Origin: Pseudomonadota bacterium
Lineage (GTDB): Bacteria; Pseudomonadota; Gammaproteobacteria; Burkholderiales; Methylophilaceae
Length of the DNA stretch: 64,000 bases
Assembly (NCBI GenBank): GCA_020053735.1
Contig: JAGVMP010000011.1
Location: 124,001-188,000, forward strand
Direction of reading: 5' to 3'
Shown here: piece after piece, positions 1 to 64,000 of the stretch
Numbering within the stretch: position 1 is the first letter of the stretch
How the letters are laid out: every line of letters begins with the position of its first letter
Program-made: the position numbers and the translations under genes
The notes under the pieces: model-generated
What the model was told of the DNA's origin: nothing
Databases searched by the model: none
Seen by the model: only the letters and a program-made list of their open reading frames with translations

Positions 1-9
1 TGACAACTA

Positions 10-24
10 TACGGCTAAACCGTA
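10..24. promoter_or_regulatory. Probable operator of the toxin-antitoxin operon
   Basis: A perfect dyad TACGG-CTAAA-CCGTA lies 10 bases before the toxin start codon. HigA and RelB type antitoxins usually repress their own operon by binding such an inverted repeat. The role is inferred from position. No clear Shine-Dalgarno sequence is visible before the toxin start. Confidence 0.45.
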
Positions 25-34
25 CATTAATACT

Positions 35-346
35 ATGCACACGGTGATTGAAACTGAAATTTTTACCAAATATGCGGCTGACGTTTGGAATGAAGCGACT
101 TATAGCGAATTTGTGACTTACATTGCGGCCAACCCGTTGGTGGGCGATATTATTCCGCAAAGCGGTGGTTGTCGTAAGGTACGCTGGGCGCGACAAGGTA
201 CGGGCAAAAGTGGCGGCGTAAGAGTGATTTACTTTTTCACCGTGCATGAATGTGTTGTTTTGCTGATTGTGTACGCTAAGTCTAAGTTTGAGAACTTGCC
301 TGCACACATTCTTAAAAAACTGAAAGACGAGGTTGAAAATGAATAA
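35..346 (+). CDS. HigB/RelE-family toxin of a type II toxin-antitoxin pair
   Basis: The 103-residue protein has the size and pattern of HigB-2/RelE-type mRNA interferases, which cleave translated mRNA on the ribosome. The central stretch GGVRVIYFF and the later LLIVYAKSKFENLP are typical of that fold. The gene comes before its partner and the two overlap by 8 bases, which implies translational coupling. It lies at the left edge of the integrated element, convergent with virB5, where it could stabilise the element. The family is recognised with good confidence; the exact subfamily and target specificity are not. Confidence 0.8.
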   Translation: MHTVIETEIFTKYAADVWNEATYSEFVTYIAANPLVGDIIPQSGGCRKVRWARQGTGKSGGVRVIYFFTVHECVVLLIVYAKSKFENLPAHILKKLKDEVENE

Positions 347-617
347 AATTGAAGATCCAGAATTAGCGCAATTTTGTGAAGACTTAGTTACTTCTGCCAA
401 GCAAATGAAGGCAGGTAATGTGCGTGTAGCGTTTTCGCCAATTGCTAATATCCGCAATAAAATGCACTTAAGCCAAAGTAAATTTTCTGATTTACTGGGT
501 GTGTCTGTACGCACGTTGCAAGATTGGGAGCAAGGTCGCGCCAAACCATCTGGTGCAGCTAAAACGCTACTTAAAATAGCTGAGCGCAACCCGGAGGCAT
601 TGATAGCAGTCGCTTGA
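339..617 (+). CDS. XRE-family antitoxin (HigA-like)
   Basis: This helix-turn-helix protein should neutralise the preceding toxin and repress the operon. The HTH region is visible around residues 45-75, with the recognition-helix pattern LGVSVRTLQDWEQGR. The ATG at 339 was chosen over an in-frame TTG at 333 because it follows a purine-rich AGACGAGG sequence and gives the usual antitoxin length of 92 residues. It overlaps the end of the toxin gene. A 12-bp palindrome ACTCATATGAGT follows the stop codon but has no T-run. Confidence 0.85.
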   Translation: MNKIEDPELAQFCEDLVTSAKQMKAGNVRVAFSPIANIRNKMHLSQSKFSDLLGVSVRTLQDWEQGRAKPSGAAKTLLKIAERNPEALIAVA

Positions 618-648
618 TTACTCATATGAGTGGTGTTTAGCATCGCTA

Positions 649-1335
649 TTAATGCCAATCCGTAATCGGAGCTGGATAAGTACCAACAGCACCAACTCTT
701 GCTTTTGCAGCGGCATAGTTCGCTTCTTTTTGTTGCTGTATCACGAGCTTGTTTTTAACCTCCGCTAACTGCGTACTCAGTTGCATCTGCATCATGGCGT
801 TCTGCACTTTGGTTTGCTCGCCTGCGATACGCGCTTGCAACTCTCCAATGGACTTAGGGTCGGTCGTGCTATTGATTTCGTTAATCAGACCTTGAATTTG
901 ACTTTGCAATGCCACACTGGTGTTGTAAGCATTTTCAAAACCCTGTTGGTCTTGATAATGCTTTTTAGCTTGCGCTTCGCAACGCGTCAGCTCAACACCT
1001 GCAAATCCGACGCAAATGGCAGGATGCTCTAATACTGGACTTAACACTTGGTTGTAAACATTTTTCCAGTCATCAGGCAGGTATTTTTTTAAGGAAGGAT
1101 CATTGAGCAGATTGCCAAACCCTCTATTGCCTGTCAGTGCCGTGTATTGCTGCACTTGTTGGTTAAACTGGTCTTTCATGGCGGTGAGTTGTAGTTCCCA
1201 TTTTTTGATATTTTCTAGAGTGTTGATTAGATTGGCGGCATCAATCACAGGAATACCGCCTGCATAAGCTGCGCTAGCCATCAATACACTCATCGCCAGC
1301 ACAAAAGCTATCATTGATTTTCTAACTTGTTTCAT
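649..1335 (-). CDS. virB5: VirB5-family type IV secretion protein
   Basis: VirB5 is a minor pilus component of P-type conjugation machines, thought to act at the pilus tip. The 228-residue product has a signal peptide (residues 1-25, cleavage expected after AYA), then the VirB5/TrbJ pattern of helical Gln-rich segments (LTAMKDQFNQQVQQY near residue 52) and a long amphipathic helix after residue 140. It is the last gene of the leftward transfer cluster visible here. VirB6 and the core complex VirB7-B10 would be expected further left but are not in the window; a toxin-antitoxin pair follows instead. Confidence 0.82.
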   Translation of the reverse strand: MKQVRKSMIAFVLAMSVLMASAAYAGGIPVIDAANLINTLENIKKWELQLTAMKDQFNQQVQQYTALTGNRGFGNLLNDPSLKKYLPDDWKNVYNQVLSPVLEHPAICVGFAGVELTRCEAQAKKHYQDQQGFENAYNTSVALQSQIQGLINEINSTTDPKSIGELQARIAGEQTKVQNAMMQMQLSTQLAEVKNKLVIQQQKEANYAAAKARVGAVGTYPAPITDWH

Positions 1336-1411
1336 TTGAAACCTCCCTAGTAAAATATGAATATCCTAAAATTTAAATCTGTTGATTTTTTACGTAAAAA
1401 ATAATGGGCAT

Positions 1412-2032
1412 TCAATTGACCCAATGCCCGCAGGTTTTTGGGGTGTTGTAGTTCCCGCCAATACCTATACTGCCAATTCCCCCATACCCATTGCTTATGC
1501 CTTGAAATGGCCAAAAACCTGATTGTTGCGGCGGGTCTATCACATAATGTGCGCCCTGACCTAAATCGGTATATTCATGACCTTCATAGGCACTGCAATA
1601 GCTGGGTTTCGTGCTTGAGATGCAGCCCACACCAAACCCACCTATTATTCCACTGCCAGCCGTATAACTAAGCAGTGTGGCGTTAAGTGATGCTGCATCA
1701 CATCTGCCTGCACCATGCGCGATGGCTTGCACAAGTGACTGCATTTGTGGTGTCTGTGCCGACACTGGGCATAAATTCAAAAAGTTGATACGCGCGTCTA
1801 ACGTGTCGCTAAAATCATCAAAATCAATATCGAAGTAATGCGTGAGTGAAGGTGTGCATTCATTCGGTGGTGCGCCTGTTGATAGGCACAATATGGCTTC
1901 GCAGGACAGCTTCACCAAACCTGTCAGCACCCCATCCGCTTGTGCTAGGCTGATTTGTACTAGCAATGCTGCGGCAATCAACCACTTAATCAATGTTAGT
2001 TTTAATGCTGGTAACTGATGGGGATGGTTCAT
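1412..2032 (-). CDS. trbM: TrbM/KikA-family conjugal transfer protein
   Basis: The protein has a signal peptide (residues 1-32, ending AQA) and then the TrbM signature with conserved cysteines: LSCEAILCLSTG, ECTPSL, a FDIDFDD segment, and RINFLNLCPVS. TrbM proteins are periplasmic accessory factors of IncP-like conjugation systems with poorly defined biochemical roles. The C-terminal third is glycine-rich and ends in a cysteine-containing tail. The gene lies between virB4 and virB5, which fits a P-type transfer operon. Confidence 0.8.
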   Translation of the reverse strand: MNHPHQLPALKLTLIKWLIAAALLVQISLAQADGVLTGLVKLSCEAILCLSTGAPPNECTPSLTHYFDIDFDDFSDTLDARINFLNLCPVSAQTPQMQSLVQAIAHGAGRCDAASLNATLLSYTAGSGIIGGFGVGCISSTKPSYCSAYEGHEYTDLGQGAHYVIDPPQQSGFWPFQGISNGYGGIGSIGIGGNYNTPKTCGHWVN

Positions 2033-2087
2033 AGTTTGATTCCTTTTAATGAAGCTCTTGTGTGTACAGTTGGCAAATTGGCGGAAA

Positions 2088-4511
2088 CTAATCTAATTTC
2101 TGCACCCTGCTCTGCTTGGTTGCGGCCTTACGCTGCGCTAAACGCCCAAGGTAAATCGGCAACCAACTTTGCGGGTCGTCGCCCACCTCGGCGCGTGTAT
2201 CGTCGAGTATTTCCACGTTATCTAACGAGGTGCTCAATACATCGAGTATTTCATTCAAACCGCTCAAATCTAAAGTGACCACCGTGGATTTATGACCTTG
2301 TTTAACTAGAAACTGGTGACTTGCTTCACCGAGGGTGCGGATGGTGTGAAATTCCATCTCGGTGACTTTAAAACCTGTCACGTAATCATCGTAGTCAGCT
2401 TTGGGGTTGGGTAAAAAGATCTGCGTTGCACATTGCTCTACCATGGCGGCAACATGCGGTGTTTTGAGGATTTGCGCTGGACTTTGCGTATCAAAGATAC
2501 CAAAGCCATTTTGTTTACGAATGGTGTACTGCTTGTTTATTGCAAAATCAGTGAATTCTGGTAACTCTAAACGTTTCCAAAACTCCGCCATCACATAAAT
2601 AAAGCGGCGGCCATCAATCAGGTTTTCTGTGAGATGCAGCAAGTACATCGTGACAGGCGCTAACAGCTCTTTGTCTTCCAAGAAATCTGTATCATCAAAT
2701 CCAAACAAACGACCTTGGTTTAAGTCAATGGTGTCATTTGGATTGTCCAGCACCCAGCCATGACTGCCACCGCGACACCATTTTTGCAAATAGGCGTATA
2801 CGCCATTTTCTTGAGTATTATCCAGCTGCTGGTTGATGGCATATAAGCCACGATTTTTTCGATCAAAGCCCATCATGATACGTATGGCATGTTCTAACTC
2901 CATACTTTCATTGGCTTTGAGTGGGTATGGCACGAGGCTTTGCACCAAGGTGACTAAAAAGCGAATATTTTGTTCGGTATTATTTAATTGAAAAGGATTG
3001 AACCCTGTCGGCACACCTTTTTTAAGCACACGATAATTGCCGCCCAGTGCACGCAGCGCAACTTCCGCACCACGGTCTTTATCAAAAAATACAATGGTCG
3101 GTTGGTATTTCAAGGTCATCAGCAACAAAAACAATTCCAGCACCGTTTTGCCTGAACCGGTCATACCAATAATGGTGGTGTTGGCTGGGGCTTTTTTATC
3201 AATAGAATCATCATCGTCATCTGTGCCATGAAAATTAAAGTAATACGGCGCACCATTGGGTGTTTTAAGTATAGTGACGGCCTCTCCCCACGGATTATTA
3301 TCGCGCTTACCCGTACCGAAGCTGTGCATGGCCGCCAAGCCCGCAAAGTTGCGTGAAGTCAGATACGCCTCACGCGGGCGGTTATTCCAATTACCTGGGT
3401 GTTGGGCAAACCACGCAGCATCGGCGACCAAATCAAGCAAGGCAGTTTGATAACCCTCATCACTCAGCACAGACCTTGCATGCGCCATATTGCGACTGGT
3501 TTCATCCAAGGTACTACCCAGCACCGCAAGCGTGTAGTGATATTCGCCATAGACAAAATCCCCATTGGTGAGCTGGTCTAGTGCCACATTTAGTGCATTG
3601 ATTTGTGAAACCCCAGCGTCTTCGGTGGTGATGAGTTGATTGCGTTGCCTCTCTAATTTATCTTTGGCTGTTGGTTTGTCTAATATGGAGAAACTTTGCG
3701 TTTCAATATACTCATAAGGCGTGTAAAGCAAGCCATTTAAGCAGCCTGAGTCTGTGTTTTCTGGGTAATCTTTTAGGTCTAGTAGTGCGGCAAATCGTTT
3801 TTGATTTGGCGCGCGTATTTCTAACTTCTCACCGACAAAAAACAAACGTGAAGTCTGCAATATCTCTCGAATACAATGGTTGGTGACGGGGACTTTTTCC
3901 CATACGCCATTAAGCAAATAGCCATAAAAAGCTAATTGCTGTGAATACTGGATGTTATTTTCTTGGTAGGTGCTGAGTCGTTCTATCTGGTAGACCTTAA
4001 GCGAGGTTTGAATTTGCGCGACCAGTTCTGCCATTTTAATCAACGCATAGTTCTCAGCTTCTTTGAGCGCACGCGCTGATTTTTCTGTCATGCCGATTAC
4101 GCGACCAAACAAGCCAGTTTTTACTGCGCCATACGGGCGATAACACAAGGTCAGGTAGGTTTCGTTGAGCATCATGTTATAACCGTCAAAGCTTGCGTAG
4201 TAACGCTGAGCCAAGTTCTCTGAAAACGCATCAGGGTACGGTTGCTGAAACTGGTCGCAGTGTTGGCGACGAATACGGTGCGACCATAAAGCCACCCCAC
4301 CCAAGCCGCGAATCAGTTGGTTAAGTGCCTCTTTTTTGATGCTTAAATCAACCGCATCAGTGGTTTCAAATGGAATACCCTCAATACGCCAAGTGCTGAT
4401 GTACGTGCCGTCTAGGTTGCGCACAACGGAATCTGTCACCAAACTACTGTAAGGTAAGTCTTGTGCTGCGGTGATTTCGTGATTAGCAATATGCTGATGT
4501 TTTGCAGTCAT
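2088..4511 (-). CDS. virB4: VirB4-family conjugation ATPase
   Basis: This 807-residue protein has the CagE/TrbE/VirB family layout: an N-terminal membrane-apposed domain and a C-terminal ATPase domain. The Walker A motif GMTGSGKT is at about residues 449-456. VirB4 ATPases energise pilus assembly and substrate transfer at the inner membrane. The expected Walker B region reads VMAEFWKRL, with alanine (residue 642) where the family normally has aspartate before the catalytic glutamate. Length is normal for the family. The start codon follows directly on the origin-like repeat block. Confidence 0.93.
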   Translation of the reverse strand: MTAKHQHIANHEITAAQDLPYSSLVTDSVVRNLDGTYISTWRIEGIPFETTDAVDLSIKKEALNQLIRGLGGVALWSHRIRRQHCDQFQQPYPDAFSENLAQRYYASFDGYNMMLNETYLTLCYRPYGAVKTGLFGRVIGMTEKSARALKEAENYALIKMAELVAQIQTSLKVYQIERLSTYQENNIQYSQQLAFYGYLLNGVWEKVPVTNHCIREILQTSRLFFVGEKLEIRAPNQKRFAALLDLKDYPENTDSGCLNGLLYTPYEYIETQSFSILDKPTAKDKLERQRNQLITTEDAGVSQINALNVALDQLTNGDFVYGEYHYTLAVLGSTLDETSRNMAHARSVLSDEGYQTALLDLVADAAWFAQHPGNWNNRPREAYLTSRNFAGLAAMHSFGTGKRDNNPWGEAVTILKTPNGAPYYFNFHGTDDDDDSIDKKAPANTTIIGMTGSGKTVLELFLLLMTLKYQPTIVFFDKDRGAEVALRALGGNYRVLKKGVPTGFNPFQLNNTEQNIRFLVTLVQSLVPYPLKANESMELEHAIRIMMGFDRKNRGLYAINQQLDNTQENGVYAYLQKWCRGGSHGWVLDNPNDTIDLNQGRLFGFDDTDFLEDKELLAPVTMYLLHLTENLIDGRRFIYVMAEFWKRLELPEFTDFAINKQYTIRKQNGFGIFDTQSPAQILKTPHVAAMVEQCATQIFLPNPKADYDDYVTGFKVTEMEFHTIRTLGEASHQFLVKQGHKSTVVTLDLSGLNEILDVLSTSLDNVEILDDTRAEVGDDPQSWLPIYLGRLAQRKAATKQSRVQKLD

Positions 4512-4514
4512 GGC

Positions 4515-4630
4515 TTTTTAGTCTCAATGTTTAATTTCAATTTACTGGTCATTTTTTTGCTAGTCGTTTTTTGCTATCAATTTTTAAGCGCACTCTTTTT
4601 AAAAGCTTTTAAATATATTAAATCTCTTTA
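4515..4630. other. AT-rich segment next to the iteron block (candidate DNA unwinding element)
   Basis: This 116-bp stretch is strongly AT-rich. It contains two direct 10-mers TTTTTTGCTA (4553-4562 and 4567-4576) and an ATATATTAAAT run just before the first repeat. Iteron origins typically have an AT-rich unwinding region with short direct repeats beside the initiator sites. It also serves as the leader of virB4, so the AT-richness alone does not prove an origin. Confidence 0.45.
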
Positions 4631-4634
4631 GTGC

Positions 4635-4807
4635 GACACCCATGTCACCTATTCGGGGCTAAACCCTGACACCCATGTCGCCTATTTGAGTTATACACAA
4701 GACACCGATGTCACCCATTTTTGAGTTATCCACAAAACTTTGCAGTTATACACACGACAGCCATGTCATGTATTTGAAGGAAACACATGACACCTGTGTC
4801 ACCTATT
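4635..4807. other. Five phased 19-bp repeats with DnaA-like boxes: candidate replication origin (oriV)
   Basis: Five copies of a 19-bp unit (first copy GACACCCATGTCACCTATT) start at 4635, 4668, 4701, 4756 and 4789. The steps are 33, 33, 55 and 33 bp, all multiples of 11, so all sites face the same side of the helix. Each copy holds a small dyad, GACA-N4-TGTC. Between them lie a perfect DnaA box TTATCCACA (4726-4734) and two near matches TTATACACA (4691-4699 and 4746-4754). This is the layout of an iteron-controlled plasmid origin. The block directly follows the Rep-like gene. An alternative is a partition centromere bound by the element's ParB. Confidence 0.65.
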
Positions 4808-4825
4808 TCTGCTTTAACCATGCGC

Positions 4826-5428
4826 TTAATGCTCCGTTTCATGGTTAATAGGCTCTATGGTGAGCCCGCCTTTCTCGGCAAATTTTCTGATTAGGTTCTG
4901 CATATCAGGATTAAATTTGCTTAAATCGACAGACTGATGATTGATAGTATTGCCATTTCCTGAGACGTTATTGATGTTGATTTGTAAGTTCTCAATCTGA
5001 ATAATCTGTCCGCTTTCAGGTAACGCAGATTTGATATATTGCTTCAATTCATCTATGGTATTGCTCACCATGGTGGGGACGTAATCCCACGATGCTTCAG
5101 CCGCCGTGTTGCCAAATAAGTCACGAATGGCAAGTTTTTCTCGTAACACGTAATGGTTATTTCTACCGAGCTTTTGCATGTTGATATACGCTAAATCTTG
5201 CAACTCTTTGATACAGCGCATGACTTGCCGATCAGAAAGTCCTGACTTGAGCGAAATGGTTTCCAGGCTAGGAAAAGACGCGCCCGTATTGAAATTACAG
5301 TGCGATTTAATCACTAAATACACCTTAATAGATGAGCCACTCATCTTGGCCATGTCACCATTTTCTATCATGGATCTGAACAAATGAAACCATTGTGTAT
5401 CGGCTTGCAGCGCAATCGACGTGTCCAT
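4826..5428 (-). CDS. Winged-helix (HTH_36-like) protein, probable replication initiator or regulator
   Basis: The N-terminal half (about residues 25-100) looks like a winged-helix domain: KVYLVIKSHCNFNTGASFPS, then the recognition pattern SLKSGLSDRQVMRCIKELQ. This arrangement is common in plasmid replication proteins and some phage regulators. The C-terminal half is less recognisable and contains an Asn-rich INNVSGNGNTINHQ segment. It lies inside the virB cluster between virB3 and virB4 and directly next to five iteron-like repeats, so I infer that it binds them. At 200 residues it is short for a complete initiator. Replication function is unproven. Confidence 0.6.
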   Translation of the reverse strand: MDTSIALQADTQWFHLFRSMIENGDMAKMSGSSIKVYLVIKSHCNFNTGASFPSLETISLKSGLSDRQVMRCIKELQDLAYINMQKLGRNNHYVLREKLAIRDLFGNTAAEASWDYVPTMVSNTIDELKQYIKSALPESGQIIQIENLQININNVSGNGNTINHQSVDLSKFNPDMQNLIRKFAEKGGLTIEPINHETEH

Positions 5429-5454
5429 GTTGGCCTAACTTTTTTCTGTTATTT

Positions 5455-5772
5455 TCATGGAGTTTTGCGCCTTTTATAACGCATTGGCGCATAGCTTTTT
5501 GCGCCCCAGAACTGCGTGTTACGATGCCTTAAACTCATCTGCAGCCTGAGTACGTGTTGCATGAGTCGCTGGTCATCAAACTTAGAGATAGTTTTCATAA
5601 CGACGAATATCGGTATCATTAACACCAGCGCGATAAGACCAATGATTGGTTTTAACCATAAGCCCCACATGCTGATGAGCACTAATGGTAACGCGACAAA
5701 CATCAACGGCATCAATGGCACACCGCCCAACATGGAAGGGCGTGTACAGCCTTTAAATACTGAATCGCTCAT
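5455..5772 (-). CDS. virB3: VirB3-family type IV secretion protein
   Basis: The 105-residue protein has two adjacent hydrophobic segments in its first half (roughly residues 17-58, starting GGVPLMPLMFVALPLVLIS) and a basic C-terminus. This is the VirB3 pattern of a small inner-membrane protein that works with VirB4. It starts 2 bases after virB2 ends, giving a tight virB2-virB3 pair. The PSMLGGVP motif near the N-terminus is typical of the family. Confidence 0.87.
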   Translation of the reverse strand: MSDSVFKGCTRPSMLGGVPLMPLMFVALPLVLISMWGLWLKPIIGLIALVLMIPIFVVMKTISKFDDQRLMQHVLRLQMSLRHRNTQFWGAKSYAPMRYKRRKTP

Positions 5773-5774
5773 GT

Positions 5775-6116
5775 TTACGGTGCCACAATCACAAGCGCAA
5801 TCGCACCTGCTGAACCAATAATGACCGCACCGATAAACACGCTGGCCAAATCAACAAATTGTGCTTGTTTCGTCATGACTTTATAGCCATTCCACATCAC
5901 TACTACCGTCGCCACCCCTACTGCCAAGCCACCTAGCCATGCCACAACCTGATTCAGCATATTAGTGCCTGCGGTTAAGCCTGCATAAGCAGGTGTTGCC
6001 AGCATCAACATACTGATAGAAAAAGTGGCGCATACAAATTGAATCCATGCTCTATACTGCGGCTCATGTAGCGTTTTATACACATCTGGTTTTTGCGTAC
6101 TAGCCAATGTTTGCAT
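5775..6116 (-). CDS. virB2: VirB2/TrbC-family major pilin
   Basis: The 113-residue prepilin has a long N-terminal leader with cleavage expected after residues ATPAYA (about residue 45). Two hydrophobic helices follow (VVAWLGGLAVGVATVVVMWNG and VFIGAVIIGSAGAIALVIV), joined by a short basic loop. This is the conserved layout of VirB2 and TrbC pilins, which polymerise into the conjugative pilus. The gene lies between virB1 and virB3 as in classical P-type systems. Confidence 0.9.
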   Translation of the reverse strand: MQTLASTQKPDVYKTLHEPQYRAWIQFVCATFSISMLMLATPAYAGLTAGTNMLNQVVAWLGGLAVGVATVVVMWNGYKVMTKQAQFVDLASVFIGAVIIGSAGAIALVIVAP

Positions 6117-6172
6117 TGCGTATTTTTCCTTTTTAGTTTAAAAATTATCCTGATGAACGGAGTTTTCAGTTT

Positions 6173-6751
6173 TTAAAACACCACCGCACTGCCCGTGTTG
6201 ACTGCTTTAATTTGTGGCTTAGCTTTAGTCGGCAAGTATTCTGTTTTAACGCGATTGCGTACGTTACTATCGCTGGCTTTACTGGTCATGTCTGCTTTAC
6301 TAGATATTAGCGTTAGCTTTGCCATCACCTTGTTGGCATATTGCGTACCCACACGTGAATTGAGCTGTCCAGCGTAGTAACAAGACAAGGCTTTATGAGT
6401 GGCTTGTTGCTGATAACCTTGTGCAATCGCACGATTGAAACATTCCGCCAGTATTTGGCTGCCAGCGTTTAAGTTGATACAAGTGTCAAAACCATTGTCT
6501 AATTTCAGGTTAAATCGACTAAAGTTGCTACGATTTACTTGCGCGACACCAATGGAATAGTTATAGCCTGCATGCTCCAAATAGTGGGCTGTCGCTTTAG
6601 CTTCGGCTAAGTTTTGTGGTTGCCGCAGTAAACGCGCGTTTACCACACCGATGGCGTAAGGATTGTGGCCAGACTCCACGCTAATAACGCTTTGCATGAG
6701 CTGGTGATTAATCATAGGCGCGCATTGCTGAATGATGAGTGCGTCTAGCAT
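6173..6751 (-). CDS. virB1: VirB1-like lytic transglycosylase
   Basis: The protein carries an SLT-type fold: an N-terminal helix, the catalytic motif SVESGHNPYAIGVV with glutamate at residue 26, then SIGVAQVNRSNF and the later LSCYYAGQLNSR. Such enzymes open gaps in peptidoglycan for assembly of the secretion channel. No clear signal peptide is visible at the chosen start, so export may depend on the system or on an upstream start. It begins 6 bases after parB ends, so the partition and transfer genes appear co-transcribed. Confidence 0.88.
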   Translation of the reverse strand: MLDALIIQQCAPMINHQLMQSVISVESGHNPYAIGVVNARLLRQPQNLAEAKATAHYLEHAGYNYSIGVAQVNRSNFSRFNLKLDNGFDTCINLNAGSQILAECFNRAIAQGYQQQATHKALSCYYAGQLNSRVGTQYANKVMAKLTLISSKADMTSKASDSNVRNRVKTEYLPTKAKPQIKAVNTGSAVVF

Positions 6752-6757
6752 ATCTGC

Positions 6758-7786
6758 CTATTCCCTGCCCTGCGCCTCAGTCAGCATACTGAGCTTCACC
6801 TGCTTGGCGAGCACTTCTATCGTTTTACCTGTATCGTCTAATTTAATCCATACAAAACCAACTTCTGTTGGTCGCTCGTGTAGCATCACTACACATGATT
6901 GATTGCCTTGATAATAGGCCAGCAGTAACGGTTTTTTAATCTTGCTTGGTTCTGTCGATTGAGTGCTGGCAGGCGCTTTGTTGGGGTCGTAATAAGGAAG
7001 TGTTTGTATCGTTACAAGTGGGGTAGTAGCATTATCGCCATCGGCTTGTTTTAGCGTAGACGTTGAATCTGTATCGGCCTCTAACGACTTACGCGCTTGC
7101 AGTATAAGCGCATTAGTAATCTCATCATGATGACTGATAATCGACTCTGTTAATCGTGGCGATTCGTCGTAGAGTTTATTCAACTGATAAACCAGCTGTG
7201 CGCCCTTCACTTTGCCAGCTTTATAGGCAGTTTCTACCAGTGCAGGCATTTCAGTTAAGGCCAAATGAAAACTGATATAGCTCGCGCTTTCCGATAACAG
7301 TTCCGCGATTTTGCCTTTGCTATCCCCTGCCGCAATGCGCTTTTTAATGAACAGCGCAATATCCATGGCAGCCATGTTGGCGCGTTTGGTGTTTTCAAGG
7401 ACTTGGCTGTAATCATCAAAAATCACCGCATCTTGCTGAACAATAGCCGCTATCGTACTTAACTCGGCCTCAAGCGAGGCACGGTAGCGTCTTGCACCAT
7501 GAATAATGGTGTAAATGCCCTCAACTGTAGGCCGCACATGGATGGGCGTTTGCACACCCCTGCGCTTGATGTCACTGACAAAGTCTAGCCAGTGCTCATC
7601 ATGGAAATCTTTACGTGGCTGGTTTTTATCTTCAATGATTTGACTCAAGGGGATGGCCAATATCACATTAAGTTGATTGTCGGGCTTGGGTGCTGTACTA
7701 GTACTGCTTGTGCCAAATGTGCCATGAGGCAGCTGATCAAAAGCACTCAGGTCAAAACTAGATTTAAGTGTAGTGGCCGTATTCAT
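6758..7786 (-). CDS. parB: ParB-family partition protein
   Basis: The N-terminal nuclease-like domain shows the ParB boxes: PLSQIIEDKNQPRKDF (near residue 50) and IHGARRYRAS (near residue 97). An HTH region follows (KGKIAELLSESASYISFHLAL), then a divergent C-terminal domain of about 100 residues. ParB binds a centromere and stimulates ParA. Both proteins are common on conjugative elements that pass through a circular stage. It begins 6 bases after parA. No canonical parS was seen; the 19-bp repeats at 4635-4807 are a possible alternative binding site. Confidence 0.88.
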   Translation of the reverse strand: MNTATTLKSSFDLSAFDQLPHGTFGTSSTSTAPKPDNQLNVILAIPLSQIIEDKNQPRKDFHDEHWLDFVSDIKRRGVQTPIHVRPTVEGIYTIIHGARRYRASLEAELSTIAAIVQQDAVIFDDYSQVLENTKRANMAAMDIALFIKKRIAAGDSKGKIAELLSESASYISFHLALTEMPALVETAYKAGKVKGAQLVYQLNKLYDESPRLTESIISHHDEITNALILQARKSLEADTDSTSTLKQADGDNATTPLVTIQTLPYYDPNKAPASTQSTEPSKIKKPLLLAYYQGNQSCVVMLHERPTEVGFVWIKLDDTGKTIEVLAKQVKLSMLTEAQGRE

Positions 7787-7792
7787 TTGTGC

Positions 7793-8749
7793 CTAGCCAA
7801 GCTGCCCGCCAACTCTGGCTTTTTGTTCGGCTAAATGGATGATATTGCTAGCTATATGCTCCCCTACTTCACGTTCAGTTTGGTCGTGCGCTATTTGTGC
7901 ATGTTCTACTTGGCTATGCTCTTCTACGCCAATACGCTCCAATATCAAATCGAATATCTTGCGTAAGTTTGCCCAGGTACTACGTGCCATGGTGTTGGTT
8001 TTAACTATATCGGCAAGCGATATGCCTTGTTTTTGACATTCGGAAATAGCTGAGCGAAGTGGAATTAAAGCAACCACGCCTTCGTTGTTGGTGAAGAAGT
8101 GCTGACCTATGCGTTCATTCAGTTCTTTAAGCGCAGCGCGTTGCGTCTCATTGCTTTGCACTTTATTCGGTAAAAACCCTAAAAATTGCAGTTTGGGATT
8201 TAGTATCGATTTAATATTAAGAATACCGCGCTGGCCATACAACGTATTACTCATGCCTTCAATGGATTCTTGCATGAGTTCAATCGGACTTAATACCGCA
8301 TTGGCCAACGTGAGCGCAATCGTGACTCTAATATCCAGCGATGGTGGCCCGTCGATAATACAAATATCATAATAGGCATCCATGCTTTCTAAAAACTGGG
8401 CAAAGTGTTGATGCGCAAGTGAGGATAGTTCAGTTTTTATGCCGCCAACCTCTACTTTCACACGTGCTTGCTCTACTAACACACCATTGAAGCGGCCATC
8501 GGCAGCCAAAATATTAAAGCCACTGTTATCTGGGTTAATGCTGACTGGCTTCATCATGACTTCAGTCACTGTTTTGGAGAGTGGCATCACCTTGCCACTA
8601 CGCGCTAAACAATGCGTGGTGTTGGCTTGATCATCAAAATCAATTACCAGCACCCGATAGCCTTGCGATCGCGCATAAAAAGCCAATTGGCAAGTTTGGG
8701 TCGATTTGCCCACTCCACCCTTTTGTATACCGATGTAGAGAGTTTTCAT
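7793..8749 (-). CDS. parA: ParA-family partition ATPase
   Basis: The deviant Walker A motif KGGVGKST lies at residues 10-17 when the start is taken at 8749. Further motifs are VLVIDFDDQANTTH and DICIIDGPPSL (Walker B). The start at 8749 was preferred over 8788 because it places the P-loop at the usual distance from the N-terminus and because an upstream 50-residue ORF ends 7 bases before it. ParA ATPases move DNA or place cargo together with ParB. The C-terminal tail after about residue 280 is charged and poorly conserved. Confidence 0.9.
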   Translation of the reverse strand: MKTLYIGIQKGGVGKSTQTCQLAFYARSQGYRVLVIDFDDQANTTHCLARSGKVMPLSKTVTEVMMKPVSINPDNSGFNILAADGRFNGVLVEQARVKVEVGGIKTELSSLAHQHFAQFLESMDAYYDICIIDGPPSLDIRVTIALTLANAVLSPIELMQESIEGMSNTLYGQRGILNIKSILNPKLQFLGFLPNKVQSNETQRAALKELNERIGQHFFTNNEGVVALIPLRSAISECQKQGISLADIVKTNTMARSTWANLRKIFDLILERIGVEEHSQVEHAQIAHDQTEREVGEHIASNIIHLAEQKARVGGQLG

Positions 8750-8756
8750 GATTTGG

Positions 8757-8909
8757 TTACCAAGCAGCGGCAAGTCCGCCCAAGTCATTCAATATTTTTT
8801 GAGTGCGCAAATTCAGGTCATTTTTTTGCTTAGGCATAAGCTCTGCCCAAGCGGCCATTTCTAAATCTAGCGCTAAGCAATGTCTAAGAATAGTCTGGTT
8901 TATATTCAT
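8757..8909 (-). CDS. Small 50-residue ORF at the head of the parAB-virB operon
   Basis: An ORF of 51 codons (MNINQTILRHCLALDLEMA... ending LGGLAAAW) ends 7 bases before parA. The sequence looks like a short, mostly helical acidic protein, and I do not recognise a family. Its stop codon is followed by the parA start with almost no gap, which suggests translational coupling. It is the first ORF after the operator-promoter at 9011-9040. It may be a real small regulator or only a leader peptide; the start codon context is weak. Confidence 0.5.
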   Translation of the reverse strand: MNINQTILRHCLALDLEMAAWAELMPKQKNDLNLRTQKILNDLGGLAAAW

Positions 8910-9010
8910 TTTTTCATCTCATCTATGTGGTTGATTCAGTAGTGTTTTTAGTTATTTATAAGGTTTTAACAATCATCACTGCCATTTGTGTTTTAGGTGT
9001 CATACAATGA

Positions 9011-9040
9011 ATATTACGTTATATCGTATATATTTGTCAA
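9011..9040 (-). promoter_or_regulatory. Promoter and operator of the parAB-virB operon
   Basis: On the minus strand, TTGACA (9040-9035) and TAATAT (9016-9011) are separated by 18 bases. The spacer and start of the -10 box contain a dyad TACG-ATATAA-CGTA (9015-9028). The same dyad in the same position relative to -35 and -10 occurs in the integrase promoter at 9787-9816. A repressor bound here would block the polymerase. The adjacent XRE protein is the obvious candidate. Confidence 0.7.
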
Positions 9041-9076
9041 CGACTTTCCGTAATTGCTTTATGCAATACTTTAAAT

Positions 9077-9436
9077 ATGAATTTAAGCACTAGATTACGT
9101 ATAGCTTTAGAGCGCAAAAGCCTGAAATCAGTTGATTTGGCCAAGGCGACAGGCATTGGTACAGGCACAATCGGCGACTGGCTGTCAGGCAAGTCTAAGA
9201 CGATGGTTGTTGAAAACGCATTCAAAGTATGTGAGTTCCTAGATGTGACACAAGAATGGCTGTTTTTTGGCAAAGGTAGCGTTGACGACATTCAAAATGA
9301 CACACCTAAAAGAAAAATAGCCAACCAATTGTTAGCACAAACGCCTGAGTATGCGATAGATGATGCGGTGAGCAGACTTTCTGATCTCAAGAAACTCATC
9401 GAAACCGCGCAAAAAAGTACCGCGACGGGTCAGTAA
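9077..9436 (+). CDS. Small XRE/cI-like transcriptional regulator
   Basis: The first 65 residues form a classic lambda-repressor-type HTH: LRIALERKSLKSVDLAKATG, then GTIGDWLSGKSKTM and the EFLDVTQEWLFFG segment found in many prophage and element regulators. The remaining 50 residues are a charged helical tail without a LexA/CI-type peptidase domain. It sits between the parA-virB promoter and the eexN/integrase promoter pair. Matching operators lie at those promoters, so it probably controls the choice between quiescence and transfer. Confidence 0.82.
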   Translation: MNLSTRLRIALERKSLKSVDLAKATGIGTGTIGDWLSGKSKTMVVENAFKVCEFLDVTQEWLFFGKGSVDDIQNDTPKRKIANQLLAQTPEYAIDDAVSRLSDLKKLIETAQKSTATGQ

Positions 9437-9505
9437 TGTTATTCAGCTACGTATTCATAATAAGTTAGATTCTGATAAGTAATAAATAGACAATAAACTT
9501 ACAAG

Positions 9506-9751
9506 CTATTTCCCTATATTAGCTTTAGCAGCTTCATACTGCAATTCTTGCAATGCATGTCTCGCGTTTTTACAATTAGGCACATCCCTACGCTCATCTA
9601 GGTTCTCGCGACACCACGCACTTACCTTAAACCTTAAAGCTTCGTCTTTCTTTAAATCGGGTACGGTGTAAATTTTTTCCGTTGGCGAGCAAGCAATCAT
9701 CGTCAGAATGAGTGCTGAAATTACCGTAGTTTTAGCCAGCTTATTTTCCAT
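9506..9751 (-). CDS. EexN-like small lipoprotein (entry exclusion candidate)
   Basis: The 81-residue product has a lipoprotein signal with lipobox MIAC (Cys at residue 21). The mature part has the pattern of EexN proteins of P-type conjugative elements: a helical charged stretch, a WCRENLDERRDVPNC segment with two cysteines, and an Asn/Ala-rich helix. EexN lipoproteins are linked to blocking uptake of a second copy. Assignment rests on this pattern and on the conjugative context. It is transcribed divergently from the integrase genes and away from the regulator. Confidence 0.6.
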   Translation of the reverse strand: MENKLAKTTVISALILTMIACSPTEKIYTVPDLKKDEALRFKVSAWCRENLDERRDVPNCKNARHALQELQYEAAKANIGK

Positions 9752-9770
9752 ACTTTAGCTCCCTCGCTTT

Positions 9771-9788
9771 ATTATACGAATTACCGTT
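9771..9788 (-). promoter_or_regulatory. Probable eexN promoter with degenerate operator
   Basis: On the minus strand a -10 box TATAAT (9776-9771) is entered by a degenerate copy of the TACG-N6-CGTA dyad: the plus strand reads TACG-AATTAC-CGTT (9775-9788). The relation of the operator half-site to the -10 box is the same as in the parA promoter. The -35 box is poor. Confidence 0.45.
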
Positions 9789-9816
9789 GACAATTAAATA
9801 CGTTTTAACGTATATT
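9787..9816 (+). promoter_or_regulatory. Promoter and operator of the DUF4224/integrase operon
   Basis: TTGACA (9787-9792) and TATATT (9811-9816) are separated by 18 bases. A dyad TACG-TTTTAA-CGTA (9799-9812) covers the end of the spacer and the start of the -10 box. The architecture is superimposable on the parA-virB promoter at 9011-9040. Confidence 0.7.
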
Positions 9817-9856
9817 AGCAGTCATCTTGGTTAAATTCAATCAAACCAATAGGCGC

Positions 9857-10060
9857 ATGAACTTATTTTTAGAACAAACAGATTTGGTGTTACTGACCGG
9901 ATACACGCGCAAAGCAAAGCAATGCGCTCAACTATCCATCATGAATATCCCTTACCGCGTGAATGTGAGAGGTGAGCCTTTGGTCACCATCGCCTACATC
10001 AATGGATTAAAAGCTGAGCCAATTAAAACAGGCTGGCAATCCAATCTAATGGCAGCTTAA
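9857..10060 (+). CDS. DUF4224-type small protein upstream of the integrase
   Basis: The 67-residue protein (starting MNLFLEQTDLVLLTGYTR) matches the DUF4224 pattern: a short N-terminal helix with LTGY, then KQCAQLSIMNIPYRVN, then a small strand region. These proteins usually sit directly before tyrosine integrases in beta- and gammaproteobacterial islands and may help recombination directionality. ATG 9857 is preferred over TTG 9827 because AGG lies 3 bases before it and the family starts there. The stop is 3 bases before the integrase start. Confidence 0.72.
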   Translation: MNLFLEQTDLVLLTGYTRKAKQCAQLSIMNIPYRVNVRGEPLVTIAYINGLKAEPIKTGWQSNLMAA

Positions 10061-10063
10061 ACC

Positions 10064-11116
10064 ATGGCGCAGGGTCGTAGACCAACAGTTCATGCGAATT
10101 TACCACCACATATGCGTGCACGCGTACGCGGCGACACTACCTACTATTATTACGACACTGGCGGCAAGCCACGCAAAGAAATTTCACTAGGTAAAGTTTA
10201 TGTTGAAGCCATCCGAAGGTGGTCTGAGTTAGAAGGTAAAAAAACCACACCATTAATTTACTTTAAAGATATTGCTGATCGCTATTTGCTCGAAATTGTA
10301 CCCACTAAAGCAGCACGCACACAAATCGACAACGTACGCGAAATGCAAAATTTAATTGCATTTTTTAACAACCCACCAGCACCCATCGCAGAAATTAGGC
10401 CGATACACGTTAGGCAATACCTCAATTGGCGTACAGATAACGGTAAAAAAAGTACAGTGCGTGCCAACCGTGAAAAATCTTTGCTTTCTCACCTATTTAA
10501 CATTGCACGTGACTGGGGGGCACTGGATACCGTCAACCCATGTCAAGGTATCAAGGGTTATACGGAAGAAGGTCGAGATGTTTACGTCGAAGATAATATC
10601 TATGATGCAATTTATCAAGTGGCAAGCCAACCACTTAAAGATGCGCTGGATTTAGCTTATTTGACTGGGCAACGTCCTGCTGACGTTATCGCGATGAGCG
10701 AGGCAGACATCCAAGATAAAATTCTGCTAGTTCAACAAGGCAAAACCAATGCTAAGCTACGCATTAGCATTACTGGGGAATTGAAATCACTCCTAGAGCG
10801 CATACTGAAAAGCAAGCAAGCTCACAAAGTGCGTACTTCGCAATTGATATGCACCGAAACAGGCAGACCGATCAGTCAAAATGCATTAAGACTTAGATTC
10901 GATAAAGCACGAGATAAAGCCATTAAACAAAATCCCGCAATAGCGAAAGATGTTAAGCATTTTCAGTTTAGGGATTTAAGAGCAAAAGCAGCGAGCGATA
11001 AAGCAGAAAGTGAAACGATGCGTGACGCTCAGTTGCAATTAGGGCATAGCTCTATGGCTATGACAGAGCAATATGTTAGGCAACGTCGCGGGCAAAAAGT
11101 AAGCCCAACCAGATAG
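10064..11116 (+). CDS. Tyrosine-type site-specific integrase
   Basis: This 350-residue phage-type integrase should insert and excise the element at the neighbouring tRNA-Lys. There is an N-terminal arm-binding region, a SAM-like core-binding domain (about residues 65-155) and a catalytic domain. Visible active-site residues include Arg204 in TGQRPADV, the FRDLRAKAAS box, LGHSS and the nucleophile Tyr337 in MTEQYVR. The gene ends 92 bases from the tRNA 3' end, the typical place. Length is normal for this group. Confidence 0.93.
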   Translation: MAQGRRPTVHANLPPHMRARVRGDTTYYYYDTGGKPRKEISLGKVYVEAIRRWSELEGKKTTPLIYFKDIADRYLLEIVPTKAARTQIDNVREMQNLIAFFNNPPAPIAEIRPIHVRQYLNWRTDNGKKSTVRANREKSLLSHLFNIARDWGALDTVNPCQGIKGYTEEGRDVYVEDNIYDAIYQVASQPLKDALDLAYLTGQRPADVIAMSEADIQDKILLVQQGKTNAKLRISITGELKSLLERILKSKQAHKVRTSQLICTETGRPISQNALRLRFDKARDKAIKQNPAIAKDVKHFQFRDLRAKAASDKAESETMRDAQLQLGHSSMAMTEQYVRQRRGQKVSPTR

Positions 11117-11138
11117 CCTAAATTAGCTAAAAATGTCT

Positions 11139-11168
11139 ATTTGCGGAAAAGTAAGGTATTTGCGGAAA
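11139..11168. repeat. Direct 10-bp repeats near the attachment site
   Basis: TTTGCGGAAA occurs at 11139-11148 and again at 11159-11168, 20 bp apart (two helical turns), between the integrase stop codon and the tRNA-Lys gene. Such paired short repeats beside an attachment site can be arm-type integrase binding sites. No experimental support is available. Confidence 0.45.
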
Positions 11169-11174
11169 TAAATA

Positions 11175-11202
11175 GCGCGGCTTAACTTCCGTTAAGCCGC
11201 GC
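11175..11202 (-). terminator. Terminator hairpin of the tRNA-Lys gene
   Basis: A perfect 12-bp stem GCGCGGCTTAAC / GTTAAGCCGCGC with a 4-base loop lies 6 bases beyond the tRNA 3' end. Downstream on the minus strand is TATTTATTT, a partial T-run. It may also stop transcription out of the integrase gene. Confidence 0.7.
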
Positions 11203-11208
11203 TGGTAT

Positions 11209-11284
11209 TGGTAGGGCGTGCGGGGATCGAACCCACGACAAACGGATTAAAAGTCCGCTGCTCTACCAGCTGAGCTAACGCCCC
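11209..11284 (-). tRNA. tRNA-Lys (anticodon UUU), attachment target of the element
   Basis: The reverse complement folds into a complete cloverleaf of 76 bases: acceptor GGGGCGT paired with ACGCCCT, D-loop AGCTCAGCTGGTAGAGC, anticodon loop with CTTTTAA, T-arm with GGTTCGATCC, and an encoded CCA end. The anticodon UUU reads lysine codons. The 3' end faces the integrase gene, so the insertion probably regenerated the tRNA 3' end. The other attachment copy would lie left of the window. Confidence 0.97.
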
Positions 11285-11528
11285 ATTAAGTTAGTTTTGC
11301 TAAACTATTTGGGTAAATCTGGTGTTTGACACATTTTCATAGGCAATATGCATTAGCTACGAAAGGGCGCAATTATGCTAGAAACTGGTCGTTTGGTCAA
11401 CGACTGTTTCGTGTTTTTAAACTTATTTTCAACTCCCACCCCGTAAAACAGCGGCTATACGATATTACTAAAATTACACACTTAAGAACTTGTGTAAACA
11501 TCAGTGAATAAAAAACTTTTTGCCCTGC

Positions 11529-12211
<683 letters not shown>

Positions 12212-12349
12212 GTGATTTAACGCATATTTACATGCCAATTTTGTGCAATTAGGATTAAACTGCAATTCACTATCAGCTCGCAATTTACTACGTTTAGAAT
12301 AATCAGCAATGAGTTTTTGGCTTCAACTCATCATTAAAGGATTAATTAA

Positions 12350-12835
12350 ATGAAAGTTCGCGCATTAGTTTTAATCGTCGTTTTAGGCTTATTTCTAGCA
12401 TTTATGATACTTAATTGGGCAACCATTTTGGCGCCAACAACGCTGAACTTAGGTATTGCTGAAGTGAATGCGCCACTTGGTTTGGTGTTGCTGGGTATGA
12501 TTACTTTGCTGACTGCATTGTTTCTTATCTTTATCCTTTATCTGCAAACGTCGGTTTTGTTTGAAGCGCGCCGCCATGCCAAAGAACTACAAACCAATCG
12601 CGAATTAGCCGATAAAGCAGAAGCATCTCGTTTTACCGAATTACGTCAGTTTATGGATGCTGAAATTCAAAAACAGGCGACACTTCAAGCCGAATCTAAG
12701 TCTGCATTATTAACAAAACTAGATGCGCTAAATGCAGATATTCATCGCGCAATTGATGTATCTGGCAATTCACTATCTGCTTACATTGGCGAGCTAGAAG
12801 ACCGCCTTGAAACCAAGTTTCCTGCTCAAAAATAA
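12350..12835 (+). CDS. LapA-domain-like inner-membrane protein
   Basis: Two membrane segments (residues 6-25 and 43-68) are separated by a short loop (ATILAPTTLNLGIAEVNAPLG). A long charged helix of about 90 residues follows and looks coiled-coil. This is the layout of LapA-like proteins, some of which help assemble lipopolysaccharide, but similarity is only at the level of layout. It is monocistronic, between adk and leuS, with a strong terminator after it. Function is unknown. Confidence 0.6.
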   Translation: MKVRALVLIVVLGLFLAFMILNWATILAPTTLNLGIAEVNAPLGLVLLGMITLLTALFLIFILYLQTSVLFEARRHAKELQTNRELADKAEASRFTELRQFMDAEIQKQATLQAESKSALLTKLDALNADIHRAIDVSGNSLSAYIGELEDRLETKFPAQK

Positions 12836-12851
12836 TCCTCTGCATTCGCTT

Positions 12852-12892
12852 AATTGGCCTATTAATCAGTATTAATAGGCCAATTTTCTTAA
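12852..12892 (+). terminator. Rho-independent terminator
   Basis: A perfect 15-bp stem AATTGGCCTATTAAT / ATTAATAGGCCAATT with loop CAGT is followed by TTCTT. It lies 16 bases after the LapA-like gene. Confidence 0.85.
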
Positions 12893-13032
12893 AAAATTTA
12901 ACCCCTTAATCGAACCATGCAAAGTCTTAACAAATTTTATTGTCAAGTTTTGCACTCATCGCACACCGCAGCCGTATGACAGGCAATGCGAAAGACCATG
13001 CCTTCAAGTATAATTTCAGTATTCCTATTTAA

Positions 13033-15627
<2,595 letters not shown>

Positions 15628-15628
15628 A

Positions 15629-16117
15629 ATGATTAAACACAACCTACGTACACTGTTTTTAACTTGTTTACTAACCAGCTTAGTCGCTTGCGGCTTTCAC
15701 TTGCGTGGCGCAGCTGACGTTGCGTTTAGCAGTATTTTCATCCAAGGTAATACCCTCGTTATTAACAAAAAACTGGTTAAATCGCTTAACACCAATGGTG
15801 TAAAAGTGCTGCCCAGCGCGGAAGGTGCCGAGATGCTGCTTGAAATGTTGGGCGAAGAAAGCGAAAAACGTATTTTGTCTTTAGCGGGTAGAGGTACAGT
15901 GAACGAGTTTGAGCTGTATTACCGCGTGCATTATCGCACTAAGCGTGCTGGCGCAGAGTTATGGAGCCCAACACAAACTGTAGAGGCGCGCCGTGACTTT
16001 ACTTATAGCGACGCTAATTTACTAGCCAAACAGGGCGAGGAAAAGCGCTTGAACGAAAGCATTCAACAAGACGTATTAAGCAACTTAATGCGCAGACTTT
16101 CCACCATCAAAAAATAG
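15629..16117 (+). CDS. lptE: LPS-assembly lipoprotein LptE
   Basis: LptE forms the outer-membrane complex with LptD that inserts lipopolysaccharide. The signal peptide ends in a lipobox LVAC, followed by GFHLRGAADV, which matches the conserved CGFxLRG start of mature LptE. The ATG at 15629, 1 base after leuS stops, was preferred over 15611 because it gives a normal signal peptide. The order leuS-lptE-holA is conserved in proteobacteria. Confidence 0.95.
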   Translation: MIKHNLRTLFLTCLLTSLVACGFHLRGAADVAFSSIFIQGNTLVINKKLVKSLNTNGVKVLPSAEGAEMLLEMLGEESEKRILSLAGRGTVNEFELYYRVHYRTKRAGAELWSPTQTVEARRDFTYSDANLLAKQGEEKRLNESIQQDVLSNLMRRLSTIKK

Positions 16118-16136
16118 TCGCAAGGGTTTAATTTGC

Positions 16137-17162
16137 ATGCGCCTAGATTCAAGCCAACTTAAACAGCAGCTAAGCCAAAACCCAACACAAAAGCTATCGC
16201 CTCTGTACGTGCTAGTAGGTGACGAACCGCTAGCGCAATCAGAATGTTTAGATGCCTTGCGTTTAGCTGCGCGCAAGGCAGGTGCCGATGAGCGCACCAG
16301 TTTTATTGTTGAACGTAATTTTAATTGGCAACAGATCGACCAGTATGGCCAAGCCATGTCCTTGTTTTCATCGCAACGAATTCTGGAGATTCACATCCCC
16401 AATGGTAAGCCTGGCGTAGACGGCGGCAAAGCATTGGTTGAGCTGGCGAATAAACCAATCCCCGATACCACGACAATTATTACCCTGCCCGATTTAGAGC
16501 GTGAAGCTAAAAACAGTGCGTGGTTTAACGCTTTGCAAAATTCCAGCACCTTAATTGAGTTGAAAGAAGTTGCTCCCAGCCAGCTACCACAATGGCTAGC
16601 GGCGCGACTTAAAGCGCAAAATCAAAGTACCGATGCAGCGACACTTGCCTTTATTGCGCATCAAGTAGAGGGCAACTTACTAGCGGCGCATCAAGAAGTG
16701 CAAAAACTTGGTTTGCTTTACCCCGCAGGTGAAATTAGCCCAGAAGCGGTGCGCGAATCTGTGCTCAACGTTTCGCGCTACGACGCCTTTCAACTGGGTG
16801 AAGCTGTATTGGCGGGCGATGCCGAGCGCACGACGCGCATCCTGCAAGGCTTGCAAGATGAAGGTGAAACCGCGGTGGCTATTATGAACCCGCTGATGTG
16901 GGTGCTACGCCCATTGGTACGCATTAAGCACGCTGAGGCACGTGCTGAGAACATGATGAATGCGATGACCAACGCGCGCATTTATGGTGAGCGACAACAC
17001 TTAGTCAAGCGCGCACTTGGTCGATTAAGCTTGCGCACACTAGAAGCGGCATTACAAAAGCTGTGTGATATAGACAAAACTGCCAAAGGCGTCATGCAAG
17101 GCGACGCATGGCTGGAGCTTTCTCGGCTGTGTTTTGGCCTAGCCAAAGTGCGTGGGCGCTAG
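16137..17162 (+). CDS. holA: DNA polymerase III delta subunit
   Basis: HolA opens the beta sliding clamp as part of the clamp loader. The N-terminal AAA+-like domain begins with LSPLYVLVGDEPLAQSE, the degenerate P-loop region of this family. Later segments include SSQRILEIHIPNGKPG, FIAHQVEGNLLAAHQEVQKL and SRYDAFQLGEAVLAGD. Length (341) is normal. It follows lptE by 19 bases, so it is probably co-transcribed. Confidence 0.95.
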   Translation: MRLDSSQLKQQLSQNPTQKLSPLYVLVGDEPLAQSECLDALRLAARKAGADERTSFIVERNFNWQQIDQYGQAMSLFSSQRILEIHIPNGKPGVDGGKALVELANKPIPDTTTIITLPDLEREAKNSAWFNALQNSSTLIELKEVAPSQLPQWLAARLKAQNQSTDAATLAFIAHQVEGNLLAAHQEVQKLGLLYPAGEISPEAVRESVLNVSRYDAFQLGEAVLAGDAERTTRILQGLQDEGETAVAIMNPLMWVLRPLVRIKHAEARAENMMNAMTNARIYGERQHLVKRALGRLSLRTLEAALQKLCDIDKTAKGVMQGDAWLELSRLCFGLAKVRGR

Positions 17163-17186
17163 TTTAGTCTTTCGCAAAACCGTATA

Positions 17187-18482
17187 ATGTCGGCTATGGA
17201 CATTAAACACGACATTAAAAGCTATATGCAAACAATGGGTGAGGCGGCTCGTAAAGCATCGCGCGCCATGGCTGCGGCCGATACCAACACCAAAAACCAA
17301 GCGTTGTTGCATATTGCTGCGGCTATTTTGCGCGAAAAAAACACACTATTAAACGCCAATCAGCAAGATTATGCTGCTGCAAAGGCCAGTGGCTTAGATG
17401 CGGCCATGCTAGAGCGCCTTACACTGACTGATAAATCTATCGCCAGCATGGCTGAAGGTTTGCAGCAAATCGCCGCACTGCCTGACCCGATTGGTGAGAT
17501 GAGCGATTTTAAATATTTGCCTAGTGGCATACAACTTGGCCAAATGCGCGTACCTTTGGGTGTGATTGGTATTATTTACGAAGCCCGTCCAAATGTGACG
17601 GTAGATGCGGCTGGGCTTTGTATTAAGTCTGGCAACGCCTGTATTTTGCGCGGTGGCAGCGAGGCGATTCATTGCAATCAAGCGCTTGCCAAACTGGTAC
17701 ATGAAGGCTTGGAAAAAGCCGGCTTGCCACAGGCAGCAGTACAAGTGGTGGAAACCACAGACCGTGCTGCCGTGGGTGAGTTGATTACCATGAAGCAATA
17801 TGTCGATGTGATTGTTCCACGTGGCGGCAAAGGCCTGATCGAGCGCATTAGTAACGATGCGCGCATTCCAGTTATCAAACACTTGGATGGTAACTGTCAC
17901 GTCTATGTCGATAATGAAGCTGACTTTGATAAAGCCCTGCGTGTGTTGGAAAATAGCAAAACGCAACGACTTGGTACTTGCAATACAGCAGAATCATTAT
18001 TGATAGCACGTTCTGTCGCTAAAAGCATGCTACCAAAACTGGCGGATATGCTGACTAGCCACGGCATTGAGATTCGCGGCTGTGCTGAGACTTTGGCTTT
18101 GATCCCTCAATATGTAAAAACTGGGCAAGCCAAGCCAGCGACTGAAGAAGACTTTTATACCGAATACTTGGACGCCATTATTTCGTGCAAAGTGGTTGCT
18201 GGCTTAGATGAAGCCATTGCGCATATCAACCAGCATTCATCACAACATACCGAAGCGATAGTCACCGAGAATTACACCAAAGCACGCCGTTTCTTGCGCG
18301 AGGTGGATAGTAGCAGCGTGATGGTGAATGCCAGCACACGCTTTGCCGATGGCTTTGAATATGGATTGGGTGCTGAAATTGGTATCTCTACCGATAAGCT
18401 GCACGCGCGCGGCCCTGTGGGTTTGGAAGGTTTAACCTCGCTTAAGTATATAGTTTTAGGCGATGGTCACGTCCGAGCATAA
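17187..18482 (+). CDS. proA: Gamma-glutamyl phosphate reductase
   Basis: ProA reduces gamma-glutamyl phosphate to glutamate semialdehyde in proline synthesis. It belongs to the aldehyde dehydrogenase fold; the catalytic Cys265 is visible in [11 protein letters not shown]. Other motifs are [20 protein letters not shown] and [12 protein letters not shown]-like sequence. A second ATG at 17196 is an equally possible start. The partner gene proB is 35 kb away (52,471-53,607). Confidence 0.97.
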
Positions 18483-18601
18483 AACCCATGAATTGGGCGC
18501 ATAACCGTGTTGCGCAGTGCTCGAAATCCTCATGTACATCTGAGTACATTCTGGTTTCTGCGCGCTGTGCGCCTTGTTCTGCAACCCAATTGATGGGTTT
18601 T
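18481..18601. repeat. Intergenic palindromic repeat C1 (GTAC-core family)
   Basis: The outer arms AAAACCCATGAATTGGG (18481-18497) and CCCAATTGATGGGTTTT (18585-18601) pair at 16 of 17 positions. Between them is a core of about 85 bp with GTAC-N6-GTAC at its centre and GCGC near both ends. The core aligns with those at 19896-20017 and 54636-54759, but the arms do not. The right arm runs into T/A-rich sequence, so the whole could act as a terminator of proA. Confidence 0.75.
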
Positions 18602-18612
18602 AAATTTTTAAA

Positions 18613-19269
18613 ATGCAATTAATCGGTTTACTGGGCGGCACTTTTAACCCCATTCACTTTGGTCACTTGCGCATGGCGCAAGAACTCGCTGATGCGCTAA
18701 ATCTAGCTGAAATACGCTTTATTCCCTCTGCCAACCCACCTCACAAAGCTGCGCCAACTGTCCCGGCGCAACAGCGTGCCGAGATGGTGCAACTGGCCAT
18801 TGCCGATAATCCACTTTTCAAGCTAGATACGCGTGAGTTAAATCGCACTGGCGCGTCTTATACCATTGATACGCTCGTATCATTGCGTGAGGAATTAGGC
18901 GAAAATGGTTCGCTGTGTTTAATCATGGGTAGCGATGCTTTCAGCAAGTTAGATAGTTGGCACCGCTGGGATGAGTTGCTGCACTACTGCCATATTATCT
19001 TAGTGCAACGCCCAAACAGCCAATCGCAACCCAAACTATCCGATGAGCTGACAGCCTTTTTAAGTGACCATTACACAGAAAACAGTGATGATTTAGCGGG
19101 AAAATCAGCTGGTTATATCCACATGCAACAGATTACGGCACAAGAAATTTCTGCCACAAAAATTCGTGTAATGCTAGCGGCTGGCAAGAGCACAAAATAC
19201 TTAGTACCAGATATGGTACTGGCTTATATCAAGCAGCAACATCTCTACTCATTAGCTCAAATATCCTAA
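18613..19269 (+). CDS. nadD: Nicotinate-nucleotide adenylyltransferase
   Basis: NadD joins ATP and nicotinate mononucleotide to make deamido-NAD. The nucleotidyl-transfer motif GGTFNPIHFGH is at residues 8-18, and the ISATKIR motif lies near the C-terminus. Length (218) is typical. The 3' end overlaps the convergent bioD gene by 18 bases. Confidence 0.97.
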   Translation: MQLIGLLGGTFNPIHFGHLRMAQELADALNLAEIRFIPSANPPHKAAPTVPAQQRAEMVQLAIADNPLFKLDTRELNRTGASYTIDTLVSLREELGENGSLCLIMGSDAFSKLDSWHRWDELLHYCHIILVQRPNSQSQPKLSDELTAFLSDHYTENSDDLAGKSAGYIHMQQITAQEISATKIRVMLAAGKSTKYLVPDMVLAYIKQQHLYSLAQIS

Positions 19270-19893
19270 GCTATATAGCTTCGGCTGTTTAATCCTAGCA
19301 GTCAAACTAGCTTCATTTTCTTCGAGCCTCGGCATATTGGGCTCAATTTGATTCGCCACCCAGCCGTGTAAATGCAAATTACGTGATTCTATAGCTTCCA
19401 CCGTAAGTAAGCTATGGTTAATACAACCCAATTTCATACCCACCACCAATATGATGGGTATATTCAAGACTGCGGCTAAATCAGCCATGGTTTCAGTCTC
19501 GTTCAAAGGTGCAGAATTTAAAGGCACCAGAAAACCACCAGCGCCTTCCACAATCACAACATCCGCCATGTCTATAAGCTTTTTAAATGCTTGTTGTATG
19601 ACGCTAATATCTATTTTAATGCCCGCTTTTTCAGCCGCAATGTGTGGCGCGATAGCTTCATTAAAACTGTATGGGTTAGTGAGCTTACGCGGTGCTTGCA
19701 CGTTACTGGCGGCTTCCAGTTTCAGCACATCTTCATTCACCCAGCAACCATCCACCAGTTCGCAGCCGGCTGCCACTGGTTTCATGCCAATCACTTTGTA
19801 ACCTTGTGAAATATATTGCTGAATAAGCTTACAGGCAACGTAAGTCTTGCCAACGCCTGTATCTGTACCTGTCACAAAGAATGCTTGCTTCAA
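19252..19893 (-). CDS. bioD: Dethiobiotin synthetase
   Basis: BioD closes the ureido ring of dethiobiotin using CO2 and ATP. The P-loop GTDTGVGKTY is at residues 8-17, and VIVEGAGGFLVPL marks the second conserved region. It is the last gene of the leftward biotin cluster and is separated from bioC by repeat C2. Confidence 0.97.
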   Translation of the reverse strand: MKQAFFVTGTDTGVGKTYVACKLIQQYISQGYKVIGMKPVAAGCELVDGCWVNEDVLKLEAASNVQAPRKLTNPYSFNEAIAPHIAAEKAGIKIDISVIQQAFKKLIDMADVVIVEGAGGFLVPLNSAPLNETETMADLAAVLNIPIILVVGMKLGCINHSLLTVEAIESRNLHLHGWVANQIEPNMPRLEENEASLTARIKQPKLYSLGYLS

Positions 19894-19895
19894 CT

Positions 19896-20017
19896 AAAAT
19901 CCAATCTTTGGGTGAATTTCTGCGTTGCGCGGTACTCGCAGCCTCGCTGTACAACACCGTACTATCTCGACTTCTGTGCTCCGTGCGCCTTGAACCTCAG
20001 CCCAAAGATTGAATTTT
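19896..20017. repeat. Intergenic palindromic repeat C2 (GTAC-core family)
   Basis: The arms AAAATCCAATCTTTGGG (19896-19912) and CCCAAAGATTGAATTTT (20001-20017) pair at 16 of 17 positions. The core has GTAC-N6-GTAC and GTGCGCCTTG, as in C1. It occupies the whole gap between bioC and bioD. Arm sequence differs from C1 and C3, though the arm length of 17 equals that of C1. Confidence 0.75.
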
Positions 20018-20932
20018 TTAGCTGTTTTTTTCATATTTTTTAAAAACAATAGGTGAAAACTCCTGCCCTGCAGACCGCATGGATACTGGTCTCCAGGCAT
20101 GTCCATAAATCACTTCAAACGTCGCTGGTAATTTACCTTGCGTGCGAAATCGCTCATATTGTTGCGTTAAGTTATTTAAGAAGCCTCTCCCCGCAAGCCC
20201 TCGATTGCGACCAAACGTCGCGTTGTGTGCACCGATACTTTTCAAATCTTTCATTACGCCTTTTACGTCATCGTAGGTCAGTGTGTAGTGTTCTACATCC
20301 AATACTGGCGCACTGAAACCTGCGCGGGTGAGTGCATCGCCAATATCGTGCATATCAATAAAACGGCTGACATGGGTGTGGCCATTACTGCTGGCAGCAC
20401 GTAGCTCTTTAAGCGTATCTGGCCCAAACGTGCTGAACATAAACAAGCCATCAGGCTGCAACACCCGCGCCACTTCATTAAATGCAGCATCTAAGTCATT
20501 ACACCATTGCAACGCCAAGTTACTCCACAACAAGTTCATGCTGTTACTGGCAATTGGCAGGCTTTCAATATCGGCGCATACCAACTGTTGTTTATGCAGA
20601 ATTTTTTGTAGAAAAGGTTGTTGCTGGCCAGTTTTTTTCAGCATTTTAAAAGCAATATCCAGCGAGACCAGTTTTGCACTTTTAAACTTTTTCTGCAAAG
20701 CAAAGCTACCAAGTCCTGTGCCACAACCCGCGTCTAGTATGGCTAAATTTTTTGAAGTAAGTTGCGCAATATTAATTAGACTTAATCGGTCTAGCATTTC
20801 CTCTCGTACTTGTTTTTGCAACACAGCGCTGGCATCGTAGCTATCTGCAGCGCGGCTGAAAGAGGCACGTACACGCGCCTTATCGATGCGATAGTCGTCT
20901 TGAGGTTCGTCTTGTTTAATTGCTGGTTGCAT
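20018..20932 (-). CDS. bioC: Malonyl-ACP O-methyltransferase
   Basis: BioC methylates malonyl-ACP so that fatty acid synthesis can build pimeloyl-ACP methyl ester. The SAM-binding motif ILDAGCGTGLGSFAL is near residue 64, followed by NLLWSNLALQWCNDLDAAF and the late VIYGHAWRPV motif. It overlaps the bioH start region by one base. The DNA encoding the HAWRP region resembles a repeat found at 57,881-57,981. Confidence 0.96.
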   Translation of the reverse strand: MQPAIKQDEPQDDYRIDKARVRASFSRAADSYDASAVLQKQVREEMLDRLSLINIAQLTSKNLAILDAGCGTGLGSFALQKKFKSAKLVSLDIAFKMLKKTGQQQPFLQKILHKQQLVCADIESLPIASNSMNLLWSNLALQWCNDLDAAFNEVARVLQPDGLFMFSTFGPDTLKELRAASSNGHTHVSRFIDMHDIGDALTRAGFSAPVLDVEHYTLTYDDVKGVMKDLKSIGAHNATFGRNRGLAGRGFLNNLTQQYERFRTQGKLPATFEVIYGHAWRPVSMRSAGQEFSPIVFKKYEKNS

Positions 20933-21702
20933 CAGACAGCAGGTTCGAGAAACTGATTGAGCGTTTCTACAAATTGATCAGAATGAGATAAAAAGGGCGC
21001 ATGCGCCGCACCAGAGATGACGCGCAAAAAGCCCACTGGCAGTTGCTGCATCATCCAGTGTGCAGCTTGCACCGGCGCTAGAGTATCGCGGTCACCATGA
21101 ATCAATAAAGTGGGTTTACGAATGCTGCCGATTTCTGCGCGCAAATCAGACTCTAGTAAAATGTGCAGTGCCCGTTGCAGCGTAGTTTGCGTCGGCGTTG
21201 GCTTGGTTTCAAAACTCTGCCTGAGTTGCTTGATGGTGCTGCGCGCATCGCTGGCTTTCATACATTGCAGCGTTAAGAATTGCATGATAGTCGCCTTGTA
21301 ATCGTGGTTGACTTGCTCTGCAAATGCTGCGAAATTAGCGGGGTCAACGCCCGCAAACCAATCAGCACTGCTCACAAATTTGGGTGTTGAACTCACCAAA
21401 ATCAGCCTTCTAATTCTATCTGGCTGGTTTAACGCGATACGTTGCGCAACCAAGCCGCCTAGTGACCAGCCCAACACATCCGACACGCCTGGAATCACCT
21501 CGGCTACTTCATCGGCCAAATTGTATAAATGGTAAGGTTCTACGGGACGGCTGTTACCCATGCCAGGCAAATCCACCAAATACAGCATGTATTTTGCGGA
21601 CAAACGTTTTACCAGTGATTGCCACACGCCACTGTGCATGCCCCAGCCGTGTATCATCACTAGTGGTTGGCCTTGGCCGATAATCTCTACATGCACGCTC
21701 AT
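20932..21702 (-). CDS. bioH: Pimeloyl-ACP methyl ester carboxylesterase
   Basis: BioH hydrolyses the methyl ester of pimeloyl-ACP and ends chain elongation. It has an alpha/beta-hydrolase fold: oxyanion region MIHGWGMHSGVW, nucleophile elbow LGWSLGG, acid in LLIHGDRDTLAP and the late His in SGAAHAPFLSH. Having bioH beside bioC gives this organism the E. coli-type pimelate route within one cluster. Confidence 0.95.
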   Translation of the reverse strand: MSVHVEIIGQGQPLVMIHGWGMHSGVWQSLVKRLSAKYMLYLVDLPGMGNSRPVEPYHLYNLADEVAEVIPGVSDVLGWSLGGLVAQRIALNQPDRIRRLILVSSTPKFVSSADWFAGVDPANFAAFAEQVNHDYKATIMQFLTLQCMKASDARSTIKQLRQSFETKPTPTQTTLQRALHILLESDLRAEIGSIRKPTLLIHGDRDTLAPVQAAHWMMQQLPVGFLRVISGAAHAPFLSHSDQFVETLNQFLEPAV

Positions 21703-21858
21703 GTCAAACCTCTAAAAATTAATTGCTAGTCGTAATACATTGTTACTTACAAAATTACCCTTACATAACTTATAAACATTTCTACTTAGCATATACGCGG
21801 CCAATTTTTTGGTTCGCGCCTCGTCTTACTTATAGCAATTCATTTTATAGATTTGCTT

Positions 21859-23031
21859 TTAAGTTAGTTTTTCTGTCAGCATGATCTCTGCCGCATTAAG
21901 CGCTTCTGCTAGTTTAATCACATCTTGTTCGCTATGCGCGGCAGAGAGCGAAATACGTAGCCGCGCTGTATTCACAGGTACCGTGGGCGGACGAATGGCC
22001 GGCACTAAAATTCCCAACTTTTGCAAGTGCTCACTTAGGCTAACAGCCGCATGGTTACTACCAACAATCAGCGGCTGCACCGCAGTTTCTGATGGCAGTA
22101 ACTTCCAATTTTTTAAGCGTAGATGTTGTTTAAGTGTGGTAATTAAATGCTGCAAATGCGCCCGCAAATCATCACCGTTTTCTATTAAATTTACAGATTC
22201 TGTCAGCGTAGCAGACAGTGCTGGCGGCGCGGGCGTGCTATACACGTAGCTTTTTGCGGTTTGGATTAAATAATCAATCACTACCTGCTGACCTGACACA
22301 AAGGCGCCCGCTACCCCAGCGGCTTTGCCTAGAGTTGCCATATAGATTATACGTGGACTTGCCAGATCAAAATGACTCAAACTTCCTTTGCCATGCTGAC
22401 CCAACACACCGAAGCCGTGTGCGTCATCCACATACAAATAAGCATCATATTGCTCGCACAGGCGCAAATAATCAGGCAGCGGCGCAATGTCACCATCCAT
22501 GCTAAACACAGCATCGACAGCAATTAATTTATGCTTGGCAGTACTGGCTATCAGTAATTTTTCTAGCGCTGCCACATCGCTATGCGCAAAGCGATGAAAC
22601 TCGGCCAGCGAGTAATAGCCGCCATCGTTTAAGCATGCATGATTGAGCTTATCGGCAAAAATTGCATCGCCACGCCCTACCAGCGCACCTAATACGCCAA
22701 TATTTGCCATATACCCAGTCGAAAAAACCAATGCTGCTGGCAGCTCGACAAACTTAGCCAGTTTTTTTTCTAGTGCATCATGATAACGATGATGTCCTGT
22801 AATAAGATTTGACGCGCCACTACCTACGCCAGAATCCCCCGCCGCTGCCTGCATGGTAGCAATGAGTTTAGGATGGTTCGCTAAACCCAAATAATCGTTG
22901 CTGCAAAATGACAAATAATCTTGCCCATTCGCCACAATGTATTCTGCTTGCGGCGAATCCAACAAGCGGCGCTGACGCATTAAGCCATCGGCTTTACGCT
23001 GGTCTAATTGTTTTTGTAAAGCATTCAGCAT
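21859..23031 (-). CDS. bioF: 8-amino-7-oxononanoate synthase
   Basis: BioF condenses pimeloyl-ACP (or CoA) with L-alanine. It is a PLP enzyme of the alpha-oxoamine synthase family. The lysine expected to bind PLP is Lys236 in MATLGKAAG; other motifs are SNDYLGLANHPK, GSGASNLITGHHRYHDALE and VDDAHGFGVLG. The gap of 156 bases before bioH holds no recognisable feature. Confidence 0.97.
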   Translation of the reverse strand: MLNALQKQLDQRKADGLMRQRRLLDSPQAEYIVANGQDYLSFCSNDYLGLANHPKLIATMQAAAGDSGVGSGASNLITGHHRYHDALEKKLAKFVELPAALVFSTGYMANIGVLGALVGRGDAIFADKLNHACLNDGGYYSLAEFHRFAHSDVAALEKLLIASTAKHKLIAVDAVFSMDGDIAPLPDYLRLCEQYDAYLYVDDAHGFGVLGQHGKGSLSHFDLASPRIIYMATLGKAAGVAGAFVSGQQVVIDYLIQTAKSYVYSTPAPPALSATLTESVNLIENGDDLRAHLQHLITTLKQHLRLKNWKLLPSETAVQPLIVGSNHAAVSLSEHLQKLGILVPAIRPPTVPVNTARLRISLSAAHSEQDVIKLAEALNAAEIMLTEKLT

Positions 23032-23071
23032 ATATCATTTAATTTCATAAGCCACCTATTTAAAGCGCAGA

Positions 23072-23162
23072 CATTGCGAGCCAAAAGCTTTATCTTTGGC
23101 GTGGCAACCATTTATGTAAAATATTTAGAGTCACTGGATTGCCACGCTGCGCTCGCAATGAC
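23072..23162. repeat. Intergenic palindromic repeat A1
   Basis: CATTGCGAGC (23072-23081) pairs with GCTCGCAATG (23151-23160), and GGCGTGGCAA (23098-23107) pairs with TTGCCACGC (23139-23147). This makes a two-part stem in the gap between bioB and bioF. The same blocks in the same order occur at 43991-44070. Confidence 0.8.
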
Positions 23163-23171
23163 GGTCTATAT

Positions 23172-24188
23172 TTAGATTTTATTGATACCTAGTTTGCTAA
23201 ATAAAGCCTTGTCGGTTTCGGCCTCAGGGTTGGCGGTTGTGAGCAACTTTTCACCATAAAAAATACTATTTGCACCTGCAATAAAACACAGCGCCTGAAT
23301 GCCCTCGTGCATACTCTGGCGACCAGCAGAAAGGCGCACAAAACTACGCGGCATGGTGATGCGCGCCGCTGCAATGGTGCGCACAAATTCAATTGGGTCA
23401 AGTTCATCTGTGCCATGCAATGGCGTACCTTCTACTTGCGTCAGCAAATTAATTGGCACACTTTCAGGTGGACGCTCCATATTAGCCAATTGTGCCAACA
23501 ACCCTGCGCGCTGGTTGCGCGACTCACCCATGCCAATAATGCCGCCGCTACACACATTTATATCTACACTACGCACGCGGTCCAACGTGTCCAGCCGATC
23601 TTGATAAGTGCGGGTGGTAATCACATCGCCGTAGAACTCAGGCGCGGTATCTAAATTGTGGTTGTAATAATCTAGCCCAGCGTCTTTTAATTGCTCAGCT
23701 TGACCCTCTTTTAACATGCCCAAAGTGGCACAAGTTTCAAGCCCCATGGCTTTTACTTCAGCAATCATTTTTAGCACAGGCTCTAAATCGCGCTGTTTTG
23801 GGCCACGCCAGGCTGCTCCCATGCAAAAACGGCTGGCGCCATTATCTTTCGCCTCTTGCGCAGCCTTCACCACCTCATCCAAGGCCATGAGTGGTTCGTT
23901 TTCTACCTCAGTGTGGTAACGCGCGGCTTGTGGGCAGTAACCACAATCTTCACTGCAACCGCCAGTTTTAATTGATAACAATGTACTTACCTGAACCGCG
24001 TTGGGGTCGTGATGTTCGCGGTGTAAGGTTTGCGCTTGATTGATTAAATCGCTAAAAGGTAGCTCAAACAGCGCCACAATTTCATCTACACTCCAACGAT
24101 TCACTGTCACCGCTTCTGATTTACAAGCTTTAAGTAACTCTGTGTTTATAATGGCTGTATTAGTGGGGTTTTGCGTGGTTTCTAGCAT
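23172..24188 (-). CDS. bioB: Biotin synthase
   Basis: BioB inserts sulfur into dethiobiotin by radical SAM chemistry. The 4Fe-4S cysteines are Cys78, Cys82 and Cys85 in CSEDCGYC. Later motifs include [24 protein letters not shown] and SAGRQSM. It is the first gene of the biotin cluster, divergent from comF with only 57 bases between. Length (338) is normal. Confidence 0.98.
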
Positions 24189-24245
24189 AGCAAGCCTTTT
24201 CTATGTGACTGATTTAATGAGGCAATTATAAGCTGTAAAGACGAT

Positions 24246-25010
24246 ATGAAGCAACTGATAAACAAATGGTTAATAAATAATCAACTGTTAAATATAAGCC
24301 ATTTGAAACAGGTCATTTTTAGGCAAAACTGTGTTCTATGTGACGCTTGTATCGATGCTTCAGTAGCCAACACCCATGCGGTCTGCAGAGCATGCTTAAA
24401 CGATTTACCTTGGCATCCAAAAACTTCTTGTCCACAATGTGGCTTGGCTTCTGGTGGACAACTATGCGGTAGTTGTATCAGCTCGCCTCCAGATTTTGAC
24501 GCAACTCACGCCGCATTTTTGTATGCTTTTCCAATTGACGCGATGATGCTACGCTACAAATATGGTAACAGCCTAAATTTAGGTGATACTTTTGCTATGT
24601 TTTTAACCGAAAAAGTGCTTTTAGAAGGCCACACACAGAACATTGATTTAATCATCCCCATGCCCATGCACCCACAACGCCTAAAGGAGCGCGGCTTTAA
24701 CCAAGCACTTGAAATTGCTAAAGTGTTGACTAAAAACCGTAAAGAAAAGTTAGATTATAAAAGAGTCATTCGACAAACCCTAACCCCACCACAAGCCAGC
24801 CTAGCACTGAAAGAACGGGTAAAAAACATTAAAGGTGCATTTAAAGTAAATGGCGATAGACTTAATCAATTTCAGGGTAAGCGCATCGCTATTGTGGATG
24901 ATGTTATGACCACAGGCGCCAGCTTAAACGAACTCGCCAAAACTTTGAAAAAAGCGGGCGCTACGCATGTAGAATGCTGGGTGATTGCACGTACACTACC
25001 GCACAAATAA
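24246..25010 (+). CDS. comF: ComF-family phosphoribosyltransferase-like protein
   Basis: ComF proteins act in DNA uptake and transformation. The N-terminal zinc-ribbon region has CVLCDAC, CRAC, CPQC and CGSC pairs. The C-terminal half is a phosphoribosyltransferase domain with [18 protein letters not shown] and the PRPP loop [13 protein letters not shown]. Length (254) is normal. Confidence 0.9.
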
Positions 25011-25036
25011 ACAATCTATTACTTGATATACAAACC

Positions 25037-25501
25037 ATGTTCCATATTGCCCTTTTTGAACCTGAAATCCCCCCTAACACGGGCAACATTATTCGCCTGT
25101 GTGCTAATACAGGTGCTGCTTTGCATTTAATTGAACCACTTGGTTTTAAGCTTGAAGATAAGCAGCTAAAGCGCGCTGGGTTAGATTACCATGAATATGC
25201 CAACTTAAACCTTCACAAAAATTGGGATGATTTTAAGCTGGCTATGACGGGCAAACGGCTGTTTGCAATCACCACAAAAGGCAGCCAAAACTACGCAAAA
25301 GTAAATTTTAATGCAGGTGATGTATTTGTGTTTGGCCCAGAGACACGCGGCTTGCCTGAAGAAATTCGCAATGAATTTGCGCCTGACTTTAGGTTAAGGC
25401 TGCCGATGCTGACTGATAGCCGTAGTTTAAATTTATCTAACTGTGCAGCGGTGTTGCTATACGAGGCATGGCGACAGTTTGATTATAAGAATGGCCTATA
25501 A
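25037..25501 (+). CDS. trmL: tRNA (cytidine(34)-2'-O)-methyltransferase
   Basis: TrmL is a SPOUT methyltransferase that modifies the wobble base of tRNA-Leu isoacceptors. Motifs seen are [17 protein letters not shown], the glycine loop [12 protein letters not shown] and the knot segment [17 protein letters not shown]. The ATG at 25037 is chosen because the conserved fold starts there; the longer frame would add 21 unrelated residues and overlap comF. Confidence 0.95.
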
Positions 25502-25584
25502 GGGCTATAAAAAAACTTTGATTTATGCCGGTAATTTATGTAAGGTAGTAGTCCTTGCACGCTTAAAAATTAAAAGTTAATTTA

Positions 25585-26034
25585 ATGAATATTTTACCTA
25601 ATATAGCTATTTTGGATTTAATAGTTCTAGCGATTATTTTGCTTGGATTATGCTTCTGGTTGGTAACCAAAATATCTGAAGCTCGCCTTAAAAAAACCTT
25701 ACAAAAAGAATCTGACGAATCGCTATTTACCCCACAATTCAGATGCGTTGTGTTTAGCGCTGGTAATCATGCCTGCGCAAACGCACTTGCATATCAAACC
25801 AAACCCATATTGATTAGCAATGCACCTGAATTGCCTTTATTAGGCTGCAGTGCTGAAAAATGCGCTTGTAGTTTAGTGCAGTATGATGACAGGCGCACGG
25901 GCAAAGACAGAAGAGATATGGAGATGCTTGATGCAAGAAGAAAATCAGCCCATGCCAACAAGCGCTTGCTTAAAGACCGTAGAAGAGCTTCTATAAGAGA
26001 ATTTTTACTTCCCAAGTACAGAACTTTTATTTAG
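25585..26034 (+). CDS. Uncharacterised protein with N-terminal membrane anchor
   Basis: There is one membrane segment (about residues 8-29), then a soluble region with several cysteines (LLGCSAEKCACS) and an Arg/Lys-rich C-terminus (DDRRTGKDRRD, LKDRRRASIRE). I do not recognise the family. The basic tail could contact nucleic acid or membrane lipids. It appears monocistronic, between trmL and gpsA. Confidence 0.7.
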   Translation: MNILPNIAILDLIVLAIILLGLCFWLVTKISEARLKKTLQKESDESLFTPQFRCVVFSAGNHACANALAYQTKPILISNAPELPLLGCSAEKCACSLVQYDDRRTGKDRRDMEMLDARRKSAHANKRLLKDRRRASIREFLLPKYRTFI

Positions 26035-26096
26035 TAACAATATTATTAGCTTCAGCAGCTAGCAGATAAGCACTTACTGTCGGGTGCGATTAGTTT

Positions 26097-27101
26097 TTAA
26101 ACGCCATCGGCCTTTTGTGCGCGGCCAAGCAAATCCATCACCGCATCTTTAGCTGATTTTCCATGCGTCAATGCTTGATTAACTTCATAAGTAATTGGCA
26201 TATCTACACCCAAACTATCAGCACGGCGAATAACCTCGCGCGCAGTATTGACGCCCTCAGCCACATGACCTAACCCTTTCAGCACATCTTGCAGCGCCTT
26301 GCCAGAAGCCAGTTGCAGCCCTACTTCGCGATTTCTAGAGTACTGTCCAGTGCAGGTTAACACTAAATCACCCGCGCCTGCCAAGCCCATAAATGTTTCA
26401 CTTTTAGCACCCAGCGCCATGCCAAAGCGGGTGATTTCTGCCAAACCACGCGTAATCATAGCGGCGCGTGCGTTGTTGCCAAAACCCATGCCATCACTAA
26501 TGCCAGCGGCAATCGCCATTACGTTTTTAACTGCACCGCCCACTGATACGCCCACCACATCGGTACTGTTGTATACACGCAGATTACCACCGTGAATCAG
26601 ATGAGAAGCTTGCAGTGCAAATGCTGCATCATTCGCCGCCAATGTCACCGCTGTTGGCAAGCCACGCACCAACTCTGCAGCAAAGCTGGGGCCCGATAAC
26701 GCGCCCCAATGTTGACCAGAAATTTTAGGATCTCCTAGCTCTTCCAAAGCCACCTCATGCGGTAGTTTGGCGGTTTGCGGTTCCAGCCCTTTGTGCGCCC
26801 AAACAATCGGCAGAGTTGATTTTAATGCCTTGATATTTTTTAAAATATTACGAAAGCCCGCAGTGGGCACAACAGACAATATCAAATCCGCACCTTGGAT
26901 GGCTAGACCCAAATCGTCTTCGACTTGTAAGTTATCGTGAAATTTGAAATCACCTAAATATAGCGGGTTAGCACGCGACTTGCGCATGCCAGATACGTGA
27001 CCACTATTGCGCGCCCACAAAGAAACTTGATGCCGATTGCTGATATGCATAGCTAGCGCCGTGCCCCACGCGCCTGCACCCAATACCGCAATCTTACTCA
27101 C
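26097..27101 (-). CDS. gpsA: Glycerol-3-phosphate dehydrogenase [NAD(P)+]
   Basis: GpsA makes sn-glycerol 3-phosphate for phospholipid synthesis. The Rossmann motif GAGAWGTALA starts at residue 8; GPSFAAELVRGLPTAV and the catalytic GGAVKNVMAIAAGISDG are present. Length (334) is normal. It ends the operon rhodanese-grxC-secB-SH3-gpsA. The region just before its start is a 16-bp tandem repeat. Confidence 0.97.
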   Translation of the reverse strand: MSKIAVLGAGAWGTALAMHISNRHQVSLWARNSGHVSGMRKSRANPLYLGDFKFHDNLQVEDDLGLAIQGADLILSVVPTAGFRNILKNIKALKSTLPIVWAHKGLEPQTAKLPHEVALEELGDPKISGQHWGALSGPSFAAELVRGLPTAVTLAANDAAFALQASHLIHGGNLRVYNSTDVVGVSVGGAVKNVMAIAAGISDGMGFGNNARAAMITRGLAEITRFGMALGAKSETFMGLAGAGDLVLTCTGQYSRNREVGLQLASGKALQDVLKGLGHVAEGVNTAREVIRRADSLGVDMPITYEVNQALTHGKSAKDAVMDLLGRAQKADGV

Positions 27102-27115
27102 TTAGGCTAACCGCC

Positions 27116-27179
27116 ATTAGTTAAAACCCACATTAGTTAAAACCCACATTAGTTAAAACCCACATTAGTTAAAACCCCA
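27116..27179. repeat. Four tandem 16-bp repeats between the SH3 gene and gpsA
   Basis: The unit ATTAGTTAAAACCCAC occurs three times exactly (27116, 27132, 27148), and a fourth copy at 27164 ends CCCA. The fourth copy contains the last codons and stop of the SH3 gene (reading GFN-stop), so the other three are duplicated copies of that gene end. Their size and exactness point to recent replication slippage. Confidence 0.9.
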
Positions 27180-27626
27180 GAGCTTATCAACCTGCACAAA
27201 ACCAGTGACACCATCGCGGTGTTTTACTTTTACCCAATTATTATTAGCACCGCCAGCAACCAGTTCTAGCACAACATCCTTTTCCACTGTAGCAACCAGC
27301 GCAGATGCAGGGTCTTCGGCTGTTTTAATGTCAGTTTTGGTGAGCACCAAAACAGTACGCTTAGTACTTAGCGACTTGCTTTCAACCCAGCTTAATCCAC
27401 CTTGGTTGTCGCGTACTTTAATCCAGTCACCCAAATTCACAATCACCTCGACTGGATAACCGCCACTTAGAATATAAAGCTTGCTAGCTTCTTTAGACGG
27501 CGCATCGTAAGTGATGGCCTTAGCGGCTAGGATTGAGCGGAACTCTAATGCGAGCGCAGAAAAAGATAATGCTAGTCCTGCAAAAAGTATTAAAAACTTT
27601 GCAAGACCTAGCATAGGTTTGGGCAT
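27165..27626 (-). CDS. Exported SH3-domain protein
   Basis: The 153-residue product has a signal peptide (to about residue 26, SALALE). Two bacterial SH3-like modules follow: the first around YDAPSKEASKLYILSGGYPVEV and GDWIKVRDNQGGLSWV, the second around NNWVKVKHRDGVTGFVQ. Such proteins often bind the cell wall. The gene is inserted between secB and gpsA in an otherwise conserved cluster. Specific function is unknown. Confidence 0.8.
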   Translation of the reverse strand: MPKPMLGLAKFLILFAGLALSFSALALEFRSILAAKAITYDAPSKEASKLYILSGGYPVEVIVNLGDWIKVRDNQGGLSWVESKSLSTKRTVLVLTKTDIKTAEDPASALVATVEKDVVLELVAGGANNNWVKVKHRDGVTGFVQVDKLWGFN

Positions 27627-27663
27627 AAATTTAAGACCTAGATCTAAGACTCAAATTTAAGGA

Positions 27664-28158
27664 TTAATTGGCTTTTGCAGCATTTTCCGCTTGCTGTTTT
27701 TGCTGCATATAAAGCGCTTCAAAATTAATCGGGTTAAGCAACACTGGCGCAAACCCTGCGCGTGTCACCATATCTGATATCGCTTCACGTGCATATGGGA
27801 ACAGAATGTTCGGACAAGTAACAGCGAGAATTGGCTCTAAGTTTTCATCTGGCAGATTGCGAATGGCAAAAATACCCGCTTGGGTAGCCTCTACCAAAAA
27901 TGCAGTTTTATCGCCTATTTTTGCGGTCACTGTCACTTTAATCGACACTTCAAAAATACCGTTATCCAACTTTTGTGCCGAATTACCCAGTTCCACATTC
28001 ACTTGCGGCGCAGCGCGCTCAGTAAAGATTTGTGGCGCACTTGGCACTTCGATCGAGGCATCTTTTACATAGAGTTTCTCAATGCCGAAGCCTGGCTGTG
28101 CATCTTGTGCACCCTCTGCTGAAGCAGCTTTATTTTCTTTTACGTCTTCTTTTGCCAT
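27664..28158 (-). CDS. secB: Protein-export chaperone SecB
   Basis: SecB keeps precursor proteins unfolded for SecA. The conserved core is visible: FGIEKLYVKDASIEVPSAPQ near the N-terminus, IKVTVTAKIGDKTAFLVE in the middle and CPNILFPYAREAISDMVTRAGF toward the end. It has a longer than usual acidic N-terminus (about 20 residues). The genes rhodanese-grxC-secB before it follow a common proteobacterial order. Confidence 0.96.
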   Translation of the reverse strand: MAKEDVKENKAASAEGAQDAQPGFGIEKLYVKDASIEVPSAPQIFTERAAPQVNVELGNSAQKLDNGIFEVSIKVTVTAKIGDKTAFLVEATQAGIFAIRNLPDENLEPILAVTCPNILFPYAREAISDMVTRAGFAPVLLNPINFEALYMQQKQQAENAAKAN

Positions 28159-28286
28159 GTGTGCTCCTAAAACGATTAACGTTGGTTGAATTAAAGTTAG
28201 TGAATTATAAAGTCAGTTATATTAAAGCTAGTTAAATTAAAATTTTAAGCATTTTAGCCGCTTATTAGCTTTTATTCAGCAAAATC

Positions 28287-28544
28287 TTATTGTGCAAGCA
28301 ACGGGTCAAGCCCGCCAGCTAAATCTAGTGCGCGCAGCTCATCAAAACCGCCAATATGTTGCTCGTCTATATAAATTTGTGGCACGGTACGGCGACCCGT
28401 TTTTTGCATCATCTCCAGGCGCAATTCTGGCTGCAAATCAACACGAATTTTGTTGATTTCTTTCACGCCTTTTGCTGTTAATAACCGCTCTGCATTGATG
28501 CAGTAGGGACAAACGGAGGTAGCATACATGAGGATATTCGCCAT
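28287..28544 (-). CDS. grxC: Glutaredoxin 3
   Basis: This 85-residue thiol-disulfide oxidoreductase carries the active site CPYC at residues 12-15, with TVPQIYID and GGFDELRAL as glutathione-binding segments. It starts 6 bases after the rhodanese gene ends. Between it and secB is a 128-base A/T-rich gap with imperfect GTTA-ATTAAAG-like repeats. Confidence 0.95.
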   Translation of the reverse strand: MANILMYATSVCPYCINAERLLTAKGVKEINKIRVDLQPELRLEMMQKTGRRTVPQIYIDEQHIGGFDELRALDLAGGLDPLLAQ

Positions 28545-28550
28545 AGTTAG

Positions 28551-28967
28551 CTAGTTTTTTACCAATGGCATTTTGGCTTGTATCCATGCGTCCAAGCCAC
28601 CTTGCAAGTTATTGAGTTGGCTAAACTGCTGCCCTTTTAATATACTGCAAGCGCCTTTAGCACGCATGCCTTTTTGGCAATGCACTAACACGGGCTTGTC
28701 TTTATATTTTTCAATTTCTTTTATACGTACAGCCAACTCGGCCATAGGGATATTCTTAGCCCCTTGAATATGACCTGCGGCAAATTCTGTCGCATCGCGC
28801 ACATCTAGAATAAGCGGTTTACTACGGTTCATCAGCACCACCGCCTCGGTGCTATTAACATTGGTAACGCCACCCGAACTACGATTCAACATAGGCCACA
28901 CCAGCGCAACACCTGAGCCAATGGCCAAGCCTATTAATAATGCGTTTTCTTTTACAAACTCGAACAT
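28551..28967 (-). CDS. Membrane-anchored rhodanese-like protein (YibN type)
   Basis: There is an N-terminal membrane segment (residues 9-27) and then one rhodanese domain. The active-site loop HCQKGMR carries the catalytic cysteine and is preceded by ILDVRDATEFAAGHIQGA. These proteins carry persulfide sulfur. It heads the leftward cluster leading to grxC, secB and gpsA, divergent from gpmI. Confidence 0.9.
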   Translation of the reverse strand: MFEFVKENALLIGLAIGSGVALVWPMLNRSSGGVTNVNSTEAVVLMNRSKPLILDVRDATEFAAGHIQGAKNIPMAELAVRIKEIEKYKDKPVLVHCQKGMRAKGACSILKGQQFSQLNNLQGGLDAWIQAKMPLVKN

Positions 28968-29161
28968 ATTGATTCCTGTTTTTAATTCAAGATGACTTCT
29001 GATTGGATGGCGCTACTTACAAATAAATTCATGCTGATAAATTCAAGCTAATTACCTACTTTAATGTGCTTTTGCTAGGCGTCTTTATGGGCGACTATTA
29101 TAATAGATAACGCATTCAAAATTTTAAACATTTTACGGCTTAAACAACTATATAAAAGAAC

Positions 29162-30736
29162 ATGCAAACCACCATACAAACGACACCTGTCATACTGTTA
29201 ATTTTAGATGGCTTTGGCCATAGCGAGCAATTTGCTCACAACGCCGTTGCGCAAGCCAGCACACCCAATTTAGACGCAATTAATGCTAGATTTCCACACA
29301 CGCTGATTAATGCTTCTGAGCATTATGTGGGTTTACCAGACGGCCAAATGGGCAACTCAGAAGTCGGGCATTTAAATATTGGTGCAGGACGCATTGTGTT
29401 TCAAGATTTTGAGCGCATTAATAATGCAATCAGTTCTGGTGAGTTCTTTGAGCATGCAGATTTAGTGAAAGCGCTAAAACACTTAAATGCCAATAATAAA
29501 GCGCTGCATATTTACGGTCTACTATCAGATGGCGGCGTACATAGCCACATTGACCATATTCTTGCCATGCTTCAGATGGCTGCCCAACAGGGCTTAAGCA
29601 AAATATATATCCACGCGTTTTTAGATGGTCGTGATACGCCTCCGATTAGCGCAGCGCCTTATTTGGCTGCGGTAGAAGATAAGATCAAGGCGCTCGGTGT
29701 TGGTAAAATTGCCAGCGTGTCTGGCCGCTTTTACAGCATGGATAGAGACAAACGCTGGGAGCGCGTTGCGCCCGCTTACGAAATGCTCGTGAATGGCGTG
29801 GGTGAATTTACCGAAGCGAGCGCAAGCGAAGCCCTACACAACGCCTATGCACGCAAAGAATCTGATGAATTTGTAAAATGTACGGTGATTCGTAAACCCA
29901 ACGAGCCCGCCATCCGCTTAGAGGATGGTGATGCCGTGGTGTACATGAATTTTAGGAGTGACCGTGCGCGCCAAATGACAGACGCGCTACTCAACCCTGA
30001 TTTTTCTGGCTTTGAAAGAAGCACTGGTTTTGAAAAAAATAAAGTGCCGAAACTATCTGGCTATTTTACGTTGACGCAATACGACGCCAAACAAACACGC
30101 GCCACCCCGATATTTGCGCCCTTTAGCGTACCCAACACCTTTGGCGAATATTTACAAAACTTAAATTTAACGCAGCTTAGAATCGCTGAAACTGAAAAAT
30201 ATCCGCATGTCACTTTCTTTTTTAATGGTGGTGAAGAAACCGTCTTTACAGGTGAAACGCGCATTATGGTGCCGTCACCTAAAGTGGCCACTTACGATTT
30301 GCAGCCCGAAATGAGTGCGATTGAGATGACCGATAAACTGGTCGAAGCGATAAAAAGCAAACAATATAATGCCATTATTTGCAACTACGCCAATGGCGAT
30401 ATGGTCGGTCACTCAGGCATTTTGGCAGCAGCGATTAAAGCGATAGAAACGCTGGACAGTTGCGTTGGGCGCGTGGTGCAGGCTGCTCAAAGCGTAGGCG
30501 CAGAGGTGATTATCACCGCTGATCACGGCAATGCTGAAATGATGTTTGACCCAGCCAGTAATCAGGCGCACACACAACACACAACCAACCTTGTGCCACT
30601 TATTTATGTGGGACGCCCTGCCACACTCACCAATACTGGCGCGCTCTCAGACATTGCGCCAACTTTATTAGCAATGATGGGCTTGCCGCAGCCCCGCGAG
30701 ATGACAGGTAAAAACCTGATTACGTTTGCCTCTTAA
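29162..30736 (+). CDS. gpmI: 2,3-bisphosphoglycerate-independent phosphoglycerate mutase
   Basis: This manganese-dependent enzyme interconverts 3- and 2-phosphoglycerate. It belongs to the alkaline phosphatase superfamily; metal ligand Asp16 (LILDGFG) and the phosphorylated Ser66 (MGNSEVGH) are visible, with ADHGNAEMM near the C-terminus. Length (524) is about normal. The envC-like gene follows by 7 bases, so the two are co-transcribed. Confidence 0.97.
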   Translation: MQTTIQTTPVILLILDGFGHSEQFAHNAVAQASTPNLDAINARFPHTLINASEHYVGLPDGQMGNSEVGHLNIGAGRIVFQDFERINNAISSGEFFEHADLVKALKHLNANNKALHIYGLLSDGGVHSHIDHILAMLQMAAQQGLSKIYIHAFLDGRDTPPISAAPYLAAVEDKIKALGVGKIASVSGRFYSMDRDKRWERVAPAYEMLVNGVGEFTEASASEALHNAYARKESDEFVKCTVIRKPNEPAIRLEDGDAVVYMNFRSDRARQMTDALLNPDFSGFERSTGFEKNKVPKLSGYFTLTQYDAKQTRATPIFAPFSVPNTFGEYLQNLNLTQLRIAETEKYPHVTFFFNGGEETVFTGETRIMVPSPKVATYDLQPEMSAIEMTDKLVEAIKSKQYNAIICNYANGDMVGHSGILAAAIKAIETLDSCVGRVVQAAQSVGAEVIITADHGNAEMMFDPASNQAHTQHTTNLVPLIYVGRPATLTNTGALSDIAPTLLAMMGLPQPREMTGKNLITFAS

Positions 30737-30743
30737 AAACCAA

Positions 30744-31973
30744 ATGTTGAAGTGGTTGTTAATTTTTTGCTTGTGCGTGATTAGCACAAGCAGTTTCGCT
30801 GCAAAAAAAATAGAGGTAGCGAAAGAAGATTTAAGCGACTTGCAAGAAAAAATCACTGCCTTAAAAAAAGAGTTAGATAACAACCAATCTGCACATAAAG
30901 ATGCCGCAGATGCATTAAAAGATTCTGAAACTGCGATTAGCAGTGCCAACAAAAAGCTACGCGAAATTAATCAAAAGCAAAATAAAAATAAAAGCACACT
31001 CAGCACGCTTAAAAAACAATCACTCACGCTAAATGAACGCTTAAGCGAACAGCAAAAGCGCTTAAGCACCTTACTGCGCCAGCAGTACATGCACGGCAAC
31101 CAAAGTTACACGCAACTCATTTTACAAAACAAAAACCCCAGTGAAATTGCACGCGATGTGAAATATTTTAGCTACATTGCTAAGCAACACGCCAAGGTGA
31201 TTGACGACATGCAAAGCAGCTTGCTAAAAGTGAAAGAACTTAACAACAAAACGGCCGAAGCTTTAAAACAGGTGGCAGAGCTGAAAGCCAAACAAGAAGC
31301 GGAAAAGAAAACACTAGTAGCACAAAAACAAGAAAAATCTAAAGTAGTCAAAACGCTATCTAAACAAATTTCAGCGCAGCGTGGCGAAATTAAAAAACTC
31401 ACGCGTGATGAAAAAAACCTGTCTAATTTGGTCAAGCGCCTAGCCAAAATTATTCCTAAGAAAGTGAAGAAAGTTAACAATAAAATTAAAAAATCAGTGG
31501 ATGACTCTAGAAATGGAAAGCCGAACCAAGTAGTTGTCACCAACGAAGAAACGCCCAGCAACGATTATGCTGGCATTAATTTCTCCGCATTAAAAGGCAA
31601 GTTGCGTTTACCCGCGCGGGGTGAGTTGACCAACCGTTTTGGCGCAAAGCGCGACGACACTGGCATCTCATGGAAGGGCTTATTTATAAGGGCGGCTGAG
31701 GGGGCAGATGTCAAAACAGTCGCCAGCGGCCGCGTGGTATTTGCCGATTGGATGCGCGGTTTTGGTAATTTGATTATAGTGGATCACGGTAGTGGTTATA
31801 TGAGCCTGTATGGCAATAACCAAGCGGTATTGAAGTCTGTAGGCGAAGAAGTCACAGCAGGCGATGCGATTGCATCTATTGGTAATAGCGGTGGTAACGA
31901 GAGTAATGGCGTATATTATGAGTTACGCCGTAACAGCCAACCATTTGACCCGATGAGCTGGACTGTGCGCTAG
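30744..31973 (+). CDS. envC: EnvC-like murein hydrolase activator (degenerate M23/LytM domain)
   Basis: The layout is signal peptide (about residues 1-20), two long coiled-coil stretches (about 25-240) and a C-terminal LytM domain. The zinc ligands of active M23 enzymes are missing: SWKGLFIRAAEG has no His, and the HxH site reads YYELR. This is the EnvC pattern of non-catalytic activators of N-acetylmuramoyl amidases at the division site. The start at 30744 was preferred because it gives a clean signal peptide. Confidence 0.88.
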   Translation: MLKWLLIFCLCVISTSSFAAKKIEVAKEDLSDLQEKITALKKELDNNQSAHKDAADALKDSETAISSANKKLREINQKQNKNKSTLSTLKKQSLTLNERLSEQQKRLSTLLRQQYMHGNQSYTQLILQNKNPSEIARDVKYFSYIAKQHAKVIDDMQSSLLKVKELNNKTAEALKQVAELKAKQEAEKKTLVAQKQEKSKVVKTLSKQISAQRGEIKKLTRDEKNLSNLVKRLAKIIPKKVKKVNNKIKKSVDDSRNGKPNQVVVTNEETPSNDYAGINFSALKGKLRLPARGELTNRFGAKRDDTGISWKGLFIRAAEGADVKTVASGRVVFADWMRGFGNLIIVDHGSGYMSLYGNNQAVLKSVGEEVTAGDAIASIGNSGGNESNGVYYELRRNSQPFDPMSWTVR

Positions 31974-32080
31974 TGTAGAAGCGCCAATTTTATTAATGCT
32001 AAGACTGCGAATTTTGATTTGAAAACTTAAGTTTAAACCCAGTTTGCTAATCCAGGTCCACTAGTAATGCAAGGCGTAAA

Positions 32081-32106
32081 AAAAGCACCCAATTTGGGTG
32101 CTTTTT
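32081..32106. terminator. Bidirectional terminator
   Basis: The stem AAAAGCACCC / GGGTGCTTTT with loop AATTT lies between the envC-like gene and the convergent lipoprotein gene. A-rich and T-rich flanks on both sides suit termination of both. Confidence 0.88.
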
Positions 32107-32119
32107 AGTTAGCTAAAGA

Positions 32120-32428
32120 TTAATTAGCTGGTGCTTCATCAGCTTGTGCTGCCTCTGCTTGTGCTGCATCTTGTGGTGTTGCTTCTGCTGGTGCTGCAGC
32201 CGCCGCGTCTACTGGGCGTGTTTCGCCAGGTACGCGCTCTTCAGCTGTTGGCTCATAACCGCCTGCTTCAGCTGGCGCTTCTGCTGCTGGTGCTTCTGCT
32301 GGCGCTGCGGCATCTGCTGCTGGTGCTTCAACTGGCGCTTCTTCTACCGGAGCTTCAGCTTCTTTTTCACCACAAGCTGTTAAAAATAATGCTGCTAATA
32401 ATGTTGCTAATAATGCTGACGATTTCAT
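32120..32428 (-). CDS. Small Ala/Glu/Pro-rich lipoprotein
   Basis: The signal peptide ends in the lipobox FLTAC (Cys at residue 19 from the start at 32428). Almost all of the mature part is low-complexity: repeated APAEAPAAE-like units, acidic and Pro-rich, with few hydrophobic residues. It is probably an unstructured outer-membrane-anchored spacer or linker. GGAG before ATG 32428 supports that start over 32440. No functional family is recognised. Confidence 0.75.
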   Translation of the reverse strand: MKSSALLATLLAALFLTACGEKEAEAPVEEAPVEAPAADAAAPAEAPAAEAPAEAGGYEPTAEERVPGETRPVDAAAAAPAEATPQDAAQAEAAQADEAPAN

Positions 32429-32611
32429 AGTAACTCCCATAAGTTAATTTATAAATTTGACTACTTAATACTATCTAGACACCTTCTTACAAAAACTCAA
32501 GCCGCCTAGACGATTAATGCAAAAAACAAGCCAATATACCTATATTGGGCATTCTTGTAAATTTAAAGTTCAACTTCTCCGATATTGTACTCATATTTAC
32601 TTGCATTAAGA

Positions 32612-32983
32612 CTATTCGTAGTTATTTGCAATCAGTTGCCCTTTGGCATATGCCTCTTGCTCATACTGGCTATTACGATAACCATGGCGGCAAGACCAAA
32701 TATAGCGCCACAACGTCATGCCATGCAAAAACTGCGATACATGCGTCAGCTCGTGACCCAATAGCTCAATACCGCGTTTGGTATTTGGCTGATACACATC
32801 CGCCCTAATGTAGATGCGCTCGCCCAGCACCAGTGCGCACATGTTGCGTCGCAACCAAAATGGTACTTTGCCATCAACGATGCGGGCGCGCTCTAATACT
32901 ATTTTAGCAAAAAAAGGCTTAAAAATAGTGCGCTCTTGCACCGTTAAAGGGCGGCCTTCAACAAACATCGGCTGACTCATCAC
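32612..32983 (-). CDS. DUF4157-like protein with HELTH zinc-protease motif
   Basis: The 123-residue protein carries LLGHELTHVSQFLHG, an HExxH metal site near residue 77, with YEQEAYAKGQ beyond it that could supply a third ligand. DUF4157 modules occur alone or at the head of larger secreted proteins. No signal peptide is seen. It lies 2 bases after the YjbQ gene and is probably co-transcribed with it. Catalytic activity is not established. Confidence 0.75.
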   Translation of the reverse strand: MMSQPMFVEGRPLTVQERTIFKPFFAKIVLERARIVDGKVPFWLRRNMCALVLGERIYIRADVYQPNTKRGIELLGHELTHVSQFLHGMTLWRYIWSCRHGYRNSQYEQEAYAKGQLIANNYE

Positions 32984-32985
32984 TT

Positions 32986-33405
32986 TTATTCGCCCAGTGC
33001 GTGCACTAACACGCGCCGTGTCATGGCCGCATGCCGATGTTCAAACAGAAAAATGCCCTGCCACTGCCCCAGTGCAACTTTTCCTTGCATAATTGGGATG
33101 GACAAACTTGTCTGGGTCAACGCACTGCGTACATGCGCTGGCATATCGTCCGTGCCTTCCACTGTGTGAATAAATAGGCTATCACCATCGGGCACTAAAC
33201 GGTTAAAAAACGCTTCCATATCCACCAACACATCAGAATCGTAGTTCTCATTAATCAACAAACTGGCAGAAGTGTGCTGAATATATAGCGTTAGTAGCCC
33301 AGTCTGTAGCCCAAGCGCATTCGCCCACTGAATTACCTGCGGGGTAATATCGTACAGCTTGCGGCCTTGTGCTTTCAAGCAAATTATCTGGGTAAATTGT
33401 TGCAC
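32986..33405 (-). CDS. YjbQ/UPF0047 family protein
   Basis: This 139-residue protein shows the UPF0047 signature: YIQHTSASLLINENYD, then HVRSALTQTSLSIPI and LGQWQGIFLFEHR. Members complement thiamine phosphate synthase mutants weakly and may have a phosphatase-like active site. The length is typical. Confidence 0.9.
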   Translation of the reverse strand: MQQFTQIICLKAQGRKLYDITPQVIQWANALGLQTGLLTLYIQHTSASLLINENYDSDVLVDMEAFFNRLVPDGDSLFIHTVEGTDDMPAHVRSALTQTSLSIPIMQGKVALGQWQGIFLFEHRHAAMTRRVLVHALGE

Positions 33406-33494
33406 TATCTATCCCTTTTTTATAGCCTTGCGATGAACAGTAAGATTGTATTAGCATAACTTATTCGCGGCACATTTTCACGTAAAGGACCTTA

Positions 33495-33833
33495 GTGAAT
33501 GACGACCTATCAAATAAACTCGGAGCTAGCCTAGCCTTAGAGCGCATTATCGACGTACCACGCGAACTAGTGTGGAAGGCTTGGACAACGCCAGAATTAC
33601 TGATGCCTTGGTTCTGCCCACTGCCGTGGAAAACTGTTGCTTGTGACATCGACCTACGCCCGGGTGGAAAATTTAGCACCACCATGTAATCACCAGAAAG
33701 GCAACAATTTCCAAACATGGGCTGCTACTTAGAAATTGTTAAAAATGAAAAACTGTGTTGGACCAATGCATTAGAGCCTGGCTTTCGTCCAGCCAAACAG
33801 CCAGAATCTAATCTAAACCACGAGTGCGAATGA
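33495..33833 (+). pseudogene. SRPBCC/AHSA1-type protein, interrupted
   Basis: The first 64 codons read [23 protein letters not shown] and [11 protein letters not shown], the start of an activator-of-Hsp90-like START domain protein. An in-frame TAA at 33687-33689 breaks it, but the same frame continues with [20 protein letters not shown] and ALEPGFRPA, which are homologous to the rest of the family, before a second stop at 33831. It is also shorter than the usual 150 residues. GTG at 33495 follows AAAGGAC. Confidence 0.8.
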
Positions 33834-33931
33834 TTGCGATGATTAAAAAGACCTAATTTAGATGCGAGGAAAAATTGATGCTCTGCAAGCTAGCATTCAT
33901 GTGGCTTACAGAGCATATAAAAGGAGGTTAG

Positions 33932-34483
33932 TTACCAGCCGAATCGATGACCGTAACCTAAACCAAAGCCAAACCTACTGCCGTGCCTATGGCCAAAACG
34001 TGAGCCGTAACCATAGTAAGGGTGTCCATAAAATCCTCCAAAGCGCGAGCCCCAATATGGGTCGTAATAGCGATTATTATTTAAGGCCCGCTCACGCTGT
34101 AATTGCTTTTTAGCAGCCATTTTTTCCTGCTCGCGCTTGTTCATTTCTTCTGCAATGATATTCTGCTTAGCCAACTCGTTACTTTGCTGAATGTAATCTA
34201 ATACTTTTGCATCTACACCTTGTTTATTTAAATCAAGTACTTGTGTCGAGCTTAACTCATAGCGTGAATTACTATTTTTAATTTTAGCAATAATATCTTC
34301 GCTACTTATGCCAGCCTTGCTATCCGCCACAATTTCATCCAAGCTTACCGTAGCCACCGGCGGCGGAATCAATTTTGCCAATTCTTCTGGGGTAATTCGT
34401 TCTACTTGACCAGGCTTAGTGCCAGTGCTGGCGCAGCCAGCAAGTATTAATAAACTAAATGCTAAAAATAATAACCGTTTCAT
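33932..34483 (-). CDS. Uncharacterised lipoprotein with Gly/Tyr/Arg/His-rich tail
   Basis: The signal peptide ends in lipobox LAGC (Cys at residue 17). The middle (residues 45-115) is helical, with SLDEIVADSKAGISSEDIIAKI, a pattern seen in small periplasmic repeat proteins. The last 45 residues are low-complexity, rich in Gly, Tyr, Phe, Arg and His (GSRFGGFYGHPYYGYG). It overlaps the start of the preceding transglycosylase gene's end by 4 bases, so the two are coupled. Function is unknown. Confidence 0.8.
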   Translation of the reverse strand: MKRLLFLAFSLLILAGCASTGTKPGQVERITPEELAKLIPPPVATVSLDEIVADSKAGISSEDIIAKIKNSNSRYELSSTQVLDLNKQGVDAKVLDYIQQSNELAKQNIIAEEMNKREQEKMAAKKQLQRERALNNNRYYDPYWGSRFGGFYGHPYYGYGSRFGHRHGSRFGFGLGYGHRFGW

Positions 34484-35418
34484 TTTGAACTCACTTTCTT
34501 TAAAGCAGGCGATGCGCCTGTAATGCTGGCATCAAAATCGTGCCGTTTTGTCTGGTATAGTCCCATCACTTTTTTCACGTAGCCGCGCGTTTCTTTGTAA
34601 GGCGGCACGCCTTTGTATTTATCCACCGCACCTTCACCTGCATTGTATGCGGCCACTGCCAACGTCACATCCCCACGAAAATACGACAGCAACCAACGCA
34701 AATATGCGACGCCACCTTTAATGTTTTGGCTGGCATTGTAGGCATTTTTTACATTAAAACGCTCTGCTGTCGCGGGAATCAGTTGCATCAAACCATGTGC
34801 ATCGGCATTAGATTTTGCATTGGTTTTAAAATTAGATTCTGCTGTAATAATAGACAGCACCAACCGTGAATCGACTTTATACCAAGTGGCAATGGTATCT
34901 ACTAAATCCAGTACCCAGCGTTTATTTTTTGGCAGCTTGGCCACATAGTCATCTATCGCTTGCGCATCGCCATATTGATTTATTGGCGCGCGCTCTGGCG
35001 CCACCGCCTCAAGCACACACTGCGGCGTGTCATTGGTTTTAATCTCAATGGTTTCTAACATTTTTTGCGCTTCAAAATGCCCATGCCTAGCGGCAATCCC
35101 AAACAAATTGGCGGCATAATCGCGGTTGGCAGGTACACCACGCCCGAACGCGTACAACATACCTAGCCGATACAAGCCTTCCGCGCTGCCATAACGCGAA
35201 GCCTCACAATATAGGTTGGCAGCCTTCCAAATTGCATCTTGACTATTTTCATCTGCCACCAATACACTGGCGCGCTCCAGCAAACCTTTAATAATCGGTG
35301 GCTCATTATCAAAAATTTCCAGCTCAGCTTGCGTGTAGGCATAACCAAGTTGGCTAGCAAGTAACAAACTTAATCCAAAGCTCAAACTAAGCACACTAGC
35401 TCTTAAATTGGTATGCAT
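34480..35418 (-). CDS. Periplasmic lytic transglycosylase with Sel1 repeat
   Basis: A signal peptide (about residues 1-27) is followed by a Sel1-type repeat (residues 65-115, LYRLGMLYAFGRGVP) and a C-terminal SLT domain (residues 190-300). The catalytic glutamate is in ITAESNFKTNAKSNADAHGLMQL-like sequence, followed by VAAYNAGEGAV. It cleaves peptidoglycan glycan strands; the Sel1 part probably binds a partner. Confidence 0.88.
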   Translation of the reverse strand: MHTNLRASVLSLSFGLSLLLASQLGYAYTQAELEIFDNEPPIIKGLLERASVLVADENSQDAIWKAANLYCEASRYGSAEGLYRLGMLYAFGRGVPANRDYAANLFGIAARHGHFEAQKMLETIEIKTNDTPQCVLEAVAPERAPINQYGDAQAIDDYVAKLPKNKRWVLDLVDTIATWYKVDSRLVLSIITAESNFKTNAKSNADAHGLMQLIPATAERFNVKNAYNASQNIKGGVAYLRWLLSYFRGDVTLAVAAYNAGEGAVDKYKGVPPYKETRGYVKKVMGLYQTKRHDFDASITGASPALKKVSSK

Positions 35419-35439
35419 TAGTTTGATATTGTCACCCGC

Positions 35440-38028
35440 CTATTTGGCTGCCTTGTTGAAGGTCATTTTACCCACCTTATAATCAATTATGACCGTATCT
35501 TTTGCCATAAAATTCCCTGCTAAAATTTCACGCGCCAGTGGGTTTTCAATCTCACTCTGAATCGCCCGTTTTAGCGGCCTTGCGCCATACACAGCATCAA
35601 AGCCGGCGTTGGCAATTTCATTCAGTGCCGCATCGCTAATCGCCACATCAATCTCCATCGCATGCAAACGTTGGGTCAGCAATTGCAGTTGCATGCCCGC
35701 AATCAATTTCACGTTTTCTGCATCTAGACTATGGAAAACGACGACCTCATCAATGCGGTTGACGAACTCTGGCCTAAAGTGCGTTTTCACCTCACCCATC
35801 ACCGCCAACTTCACTACTTGATAATCTTGGTCAGCCATGTTCTGTATCATTTGGCTACCTAAATTACTGGTCATAATAATCACGGTGTTTTTAAAATCCA
35901 CGGTACGGCCTTGGCCATCCGTTAAACGGCCATCATCCAATACTTGCAACAATACATTAAATACGTCTGGGTGTGCTTTTTCCACTTCATCCAGCAAGAT
36001 GACGGAATACGGCTTGCGACGCACTGCTTCGGTCAATGCACCACCTTCTTCATACCCCACATAGCCGGGTGGCGCACCTATCATGCGCGATACCGAATGT
36101 TTTTCCATATACTCACTCATATCGATGCGGATTAAGTGATCTTCACTGTCAAACATAAAGCTAGCCAAGGCTTTGCAGAGCTCAGTTTTACCAACGCCTG
36201 TCGGTCCTAAGAATAAAAAGCTGCCATACGGTTTATTTGGGTCACTCAAGCCGCTACGCGACCTGCGAATTGCATCCGAAACCAAGCGCACTGCTTCATC
36301 TTGGCCAACGACGCGTTCATGTAATTTGGATTCCATGCTGAGTAATTTTGCCCGCTCCCCCGTCATCATCTTGCTGACAGGAATACCCGTCGCGCGACTC
36401 ACTACTTCGGCGATTTCATCAGCACCCACTTCGGTGCGCAGCATTCTATTTTTTTGCTGTGGTTTATTTTCACTCTGTGCTGCCTGTTTTAGCTGAGCTT
36501 CGAGCGCTGGCAATTTGCCATATTGCAATTCAGATACCTTCTGCCATTCGCCTTTGCGGGTGGCTTCTTCCATCTCAAACTTAATTTTTTCAATCGCCTC
36601 TTTAATGTGTGCACTGCCCTGCACCTGGGCTTTTTCGGCTTTCCAGATTTCTTCTAAATCGGCATACTCTTTCTCCAGCTTGGCAATCTCATCTTCAATC
36701 AGTGCAAAGCGCTTTTTGCTGGCTTCGTCTTTTTCACGACGCACCGCTTCGCGCTCAATTTTCAATTGAATGGTTCTGCGCTCAAGCTTGTCCAAACTTT
36801 CGGGCTTGCTATCGATTTCCATTTTGATGCGCGAAGCCGCTTCATCAATCAAATCAATCGCTTTGTCGGGTAAAAAACGGTCTGTGATGTAGCGGTGGCT
36901 GAGTTCGGCCGCAGCTACAATGGCCGGGTCGGTAATCTCTACACCATGGTGTAACTCGTACCTTTCTTGCAGGCCGCGTAGAATGGCAATGGTGGCTTCT
37001 ACGCTAGGTTCATCTACCAATACCTTTTGAAAACGTCGTTCTAACGCGGCGTCTTTTTCAATATATTTGCGGTACTCATCCAATGTCGTGGCGCCCACGC
37101 AATGCAACTCACCCCGTGCCAAAGCTGGCTTGAGCATATTGCCTGCGTCCATGGCGCCCTCTGTTTTTCCTGCGCCCACCATGGTATGAATTTCATCAAT
37201 AAACACAATGGTTTGGCCTTCATCTTGCGCCAGTTCTTTGAGTACGCTTTTTAAACGCTCTTCAAAGTCACCACGATACTTGGCACCCGCCAGCAACGCA
37301 GCCATATCTAGCGAAAGCACTTTTTTGTTTTTCAAACTTTCTGGTACTTCACCATTCACAATACGCTGCGCTAAACCTTCCACAATTGCAGTTTTACCCA
37401 CGCCTGGTTCACCGATGAGTACTGGATTATTTTTAGTGCGACGGCCTAAAATTTGAATCACGCGCCTAATTTCATCATCGCGTCCAATCACAGGGTCGAG
37501 CTTGCCAGCACTGGCTCTTTCAGTTAAATCCATGGTGTATTTTTTAAGCGCTTCGCGTTGCCCTTCGGCTTCTTGGTCATCCACAGCAGCACTGCCACGA
37601 ACCGCATGGATACTGGCTTCCAGAGCACCTTTTGTAAGACCGTTTTGTTTGAGTAATTTAGCGGTTTCACCCTTATCATCCGCCAGCGCCAGTAAAAACA
37701 TCTCACTGGCGATGTAAGTATCATTACGCTTTTGGGCGAGTTTATCGGTGATGTTGAATAAATTATTGAGGTCACGCGAAATCGCAACCTCACCACTCAT
37801 TTCTGAGGATTTTGGTAAATTCGCAATCGCCGCATTTAAGCTAGTTTTAAGCGCATTAATCTGTACGCCAGATTTTAAAAGCAACGATGAAGTGCCACCA
37901 TCTTCCTGATTTAACAGCGCCAATAATAGATGTTGCGGCTCAATGGCCGTATTATCGGCGCCCAGCGCAAGGCTTTGCGCATCATTAATCGCTTGTTGAA
38001 ATTTGGTAGTAAGTTTATCAAAACGCAT
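35440..38028 (-). CDS. clpB: ATP-dependent disaggregase ClpB
   Basis: ClpB extracts polypeptides from aggregates with DnaK. It has the Clp N-domain repeats, two AAA+ domains with Walker A motifs GEPGVGKT (about residue 205) and GPTGVGKT (about residue 605), and a coiled-coil middle domain (about residues 400-525). Length (862) is normal. GGAGG precedes the start, and a heat-shock type promoter is visible upstream. Confidence 0.98.
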
Positions 38029-38059
38029 AACGCCTCCTTAAATAGCTATTGCCATTAAG

Positions 38060-38084
38060 GTGGGGCGTTTTTGCCGTTTTTCAA
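38060..38084 (-). promoter_or_regulatory. Sigma-32-type heat-shock promoter of clpB
   Basis: On the minus strand TTGAAA (38084-38079) and CCCCAC (38065-38060) are separated by 13 bases, matching the heat-shock sigma consensus of CTTGAAA and CCCCAT. It lies about 32 bases before the clpB start. Confidence 0.75.
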
Positions 38085-38102
38085 TATGGTCAATCGTAGT
38101 GA

Positions 38103-39320
38103 CTATTTTGCTAGCGGCAACACTTGCAAACCTTCTTGTTGTGTATTCCACACTAAATAGGGAGTATTTTTGTGCTGCAGCAAAAATGGATAATCGGCTT
38201 TTTGGCTGGTATTTGCCAAAGTTTTAGCATCACTCCAGCTTCTGCCACCATCTTCTGAATGCATGCCTAAAATACTACTTTTGCCATCTTTAATCTCGCG
38301 CCAGACTAACCATACGTGCTCTTCTCCAGTTTTTTGGCCACTGCTTAAAATAGCTGGGTGTCCTGCTTGCTTACTGTTATCGCCAAATTTTTTAGCGGGT
38401 GATGCTACCCAAGCGACGCCATCCATACGGCTGTAGTACAAACCTGGCTTCTTATCATTGCCATCAAAGTATGCCATGTGATAGCCCCACCAATCTTTTC
38501 CCTCACCACCACTGGCAATGGCTGCGCCATGGTGTGGACAGCCATCAATCACCCAGCGCCCAAACGTAGCGCGATGTGGATCTGGCTTAGCGCCTGCTTT
38601 AGGAATTTCGGCAATATTATGGTCGCGCTCGCTGCCCTCAAACACATGGCGCCACATGGCGACAGTCGTCCCATCGGGCTTATTGGTAGTGGTAATACGG
38701 CAACATTCACAACTATTATCAGCAAGCTTCTGCTCAGGTTTAAAACTTTTACCTGCATCAGTTGAAACTGCATAATAAATCGAGCTACCAACACGCTTTA
38801 ATCCAGCTTGTTTTGCTGCCACCAAATCGCGCGCATCTAACCACAACACGGTCACATCGCCATTTGGTGCAACGCTTATCTCCTCAAAGCCATGGCCAAT
38901 TTCTGCACGGTCTTGATGCACAATGATTGGCTTCTCGAAAGTTTTGCCGTCATTAATTGAGCGCGCAAACCAGATGTGACCAGAAAAACGTGTGGGCAAA
39001 TTCTGCATCCACGTGACATAAATTTCACCCTTACTACCAATGGCGATTTTGGGGCGCACCTCGCCATGTGCTGTAATTTTTTGCTTATCAACATTCACTT
39101 TTACTGGTTGAGTGAAATTGTTTCCTAAATTCTCGCTTGAGGAAACTTCAACAAAGCCATCACTGACACTAACCCGCCACAGCTTGCCCTGCGCATCCAA
39201 GGATACAGAAATTGCCAAGCTATCAGGCGAGGTCATATCATGCGGTTTTTTCTCGCCATGTGCGTAGGCAGACGTAACACTGAGTAACAAAAGACAAAAA
39301 ACTAGATAAAATATTTTCAT
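38103..39320 (-). CDS. Exported BNR-repeat (sialidase-fold) protein
   Basis: The signal peptide ends near residue 20 (SAYAHG). At least four BNR/Asp-box-like motifs are seen (SINDGKTFEKP, STDAGKSFKPE, SEDGGRSWSDA), giving a beta-propeller. A cysteine cluster CECCR sits near the middle. The catalytic arginine triad of real sialidases is not obvious, so an enzyme role is doubtful. It follows the TonB-dependent receptor by 63 bases and may form one transport locus with it. The start at 39320 is preferred over 39347 because it gives a proper signal peptide. Confidence 0.75.
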   Translation of the reverse strand: MKIFYLVFCLLLLSVTSAYAHGEKKPHDMTSPDSLAISVSLDAQGKLWRVSVSDGFVEVSSSENLGNNFTQPVKVNVDKQKITAHGEVRPKIAIGSKGEIYVTWMQNLPTRFSGHIWFARSINDGKTFEKPIIVHQDRAEIGHGFEEISVAPNGDVTVLWLDARDLVAAKQAGLKRVGSSIYYAVSTDAGKSFKPEQKLADNSCECCRITTTNKPDGTTVAMWRHVFEGSERDHNIAEIPKAGAKPDPHRATFGRWVIDGCPHHGAAIASGGEGKDWWGYHMAYFDGNDKKPGLYYSRMDGVAWVASPAKKFGDNSKQAGHPAILSSGQKTGEEHVWLVWREIKDGKSSILGMHSEDGGRSWSDAKTLANTSQKADYPFLLQHKNTPYLVWNTQQEGLQVLPLAK

Positions 39321-39383
39321 ACTTTCAACCCCTAACATTGACAACAAAGAATTTTGAATGTTGCCAGTTTTGCATCAATGTGA

Positions 39384-41465
39384 TTAATATGTCCAGGTAA
39401 TTCCCATATAAGCCGTTCTTCCATCACCAGGTAAGAATAATGCGCCGTCTACCCCGTTTTGGTTTCTTGCAACACCTGTTGAAGCTGCATATTTTTGATT
39501 AGCTAAATTACGACCCTCTAAGAACCATGACCAGTGATCACTCACTTTTTGACCGGCTTTTAAGCCCCAAATAAGGTAATTATCGGCATACAGAGTTTCT
39601 GCAAAATCTACATTATAACGTTGTGGTGACCACTCAATAGTTGGACCAATGTAGAATCCCGTTAAGAAATCGTTGCCGCGATACAACAATTCAGAGCGCA
39701 ATAATGAACGTTGAATACCCGGCAGACGATTACTACCGAACGTTGCATCACCATCAAGTTTAAAGTCGTTAGTTAGCAAACTACTCCGCGATTCCAAGTT
39801 CATGGGTAGACGTGCAGTTAAACCCAGCTCTAAGCCACGGTGTATGCTTTTATCTGCGTTCACAGTTTGGCTTGCTAAAGGTGAAGCATTAGGCGCTACT
39901 TGCAATAACTCATCCTGTAAACGTGCGTAGTACAACGCAACATCCCAATCGACAAATTCACTATTGCCGCGTGTGCCAATTTCAAATGTCGTACCTTTTT
40001 GCGCCTTTAAGCTATTTGCAACACGGTTGTTCAATTCACCAAAACTGGGTGGCTCAAAGCTACGCGAAACATTGGTAAATAACTGTACATAAGGCTTTAA
40101 CTGATATAGCAAACCAAGCTTAGGGCTGGTTTGTGAATAGGTTTCATCCACGCTTTGGTCACCGCTGGCCGTAATCAATTGGTCTTTTGAGCCACGCTTG
40201 GCATACGCATATTGCAAGCCAGCAATCGCGGTTAGTTCATTGCTAATACTAAGCCTATCTTCTACAAATACTTCCATGTTGGTGGCTTTTTGGTCAAAAT
40301 CATTGATAAGCGCACCACGGCGTGCATTTACATTACGAAAGTTCTTTGCATCTGTTCTGCCATAAGTGGGATTAACACCTGCAACAAACTCATTTTTCAG
40401 GCCAAATAGCTGGCCTTGCTGTGTAAGGCGTGCGGTAATACCATAGTCATCTGACTCTTGGTCTATCACACCGAGCGTATCGGTGCCAAAAACAAATAAG
40501 TCAATAATGGGGTGAAATAAACTCTTTTTAGAATAAAAAGCACCCAGCTCTAACCTAGTAGAATCAAACAGAAATGTAGTTTTATTGGCTATACGCCAAA
40601 GATTCACGTCACGCTCGCTAATGCCCTGCGCTGCAAGCGGACCTGCCGTAATGGTCGCCTGTCTAGGATCATCTTCTAACTGTGCTTTAGTTAAATTACT
40701 CGATAACTGCGAGTCATTGTTAATATAACCAGCATAGAAACGCGTTTCGATAATGTCACTAATTTTGTAACCCACATTACCCGTTAAGCGGTCTGCGCTT
40801 TGTTGCGCGTTATCTCTAAAACTATCGCTATGAAATTTGCTTGCACTCACAAAATAATCCAGATCTCCTTCTACGCCACCCGCAGAAACGCCTAAACGAT
40901 AATAGCCATAGCTGCCACCTTCTGTGCGCACTTCAAATTGTGGTGCGGTGTAACCTGTGCGTGAAATAAAATTAATGCTGCCACCTAAATTGCTAGAGCC
41001 ATATTGTAAGGCATTAGCCCCGCGATAAATCTCAATGTAGTCAGTTGCCATTGGGTCAATTGAGGGGAAATCGAAACTACCATCTGCAAGATTTACTGTA
41101 ATGCCATCTTGCATGAGTTTAATGCCACGCCCATGAAATGTGCGTTGCAAGCCAGAGCCACGTATTGAAAGCCGCGTTTCTTCTGCACCAAAACGAGATT
41201 GCGCTAACACGCCTGTCGCCATTCCTAAACTATCCTGAAAATTACTGGTACGTCCCTCGCGCACACCATCCATATCGATTATCGTCACGCCGCCTGCGGT
41301 TTTATTAATTTCTTCACGTGCAGTTTCTATGTCGGGTTGCGTGGTAGAAACTGGCTTCGCTGCCGTTACGTTCACTTCATCTAAGTGTATGGTTTCATTA
41401 CGCTCAGCCATTGCGAGCAATGGTAGCGCAGCCAATACTGCGAGAAATACTTTCTTATACATCAT
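39384..41465 (-). CDS. TonB-dependent outer-membrane receptor
   Basis: The 693-residue protein has a signal peptide (1-20), a TonB-box-like N-terminal segment (IHLDEVNVTAAKP), a plug domain (about residues 45-165, GGVTIIDMDGVREGR, IRGSGLQRTFHGRGI, IEIYRGANALQYGSSNLGG) and a 22-strand barrel ending in the aromatic C-terminus GITWTY. Overall it resembles receptors for iron chelates, but substrate cannot be read from the sequence. Its neighbours, a BNR protein and a DUF2946-type gene, suggest a metal. Confidence 0.9.
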   Translation of the reverse strand: MMYKKVFLAVLAALPLLAMAERNETIHLDEVNVTAAKPVSTTQPDIETAREEINKTAGGVTIIDMDGVREGRTSNFQDSLGMATGVLAQSRFGAEETRLSIRGSGLQRTFHGRGIKLMQDGITVNLADGSFDFPSIDPMATDYIEIYRGANALQYGSSNLGGSINFISRTGYTAPQFEVRTEGGSYGYYRLGVSAGGVEGDLDYFVSASKFHSDSFRDNAQQSADRLTGNVGYKISDIIETRFYAGYINNDSQLSSNLTKAQLEDDPRQATITAGPLAAQGISERDVNLWRIANKTTFLFDSTRLELGAFYSKKSLFHPIIDLFVFGTDTLGVIDQESDDYGITARLTQQGQLFGLKNEFVAGVNPTYGRTDAKNFRNVNARRGALINDFDQKATNMEVFVEDRLSISNELTAIAGLQYAYAKRGSKDQLITASGDQSVDETYSQTSPKLGLLYQLKPYVQLFTNVSRSFEPPSFGELNNRVANSLKAQKGTTFEIGTRGNSEFVDWDVALYYARLQDELLQVAPNASPLASQTVNADKSIHRGLELGLTARLPMNLESRSSLLTNDFKLDGDATFGSNRLPGIQRSLLRSELLYRGNDFLTGFYIGPTIEWSPQRYNVDFAETLYADNYLIWGLKAGQKVSDHWSWFLEGRNLANQKYAASTGVARNQNGVDGALFLPGDGRTAYMGITWTY

Positions 41466-41527
41466 GCATACTCCAAAAAAAACAAATAATCAGCCGCAAA
41501 TAATATGCGGCAAAAATAGCTTAGTTT

Positions 41528-41967
41528 TTAGAGAATGCTAGGCGGTGCCTGTGCAGGCGGAGGAAGTACTGAAAAGCGTGGTAGAGCTACTTGAGAATTT
41601 AAGGCAATGCGTTGCGCTTGTGTTTCTAGAATCGCAATGATTGGCGCATGCGGTGCTTGAATCGCCCCATCAGTACTAGGGTTAGCGCAAAATGGGCATG
41701 CTGTAAATGGTGTTGAATACCTGTTGGCGCTTTACTTTCAGTTGATTGCGCGGGTAACTCAGTAGCTAATTGCTTGCCCTTGGTAGTCAGCACCTGAATG
41801 GTAATCTTAGTGCCGTTTGTGGTACATACCTCTTGCGCAAAACTGGTATTATTTGCAGCGGCTAAGGCATGCGAGATGCTGGGCGCAAACGAAGCAAATA
41901 CTATTGCAAACAATGCGACTTTATTTGCCAAACGAAATAACTTGCAGAATAATTTTTGCGACAACAT
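41528..41967 (-). pseudogene. DUF2946-type gene disrupted by a frameshift
   Basis: The start-side frame encodes a membrane segment (FAIVFASFAPSISHALA) and runs to 41626 in a sequence ending RFKHRMRQSLRF. One base out of frame, from about 41715 on, the minus strand reads TPFTACPFCANPSTDGA, then APIIAILETQAQ and PPPAQAPPSIL, ending in TAA at 41530-41528. ACPFC (codons 41687-41698) and the Pro-rich end are the conserved C-terminal features of DUF2946 proteins. A single-base deletion near 41712-41716 would explain both frames. It could also be an assembly error. Confidence 0.75.
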
Positions 41968-42024
41968 GCAATGATTTTAGCATTATTGGTTAAAATACAA
42001 AATACTAAAAATTAGGAATTAAAT

Positions 42025-42972
42025 ATGGCAGGCGGCAGTTTACTCATGTTGTTGGATGACATCACTACGATGTTAGACGACGTTTCTGTGATGACCAAAG
42101 TAGCGGCTAAAAAAACCGCTGGGGTGTTGGGCGACGATTTGGCGCTGAACGCGCAACAAGTGTCTGGCGTAGATGCCAGCCGCGAACTACCTGTGGTGTG
42201 GGCGGTAGCCAAAGGTTCGTTTGTCAACAAGCTCATTTTGGTGCCGTCTGCTTTGGCCATTAGCTATTTTATCCCGTGGTTAATTACCCCTTTACTGATG
42301 CTAGGCGGCGCGTTTTTGTGCTTTGAAGGTTTTGAAAAAATCGCCCATAAGTTTTTTTTTAAGGAAGATGACGAATCACATAGCCAAGCCATCGCACAGG
42401 CAGTAGCTGACCCAAAAATTGATATGGTCGCGCTAGAAAAAGACAAAATTAAAGGTGCGATTAGAACAGACTTTATTTTATCAGCCGAGATTATTGTGAT
42501 TGCACTGGGCACGGTGGCTACTGAAGTTTTTAGCAAACAAGTTGCAGTGGTAACTGCCATTTCGCTGATTATGACTGTTGGTGTATATGGCTTGGTGGCT
42601 GGCATCGTTAAGTTAGATGACCTTGGTTTACATCTCATGCTTAAAAAAGGTCAAAGTTTTTACAAACAGTTACTACGCAAAATCGGTGTGGGCATTTTGG
42701 CATTTGCGCCAAAGTTAATGCGCTTTTTAAGCATTGCTGGCACCGCCGCTATGTTTTTGGTGGGTGGCAGCATTATTGGGCATGGCATCCCTGCCATTCG
42801 TCATATCAGTGAAGCTTTAGTCGCTAGCGTACAAAACCTACCTACGATTGGTGGCGTGCTGAAAGTGGTTAGCCCCATGTTAGTAGATGCCATAGTAGGT
42901 TTAATCGTAGGCGCAATCTGTGTGGCAGGCTTTATGCTGGTGCAAAAAATGATGCCAAAAAAACAAACATAA
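42025..42972 (+). CDS. yedI: DUF808/YedI-family inner-membrane protein
   Basis: The 315-residue protein begins [20 protein letters not shown] and [18 protein letters not shown], the DUF808 hallmark, and has about eight membrane segments. E. coli YedI is the named homologue; its role is unknown. It is followed by ynfA after 7 bases, so they may be co-transcribed. Confidence 0.92.
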
Positions 42973-42979
42973 GCAGCGC

Positions 42980-43312
42980 ATGGAAATCGCCAGAATATTT
43001 GGGTTATTTATCGCGACCGCGATTGCAGAAATTGTTGGTTGCTATTTGCCTTACTTATGGCTCAAGCAGAATGGTTCTGTGTGGTTATTGCTACCAGCGG
43101 CATTGAGTTTATGTTTATTTGTGTGGCTACTTTCTATACACCCCACCGCAGCAGGCAGAGTTTATGCGGCTTACGGCGGCGTTTATATTGGTGTGGCCAT
43201 TTGTTGGCTGTGGTTGGTAGATGCGGTTAAGCCAACTTCGACTGATTTGATTGGTGTTACAGTATGCCTAGTGGGCGCGGCTATTATTATGCTGGGAAGC
43301 AAGACTAGCTAA
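42980..43312 (+). CDS. YnfA/UPF0060-family membrane protein
   Basis: The 110-residue protein has four hydrophobic helices and the family motifs [14 protein letters not shown] and [16 protein letters not shown]0060 members resemble small multidrug transporters, and some are proposed efflux proteins. Its substrate is unknown. Confidence 0.92.
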
Positions 43313-43337
43313 GCATAGCTAAAGCCGAAAATATATT

Positions 43338-43979
43338 TTATTCATCATCGCTAAAGCGTTGTTCTAAAAATGGATCCGCTTTGTTATGGTAGCCACGCAC
43401 TTCCCAAAATCCGCGTCTATCATGCTCGTGTAGCTCAATGGCTTTGAGCCATTTTGCACCCTTCCAAGCGTAGCGTTTTGGCACCACCATGCGCACAGGG
43501 CCACCATGGTCTTTGGTTAAAGTTTGACCTAAAACGGAATGCGCAATTAGCACATCATCATCTAGCAGAGCCTCTAGCGGCAAATTGGTGGTGTAGCCAT
43601 CATAGCCGTGCATGGTGACAAATTTAGCATTGCTTAGCGGCATCGCTAGCGCCAGCACATCACGCGCCCGCACGCCTTGCCAATCCATATCGAGCTGGCT
43701 CCAACGCGTCACACAGTGAAAATCGGAAATGTCAGTAATTTGTGGGAGTGCTTTGTAAGCTGCCCAATCTAAATCTAACTCGTTTTCTACCAAGCCATAC
43801 ACGCGCAGCCGCCACTCACTGGTGCCTATCCACGGTTTAATGCCCATATCTAACACGGGAAAGTTACTCACCTGTTTTTGCCCAGCTGGCACGCGGATAT
43901 TGTCTCCAAGCTTACCTGGCGCTGCGCCCTTTTTGGCAATCGCAATCTTGCCTTCAATGAGTTTTTTCCAATCTGGCAT
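43338..43979 (-). CDS. Sulfite oxidase-like molybdopterin oxidoreductase
   Basis: The 213-residue protein is one molybdopterin-binding domain of the sulfite oxidase fold. The likely molybdenum ligand is the cysteine in FHCVTRWS; WQGVRARDVL, TMHGYDGYTTNLPL and GGPVRMVVPKRYAWKGAKW are further family motifs. No signal peptide is seen, which suggests a cytosolic enzyme, unlike MsrP/YedY. Substrate is unknown. Confidence 0.88.
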   Translation of the reverse strand: MPDWKKLIEGKIAIAKKGAAPGKLGDNIRVPAGQKQVSNFPVLDMGIKPWIGTSEWRLRVYGLVENELDLDWAAYKALPQITDISDFHCVTRWSQLDMDWQGVRARDVLALAMPLSNAKFVTMHGYDGYTTNLPLEALLDDDVLIAHSVLGQTLTKDHGGPVRMVVPKRYAWKGAKWLKAIELHEHDRRGFWEVRGYHNKADPFLEQRFSDDE

Positions 43980-43990
43980 TTCTATCCTTT

Positions 43991-44070
43991 GTCATTGCGA
44001 GCCTAAAGTTTTATTAGGCGTGGCAATCTATAATAATGTCACTGGATTGCCACGCTTCGCTCGCAATGAC
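43991..44070. repeat. Intergenic palindromic repeat A2
   Basis: GTCATTGCGAGC (43991-44002) pairs with GCTCGCAATGAC (44059-44070), and GGCGTGGCAATC (44017-44028) pairs with GGATTGCCACGC (44044-44055). It has the same block order as A1 and sits in the gap between lspA and the oxidoreductase gene. Confidence 0.85.
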
Positions 44071-44082
44071 AGATTGTTAGTT

Positions 44083-44550
44083 TTATTTTACTGGCTGTTT
44101 AAAGCTATCCCATAACAAAAGTGCGACGCCCACACAAATTGCGCTATCCGCCACATTAAATGCTGGCCAATAAAAATCATTGACGTGGAAATAAAGAAAA
44201 TCCACCACATAACCCAAGGTAACTCTATCGTACAAATTACCAATGGCGCCGCCTAATACTAAGGCCAACCCCCAACAAAAAAGTTTTTGTGTACGATATT
44301 TAATGATTAAATAAGTAATAACGACCACCGCAACCACTGAAACTGCTGTAAAAAACCACTTCTGCCAACCACCAGCATCGGCCAAAAAACTAAACGCTGC
44401 ACCCTCGTTATGAAAGCGCACTAGCTCAAAAAAAGAAGTAACTGTTTGACGGTGTCCATAGTCAAATGCTTGCTGCACCAGATGTTTAGTGTAAAGGTCT
44501 AACGCAACAATAATGGCGCTGATGCTGAACCAACGATAAATGCCAACCAT
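44083..44550 (-). CDS. lspA: Lipoprotein signal peptidase (signal peptidase II)
   Basis: LspA cleaves lipoprotein signal peptides at the inner membrane. Four membrane segments are predicted. The two catalytic aspartates are in GGAIGNLYDRVTLGYVVDF and FNVADSAICVG. The order ribF-ileS-lspA is conserved in many proteobacteria. A repeat (B1) lies between it and ileS. Confidence 0.97.
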   Translation of the reverse strand: MVGIYRWFSISAIIVALDLYTKHLVQQAFDYGHRQTVTSFFELVRFHNEGAAFSFLADAGGWQKWFFTAVSVVAVVVITYLIIKYRTQKLFCWGLALVLGGAIGNLYDRVTLGYVVDFLYFHVNDFYWPAFNVADSAICVGVALLLWDSFKQPVK

Positions 44551-44561
44551 CTTTAAACCCC

Positions 44562-44645
44562 GTCATTCCCGCGCAGGCGGGAATCCAGTTTAACTTTGGT
44601 GGCATGGTAAAAACAAAAATAGATTCCCGCCTGCGCGGGAATGAC
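44562..44645. repeat. dRS3-like inverted repeat pair B1
   Basis: A self-complementary block around ATTCCCGCGCAGGCGGGAAT (44566-44585, within 44562-44589) and its reverse copy around 44622-44645 (ending GGGAATGAC) flank about 32 bp. The pattern ATTCCC-N8-GGGAAT is that of the neisserial dRS3 repeat. It lies between lspA and ileS. Confidence 0.8.
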
Positions 44646-44658
44646 AAAAATTGAAGAA

Positions 44659-47490
44659 TTAAGCATATTTTCTCTCTTCACCTTCGCCAAATAAGTTGTT
44701 CACGCAACGCCCACAAATGGTTGGATGCCCTAAATCAGAACCAACATCAGCACGATAGTGCCAGCAACGCTCACATTTGGTGTATTTGCTAGATGAAACC
44801 GCAATTTTTTGCTCTGTATCACTGACCGCTTTATAGACTTTTGCACTGGAAGTGATGGTGACAAATCGTAAGTCATCACCCAAACTTTCCATCGCAGCAA
44901 AGACATCACCAGCCACAAAAAATTCCAGCTCAGCCTGTAACGATGAGCCGACCTGGCCAGCACTACGCAACACCTCAATTTGCTTGGCTGCATCACCACG
45001 AGCCAAAACAACAGCCTCCCAAGCCTTTATTCTATTGGCTTGCAGACCATGCGCTGGGATGTTATACCAAATACCCTCAAAAACACTCTTGTTCTTATCG
45101 CAATCCAAGGCCTGCCAAATCTCATCGGCGGTAAAGCTTAGAATAGGCGCAATTAAACGCATAAAGCTATGCGTAATGTGGTGCAAAGCACTCTGCGCGG
45201 CACGACGGGCAGGCGAGTTTTCACCACTGGTATACAGCCTATCTTTAAGAATATCGAGGTAAAAAGCACCCAAATCATCTGAGCAGAAGCTCACCAGTTT
45301 TTGCACTGCCAAGTGGAACTCGTAACGGTCATAATCCGCCAGCACTTCAGTTTGCAGTTTTTGCGTTAAGTGCAGCGCGTAACGATCAATTTCCAGCCAT
45401 TGCTCGGCTGGCAGTAAATCTTTGTTAGCATCAAAGTCTGCAATATTCGCCAGCAAAAATTTGCAGGTATTGCGAATTTTCCGGTAACTATCGGCCACGC
45501 GTTTTAAAATTTCGTCGCTAATCGTCAGCTCGCCAGAGTAATCCGTACTGGCCGCCCACAAGCGCAAAATATCTGCGCCGTAAGTATCCATCACCTTTTG
45601 CGGCGCCACCACGTTACCTTTAGATTTGCTCATTTTGTGACCACTGCCATCCACCACAAAGCCGTGTGTAAGCAAGGCGTTATAAGGCGCTCTACCATCA
45701 ATTGCGCAGCCTGTTAACAGGCTAGATTGAAACCAACCGCGATGCTGGTCTGAACCTTCTAAATACAAATCTGCAGGAAAATTAAGTTCTGGGCGACGTT
45801 TCAAAACAGCAGCATGCGTTGCGCCTGAATCAAACCAAACATCTAAGGTATAAGTGACCTTTTTATATTCAGAATTAATTGCGCCAGAATTATCAAGGCA
45901 AGCAGCACTGGTATTGGCCTGCAGGAAAGCGCTTTCATCTAGGCTAAACCATGCTTCAACCCCTGATTTTTCAACCAAAAGACAAGCAGCTTCTAATAAT
46001 TGTGCAGTTTGCGGATGAGGCTCACCAGTTTCTTTATGCACAAAAAATGGCATCGGCACGCCCCAGTTGCGTTGGCGCGACACACACCAATCGGGACGAT
46101 TTTTAATCATCGCCTCTAAGCGCGCACGACCCCAACTTGGGAAAAACTCGGTTGCATCTACCGCTTTATTGGCATGCTCACGCAAACTAACCCCAGTAGC
46201 ATCCTTCTCATTCATGCCCACGAACCATTGATGCGTAGCGCGGAAGATGACTGGCGTCTTATGACGCCAGCAATGTGGGTAGCTATGGTTCAATCGTACT
46301 GATGCCATCAGATTGCCACTTGTAGCCAAAGCTTCAATCACGACTTTATTGGCATCCCAGATGCTTATGCCTCCGACTAATGGAATACGAGAGTAAAATT
46401 TACCATCATCACCAACCGGATTATTAACAGGTAAGTTATATTGGAAACCTACTGCGTAGTCATCTAATCCATGTGCTGGTGCTGTATGAACCAGTCCTGT
46501 ACCCGCATCCAAAGTTACATGTTGGCCAAGAATGAATTGAACGTTTTTCTCAATAAATAATGGATGTTGTAGAAAAATTCCTTCTAATTTTTCTCCTAAG
46601 CAAGTGCCAACAATTGAACCATTTTTACCGTACCGCTCAAGGCATGAATCTACTAAATCCTTAGCAAGAATTAAAAACTCTGTTTCTGTCTGAACAAGCG
46701 CATAATCAATTTCCGCATTCAAACAGACCGCTTCGTTTGCAGGAAGTGTCCATGGTGTTGTTGTCCAAATAACTGCGTAAACTTTTAAATTTCCGAAAGA
46801 AAAATTAAAAGCGCGTTCAGCCTCCTCAATACCTCCCACTAAAGAGAATCCGACATCCACTGCAGGGGAGTTTTTATCTTCATATTCAACTTCAGCCTCA
46901 GCCAATGCAGAGCCGCAATCCACACACCAATGCACAGGCTTACTGCCTTGATACAAATAACCATTTTTTTGAATCTCGCCCAAAGCACGCATGATGTCGG
47001 CTTCGGTCTTAAAATCCATGGTCAGGTATGGGTTATCCCAATCGCCCAACACACCTAATCGGATAAAGTCTTTCTTTTGCTTTTCCACTTGTTCAGCCGC
47101 ATAGGCGCGGCATAGCTCACGAAACTTGGCAGGATCGATATTTTTGCCATGATTTTTCTCTACCACTAACTCAATGGGTAAACCATGGCAATCCCAACCT
47201 GGCACATAAGGCGCATCAAACCCGCTCATAGTTTTAGATTTAATGATGATATCTTTGAGAATTTTATTTACCGCGTGACCAATATGAATATCGCCATTGG
47301 CATAGGGTGGGCCGTCATGCAGAATGAATTTCCTCGCCCCTTTGCGCGCCTTACGGATTCGTTCGTAAAGCTTTTTATCTTGCCATTGTTTTAACCAAGC
47401 AGGTTCGCGCTTTGCCAAATCGCCACGCATGGGAAATGGGGTTTCGGGCTGGTTGATTTTGTATTTCAAATCTTTGGTTTCTTCGGTCAT
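44659..47490 (-). CDS. ileS: Isoleucyl-tRNA synthetase
   Basis: This class I synthetase charges tRNA-Ile and edits valine. [17 protein letters not shown] carries the HIGH motif and [12 protein letters not shown] the KMSKS motif; the editing domain lies between. The C-terminal zinc site [12 protein letters not shown] and CGRCVNN is complete. Length (943) is normal. It is flanked on both sides by dRS3-like repeats. Confidence 0.98.
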
Positions 47491-47534
47491 TTAAATCTCA
47501 TAAAATCTTAAATTCTTAGTCATTCTCTTTTTTC

Positions 47535-47605
47535 GTCATTCCCGCGTAGACGGGAATCCAGTTCAGGTGGCAAATCGCCTAGATTCCCGTCTACGCTGGA
47601 ATGAC
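47535..47605. repeat. dRS3-like inverted repeat pair B2, overlapping the end of ribF
   Basis: The left block ATTCCCGCGTAGACGGGAAT (47539-47558, within 47535-47561) and the right block GATTCCCGTCTACGCTGG (within 47582-47605) flank about 20 bp. The right block contains the ribF stop codon (47591-47593) and its last codons. The core is ATTCCC-N8-GGGAAT, as in B1. Confidence 0.8.
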
Positions 47606-48508
47606 GGTGTTAAAAAAATCTCGCGCGACAACAATATCCGCCGTAATTTGCGCTTTTAAAGCGTCCAAACTGTCAAACTTTTGCTCTTCACGTATTTTAT
47701 GCAAAAACTCTACATGCACATGCTGGCCGTATAAATCCCCATCAAAATCAAGCACATGTGTTTCTAGCAACAGTTTTGGTATGTCTGCAATGCCGCCTTT
47801 AATGGTTGGACGCACGCCCAAATTAGCAATCGCGTTCAAACCCTGTAATTTTACCGCATAAACCCCTGTTAGCGCAGGCCGCTCGTGCCGCATGTGGATA
47901 TTGGCGGTAGGAAAACCCAGCTCACGTCCTCTTTTAGCGCCATGCACCACCTTGCCGCTAATACTGTAATGACGACCTAATAATTGCGTGGCCAAAGCCA
48001 AGTCACCTGCCGCCAGTGCATCGCGTACGCGGGTGCTAGAGACGCGACTGCCGTCTAATTCTACTTGCGGTAACGCGATTAAGTCGAAGCCTGCCGCTTT
48101 AAAGCTGCTGACATCACCCAAGCGCTTGGCGCCAAATCTAAAATCATGCCCAATTAATACCGTATTGGTATTGAGCTGTTCGCGCAGAATCTTTAAAAAA
48201 GCCTCAGCACTTATGGCCGCAAAACGTTTGTTAAATGCACAGATAAATACTTTTTCAATTCCTGCTGCATCAAACAACTCTAGCTTTTCGCGCAATGTTG
48301 TTAAGCGCGCTGGTGCGTTGTGTGGGGTGAAGAACTCGCGTGGATGTGGCTCAAACGTTAATACAGCAGGGATTTTACTTAGGCTGGAAGCTGCACCAAT
48401 ATTGGCTTTTAGCAGTGCTTGGTGACCTAAATGCATGCCGTCAAAATTGCCAATTGCCAGTGAAAGTGGCTCGCAAGGTTGATGTGGTAGATGGCGAAAA
48501 ACCTGCAT
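47591..48508 (-). CDS. ribF: Bifunctional riboflavin kinase / FAD synthetase
   Basis: RibF phosphorylates riboflavin to FMN and adenylates FMN to FAD. The N-terminal nucleotidyltransferase has GNFDGMHLGHQALL and ISSTRVR-like SRVSSTRVRDAL; the C-terminal kinase domain has GKVVHGAKRGRELGFPTANI. The last residues, TVIPA, and the stop codon are encoded inside repeat B2, so the natural C-terminus has been altered by the repeat. Confidence 0.97.
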   Translation of the reverse strand: MQVFRHLPHQPCEPLSLAIGNFDGMHLGHQALLKANIGAASSLSKIPAVLTFEPHPREFFTPHNAPARLTTLREKLELFDAAGIEKVFICAFNKRFAAISAEAFLKILREQLNTNTVLIGHDFRFGAKRLGDVSSFKAAGFDLIALPQVELDGSRVSSTRVRDALAAGDLALATQLLGRHYSISGKVVHGAKRGRELGFPTANIHMRHERPALTGVYAVKLQGLNAIANLGVRPTIKGGIADIPKLLLETHVLDFDGDLYGQHVHVEFLHKIREEQKFDSLDALKAQITADIVVARDFFNTVIPA

Positions 48509-48524
48509 CGCTTAACTGTTGACC

Positions 48525-50069
48525 TTAACCACTGACGCGTTTACTAAAATCGCGCGGCCTAAAACCCAACAGCCATAACATCGCAAAATACACCACAGCG
48601 CCTACCACTACCAACAGCGCTAGCCATGACAGCTTCATCAGCGTTGCCATCTGCAACCAATCGCCTGCCCGCAGGGCCAGCCAATACAAAGCGCCCGCCA
48701 TCGCTATTAATGCTGCCGTCATTTTGCTAAAAAACTTAAGCCAGCCGGTTTGCAAGTGATAAATTCCATCGCGGCGCAAATGAAAATACAGCAAACCAGC
48801 GTTGATACACGCGCCTAAGCCAATAGACAGTGCAAGACCGGCATGTTGCAAGCCCAGCACAAACACAAACAGCACATTGAGTAATTGCGTAATAATGAGG
48901 GTAAAAATGGCAATCTTAACGGGGGTTTTAACATTTTGCCGCGCATAAAACCCAGGGGCGAGCACTTTCACTAAAATCAAACCAATCAGGCCAAGACTAT
49001 AAGCGATCACCGCGCGTTCAGTCATCATGACATCAGTCGCGCTAAATTTTCCGTAATAAAACAAGCTAGTTACCAGCGGCCTTGATAGCACGGCCAAAGC
49101 CACTGCTGCCGGTGCTGCCAGCAAAAATGTGAGCCGTAAACCCCAATCAAGCAATTGGCTGTATTCCACTTCGGTTTTATTCACAAACGCTTTGGATAAA
49201 CTGGGTAATAAAATAGTCCCCAGCGCCACGCCCAGCACGCCAGTCGGAAACTCCATCAACCTATCGGCATAATACAACCAAGATACGCTACCCGTTCGCA
49301 AAAAACTGGCAAAGATATTGTTGAGCACGATGGAAATCTGCGCCACCGATACGCCAAAAATGGCAGGTCCCATCAATTTTAAAATGCGGCGTACCCCTTC
49401 ATCTTGCCAGTTCAGCTCGTAACGCGGTACTAGTCCTAATTTGTGCAAATACGGCCACTGGAACAGCAATTGCAGCACGCCCCCGACAAACACCGCCCAA
49501 GCCAATACTTGAATTGCATTGTTAAAGTATGGCGCAACAAACAAAATCGCCACAATAAACGACACATTCAACCAAACTGGCGTAAATGCGGGGATTTGGA
49601 ATTTGCTATAGGTATTCAGCACGCCACCCGCCAGCGACACCAGCGAAATAAACACAATATAAGGAAAGGTAATGCGTAATAGCTCAACAGTCAGTGCGAA
49701 TTTAGGCGCATCTTTTGCAAAACCAGGCGCAGTGATGCCCACAATTAGCGGCGCAGCCAACATACCAGCAATGGTGACCAACACTAAAAATACGCCCATT
49801 AAACTCGCCACATGGCTAATTAAGGCATGCGTTTCAGCTGGTGTGCGTTGTGATTTATACTCTGCCAGAATTGGCACGAATGCTTGGCTGAAAGCGCCCT
49901 CGGCTGACACGCGTCGCAGTAAATTGGGAATCTTAAACGCCACAAAAAATGCATCGGTGGCCAAGCCTGCGCCAAACATACGCGCAATCAAAGTGTCGCG
50001 CGCAAAGCCTAAAATGCGCGATAAAAAAGTCATGCTGCCGACACTGGCAAGGACACGGAGTAAATTCAT
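48525..50069 (-). CDS. murJ: Lipid II flippase MurJ
   Basis: MurJ flips lipid II across the inner membrane for peptidoglycan synthesis. The 514-residue protein has about 14 membrane segments and the family motifs [42 protein letters not shown] and [14 protein letters not shown]. It is divergent from rpsT, a common proteobacterial pairing, and lies upstream of ribF. Confidence 0.97.
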
Positions 50070-50164
50070 GCCACACTTAAAATAAAATAATGGCGAGATT
50101 TTAACATGTAGCGTTGACTTTTAACGGCTAGTCTTTTTTAACCGCTTGAATTGATGATTAGTTC

Positions 50165-50193
50165 TTGCAAAATGGGTTAAAAAACACTATTAT
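50165..50193 (+). promoter_or_regulatory. Promoter of rpsT
   Basis: TTGCAA (50165-50170) and TATTAT (50188-50193) are separated by 17 bases, about 60 bases before the rpsT start. A leader of this length is usual for rpsT. Confidence 0.65.
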
Positions 50194-50251
50194 GCACGGT
50201 TTCGTATTAACCACCTTAGTATCAATACATAAGCTTTAGGACAGAGAACTC

Positions 50252-50674
50252 ATGGCAAACACCGCACAAGCACGCAAACGCGCACGTCAATCCGTTAAAG
50301 TAAACGCACACAACGCCGCGTTACGTTCAACTTTGCGCACTGCAATCAAAAAAATTATTAAGGCTGTTGAGTCTGGCGACAAAGCCGTAGCCGCAGCAAG
50401 TTACCAAGAAAACATTACTGTGATTGACCGCATTGCGGACAAAAAAATCATCCACAAAAATAAAGCAGCACGTCATAAAAGCCGCCTAAGCGCTGCCATT
50501 AAAGCCATGACAGGCGCATCTGCTGCTGGCGTTAAAGCAACGAAAGCTGCACCTAAAGCAAAACCAGCTGCAAAAGCGACTGCAGCAGCTAAAACAACAA
50601 CTGCAAAAGCCGCCGCACCAAAAGCAGCAGCCGCTAAAAAACCCGCTGCAGCGAAAAAAGCAAAAGCAGAATAA
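50252..50674 (+). CDS. rpsT: Ribosomal protein S20 with an extended histone-like tail
   Basis: Residues 1-88 match S20 ([39 protein letters not shown]), which binds 16S rRNA early in 30S assembly. Typical S20 has 85-90 residues; this one has 140. The extra 50 residues are almost only Ala, Lys, Pro and Thr ([15 protein letters not shown] and similar), like histone H1 or AlgP tails. A single terminator follows. SD-like AGGACAGAG precedes the start. Confidence 0.96.
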
Positions 50675-50693
50675 TTTAGTTATATATTTAAAA

Positions 50694-50729
50694 AGCCGAG
50701 CCCAAAGTAATATTTGGCTCGGCTTTTTT
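50694..50729 (+). terminator. Rho-independent terminator of rpsT
   Basis: The stem AGCCGAGCC / GGCTCGGCT is followed by TTTTTT. It is convergent with the end of purK. Confidence 0.9.
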
Positions 50730-50755
50730 GTTGGCTGACAGTTCTATTATTTAAC

Positions 50756-51910
50756 TCAACCTATATTCAACTCACTGCGCGCAATCAGCGCCACATTCAA
50801 CGCGGCATCCAGTTTTTTATCTATCACGGTAAAATGTCCCATTTTGCGTGCTTTGCGTGGCTCGTGTTTACCATATAAATGCAACTTTAAATTGGCATGG
50901 CTGAGCGCCTTATTCCATAAGGGCTCCAAGGTGTTGTTTTTAGTATCGTACCAGCTATCGCCTAAAATATTCACCATCACCGCATCACTGTGCAAGCTGG
51001 CATCGCCCAGTGGTAGGCCAGTCATCACGCGTACTTGCTGTTCAAACTGGTTGGTCACACACGCATCTATCGTATAGTGCCCAGAATTGTGCGGACGTGG
51101 TGCGATTTCGTTTACCAACAACTGATTTTTAACCACAAAAAATTCTACACCCAACACGCCAACGTAATCCAACTTTTCGGCCAGCTTTTTCGCCAGCATT
51201 TGCGCATTGGCTTTTAGTACCTCACTGCAACGCGCTGGCACAATACTCATATCAAGGATACCGTTGAGATGACTATTTTCAGCTGTAGGGAAAGCCGCAA
51301 TATTGCCTGTGGCGTCGCGTGCCAGCACGACTGACACTTCCAAATCCAGCGGCAACATCTGCTCTAATACGCAGGTTTCTTGCTGAAATTCGGCGAAGGC
51401 TTGCTGCGATTCTGCCTGATTTTTCACCCGTGCCTGGCCTTTGCCATCATAACCAAAACGCGCCACTTTCAATATAGCGGGGTATAGCGTGCTGGCATCT
51501 TCGGGCAAGTCTGCAACCGTATTGATCACCATAAATGGCGCTACAGGCAAACCGGCTTCTTTAATAAACATTTTTTCTAATACGCGATGTTGCGCAACAG
51601 CCACACAAGCCGCGCTAGGGCGAACAGTAGTAGTAAGTGCTAACTTTTCTAGCGTATTGGCAGGCACATTTTCAAACTCGGTGGTCACTGCTTGGCAAGT
51701 TGCGGCGATTTGTTTGAGTGCATTCTCATCGTCGTAATTGGCGCATAAATGCACATCGGCAATTTTGCCTGCAGGGCTGTTTTTGTCAGGGTCGAGCACA
51801 GTCACTTGATATCCCAACTCGTGCGCCGCAATCACAAAAAAACGGCCAAGTTGACCGCCACCTAACATGCCCAGCATAGCTGGTGCAGTGATTGTTTGCT
51901 TTGTTGCCAT
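50756..51910 (-). CDS. purK: N5-carboxyaminoimidazole ribonucleotide synthetase
   Basis: PurK, an ATP-grasp enzyme, carboxylates AIR in de novo purine synthesis. It begins with GMLGGGQLGRFFVIAAHELG and has LDLEVSVVLAR, NEIAPRPHNSGHYTIDA and related motifs. Length (384) is normal. It follows purE by 19 bases. Confidence 0.97.
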   Translation of the reverse strand: MATKQTITAPAMLGMLGGGQLGRFFVIAAHELGYQVTVLDPDKNSPAGKIADVHLCANYDDENALKQIAATCQAVTTEFENVPANTLEKLALTTTVRPSAACVAVAQHRVLEKMFIKEAGLPVAPFMVINTVADLPEDASTLYPAILKVARFGYDGKGQARVKNQAESQQAFAEFQQETCVLEQMLPLDLEVSVVLARDATGNIAAFPTAENSHLNGILDMSIVPARCSEVLKANAQMLAKKLAEKLDYVGVLGVEFFVVKNQLLVNEIAPRPHNSGHYTIDACVTNQFEQQVRVMTGLPLGDASLHSDAVMVNILGDSWYDTKNNTLEPLWNKALSHANLKLHLYGKHEPRKARKMGHFTVIDKKLDAALNVALIARSELNIG

Positions 51911-51929
51911 TCTACATACGCTTTCTAAA

Positions 51930-52424
51930 TTAAGGCTTTTCGCCCAATATCATGTTGTGCACTTTATCGGCCTGGGTGGCACGGAATTCTGCCAACTTTT
52001 TCGCTAAACCGGCATCATGGTTAGCCAAAATAGAAACCGCAAATAATCCTGCGTTAGCCGCTCCAGCGTCACCAATGGCAAAGGTGGCCACGGGAATACC
52101 TTTTGGCATTTGCACAATGGAAAGGAGTGAATCTTGCCCTTGTAAATGCTTACTTGGCACCGGCACGCCCAACACTGGCAACGTGGTTTTTGCCGCCACC
52201 ATACCGGGCAAATGCGCTGCGCCGCCAGCACCAGCAATGATAATTTGGTAGCCTTCACTAGCTGCGCTTTCAGCAAATTTAAACATTAAATCAGGTGTGC
52301 GATGCGCCGAAACCACCTTGGCTTCATACGCTACACCAAAATCCGCCAGCATTTGTGCTGCAATTTTCATGACTGGCCAATCGCTGTCTGAGCCCATCAC
52401 AATGGCAACCAATGGTTTATTCAT
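51930..52424 (-). CDS. purE: N5-carboxyaminoimidazole ribonucleotide mutase
   Basis: PurE rearranges N5-CAIR to CAIR. The conserved start [14 protein letters not shown], then [11 protein letters not shown] and [27 protein letters not shown]-like motifs are seen. Length (164) is typical. It lies downstream of proB. Confidence 0.97.
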
Positions 52425-52470
52425 GCTAAGACTTTCATTAAAAAATTCCCCAACTAAAAACTACTTTCAG

Positions 52471-54760
<2,290 letters not shown>

Positions 54761-54796
54761 GCCTCACTAATAACCCATTATAACTAAATCACCAAA

Positions 54797-54826
54797 TAAA
54801 AAAGCCCCATCAAACGATGAGGCTTT
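54797..54826 (-). terminator. Terminator after rpmA
   Basis: On the minus strand AAAGCCTCATC pairs with GATGGGGCTTT (one G-U pair) and is followed by TTTTTT. It sits between rpmA and obgE, which may lower obgE expression relative to the two ribosomal genes. Confidence 0.8.
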
Positions 54827-54843
54827 AGAACAGTTAAAATTTC

Positions 54844-55101
54844 TTAAACTGCAACAATGCTGACTGTATGACGTTTTAACGCGCCTTTAACAGCAAAAGT
54901 TACCTTGCCTTCAATTTTTGCGAATAGCGTGTGGTCTTTACCCATACCGACGTTATCACCCGCGTGCATTTTAGTACCACGTTGGCGCACAATAATGCTG
55001 CCTGCTGAAACGACTGTTTCACCAAATGCTTTAACGCCTAAACGTTGTGAGTGTGAATCGCGACCGTTACGTGAACTACCGCCTGCTTTTTTGTGTGCCA
55101 T
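54844..55101 (-). CDS. rpmA: Ribosomal protein L27
   Basis: L27 lies near the peptidyl transferase centre. The start [20 protein letters not shown] and the segment [15 protein letters not shown] are fully typical. Length (85) is normal. It follows rplU by 23 bases. Confidence 0.98.
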
Positions 55102-55124
55102 GATTAATCCTTAACTATATCTAA

Positions 55125-55490
55125 TTATTCTGCAGCTTTAGCGACTTTTGCTTTTGCTGGTTTCGCGGCAGCTTGGCCTGCGGCTAAAATTTCACCAATT
55201 TGAATTTCAGTAAAGCTTTGGCGATGGCCTTGTGTTTTACGATAATGTTTACGACGGCGGAATTTGAAAATCATCACTTTATCTGCACGGCCATGCGAAA
55301 CAACTGTCGCATTTACTGTTGCACCAGCAATCAATGGCGCGCCAATGGTTGTGTTGTCACCGTCCGCAATCATCAATACTTTATCGATAATCACTTTGCT
55401 ACCCACATCGCCCACCAGTTTTTCAACCTTAAGCGTTGCACCAGCTTCTACTTTATATTGCTTACCACCTGTTTTAATTACTGCGTACAT
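55125..55490 (-). CDS. rplU: Ribosomal protein L21
   Basis: L21 binds 23S r[20 protein letters not shown] and [23 protein letters not shown] are the family hallmarks. At 121 residues it exceeds the usual 103 by an Ala/Lys-rich tail ([15 protein letters not shown]). Its upstream partner in many betaproteobacteria, ispB, is here separated by the islet at 55,571-56,806. Confidence 0.97.
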
Positions 55491-55570
55491 AATTTAGCCT
55501 TAAATTGCACTTTCTAAAGAACTCGGCATTATACGCAAATAAGCTAGTAAAGCAAATTGAAAATCCAACT

Positions 55571-55804
55571 CTATGCGCAAAAATACAACTTTTGATTGAT
55601 TTTAGCCTTAATATCTTCAATAGTAAGCGGCGTCTTAGTTTTGTGAACCATTCTATGGCAATTTGAGCATACAGGAACTACGTTTGCCAACGCTATTTCT
55701 AAAGTTCGTTTAAGTTCCTGTTCATCTAACATGAGCACTGGTTTTTGATGGTGTATTTCTATAAATCCTTTGTCTCCCCGTAAAAACCTTCGGAAATCAC
55801 TCAA
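55571..55804 (-). CDS. Truncated HNH endonuclease domain
   Basis: The 77-residue ORF has GFIEIHHQKPVLML, then VVPVCSNCHRMVHK, an HNH core seen in McrA-type nucleases. The N-terminal half with the first metal-binding cysteines is missing. The only start before the HH motif is a TTG that overlaps the end of the next gene upstream by 8 bases. It is probably the fragment of a larger nuclease and may not be functional. Confidence 0.55.
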   Translation of the reverse strand: MSDFRRFLRGDKGFIEIHHQKPVLMLDEQELKRTLEIALANVVPVCSNCHRMVHKTKTPLTIEDIKAKINQKLYFCA

Positions 55805-56432
55805 AAATAAAAATATTATTCCTGTGATACTCTAAATAATTTAAACGATTTTCAACTGGCAATTTGATATATTTCTTACCCGCTTCTATTCCAATCAGTT
55901 GAATATTTTTTATTGTTAAAAGTGGCGAAATTATTAGTTCTTTGTTGTTTTCGAAAGTAATTAATCCATTATCGAATAATTTATCTATGGTTGGGCTAAA
56001 AATGAAGCCGTTGTTAATATCTAATCTCTCCTCGTTGCTAGATAAAGCCCAGGGCTTTATATGGCTAGCCAATAATATCCTAGTTTCGTCTATCCCTGTA
56101 ATTGGGCAGCTTTTTAGAAATTTTAAGAGGTTTTTCCTAAATTTATTTTGCCCAATTCTAATTTTTGCTTGAATGGATTTTGAAGTATCCTTAACATCTT
56201 CTTTTAAAAGCAAATTTTGCTCATCAAACTCTAATAACGCTATCAAACCTACGTCTAGCATTTTAAATTTTTTTTCTAACTCTCTGTATAGAACACCGCG
56301 AACACCAGCTTTCCATTCTTTAGATTTTTTTATATCCGGGTAATATTTTTCAAGTTGGTTGTATACAATATTCCAAGTGGCAACTCCGCCGTTGTCTTCA
56401 AGTACCTTTTTAATTGCTTCGACTTTTGTCAC
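55797..56432 (-). CDS. HNH-type restriction endonuclease-like protein
   Basis: The 211-residue protein has an N-terminal winged-helix-like region (MTKVEAIKKVLEDNGGVATW) and a C-terminal HNH_2 domain: CPITGIDETRILLASHIKPWA, then NGFIFSPTIDKLFDNGLITF. This layout is common in type II restriction enzymes. A GTG start overlaps the preceding stop by 4 bases. The base composition is clearly more AT-rich than neighbouring genes, a sign of transfer. The cognate methylase upstream is truncated. Confidence 0.7.
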   Translation of the reverse strand: MTKVEAIKKVLEDNGGVATWNIVYNQLEKYYPDIKKSKEWKAGVRGVLYRELEKKFKMLDVGLIALLEFDEQNLLLKEDVKDTSKSIQAKIRIGQNKFRKNLLKFLKSCPITGIDETRILLASHIKPWALSSNEERLDINNGFIFSPTIDKLFDNGLITFENNKELIISPLLTIKNIQLIGIEAGKKYIKLPVENRLNYLEYHRNNIFIFE

Positions 56433-56644
56433 AAATCTAGATTGATTTCGTATGGAAATTTATATTTAAAATTCAGTATGTTAATGACTTCTTCTTCAAT
56501 AGTCTCATCGTGTAAGCATAACCAACCTTCTTCGTCATTTGCATCATCTGAAGCGTTATCTCTAACCTGCAAGACTTTTCTTAATGTGTGCTTGCAGACA
56601 CCAATCCTTACATCACTATTAAGTTTACTCATCCGAATTACCAT
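56429..56644 (-). CDS. Uncharacterised 71-residue protein of the restriction islet
   Basis: The ORF is acidic and short (VRDNASDDANDEEGWLCLHD, EEEVINILNFKYKFPYE). I do not recognise a family. It may be a real gene placed between the methylase remnant and the nuclease, or remnant sequence. A second possible start is at 56632. Confidence 0.4.
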   Translation of the reverse strand: MVIRMSKLNSDVRIGVCKHTLRKVLQVRDNASDDANDEEGWLCLHDETIEEEVINILNFKYKFPYEINLDL

Positions 56645-56647
56645 TGA

Positions 56648-56806
56648 TTATTTCTTATCTTGTCCAATCGAAAAATAGACCGAGCCACCTCCAACAAAAG
56701 GCTCAAAATATCTATCAAAAGTATGCGGCATCGCAGGGCGTGTATATTTCAACTCCTGTTCTTTACCACCCGCCCACTTCAATATTGGATTTAAATTTGA
56801 CTTCAT
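56648..56806 (-). pseudogene. Truncated D12-class (Dam-like) DNA adenine methyltransferase
   Basis: The 52-codon ORF reads PILKWAGGKEQELK and then FEPFVGGGSVYFSI, the first two motifs of D12-class N6-adenine methyltransferases (KWAGGK, EPFxGGG). It stops right after. Two further codon frames show weak continuation (EIINGNSDE) before more stops, so the rest of the gene has decayed. The catalytic DPPY motif is absent. It is probably the lost methylase of the adjacent HNH nuclease. Confidence 0.75.
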
Positions 56807-56870
56807 TTAGCTACTTTCTAAAAATTACGATAGTGTCGAATATGCTAAAATTCTAATTAATTATATTAAC

Positions 56871-57851
56871 GTGCAGTCTATAGTGACTTTAAATAAAATT
56901 CAAACTTTCATTGTGACTGATATGCAAGCGGTCGACACCGTCATCCGGCAGTCTCTGCACTCTGAAGTGTCCCTCATCAATACCATCGGTGAACATATTA
57001 TCAATGGTGGTGGCAAGCGCCTGCGACCCGCACTGGTATTGCTTTCTAGCGGCATATTCGGAAACATTCAAACCCAGCATCACGAACTTGCGGCCATTGT
57101 AGAATTTATTCACACCGCCACTTTGTTGCACGATGACGTGGTAGATGAATCGGCTATGCGGCGCGGCAATAGTACAGCAAATCACTTGTTTGGTAATGCC
57201 GCCAGTGTACTGGTCGGCGATTTCTTATATTCGCGCGCGTTTCAAATGATGGTAAAACTGCAAAATATGCGTGTGATGCAGATTTTATCTGAAACCACCA
57301 ATATTATCGCCGAAGGCGAAGTGCTGCAGTTGCTCAACATTAATAATGCCAACGTAACCGAGCAAGCATATTTAAAAGTCATCCATTTTAAAACCGCCAA
57401 ATTATTTGAGGCCGCCACCCGCTTAGGCGCAGTAATTAGCAATGCCAATACGCAAGACGAAAACGCGTTGGCGCAATACGGCATGCGACTTGGCACAGCG
57501 TTTCAGTTGATAGACGATGTGCTGGATTTAAGCGGCGACGTGAACCAAATTGGTAAGAACTTAGGCGATGATTTAAGTGAAGGTAAACCAACATTGCCAT
57601 TACTTATCGCCATGCATCGCGGCAACGCCACTGAAGCGGCCACCATTCGCAATGCCATTCAACATGGCGGCTTGCAAGAATTAGCTGCTGTGCTGGCTGC
57701 CGTTAAAGCAACCGATGCACTGAACTATGTACGAAAACTGGCTGAAAATGAAGCTAGAGTTGGTGTAGAAGCGATTGCGCACCTGCCAAATTCCACCAAC
57801 AAACAGGCGCTGATTGATTTAGCCGAGTTTGCAGTGAAACGAGAATTCTAA
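56871..57851 (+). CDS. ispB: Octaprenyl diphosphate synthase
   Basis: IspB makes the long isoprenoid side chain of ubiquinone. The two aspartate-rich motifs are LLHDDVVDES (Asp88-Asp92) and LIDDVLDLSGD, with GGGKRLRPALV before them. It starts with GTG. Length (326) is normal. It diverges from the restriction islet, which sits between it and rplU. Confidence 0.95.
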   Translation: MQSIVTLNKIQTFIVTDMQAVDTVIRQSLHSEVSLINTIGEHIINGGGKRLRPALVLLSSGIFGNIQTQHHELAAIVEFIHTATLLHDDVVDESAMRRGNSTANHLFGNAASVLVGDFLYSRAFQMMVKLQNMRVMQILSETTNIIAEGEVLQLLNINNANVTEQAYLKVIHFKTAKLFEAATRLGAVISNANTQDENALAQYGMRLGTAFQLIDDVLDLSGDVNQIGKNLGDDLSEGKPTLPLLIAMHRGNATEAATIRNAIQHGGLQELAAVLAAVKATDALNYVRKLAENEARVGVEAIAHLPNSTNKQALIDLAEFAVKREF

Positions 57852-57880
57852 CTTATAAAGCACGAATACATAACAAATAA

Positions 57881-57981
57881 GGATGCCCTGCAGACCAATA
57901 TCCATGCGACCTATCACGCATGAATAATCAGCTTTAGCTGATATATTCTGCGGGGACAACCCTTGCGGTTGCAGGGCATCC
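57881..57981. repeat. Intergenic palindromic repeat D1
   Basis: The arms GGATGCCCTGCA (57881-57892) and TGCAGGGCATCC (57970-57981) are perfect 12-bp complements. Inner inverted repeats include CATGCG/CGCATG and ATCAGCT/AGCTGAT. A part around ATATCCATGCG also occurs, with changes, within bioC. It lies after ispB and could also terminate transcription. Confidence 0.75.
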
Positions 57982-58024
57982 CTAAAATGCTTGCTTCTAT
58001 AGTTTAATGTACTAATTCAATATA

Positions 58025-58417
58025 CTAGTTCAAGACAATGGGCTCGCCACTTTCAGCATGAAAATAGCTTAGATGTGCGCAATCGCTGGTGCCGCTCGTC
58101 AGGCTGCCGTCAAACAAAGCTTTGCCTTCTACATCCACCACTGCATAGCCGTTATGGTATAAAGTGACTTCTGCCAACTTAGGCGCTAGTTTCGGTGCTG
58201 TTTTTCCTGCTTTTTCCCGCATTGCAAAACTAATACAAGTTTCGTCCTCGTCTTCGCTATACACTTCCCATTTATTTTCACCAGTGAGTTGCGCCAGCCA
58301 GCCCGGCAAGTCCACTTCAACACGACAAATAATCGGCGCATCCCAAGCAGGATGATTAATATTATTTAGCTCAATTTTATCAAGCGTTTTAAGCAGTGTT
58401 TTGTCTAGGTCAGACAT
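58025..58417 (-). CDS. Uncharacterised conserved-looking protein
   Basis: The 130-residue protein is acidic, with one strongly hydrophilic half (KWEVYSEDEDETCISFAM) and a C-terminal half with NGYAVVDVEGKALFDGSL and CAHLSYFHAESGEPIVLN. There is no signal peptide or membrane segment. I do not recognise the family. Confidence 0.7.
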   Translation of the reverse strand: MSDLDKTLLKTLDKIELNNINHPAWDAPIICRVEVDLPGWLAQLTGENKWEVYSEDEDETCISFAMREKAGKTAPKLAPKLAEVTLYHNGYAVVDVEGKALFDGSLTSGTSDCAHLSYFHAESGEPIVLN

Positions 58418-58593
58418 GTTTATCCTTAAAATCTAATTGTTACATCATTACTATGGAGCTGATGTGCTGATTTTCAACAGTATGACAAAAACGCGTATCT
58501 GTATGTTAGCTTGCACACTTATATTAACGATGCCATCATGATAATAGTTTACATCAACTTGAGGCTTATCTAGGGCCAAACTAAAGGGGAGCT

Positions 58594-59484
58594 ATGTTTG
58601 ATTTTTTAATGCCGTTGTCTGATTTATTAAAATCGGAACCGACTTTTTTTGTGGTTTTTTCTACGATTATCGGTTTAGTGGTGGGCAGCTTTTTAAATGT
58701 GGTCATTCACAGATTACCTAAAATGATGGAAAACACCGAGAAAGCCTATGTGGCTGAGGCTTATGGCGTAAAACCTGACCCAAGTATCACAGCGGCAATA
58801 CCTACTAAATATAATATCGTCACGCCGCGCTCTGCCTGCCCAAACTGTGGCCACCAAATTACTGCACTAGAAAATATTCCGATTATTAGCTATCTAATAT
58901 TGAGTGGTAAGTGCAAAGGCTGTAAAGCCAAGATTAGCATGCGTTACCCACTGATTGAAGCCTTAACTGGTGCGCTAATTGGCGCTGTGGCTTATAAATT
59001 TGGCTACAGCAATACTAGCCTATTTGCATTTATCTTTGTTTTTGCTCTGGTGACGTTAACCTTTATTGATTTTGATACACAATTACTTCCCGACGACATC
59101 ACCTTGCCTTTGCTATGGCTGGGACTTTTATTCAATTTAAACTCAGGCTTCACCGACCTAAAATCTGCCGTATTAGGTGCGGTTTTTGGCTACTTAATTT
59201 TATGGTCAGTGTATTGGCTATTTAAAATAGTCACTGGCAAAGAAGGCATGGGCTATGGCGACTTCAAATTACTCGGCGCTATCGGCGCTTGGTTTGGTTG
59301 GCAATTACTGCCTGCTGTCATTTTACTCAGCTCTGTAGTGGGTGCAGTCATTGGCATCGGCATGATTGCATTTCGTGGTAAAAGCGGTGGAACTGCTATA
59401 CCTTTCGGCCCATTTTTAGCGCTGGGTGGCATTGCTGCCCTATTTTTTGGCCAGCAATTAGCTGGCTTTTATTTGGCGACCTAA
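58594..59484 (+). CDS. pilD: Prepilin peptidase / N-methyltransferase
   Basis: PilD cleaves and methylates type IV prepilins and type II pseudopilins at the inner membrane. A cytoplasmic zinc region has CPNCGHQ and CKGCKA; the peptidase aspartates are in FIDFDTQLLPDDI and GYGDFKLLGAIGAW. It is an eight-segment membrane protein of normal length (296), and heads pilD-coaE-zapD-yacG. Confidence 0.96.
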   Translation: MFDFLMPLSDLLKSEPTFFVVFSTIIGLVVGSFLNVVIHRLPKMMENTEKAYVAEAYGVKPDPSITAAIPTKYNIVTPRSACPNCGHQITALENIPIISYLILSGKCKGCKAKISMRYPLIEALTGALIGAVAYKFGYSNTSLFAFIFVFALVTLTFIDFDTQLLPDDITLPLLWLGLLFNLNSGFTDLKSAVLGAVFGYLILWSVYWLFKIVTGKEGMGYGDFKLLGAIGAWFGWQLLPAVILLSSVVGAVIGIGMIAFRGKSGGTAIPFGPFLALGGIAALFFGQQLAGFYLAT

Positions 59485-59504
59485 ATGTATGTAGTCGCAT
59501 GCAT

Positions 59505-60119
59505 ATGTTTGTAGTTGCACTTACTGGCGGCATTGGTAGTGGCAAATCAGAGGCTGCTAGAGTATTTACCGAGCTTGGCGTGCCTGTGACCGATGTAGAC
59601 GAGATTTCACATCAACTAACGGCGGCGCAGCAGCCAATTATTCAAGATATTCAGGCCAATTTTGGCAAAGAATACATCTCACCTGATGGCGCATTAAACC
59701 GTGCTGCCATGCGTGATTTGGTGTTTAATGACCAAGCAGCACGCAATAAATTAAATGCGATTTTGCACCCTGCTATTTATACTGAAGCATTAAACCAACT
59801 TGCACAAAATAAGCATGCGCCGTATCAGATATTAGCGATTCCCCTGCTATTTGAAAGTCCCCGCTATGCGCCGCATGTTAATCGTATATTATTGATTGAT
59901 TGCAATGAAAAGACACAGATTGAGCGCGTTAAAAAACGCAGCAAGCTAACAGAGTCTGAAATTAAAAAAATTATCCGCACGCAAACACCACGCAAAAAAC
60001 AATTATTGCTGGCGCATGATGTGATTGAAAACAACGAGAATGTTGAAAAATTACGCGAAAAAATACTGCTCATCCACCAAAAATACCTTAATACTTGCAT
60101 AGTTAGCAAAACTACCTGA
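59505..60119 (+). CDS. coaE: Dephospho-CoA kinase
   Basis: CoaE adds the 3'-phosphate in the last step of CoA synthesis. The P-loop GGIGSGKSE follows MFVVALT; VDEISHQL and KRSKLTESEIKKIIRTQ are family features. The start at 59505 is preferred over 59499; both are possible. Confidence 0.95.
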   Translation: MFVVALTGGIGSGKSEAARVFTELGVPVTDVDEISHQLTAAQQPIIQDIQANFGKEYISPDGALNRAAMRDLVFNDQAARNKLNAILHPAIYTEALNQLAQNKHAPYQILAIPLLFESPRYAPHVNRILLIDCNEKTQIERVKKRSKLTESEIKKIIRTQTPRKKQLLLAHDVIENNENVEKLREKILLIHQKYLNTCIVSKTT

Positions 60120-60166
60120 TAATTCACCTCAATTTATTATTATAAGTTGGCAGACCTTATTTCGTC

Positions 60167-60925
60167 ATGTCTAGCTACGAATTTCCATTTAACGAGCGTA
60201 TTCGCACTTTTTTGCGACTTGAAGACCTGTTCTCAAAAATTCTGCTGAATGTTGAGGGTGGTGAGCAACACCATCATCACACCGCGTTAATCTCTCTGCT
60301 ACAAATGTTGGATATTGTGGATCGCGCTGATCTTAAAATGGATTTGGTGGGCGAGCTAGATCGGCAACGTCTCGCCATGCAAAACTTACGTGGCAACCCA
60401 ATTATTGCCGAAAAAGCCTTAGATAAAATACTACGCGAAGTGGGTGCTTGTTCCACCGCGTTGCGTGCCGATGGCTCTAAATTTGGCCAACATTTACGCG
60501 AAAACGAATGGCTAATGGGCATTAAGCAACGCTCAGGCATTTTGGGCGGCGTATGCCAATTCGACTTGCCATCTTACCACCATTGGCTGGGCTTAGATTC
60601 CAACCGCCGTAAGAGTGATTTTGATGGCTGGCTCGCGCGCTTTATGCCTATGCACGAAGCGATCAAAACCATATTGCGTATTTTGCGCGGTAGCGACACC
60701 CCTAGGAATCTTACCGCCCAAAATGGCTTTTATCAGCAAATGTTAGGTGGCGCCAAGCCTGCACAAATGCTGATTATTAATGTCCCTGATAGTTGCCCGT
60801 GCTTTCCTGAAGTAAGCGCCAATAAATACGCCATTAATGTGCGATTCTCTGCGCTGGATTTTGTGCAAAAGCCTAAACCTTGCGATCACGATTTGGACTT
60901 TAGCATGACGCTGTGTAATTTATAG
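60167..60925 (+). CDS. zapD: Cell division protein ZapD
   Basis: ZapD crosslinks FtsZ filaments. YEFPFNERIRTFLRLEDLF at the start is the family signature, followed by MDLVGELDRQR and SGILGGVCQFDLPSYHHWL. Length (252) is normal. The order coaE-zapD-yacG matches E. coli. Confidence 0.96.
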   Translation: MSSYEFPFNERIRTFLRLEDLFSKILLNVEGGEQHHHHTALISLLQMLDIVDRADLKMDLVGELDRQRLAMQNLRGNPIIAEKALDKILREVGACSTALRADGSKFGQHLRENEWLMGIKQRSGILGGVCQFDLPSYHHWLGLDSNRRKSDFDGWLARFMPMHEAIKTILRILRGSDTPRNLTAQNGFYQQMLGGAKPAQMLIINVPDSCPCFPEVSANKYAINVRFSALDFVQKPKPCDHDLDFSMTLCNL

Positions 60926-60976
60926 TAGGTATTCTTTAGACTGTAATCTATCGCAATAAAGCTGTAAAATTGCAGC

Positions 60977-61195
60977 ATGACTTCTGACCACCAATCCAAC
61001 CTTAAAGCCAAACAAGTGGCTTGCCCTACTTGTAAGAAACTAGCGGCCTACGACACCAACAACCCTTTTCGACCATTTTGCAGCCAGCGCTGTAAAATGA
61101 TTGACTTAGGCGATTGGGCAAATGAAAATTACCGTATCCCTGATAACAAACCGCTTAACAATGACCCATTAGGAAATGATGATGACCTTAATTAA
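60977..61195 (+). CDS. yacG: DNA gyrase inhibitor YacG
   Basis: This small zinc protein has the four ligand cysteines in CPTCKK and FCSQRCK. In E. coli it binds GyrB and limits gyrase activity. Length (72) is typical. Confidence 0.95.
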   Translation: MTSDHQSNLKAKQVACPTCKKLAAYDTNNPFRPFCSQRCKMIDLGDWANENYRIPDNKPLNNDPLGNDDDLN

Positions 61196-61622
61196 ACGTA
61201 TTTTTACACTACTCTCATTCACTAGTTTTCTAAGTGCTTGTGAGGTAAATCACGGTGTAGTGATTATGGATAACTGGGTGCGCGCGAATGCACCAGGGCA
61301 AAGCGTAGGCGCGGCTTACATGACATTATTAAGCGCACAAGATAGCACCATGATTAAGGCTGAAGCGGATATTGCAGGTTCAGTTGAAATTCATAGCATG
61401 AGCATGGAAAACGGCGTAATGAAAATGCGCATGCTTGAGGAATTACCGCTTAAGGCAGGCAAGGCAGAAAAACTTGCGCCTGGCGGTTTCCACTTGATGC
61501 TGTTTGATTTAAAAAAACCACTGACAGCAGGCGAAAATGTGAGCTTTACGCTTAGCTTTAAAGATGCTGCTGGCAATATTACCCAGCAACAAGTAACGTT
61601 ACCGATTAAGGCGGCTGATTAA
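61182..61622 (+). CDS. PCu(A)C-type periplasmic copper chaperone (lipoprotein)
   Basis: The signal ends in a lipobox LSAC (Cys near residue 20), unusual for this family, whose members are mostly soluble. The copper motif H-x-M...M...H-x-M is seen in EIHSMSMENGVMKM and GGFHLMLFDLK. Members deliver Cu(I) to cytochrome oxidase. It overlaps yacG by 14 bases, and its end overlaps the convergent Nudix/ThiE gene by 17 bases. Confidence 0.9.
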   Translation: MTLIKRIFTLLSFTSFLSACEVNHGVVIMDNWVRANAPGQSVGAAYMTLLSAQDSTMIKAEADIAGSVEIHSMSMENGVMKMRMLEELPLKAGKAEKLAPGGFHLMLFDLKKPLTAGENVSFTLSFKDAAGNITQQQVTLPIKAAD

Positions 61623-62607
61623 TCAAATCATGCTTTAAAATACCGCGCTGGTAGGCTATACCACGTGCGCCATAGCTTAAAGCAATGGGCAAATCGGTGA
61701 GCGTCATGCCCCCTAATGCATATATTGGAAGTGTGGTTTTTTTTGCCATGTCGGCAAATGCTTGCCAACCCATCGCATCCATTTCTGGATGACTTTGTGT
61801 CGATTTAACTGGCGATAACACCACAAAATCTAGACCTAGCATTTCTGCATGTACTAACTCGACTTCGTTATGGCAAGATGCTGTCACCATTAACCCTGCA
61901 GGTTTAGTTTTTAGCATGAGCAAATCTTGGCTGGGCAAGTGTACGCCATGTGCACCCAAATCGCGCGCCAATGCGATATCTTGACTAATCAGCACAGTGG
62001 CGTTGTAGGGTTTTGCCAATGCAATGATTTGTGTTGCGATTCGAATAAACTCATCTTTTGTAAGATGTTTTTCGCGTACTTGTACTAGTCTGAGACCCTT
62101 ATTTAATGCGGCTTGCAGGGCATCTAAATATGGCTTTTCGCCCATTTCTGCAATATTGCTAATGGCATACACGGGCGGCAGCGCCAGTGCTTTCATTATT
62201 GGCGCATTTGCAGGCAAGATTGGCGTAACAGTAACATTATCTGCTGATTGCCAGCTTAACTGTTGACCTTCACGCGGCGAAACTTCACCCTGCCATGCGC
62301 TTACGAAATAAAAATGCAACAACACCGTTTTGGCGGGGGCATCATGCTCGTTTTGAGATAGCGCAGGATAATCGTATTGGCGCGTCAACCATTGCTGGGT
62401 GATGGTGGGTTTAATCCCAAGCTCTTCTGCCAATTCACGCGTTAGTGCATGCTCTGGTGTTTCGCCATCCTCAATTTTTCCACCTGGAAACTCCCACCAG
62501 CCCGCCCAACCCTTACCTTGCGGACGACTGGCCAATAAAAATTGGCTATAACCATCCTCATTTTTTCTCTGCAAAATGGCTACTGCGACATGAATGATTT
62601 TGGTCAT
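61606..62607 (-). CDS. Nudix hydrolase fused to a thiamine phosphate synthase domain
   Basis: The first 130 residues are a MutT-like Nudix domain with the box GGKIEDGETPEHALTRELAEE (residues 42-62). The second half (about 155-330) has the ThiE/TenI fold with LVQVREKHLTKDEF, VLISQDIALARDLGAHGVHLPSQDL and YALGGM. MutT removes 8-oxo-dGTP. This fusion is common in betaproteobacteria; the ThiE part may not be an active synthase. Confidence 0.93.
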   Translation of the reverse strand: MTKIIHVAVAILQRKNEDGYSQFLLASRPQGKGWAGWWEFPGGKIEDGETPEHALTRELAEELGIKPTITQQWLTRQYDYPALSQNEHDAPAKTVLLHFYFVSAWQGEVSPREGQQLSWQSADNVTVTPILPANAPIMKALALPPVYAISNIAEMGEKPYLDALQAALNKGLRLVQVREKHLTKDEFIRIATQIIALAKPYNATVLISQDIALARDLGAHGVHLPSQDLLMLKTKPAGLMVTASCHNEVELVHAEMLGLDFVVLSPVKSTQSHPEMDAMGWQAFADMAKKTTLPIYALGGMTLTDLPIALSYGARGIAYQRGILKHDLINQPP

Positions 62608-62626
62608 GTGATTTTAGTCATGGCAT

Positions 62627-63487
62627 TTAGGCTTTCAAGTGTAGCTTGCCTGCATGGTCTCTTGCAAATTGGTAAGCCACTCGCCCGCTGCGCATACCAC
62701 GTGTGTGACTAAAACTAAGCGCAGCTTGCCTAGCAGGCTCATCCCAAGCCACATTAAAAGTGCCTAGCCAGTTTTCGGCAATGGCCAAATACTCATCTTG
62801 ATCGAATGTATAAAACGATAGCCATAAACCAAATCGTTCTGCCAGCGCCACTTTTTCATCTAACGTTTCATTGGGTCTAATTTCGCCATCTGCGTGTTTA
62901 AATGCCAAATTATCGGCCATCATTTCGGGCATCAAGTTTTTGCGATTTGATGTGGCATACACCAACAGATTATCTGACAGGCTAGCGAGCGTGCCATCCA
63001 GCACAACCTTAAGCGCCTTGTAACCCACATCATCCGCCTCAAAGCTTAAATCATCACAAAAAATAATAAATTTTTCTGGCCTATTTTGCACTAAAGCCAC
63101 AATTTGATTTAATTGAATTAAATCGTGTTTTTCCACTTCAATCAAACGTAACCCTTGCGCAGAAAACTTTGGTAATAGCGCTTTCACCAAGCTAGATTTT
63201 CCAGTGCCACGCGCGCCTGTAAGCAATACATTGTTAGCAGGAAAGCCTTGTATAAACTGCTGCGTATTGCGTACTATTTCAGCTTTTTGCGCATCAACAA
63301 AGCAAATATTATCCAGTGAAATTGCATGCGGATGCTCAACCGCTTGCAAACTACCGCGGCCGTTATGCATGACCCAGCGCCAAGCCGTTGCAGCCCAATC
63401 TACAGGGGGGCTTTGTGCTGGCAACAAAGCCTCCAGCTTAGTGATTAAGCTTTCAGCACGGTTAATAAGATTTTCAAACTGATTCAT
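62627..63487 (-). CDS. DUF815-family AAA+ ATPase
   Basis: This ATPase-like protein has the P-loop LLTGARGTGKSSLVKALL (near residue 94), Walker B FIIFCDDLSFE and the arginine-rich ATSNRKNLMPE. DUF815 proteins are widespread; their function is unknown. The gene lies 19 bases upstream of the Nudix/ThiE fusion in the same direction. Confidence 0.9.
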   Translation of the reverse strand: MNQFENLINRAESLITKLEALLPAQSPPVDWAATAWRWVMHNGRGSLQAVEHPHAISLDNICFVDAQKAEIVRNTQQFIQGFPANNVLLTGARGTGKSSLVKALLPKFSAQGLRLIEVEKHDLIQLNQIVALVQNRPEKFIIFCDDLSFEADDVGYKALKVVLDGTLASLSDNLLVYATSNRKNLMPEMMADNLAFKHADGEIRPNETLDEKVALAERFGLWLSFYTFDQDEYLAIAENWLGTFNVAWDEPARQAALSFSHTRGMRSGRVAYQFARDHAGKLHLKA

Positions 63488-63519
63488 ATTTTAACGCTAG
63501 CCTATACTCACTCAGAAGG

Positions 63520-63652
63520 TGTGGATAAGAGATGAAATGCAAGGCGCGAGACAAAAAATAAAAAACGCAGGTAGTACACCGCAGATAATGTACTAAAGTA
63601 CAGCCAGTTTTATTTTTGTTGAAGCAACACAGCAGTTCGCTCATAGCCATGC
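63520..63652. repeat. Intergenic palindromic repeat D2, possible divergent GTAC-core member
   Basis: The gap between argJ and the DUF815 gene contains paired A- and T-rich arms (63551-63563 with 63608-63619) around a palindrome TGTACTAAAGTACA (63589-63602). The centre resembles the GTAC centres of C1-C3 but with 4 instead of 6 spacer bases. A reverse DnaA box TGTGGATAA (63520-63528) lies at the left end. Confidence 0.5.
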
Positions 63653-63653
63653 C

Positions 63654-64000
63654 TTATGAGCGATAGTCGGCATTAATTTTGACATAATCGTAACTAAAAT
63701 CGCAAGTCCATACCGTGCAGTCTGTACTACCGCGATTCAACACCACGCGCACTAAAATATCCGACTCTTGCATAATAGCAGCGCCTTGTTCCTCGCGATA
63801 ACTTGCTGCGCGACCACCCTTTTCGGCTACTAAAATATGACCTAAATATAGCTGCATATTATTTACATCTAAATCATCAATCCCCGCATAACCAATCGCT
63901 GCCAAAATACGTCCTAAGTTAGGGTCTGACGCAAAAAATGCCGTTTTAATTAGCGGTGAATGCGCAATCGCGTAAGCCACTTTACGGCACTCAGCTTCAG
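63654..64000 (-). CDS. argJ: Glutamate N-acetyltransferase, C-terminal part (runs off the right edge)
   Basis: The frame continues to the window end, reading [31 protein letters not shown] and later [11 protein letters not shown] and [21 protein letters not shown], the classic ArgJ end. ArgJ transfers acetyl groups in arginine synthesis. Only about the last 115 codons are present; the gene continues to the right. Confidence 0.96.

Follow-up and report, generated by a model that had tools for sequence, protein, structure and literature searches.

Integrative and conjugative elements (ICEs) of the SXT/R391 group have as their master SetR, a CI-like repressor induced through the SOS response, and ICEBs1 encodes ImmR, a short XRE immunity repressor with divergent targets that include xis. 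Going by the abstracts, the SetR/SetCD control of SXT/R391 ICEs is a close known system for the switch described here (PMC4542580, PMC4344509). On pLS20, as the abstract summarizes it, the regulator RcoLS20 acts at divergent overlapping promoters, represses the conjugation genes and has two operators (PMC4207663); heteroimmune phages are represented, again by abstract, by the Cluster A phages (PMC6550527).

The left part of a 64,000-nucleotide stretch of a Methylophilaceae contig (GenBank assembly GCA_020053735.1; this whole stretch is called the window) is the right end of a mobile element integrated at tRNA-Lys, in which a 119-residue XRE protein is encoded between two control regions with paired dyads. 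The window element is abbreviated W and its contig C14; L- and G-labels denote loci and genomes of relatives. An ICE master repressor with a paired operator belongs to a known class, of which the apparently co-exchanged specificity and the candidate +1-frame tail reported below are notable variant features. Like ImmR, the regulator is a short XRE protein of an ICE whose putative targets include xis; no ImmA-like protease was among the family matches of the element proteins examined in a general family search. SetR differs by its SOS induction, the window regulator showing only helix-turn-helix (HTH) families. With the P22 c2 and 434 repressors it shares the HTH fold, paired operators overlapping promoters and, by prediction, immunity groups, but the window element is conjugative and its repressor is without a C-terminal peptidase-like domain.

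The backbone recalls pSB102, which we take to be a PromA plasmid. The pSB102 ParA is 35% identical, a KorB gene is likewise adjacent, and VirB4 is 44% identical (AJ304453, incC-korB-korA). In pSB102, korA stands before incC, whereas the window element has a divergent XRE gene beside parA, and integrates; its repressor stands where pSB102-like plasmids have korA. A KorA/TrfB model match was absent in the regulator (HTH_26 and HTH_3 only), though ParA and KorB homologues are present. The likeness to pLS20 lies in a regulator at divergent promoters over conjugation genes and in two operators, but pLS20 is a Gram-positive plasmid with tetramer looping between operators, and its abstract names neither integrase/excisionase control nor exchanged specificity, unlike what is proposed here (PMC4207663). 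In open-licence literature searched by title and start of abstract, from which subscription journals are mostly missing, nothing was found on the element, on its operators or on an XRE repressor with a frameshift. The locus would represent a compact master switch for a family of environmental ICEs, with partition, transfer and excision apparently wired to one small repressor.

The element and its regulator

Since the 49-bp repeat occurs both at the tRNA gene and far to the left on C14 (Table 1), the element is about 36 kb long, measured between its two copies. It classes by gene content as an ICE because an integrase, direct att-like repeats at a tRNA gene, a relaxase, a T4SS-DNA_transf coupling protein and the VirB1-like to VirB6 and VirB8 to VirB11 families are all present; VirB7 was not recognised in the family search of element proteins. 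The transfer run, in which the PF07996 protein is presumably VirB5-like, extends left beyond the window with VirB6, B8, B9, B10, B11, VirD4-like coupling protein, NikA-like, relaxase and TraX families. A longer parA ORF (to 8788) is less likely because the matches of eight relatives start at residues 10-13. Around a Burkholderia VirB4 relative, 42 kb gave no match to ParA, KorB or the regulator at 1e-6.

Table 1. Features of the element (window positions unless a contig is named; SLT, VirB1-like)
Feature	Position	Strand	Evidence or remark
Left copy of 49-bp repeat	C14:99297-99345 (window -24703)		
Start of transfer run: SLT, VirB2, VirB3, HTH_36 protein, VirB4, TrbM, PF07996 protein	649-6751	-	
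ParB/KorB-type protein	6758-7786	-	ParB_N, KorB, KorB_C
ParA ATPase, ATG at 8750	7793-8750	-	AAA_31 9.9e-27
ORF of 50 aa, first in parA gene run	8757-8909	-	no PHROG match
parA-side promoter, TTGACA-18-TAATAT	9011-9040	-	promoter scan, 10/12 matches
Strong dyad, parA side, TACG-N6-CGTA	9015-9028	-	between -35 and -10
Weak dyad, parA side, TACG-N6-CGTT (minus strand)	9039-9052	-	24 bp from strong dyad
XRE/CI-like regulator, 119 aa	9077-9436	+	Pfam HTH_26 6.2e-07, HTH_3 4e-05, above gathering scores
Regulator codons with almost no synonymous change among other elements	9386-9415	+	alignment columns 105-114
+1-frame tail, NVIQLRIHNKLDSDK	9435-9479	+	counterparts in eight elements
EexN-family entry-exclusion lipoprotein	9506-9751	-	NCBIfam NF033894 (Eex_IncN) 5.7e-13, above cut-off
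TATAAT facing eexN, without recognisable -35	9771-9776	-	no promoter reported there by scan
Weak dyad, xis/int side	9775-9788	+	also overlaps eexN -10 of minus strand
xis-int promoter, TTGACA-18-TATATT	9787-9816	+	promoter scan, 11/12 matches
Strong dyad, xis/int side	9799-9812	+	
DUF4224 / PHROG excisionase-like gene, 67 aa	9857-10060	+	Pfam PF13986 1.8e-10; phrog_8896 excisionase 4.2e-11
Tyrosine integrase, 350 aa, adjoining tRNA	10064-11116	+	Phage_integrase 4.3e-19
Right 49-bp direct repeat	11208-11256		over 3' part of tRNA-Lys gene 11209-11284

The cI-like gene that the initial annotation had placed between the sites is confirmed there, encoding an XRE/CI-like protein matched by HTH_26 and HTH_3. 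Its AF2 model (mean pLDDT 78, lower after residue 60) has helices at residues 18-25 and 29-37, the second of which (TGTIGDWLS) is the predicted recognition helix. The best Foldseek match in the PDB was the P22 c2 repressor-operator complex (E 5e-4), and the DNA-binding domain of Bacillus subtilis ImmR (7t8i) was among the matches. The absence of a cleavage domain also held, only HTH families being matched in the 119 residues. Cleavage of the SOS type (inactivation like that of CI or LexA) is unlikely because the family search found no S24 peptidase domain in the window regulator; the L023 and L032 regulators likewise gave HTH families only, apart from a sub-threshold chance row.

Several genes in the left part of the element (L004:15580-18612, L003:547-7160) look like envelope modification cargo: a sigma54-type response regulator with a sensor kinase, PMT-family and glycosyl transferases, PAP2, a sulfatase-fold protein and a metallophosphatase. 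A DNA N6/N4 methyltransferase gene (L003:8058-8738, plus strand) has a counterpart that is 87% identical (L043:8130-8777) in the G140 contig 126 element. An integrase-like C-terminal fragment (L004:14988-15188; translation read by eye) adjoins the left att repeat on its left side and is possibly a remnant of another element at the same site.

Paired dyads in two control regions

Two TACG-N6-CGTA dyads had been annotated (9015-9028 and 9799-9812), each six bases after a -35 TTGACA and with its last two bases beginning a -10 box at 18-bp spacing; both are present at those positions with that layout. With a fourth dyad (9039-9052), absent from the initial annotation, each region has two dyads at a distance of 24 bp and in matching order, so that both regions share a 38-bp layout, TACG-N6-CGTT-N10-TACG-N6-CGTA. 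In either region the weaker dyad ends in the first two bases of the -35 hexamer, and the stronger occupies the spacer as far as the -10 hexamer. A promoter scan returned four promoter-like sites in 1.4 kb against 3.4 expected, of which the parA-side and xis-int promoters were the best two. The remaining claimed site, at 9775-9788, fared less evenly: it has one mismatch and overlaps a perfect TATAAT by two bases, but no eexN promoter reached the scan threshold. That promoter is called weak, with a -10 only, because at a spacing of 17 or 18 bases the hexamers agree with TTGACA in 2/6 positions (by eye).

Counts of the single dyad were near chance, and its enrichment was rejected as proof: exact copies number 3 in the window against 0.55 expected (2/100 shuffles reach 3), and copies with at most one mismatch number 20 against 15.6 (15 shuffles reach 20). 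The paired pattern, derived from the two window sites, was searched genome-wide (2.44 Mb) at up to 3 mismatches, and only the parA-side and xis/int-side regions matched exactly. Eleven further rows comprised two mirror readings of the window pairs (2 mismatches) and nine matches with 3 mismatches; one 3-mismatch match lies inside the element (C14:106934-106971), and a backward-read control gave 37+36 matches at up to 3 mismatches. Because the pattern came from these very sites, an independent test was sought in relatives. Paired dyads were scored per region without reference to the motif (15 regions, L029 left out as near-identical to L028; 1000 first-order resampled shuffles). The observed score was reached by 80 and 34 of 1000 shuffles for the two window element regions, weak when taken alone, by 337 and 322 for the xis side of L023 and L024, also weak, and by 0-2 for the other 11/15 regions. 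Because the window regions are weak in this test, the case for operators rests on sharing between the regions and on covariation across elements.

A PWM scan of the whole window element found a fifth perfect TACG-N6-CGTA dyad (L003:3878-3891; C14:107878) inside a PAP2-family ORF. It has the best PWM score in the element, is unpaired and is probably a chance match because about 0.3 exact matches are expected in 36 kb (scaled from the window expectation). Four weaker matches each lie within an ORF, and none is paired.

We consider it highly likely that the ICE has its master repressor in the 119-aa XRE protein, which would act through paired sites in the two control regions. In both of these divergent regions a regulator dimer would bind each of the two 14-bp dyads, which are spaced 24 bp apart. 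On the strong site, in the -35/-10 spacer, the bound dimer would block RNA polymerase; on the weak site, ending at -35, a second dimer would bind, probably cooperatively. The 24-bp spacing and the 34-bp spacing found in some relatives differ by about one helical turn, which would suit two dimers interacting on one face. The parA-side region would serve the parA-korB-virB-...-relaxase run and, lying also in front of the regulator's own gene, autoregulation; the xis-side region would serve the excisionase-like gene and the integrase, perhaps with eexN on the opposite strand.

The regulator may instead be dual, a repressor of the two outward promoters and an activator of its own, for which the weak sites would be used; lambda OR is an example of such regulation, and we give this a clear minority share of our belief. 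The weak parA-side site does lie between the strong site and the regulator gene, and RcoLS20 works in this manner at the divergent promoters of pLS20, by the abstract (PMC4207663). Against it, the promoter scan identified no promoter for the regulator, and in the group-B relatives described below the parA-side sites are 34 bp apart, with a possible third half-site near the start codon that is only a 3-mismatch match (by eye).

Operator types and regulator specificity among relatives

Searched for in 187 genomes of the family at E<=1e-6, the regulator had 13 matches in 12 genomes. Five of these (G099, G101, G105, G106, G186), HTH-only at 30-35% identity in longer frames, were dropped before operators were counted; a search with the C-terminal half of the regulator gave 8 matches in 7 genomes. 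One further element (G171, L042) was found via ParA, and since its contig ends inside the regulator gene it was counted for the parA side only. The regulator gene is divergent from parA-korB-slt in all nine elements, as far as the contigs reach. Sampling at the level of the order (399 genomes, 159 genera) and of the class (369 genomes, 272 genera) at E<=1e-15 recovered no regulator outside the genome of the window itself; evidently neither sample included the six other carriers known from the family search. Wider genome contigs yielded two loci, on contigs identical to those of G149 and G152, and viral contigs no match. Among plasmids, the window regulator (P0001) matched six Acinetobacter records at 32-44% identity, three of them annotated S24 or LexA, and a group-B regulator matched three records; the conserved C-terminal part had no plasmid or phage match.

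The elements fall into two groups by operator. Group A consists of the window element, G149 (L023/L025) and G152 (L024/L027); group B of G160, G165, G166, G140 contig 24, G140 contig 126 and G171. All three members of group A have both pairs at 24-bp spacing. In group B a TTAGATATATCTAA-type pair is found on the parA side in 6/6, at a spacing of 34 bp (about one helical turn more), and on the xis side in all five with sequence there, at 24 bp. These counts overstate independence: G149 and G152 are nearly identical here, as are G160 and G165, so that group A represents two independent lineages and several B elements are near-copies. Of the related elements, those of G149 and G152 keep all four sites of the window element. 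Each group-B dyad is within one mismatch of the TTAGATATATCTAA-type consensus, and the strong one again lies between -35-like and -10-like hexamers (by eye). Nine group-B loci, none shown to hold a whole element, had no further dyad at up to 2 mismatches except L043:1815, a single 2-mismatch copy perhaps outside the element. Degenerate A-type dyads occur in B loci away from both regions (two in L013, one each in L014 and L015). Genome G140 (6% contamination) holds two group-B elements (L031, L032) with the same operator type.

The predicted recognition helix changes with the operators. It is TGTIGDWLS in the window regulator, TGTIGDWIS in L023 and L024, and APSVSAWLS in 5/5 complete group-B regulators, which are about 50% identical to the window regulator (46-51% for the four aligned). 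Helix and operator change together at both loci in the eight elements with complete regulator genes; the ninth shows a parA-side pair and only the start of the regulator gene. Over the HTH (columns 17-45) identity is 89-93% within group A (window against L023/L024; L023 93%) and 34-44% between groups. L023 is only 37% identical to group B in the HTH, yet over columns 67-120 it is 57% identical to the window regulator and 70-77% to the four aligned group-B proteins. Because its HTH matches the window regulator and its C-terminal part is closer to group B, the regulator has the look of a mosaic in which the DNA-reading part follows the operators.

A backbone tree was built from ParA, KorB, SLT, VirB3 and VirB4 (9 rows, two with <1000 residues), with the groups named beforehand from the operators. 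The window element, of group A, is sister to G140 contig 126, which has B operators (support 98/99), and a clade of the group A rows is rejected (p-AU 3.58e-05). Because this tree rejects grouping by operator type, the HTH appears to have been exchanged together with both operator pairs among related elements. The integrase is 97.7-99.1% identical between the window element and G160, G165 and G166 despite different operators; to judge from these comparisons, integration module, backbone and specificity reassort. Such exchanged sets of HTH and operator pairs would make two immunity groups, and, standing at nearly the same integrase, these two natural specificity groups allow a test of phage-like immunity and heteroimmunity in ICEs.

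The same evidence bears on who binds the dyads. On IncP-1 and PromA plasmids KorB acts as a global repressor, and the element encodes a KorB_C-type ParB, so the pairs might be bound by another element protein such as this one, the XRE protein acting elsewhere or on its own gene only. We find this improbable. The operator changes with the XRE recognition helix rather than the backbone, since on a tree that includes KorB the sisters W and G140 contig 126 differ in operators, and the sites flank the XRE gene in 8/8 elements with both sides readable. One pair lies ahead of xis-int and less than 1.5 kb from the att repeat, which would suit arm sites for Xis or integrase, but a recombination-accessory role of the dyads in place of an operator role is hardly credible: the second pair belongs to the parA promoter, each pair coincides precisely with -35/-10 elements, and the near-identical integrases of W and three group-B elements go with different dyads.

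Repression by the XRE protein had been proposed to cover integration and excision, partition and transfer, and entry exclusion alike. For the first two, through the parA and xis/int promoters, the proposal is well supported by the covariation across elements; for eexN the case is weak. Very probably the regulator is the repressor of the parA-korB-virB-relaxase run and of the excisionase-like and integrase genes. The genes behind the parA promoter follow one another on a single strand as far as relaxase and TraX, so this promoter may control the transfer genes as a whole. On the xis side of the window the operator is followed by the excisionase-like gene and then the integrase. L023 has a different integrase, encoded on the opposite strand, yet there too a small HTH gene follows the operator pair; its 68-aa HTH_17-like product is just below the Pfam cut-off and without a PHROG match, and is a putative excisionase. 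L024 is near-identical to L023 at the xis side (printed sequence). By these comparisons the operator tracks the gene at the excisionase position, whose control would be the conserved feature. An eexN homologue lies within the virB run in G160, G165, G166 and G140 contig 126 (e.g., L028:18654-18899; L032:7162-7359), and the sequence available for G149 and G152 showed no homologue. In the window eexN sits between regulator and xis, faced by a -10 only; the eexN branch thus seems, among the elements examined, special to the window element.

The regulator stop and the neighbouring reading frames

Programmed +1 frameshifting has a precedent in ICE control in FseA of ICEMlSymR7A (PMC10359603, PMC5882170, PMC5009743). 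The proteins differ in kind, FseA being an activator of DUF6499-DUF2285 type and the candidate here a repressor with a tail of 13-20 residues. Directly after the TAA stop, 8/8 complete regulator genes have a +1-frame tail, N-[VI]-[IV]-[KQ]-L-[CR]-I-[QH]-x-x-L-D-[FS], and at the stop itself all eight read CAR-UAA-Y. No plasmid matched the tail.

In this small sample of eight genes, parsimony on an assumed tree places 30 changes in the 13 tail codons, 9/3/18 at +1-frame positions 1/2/3 (chi-square p 0.0033, uncorrected for three frames inspected). The following 21 bases show no such bias (11/10/9 by phase), and regulator codons 61-100 give 26/8/60 in their own frame, as for coding sequence. The third-position bias is clear among the other elements (L023-L028, 3/0/10) and weak or absent in pairs with the window (W-L028, 5/2/4; W-L023, 4/2/7). 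Columns 105-114 of the regulator have three third-position changes, all on the window branch, where the rate in codons 61-100 would predict about 15 (Poisson p 2e-4, for a region picked after inspection of the data). Before the stop the phases 0/1/2 of the gene's own frame are mixed: 4/0/2 in columns 101-104, 6/1/3 in columns 105-114 and 5/3/9 in columns 115-120. An RNA fold of the frameshift region gave a weak consensus, 2/16 pairs having changes on both sides.

This signal suggests a programmed frameshift or an overlapping ORF under selection, and the odds that the +1-frame tail is translated are, in our estimate, slightly better than even. A frameshift is preferred over an independent small ORF in the +1 frame because ATG/GTG/TTG starts are not conserved and the window has none, though such an ORF might begin with CTG. 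Translated, the tail would add another case of ribosomal frameshifting in ICE control, here in a repressor, and could explain induction without cleavage. A fuller scheme, which we offer as speculative and doubt on balance, is that a +1 shift at or just before the stop yields two repressor forms (the longer with the tail), that their short/long ratio is a non-SOS, translation-sensing input for induction, and that HTH and operators are exchangeable as a set.

On the other side of the regulator gene, L023 has a 79-aa phage-regulator-like ORF (L023:5689-5928, minus strand) with weak PHROG matches, first of the parA run and opposite the repressor gene like a Cro; the counterpart position in the window holds the 50-aa ORF at 8757-8909.
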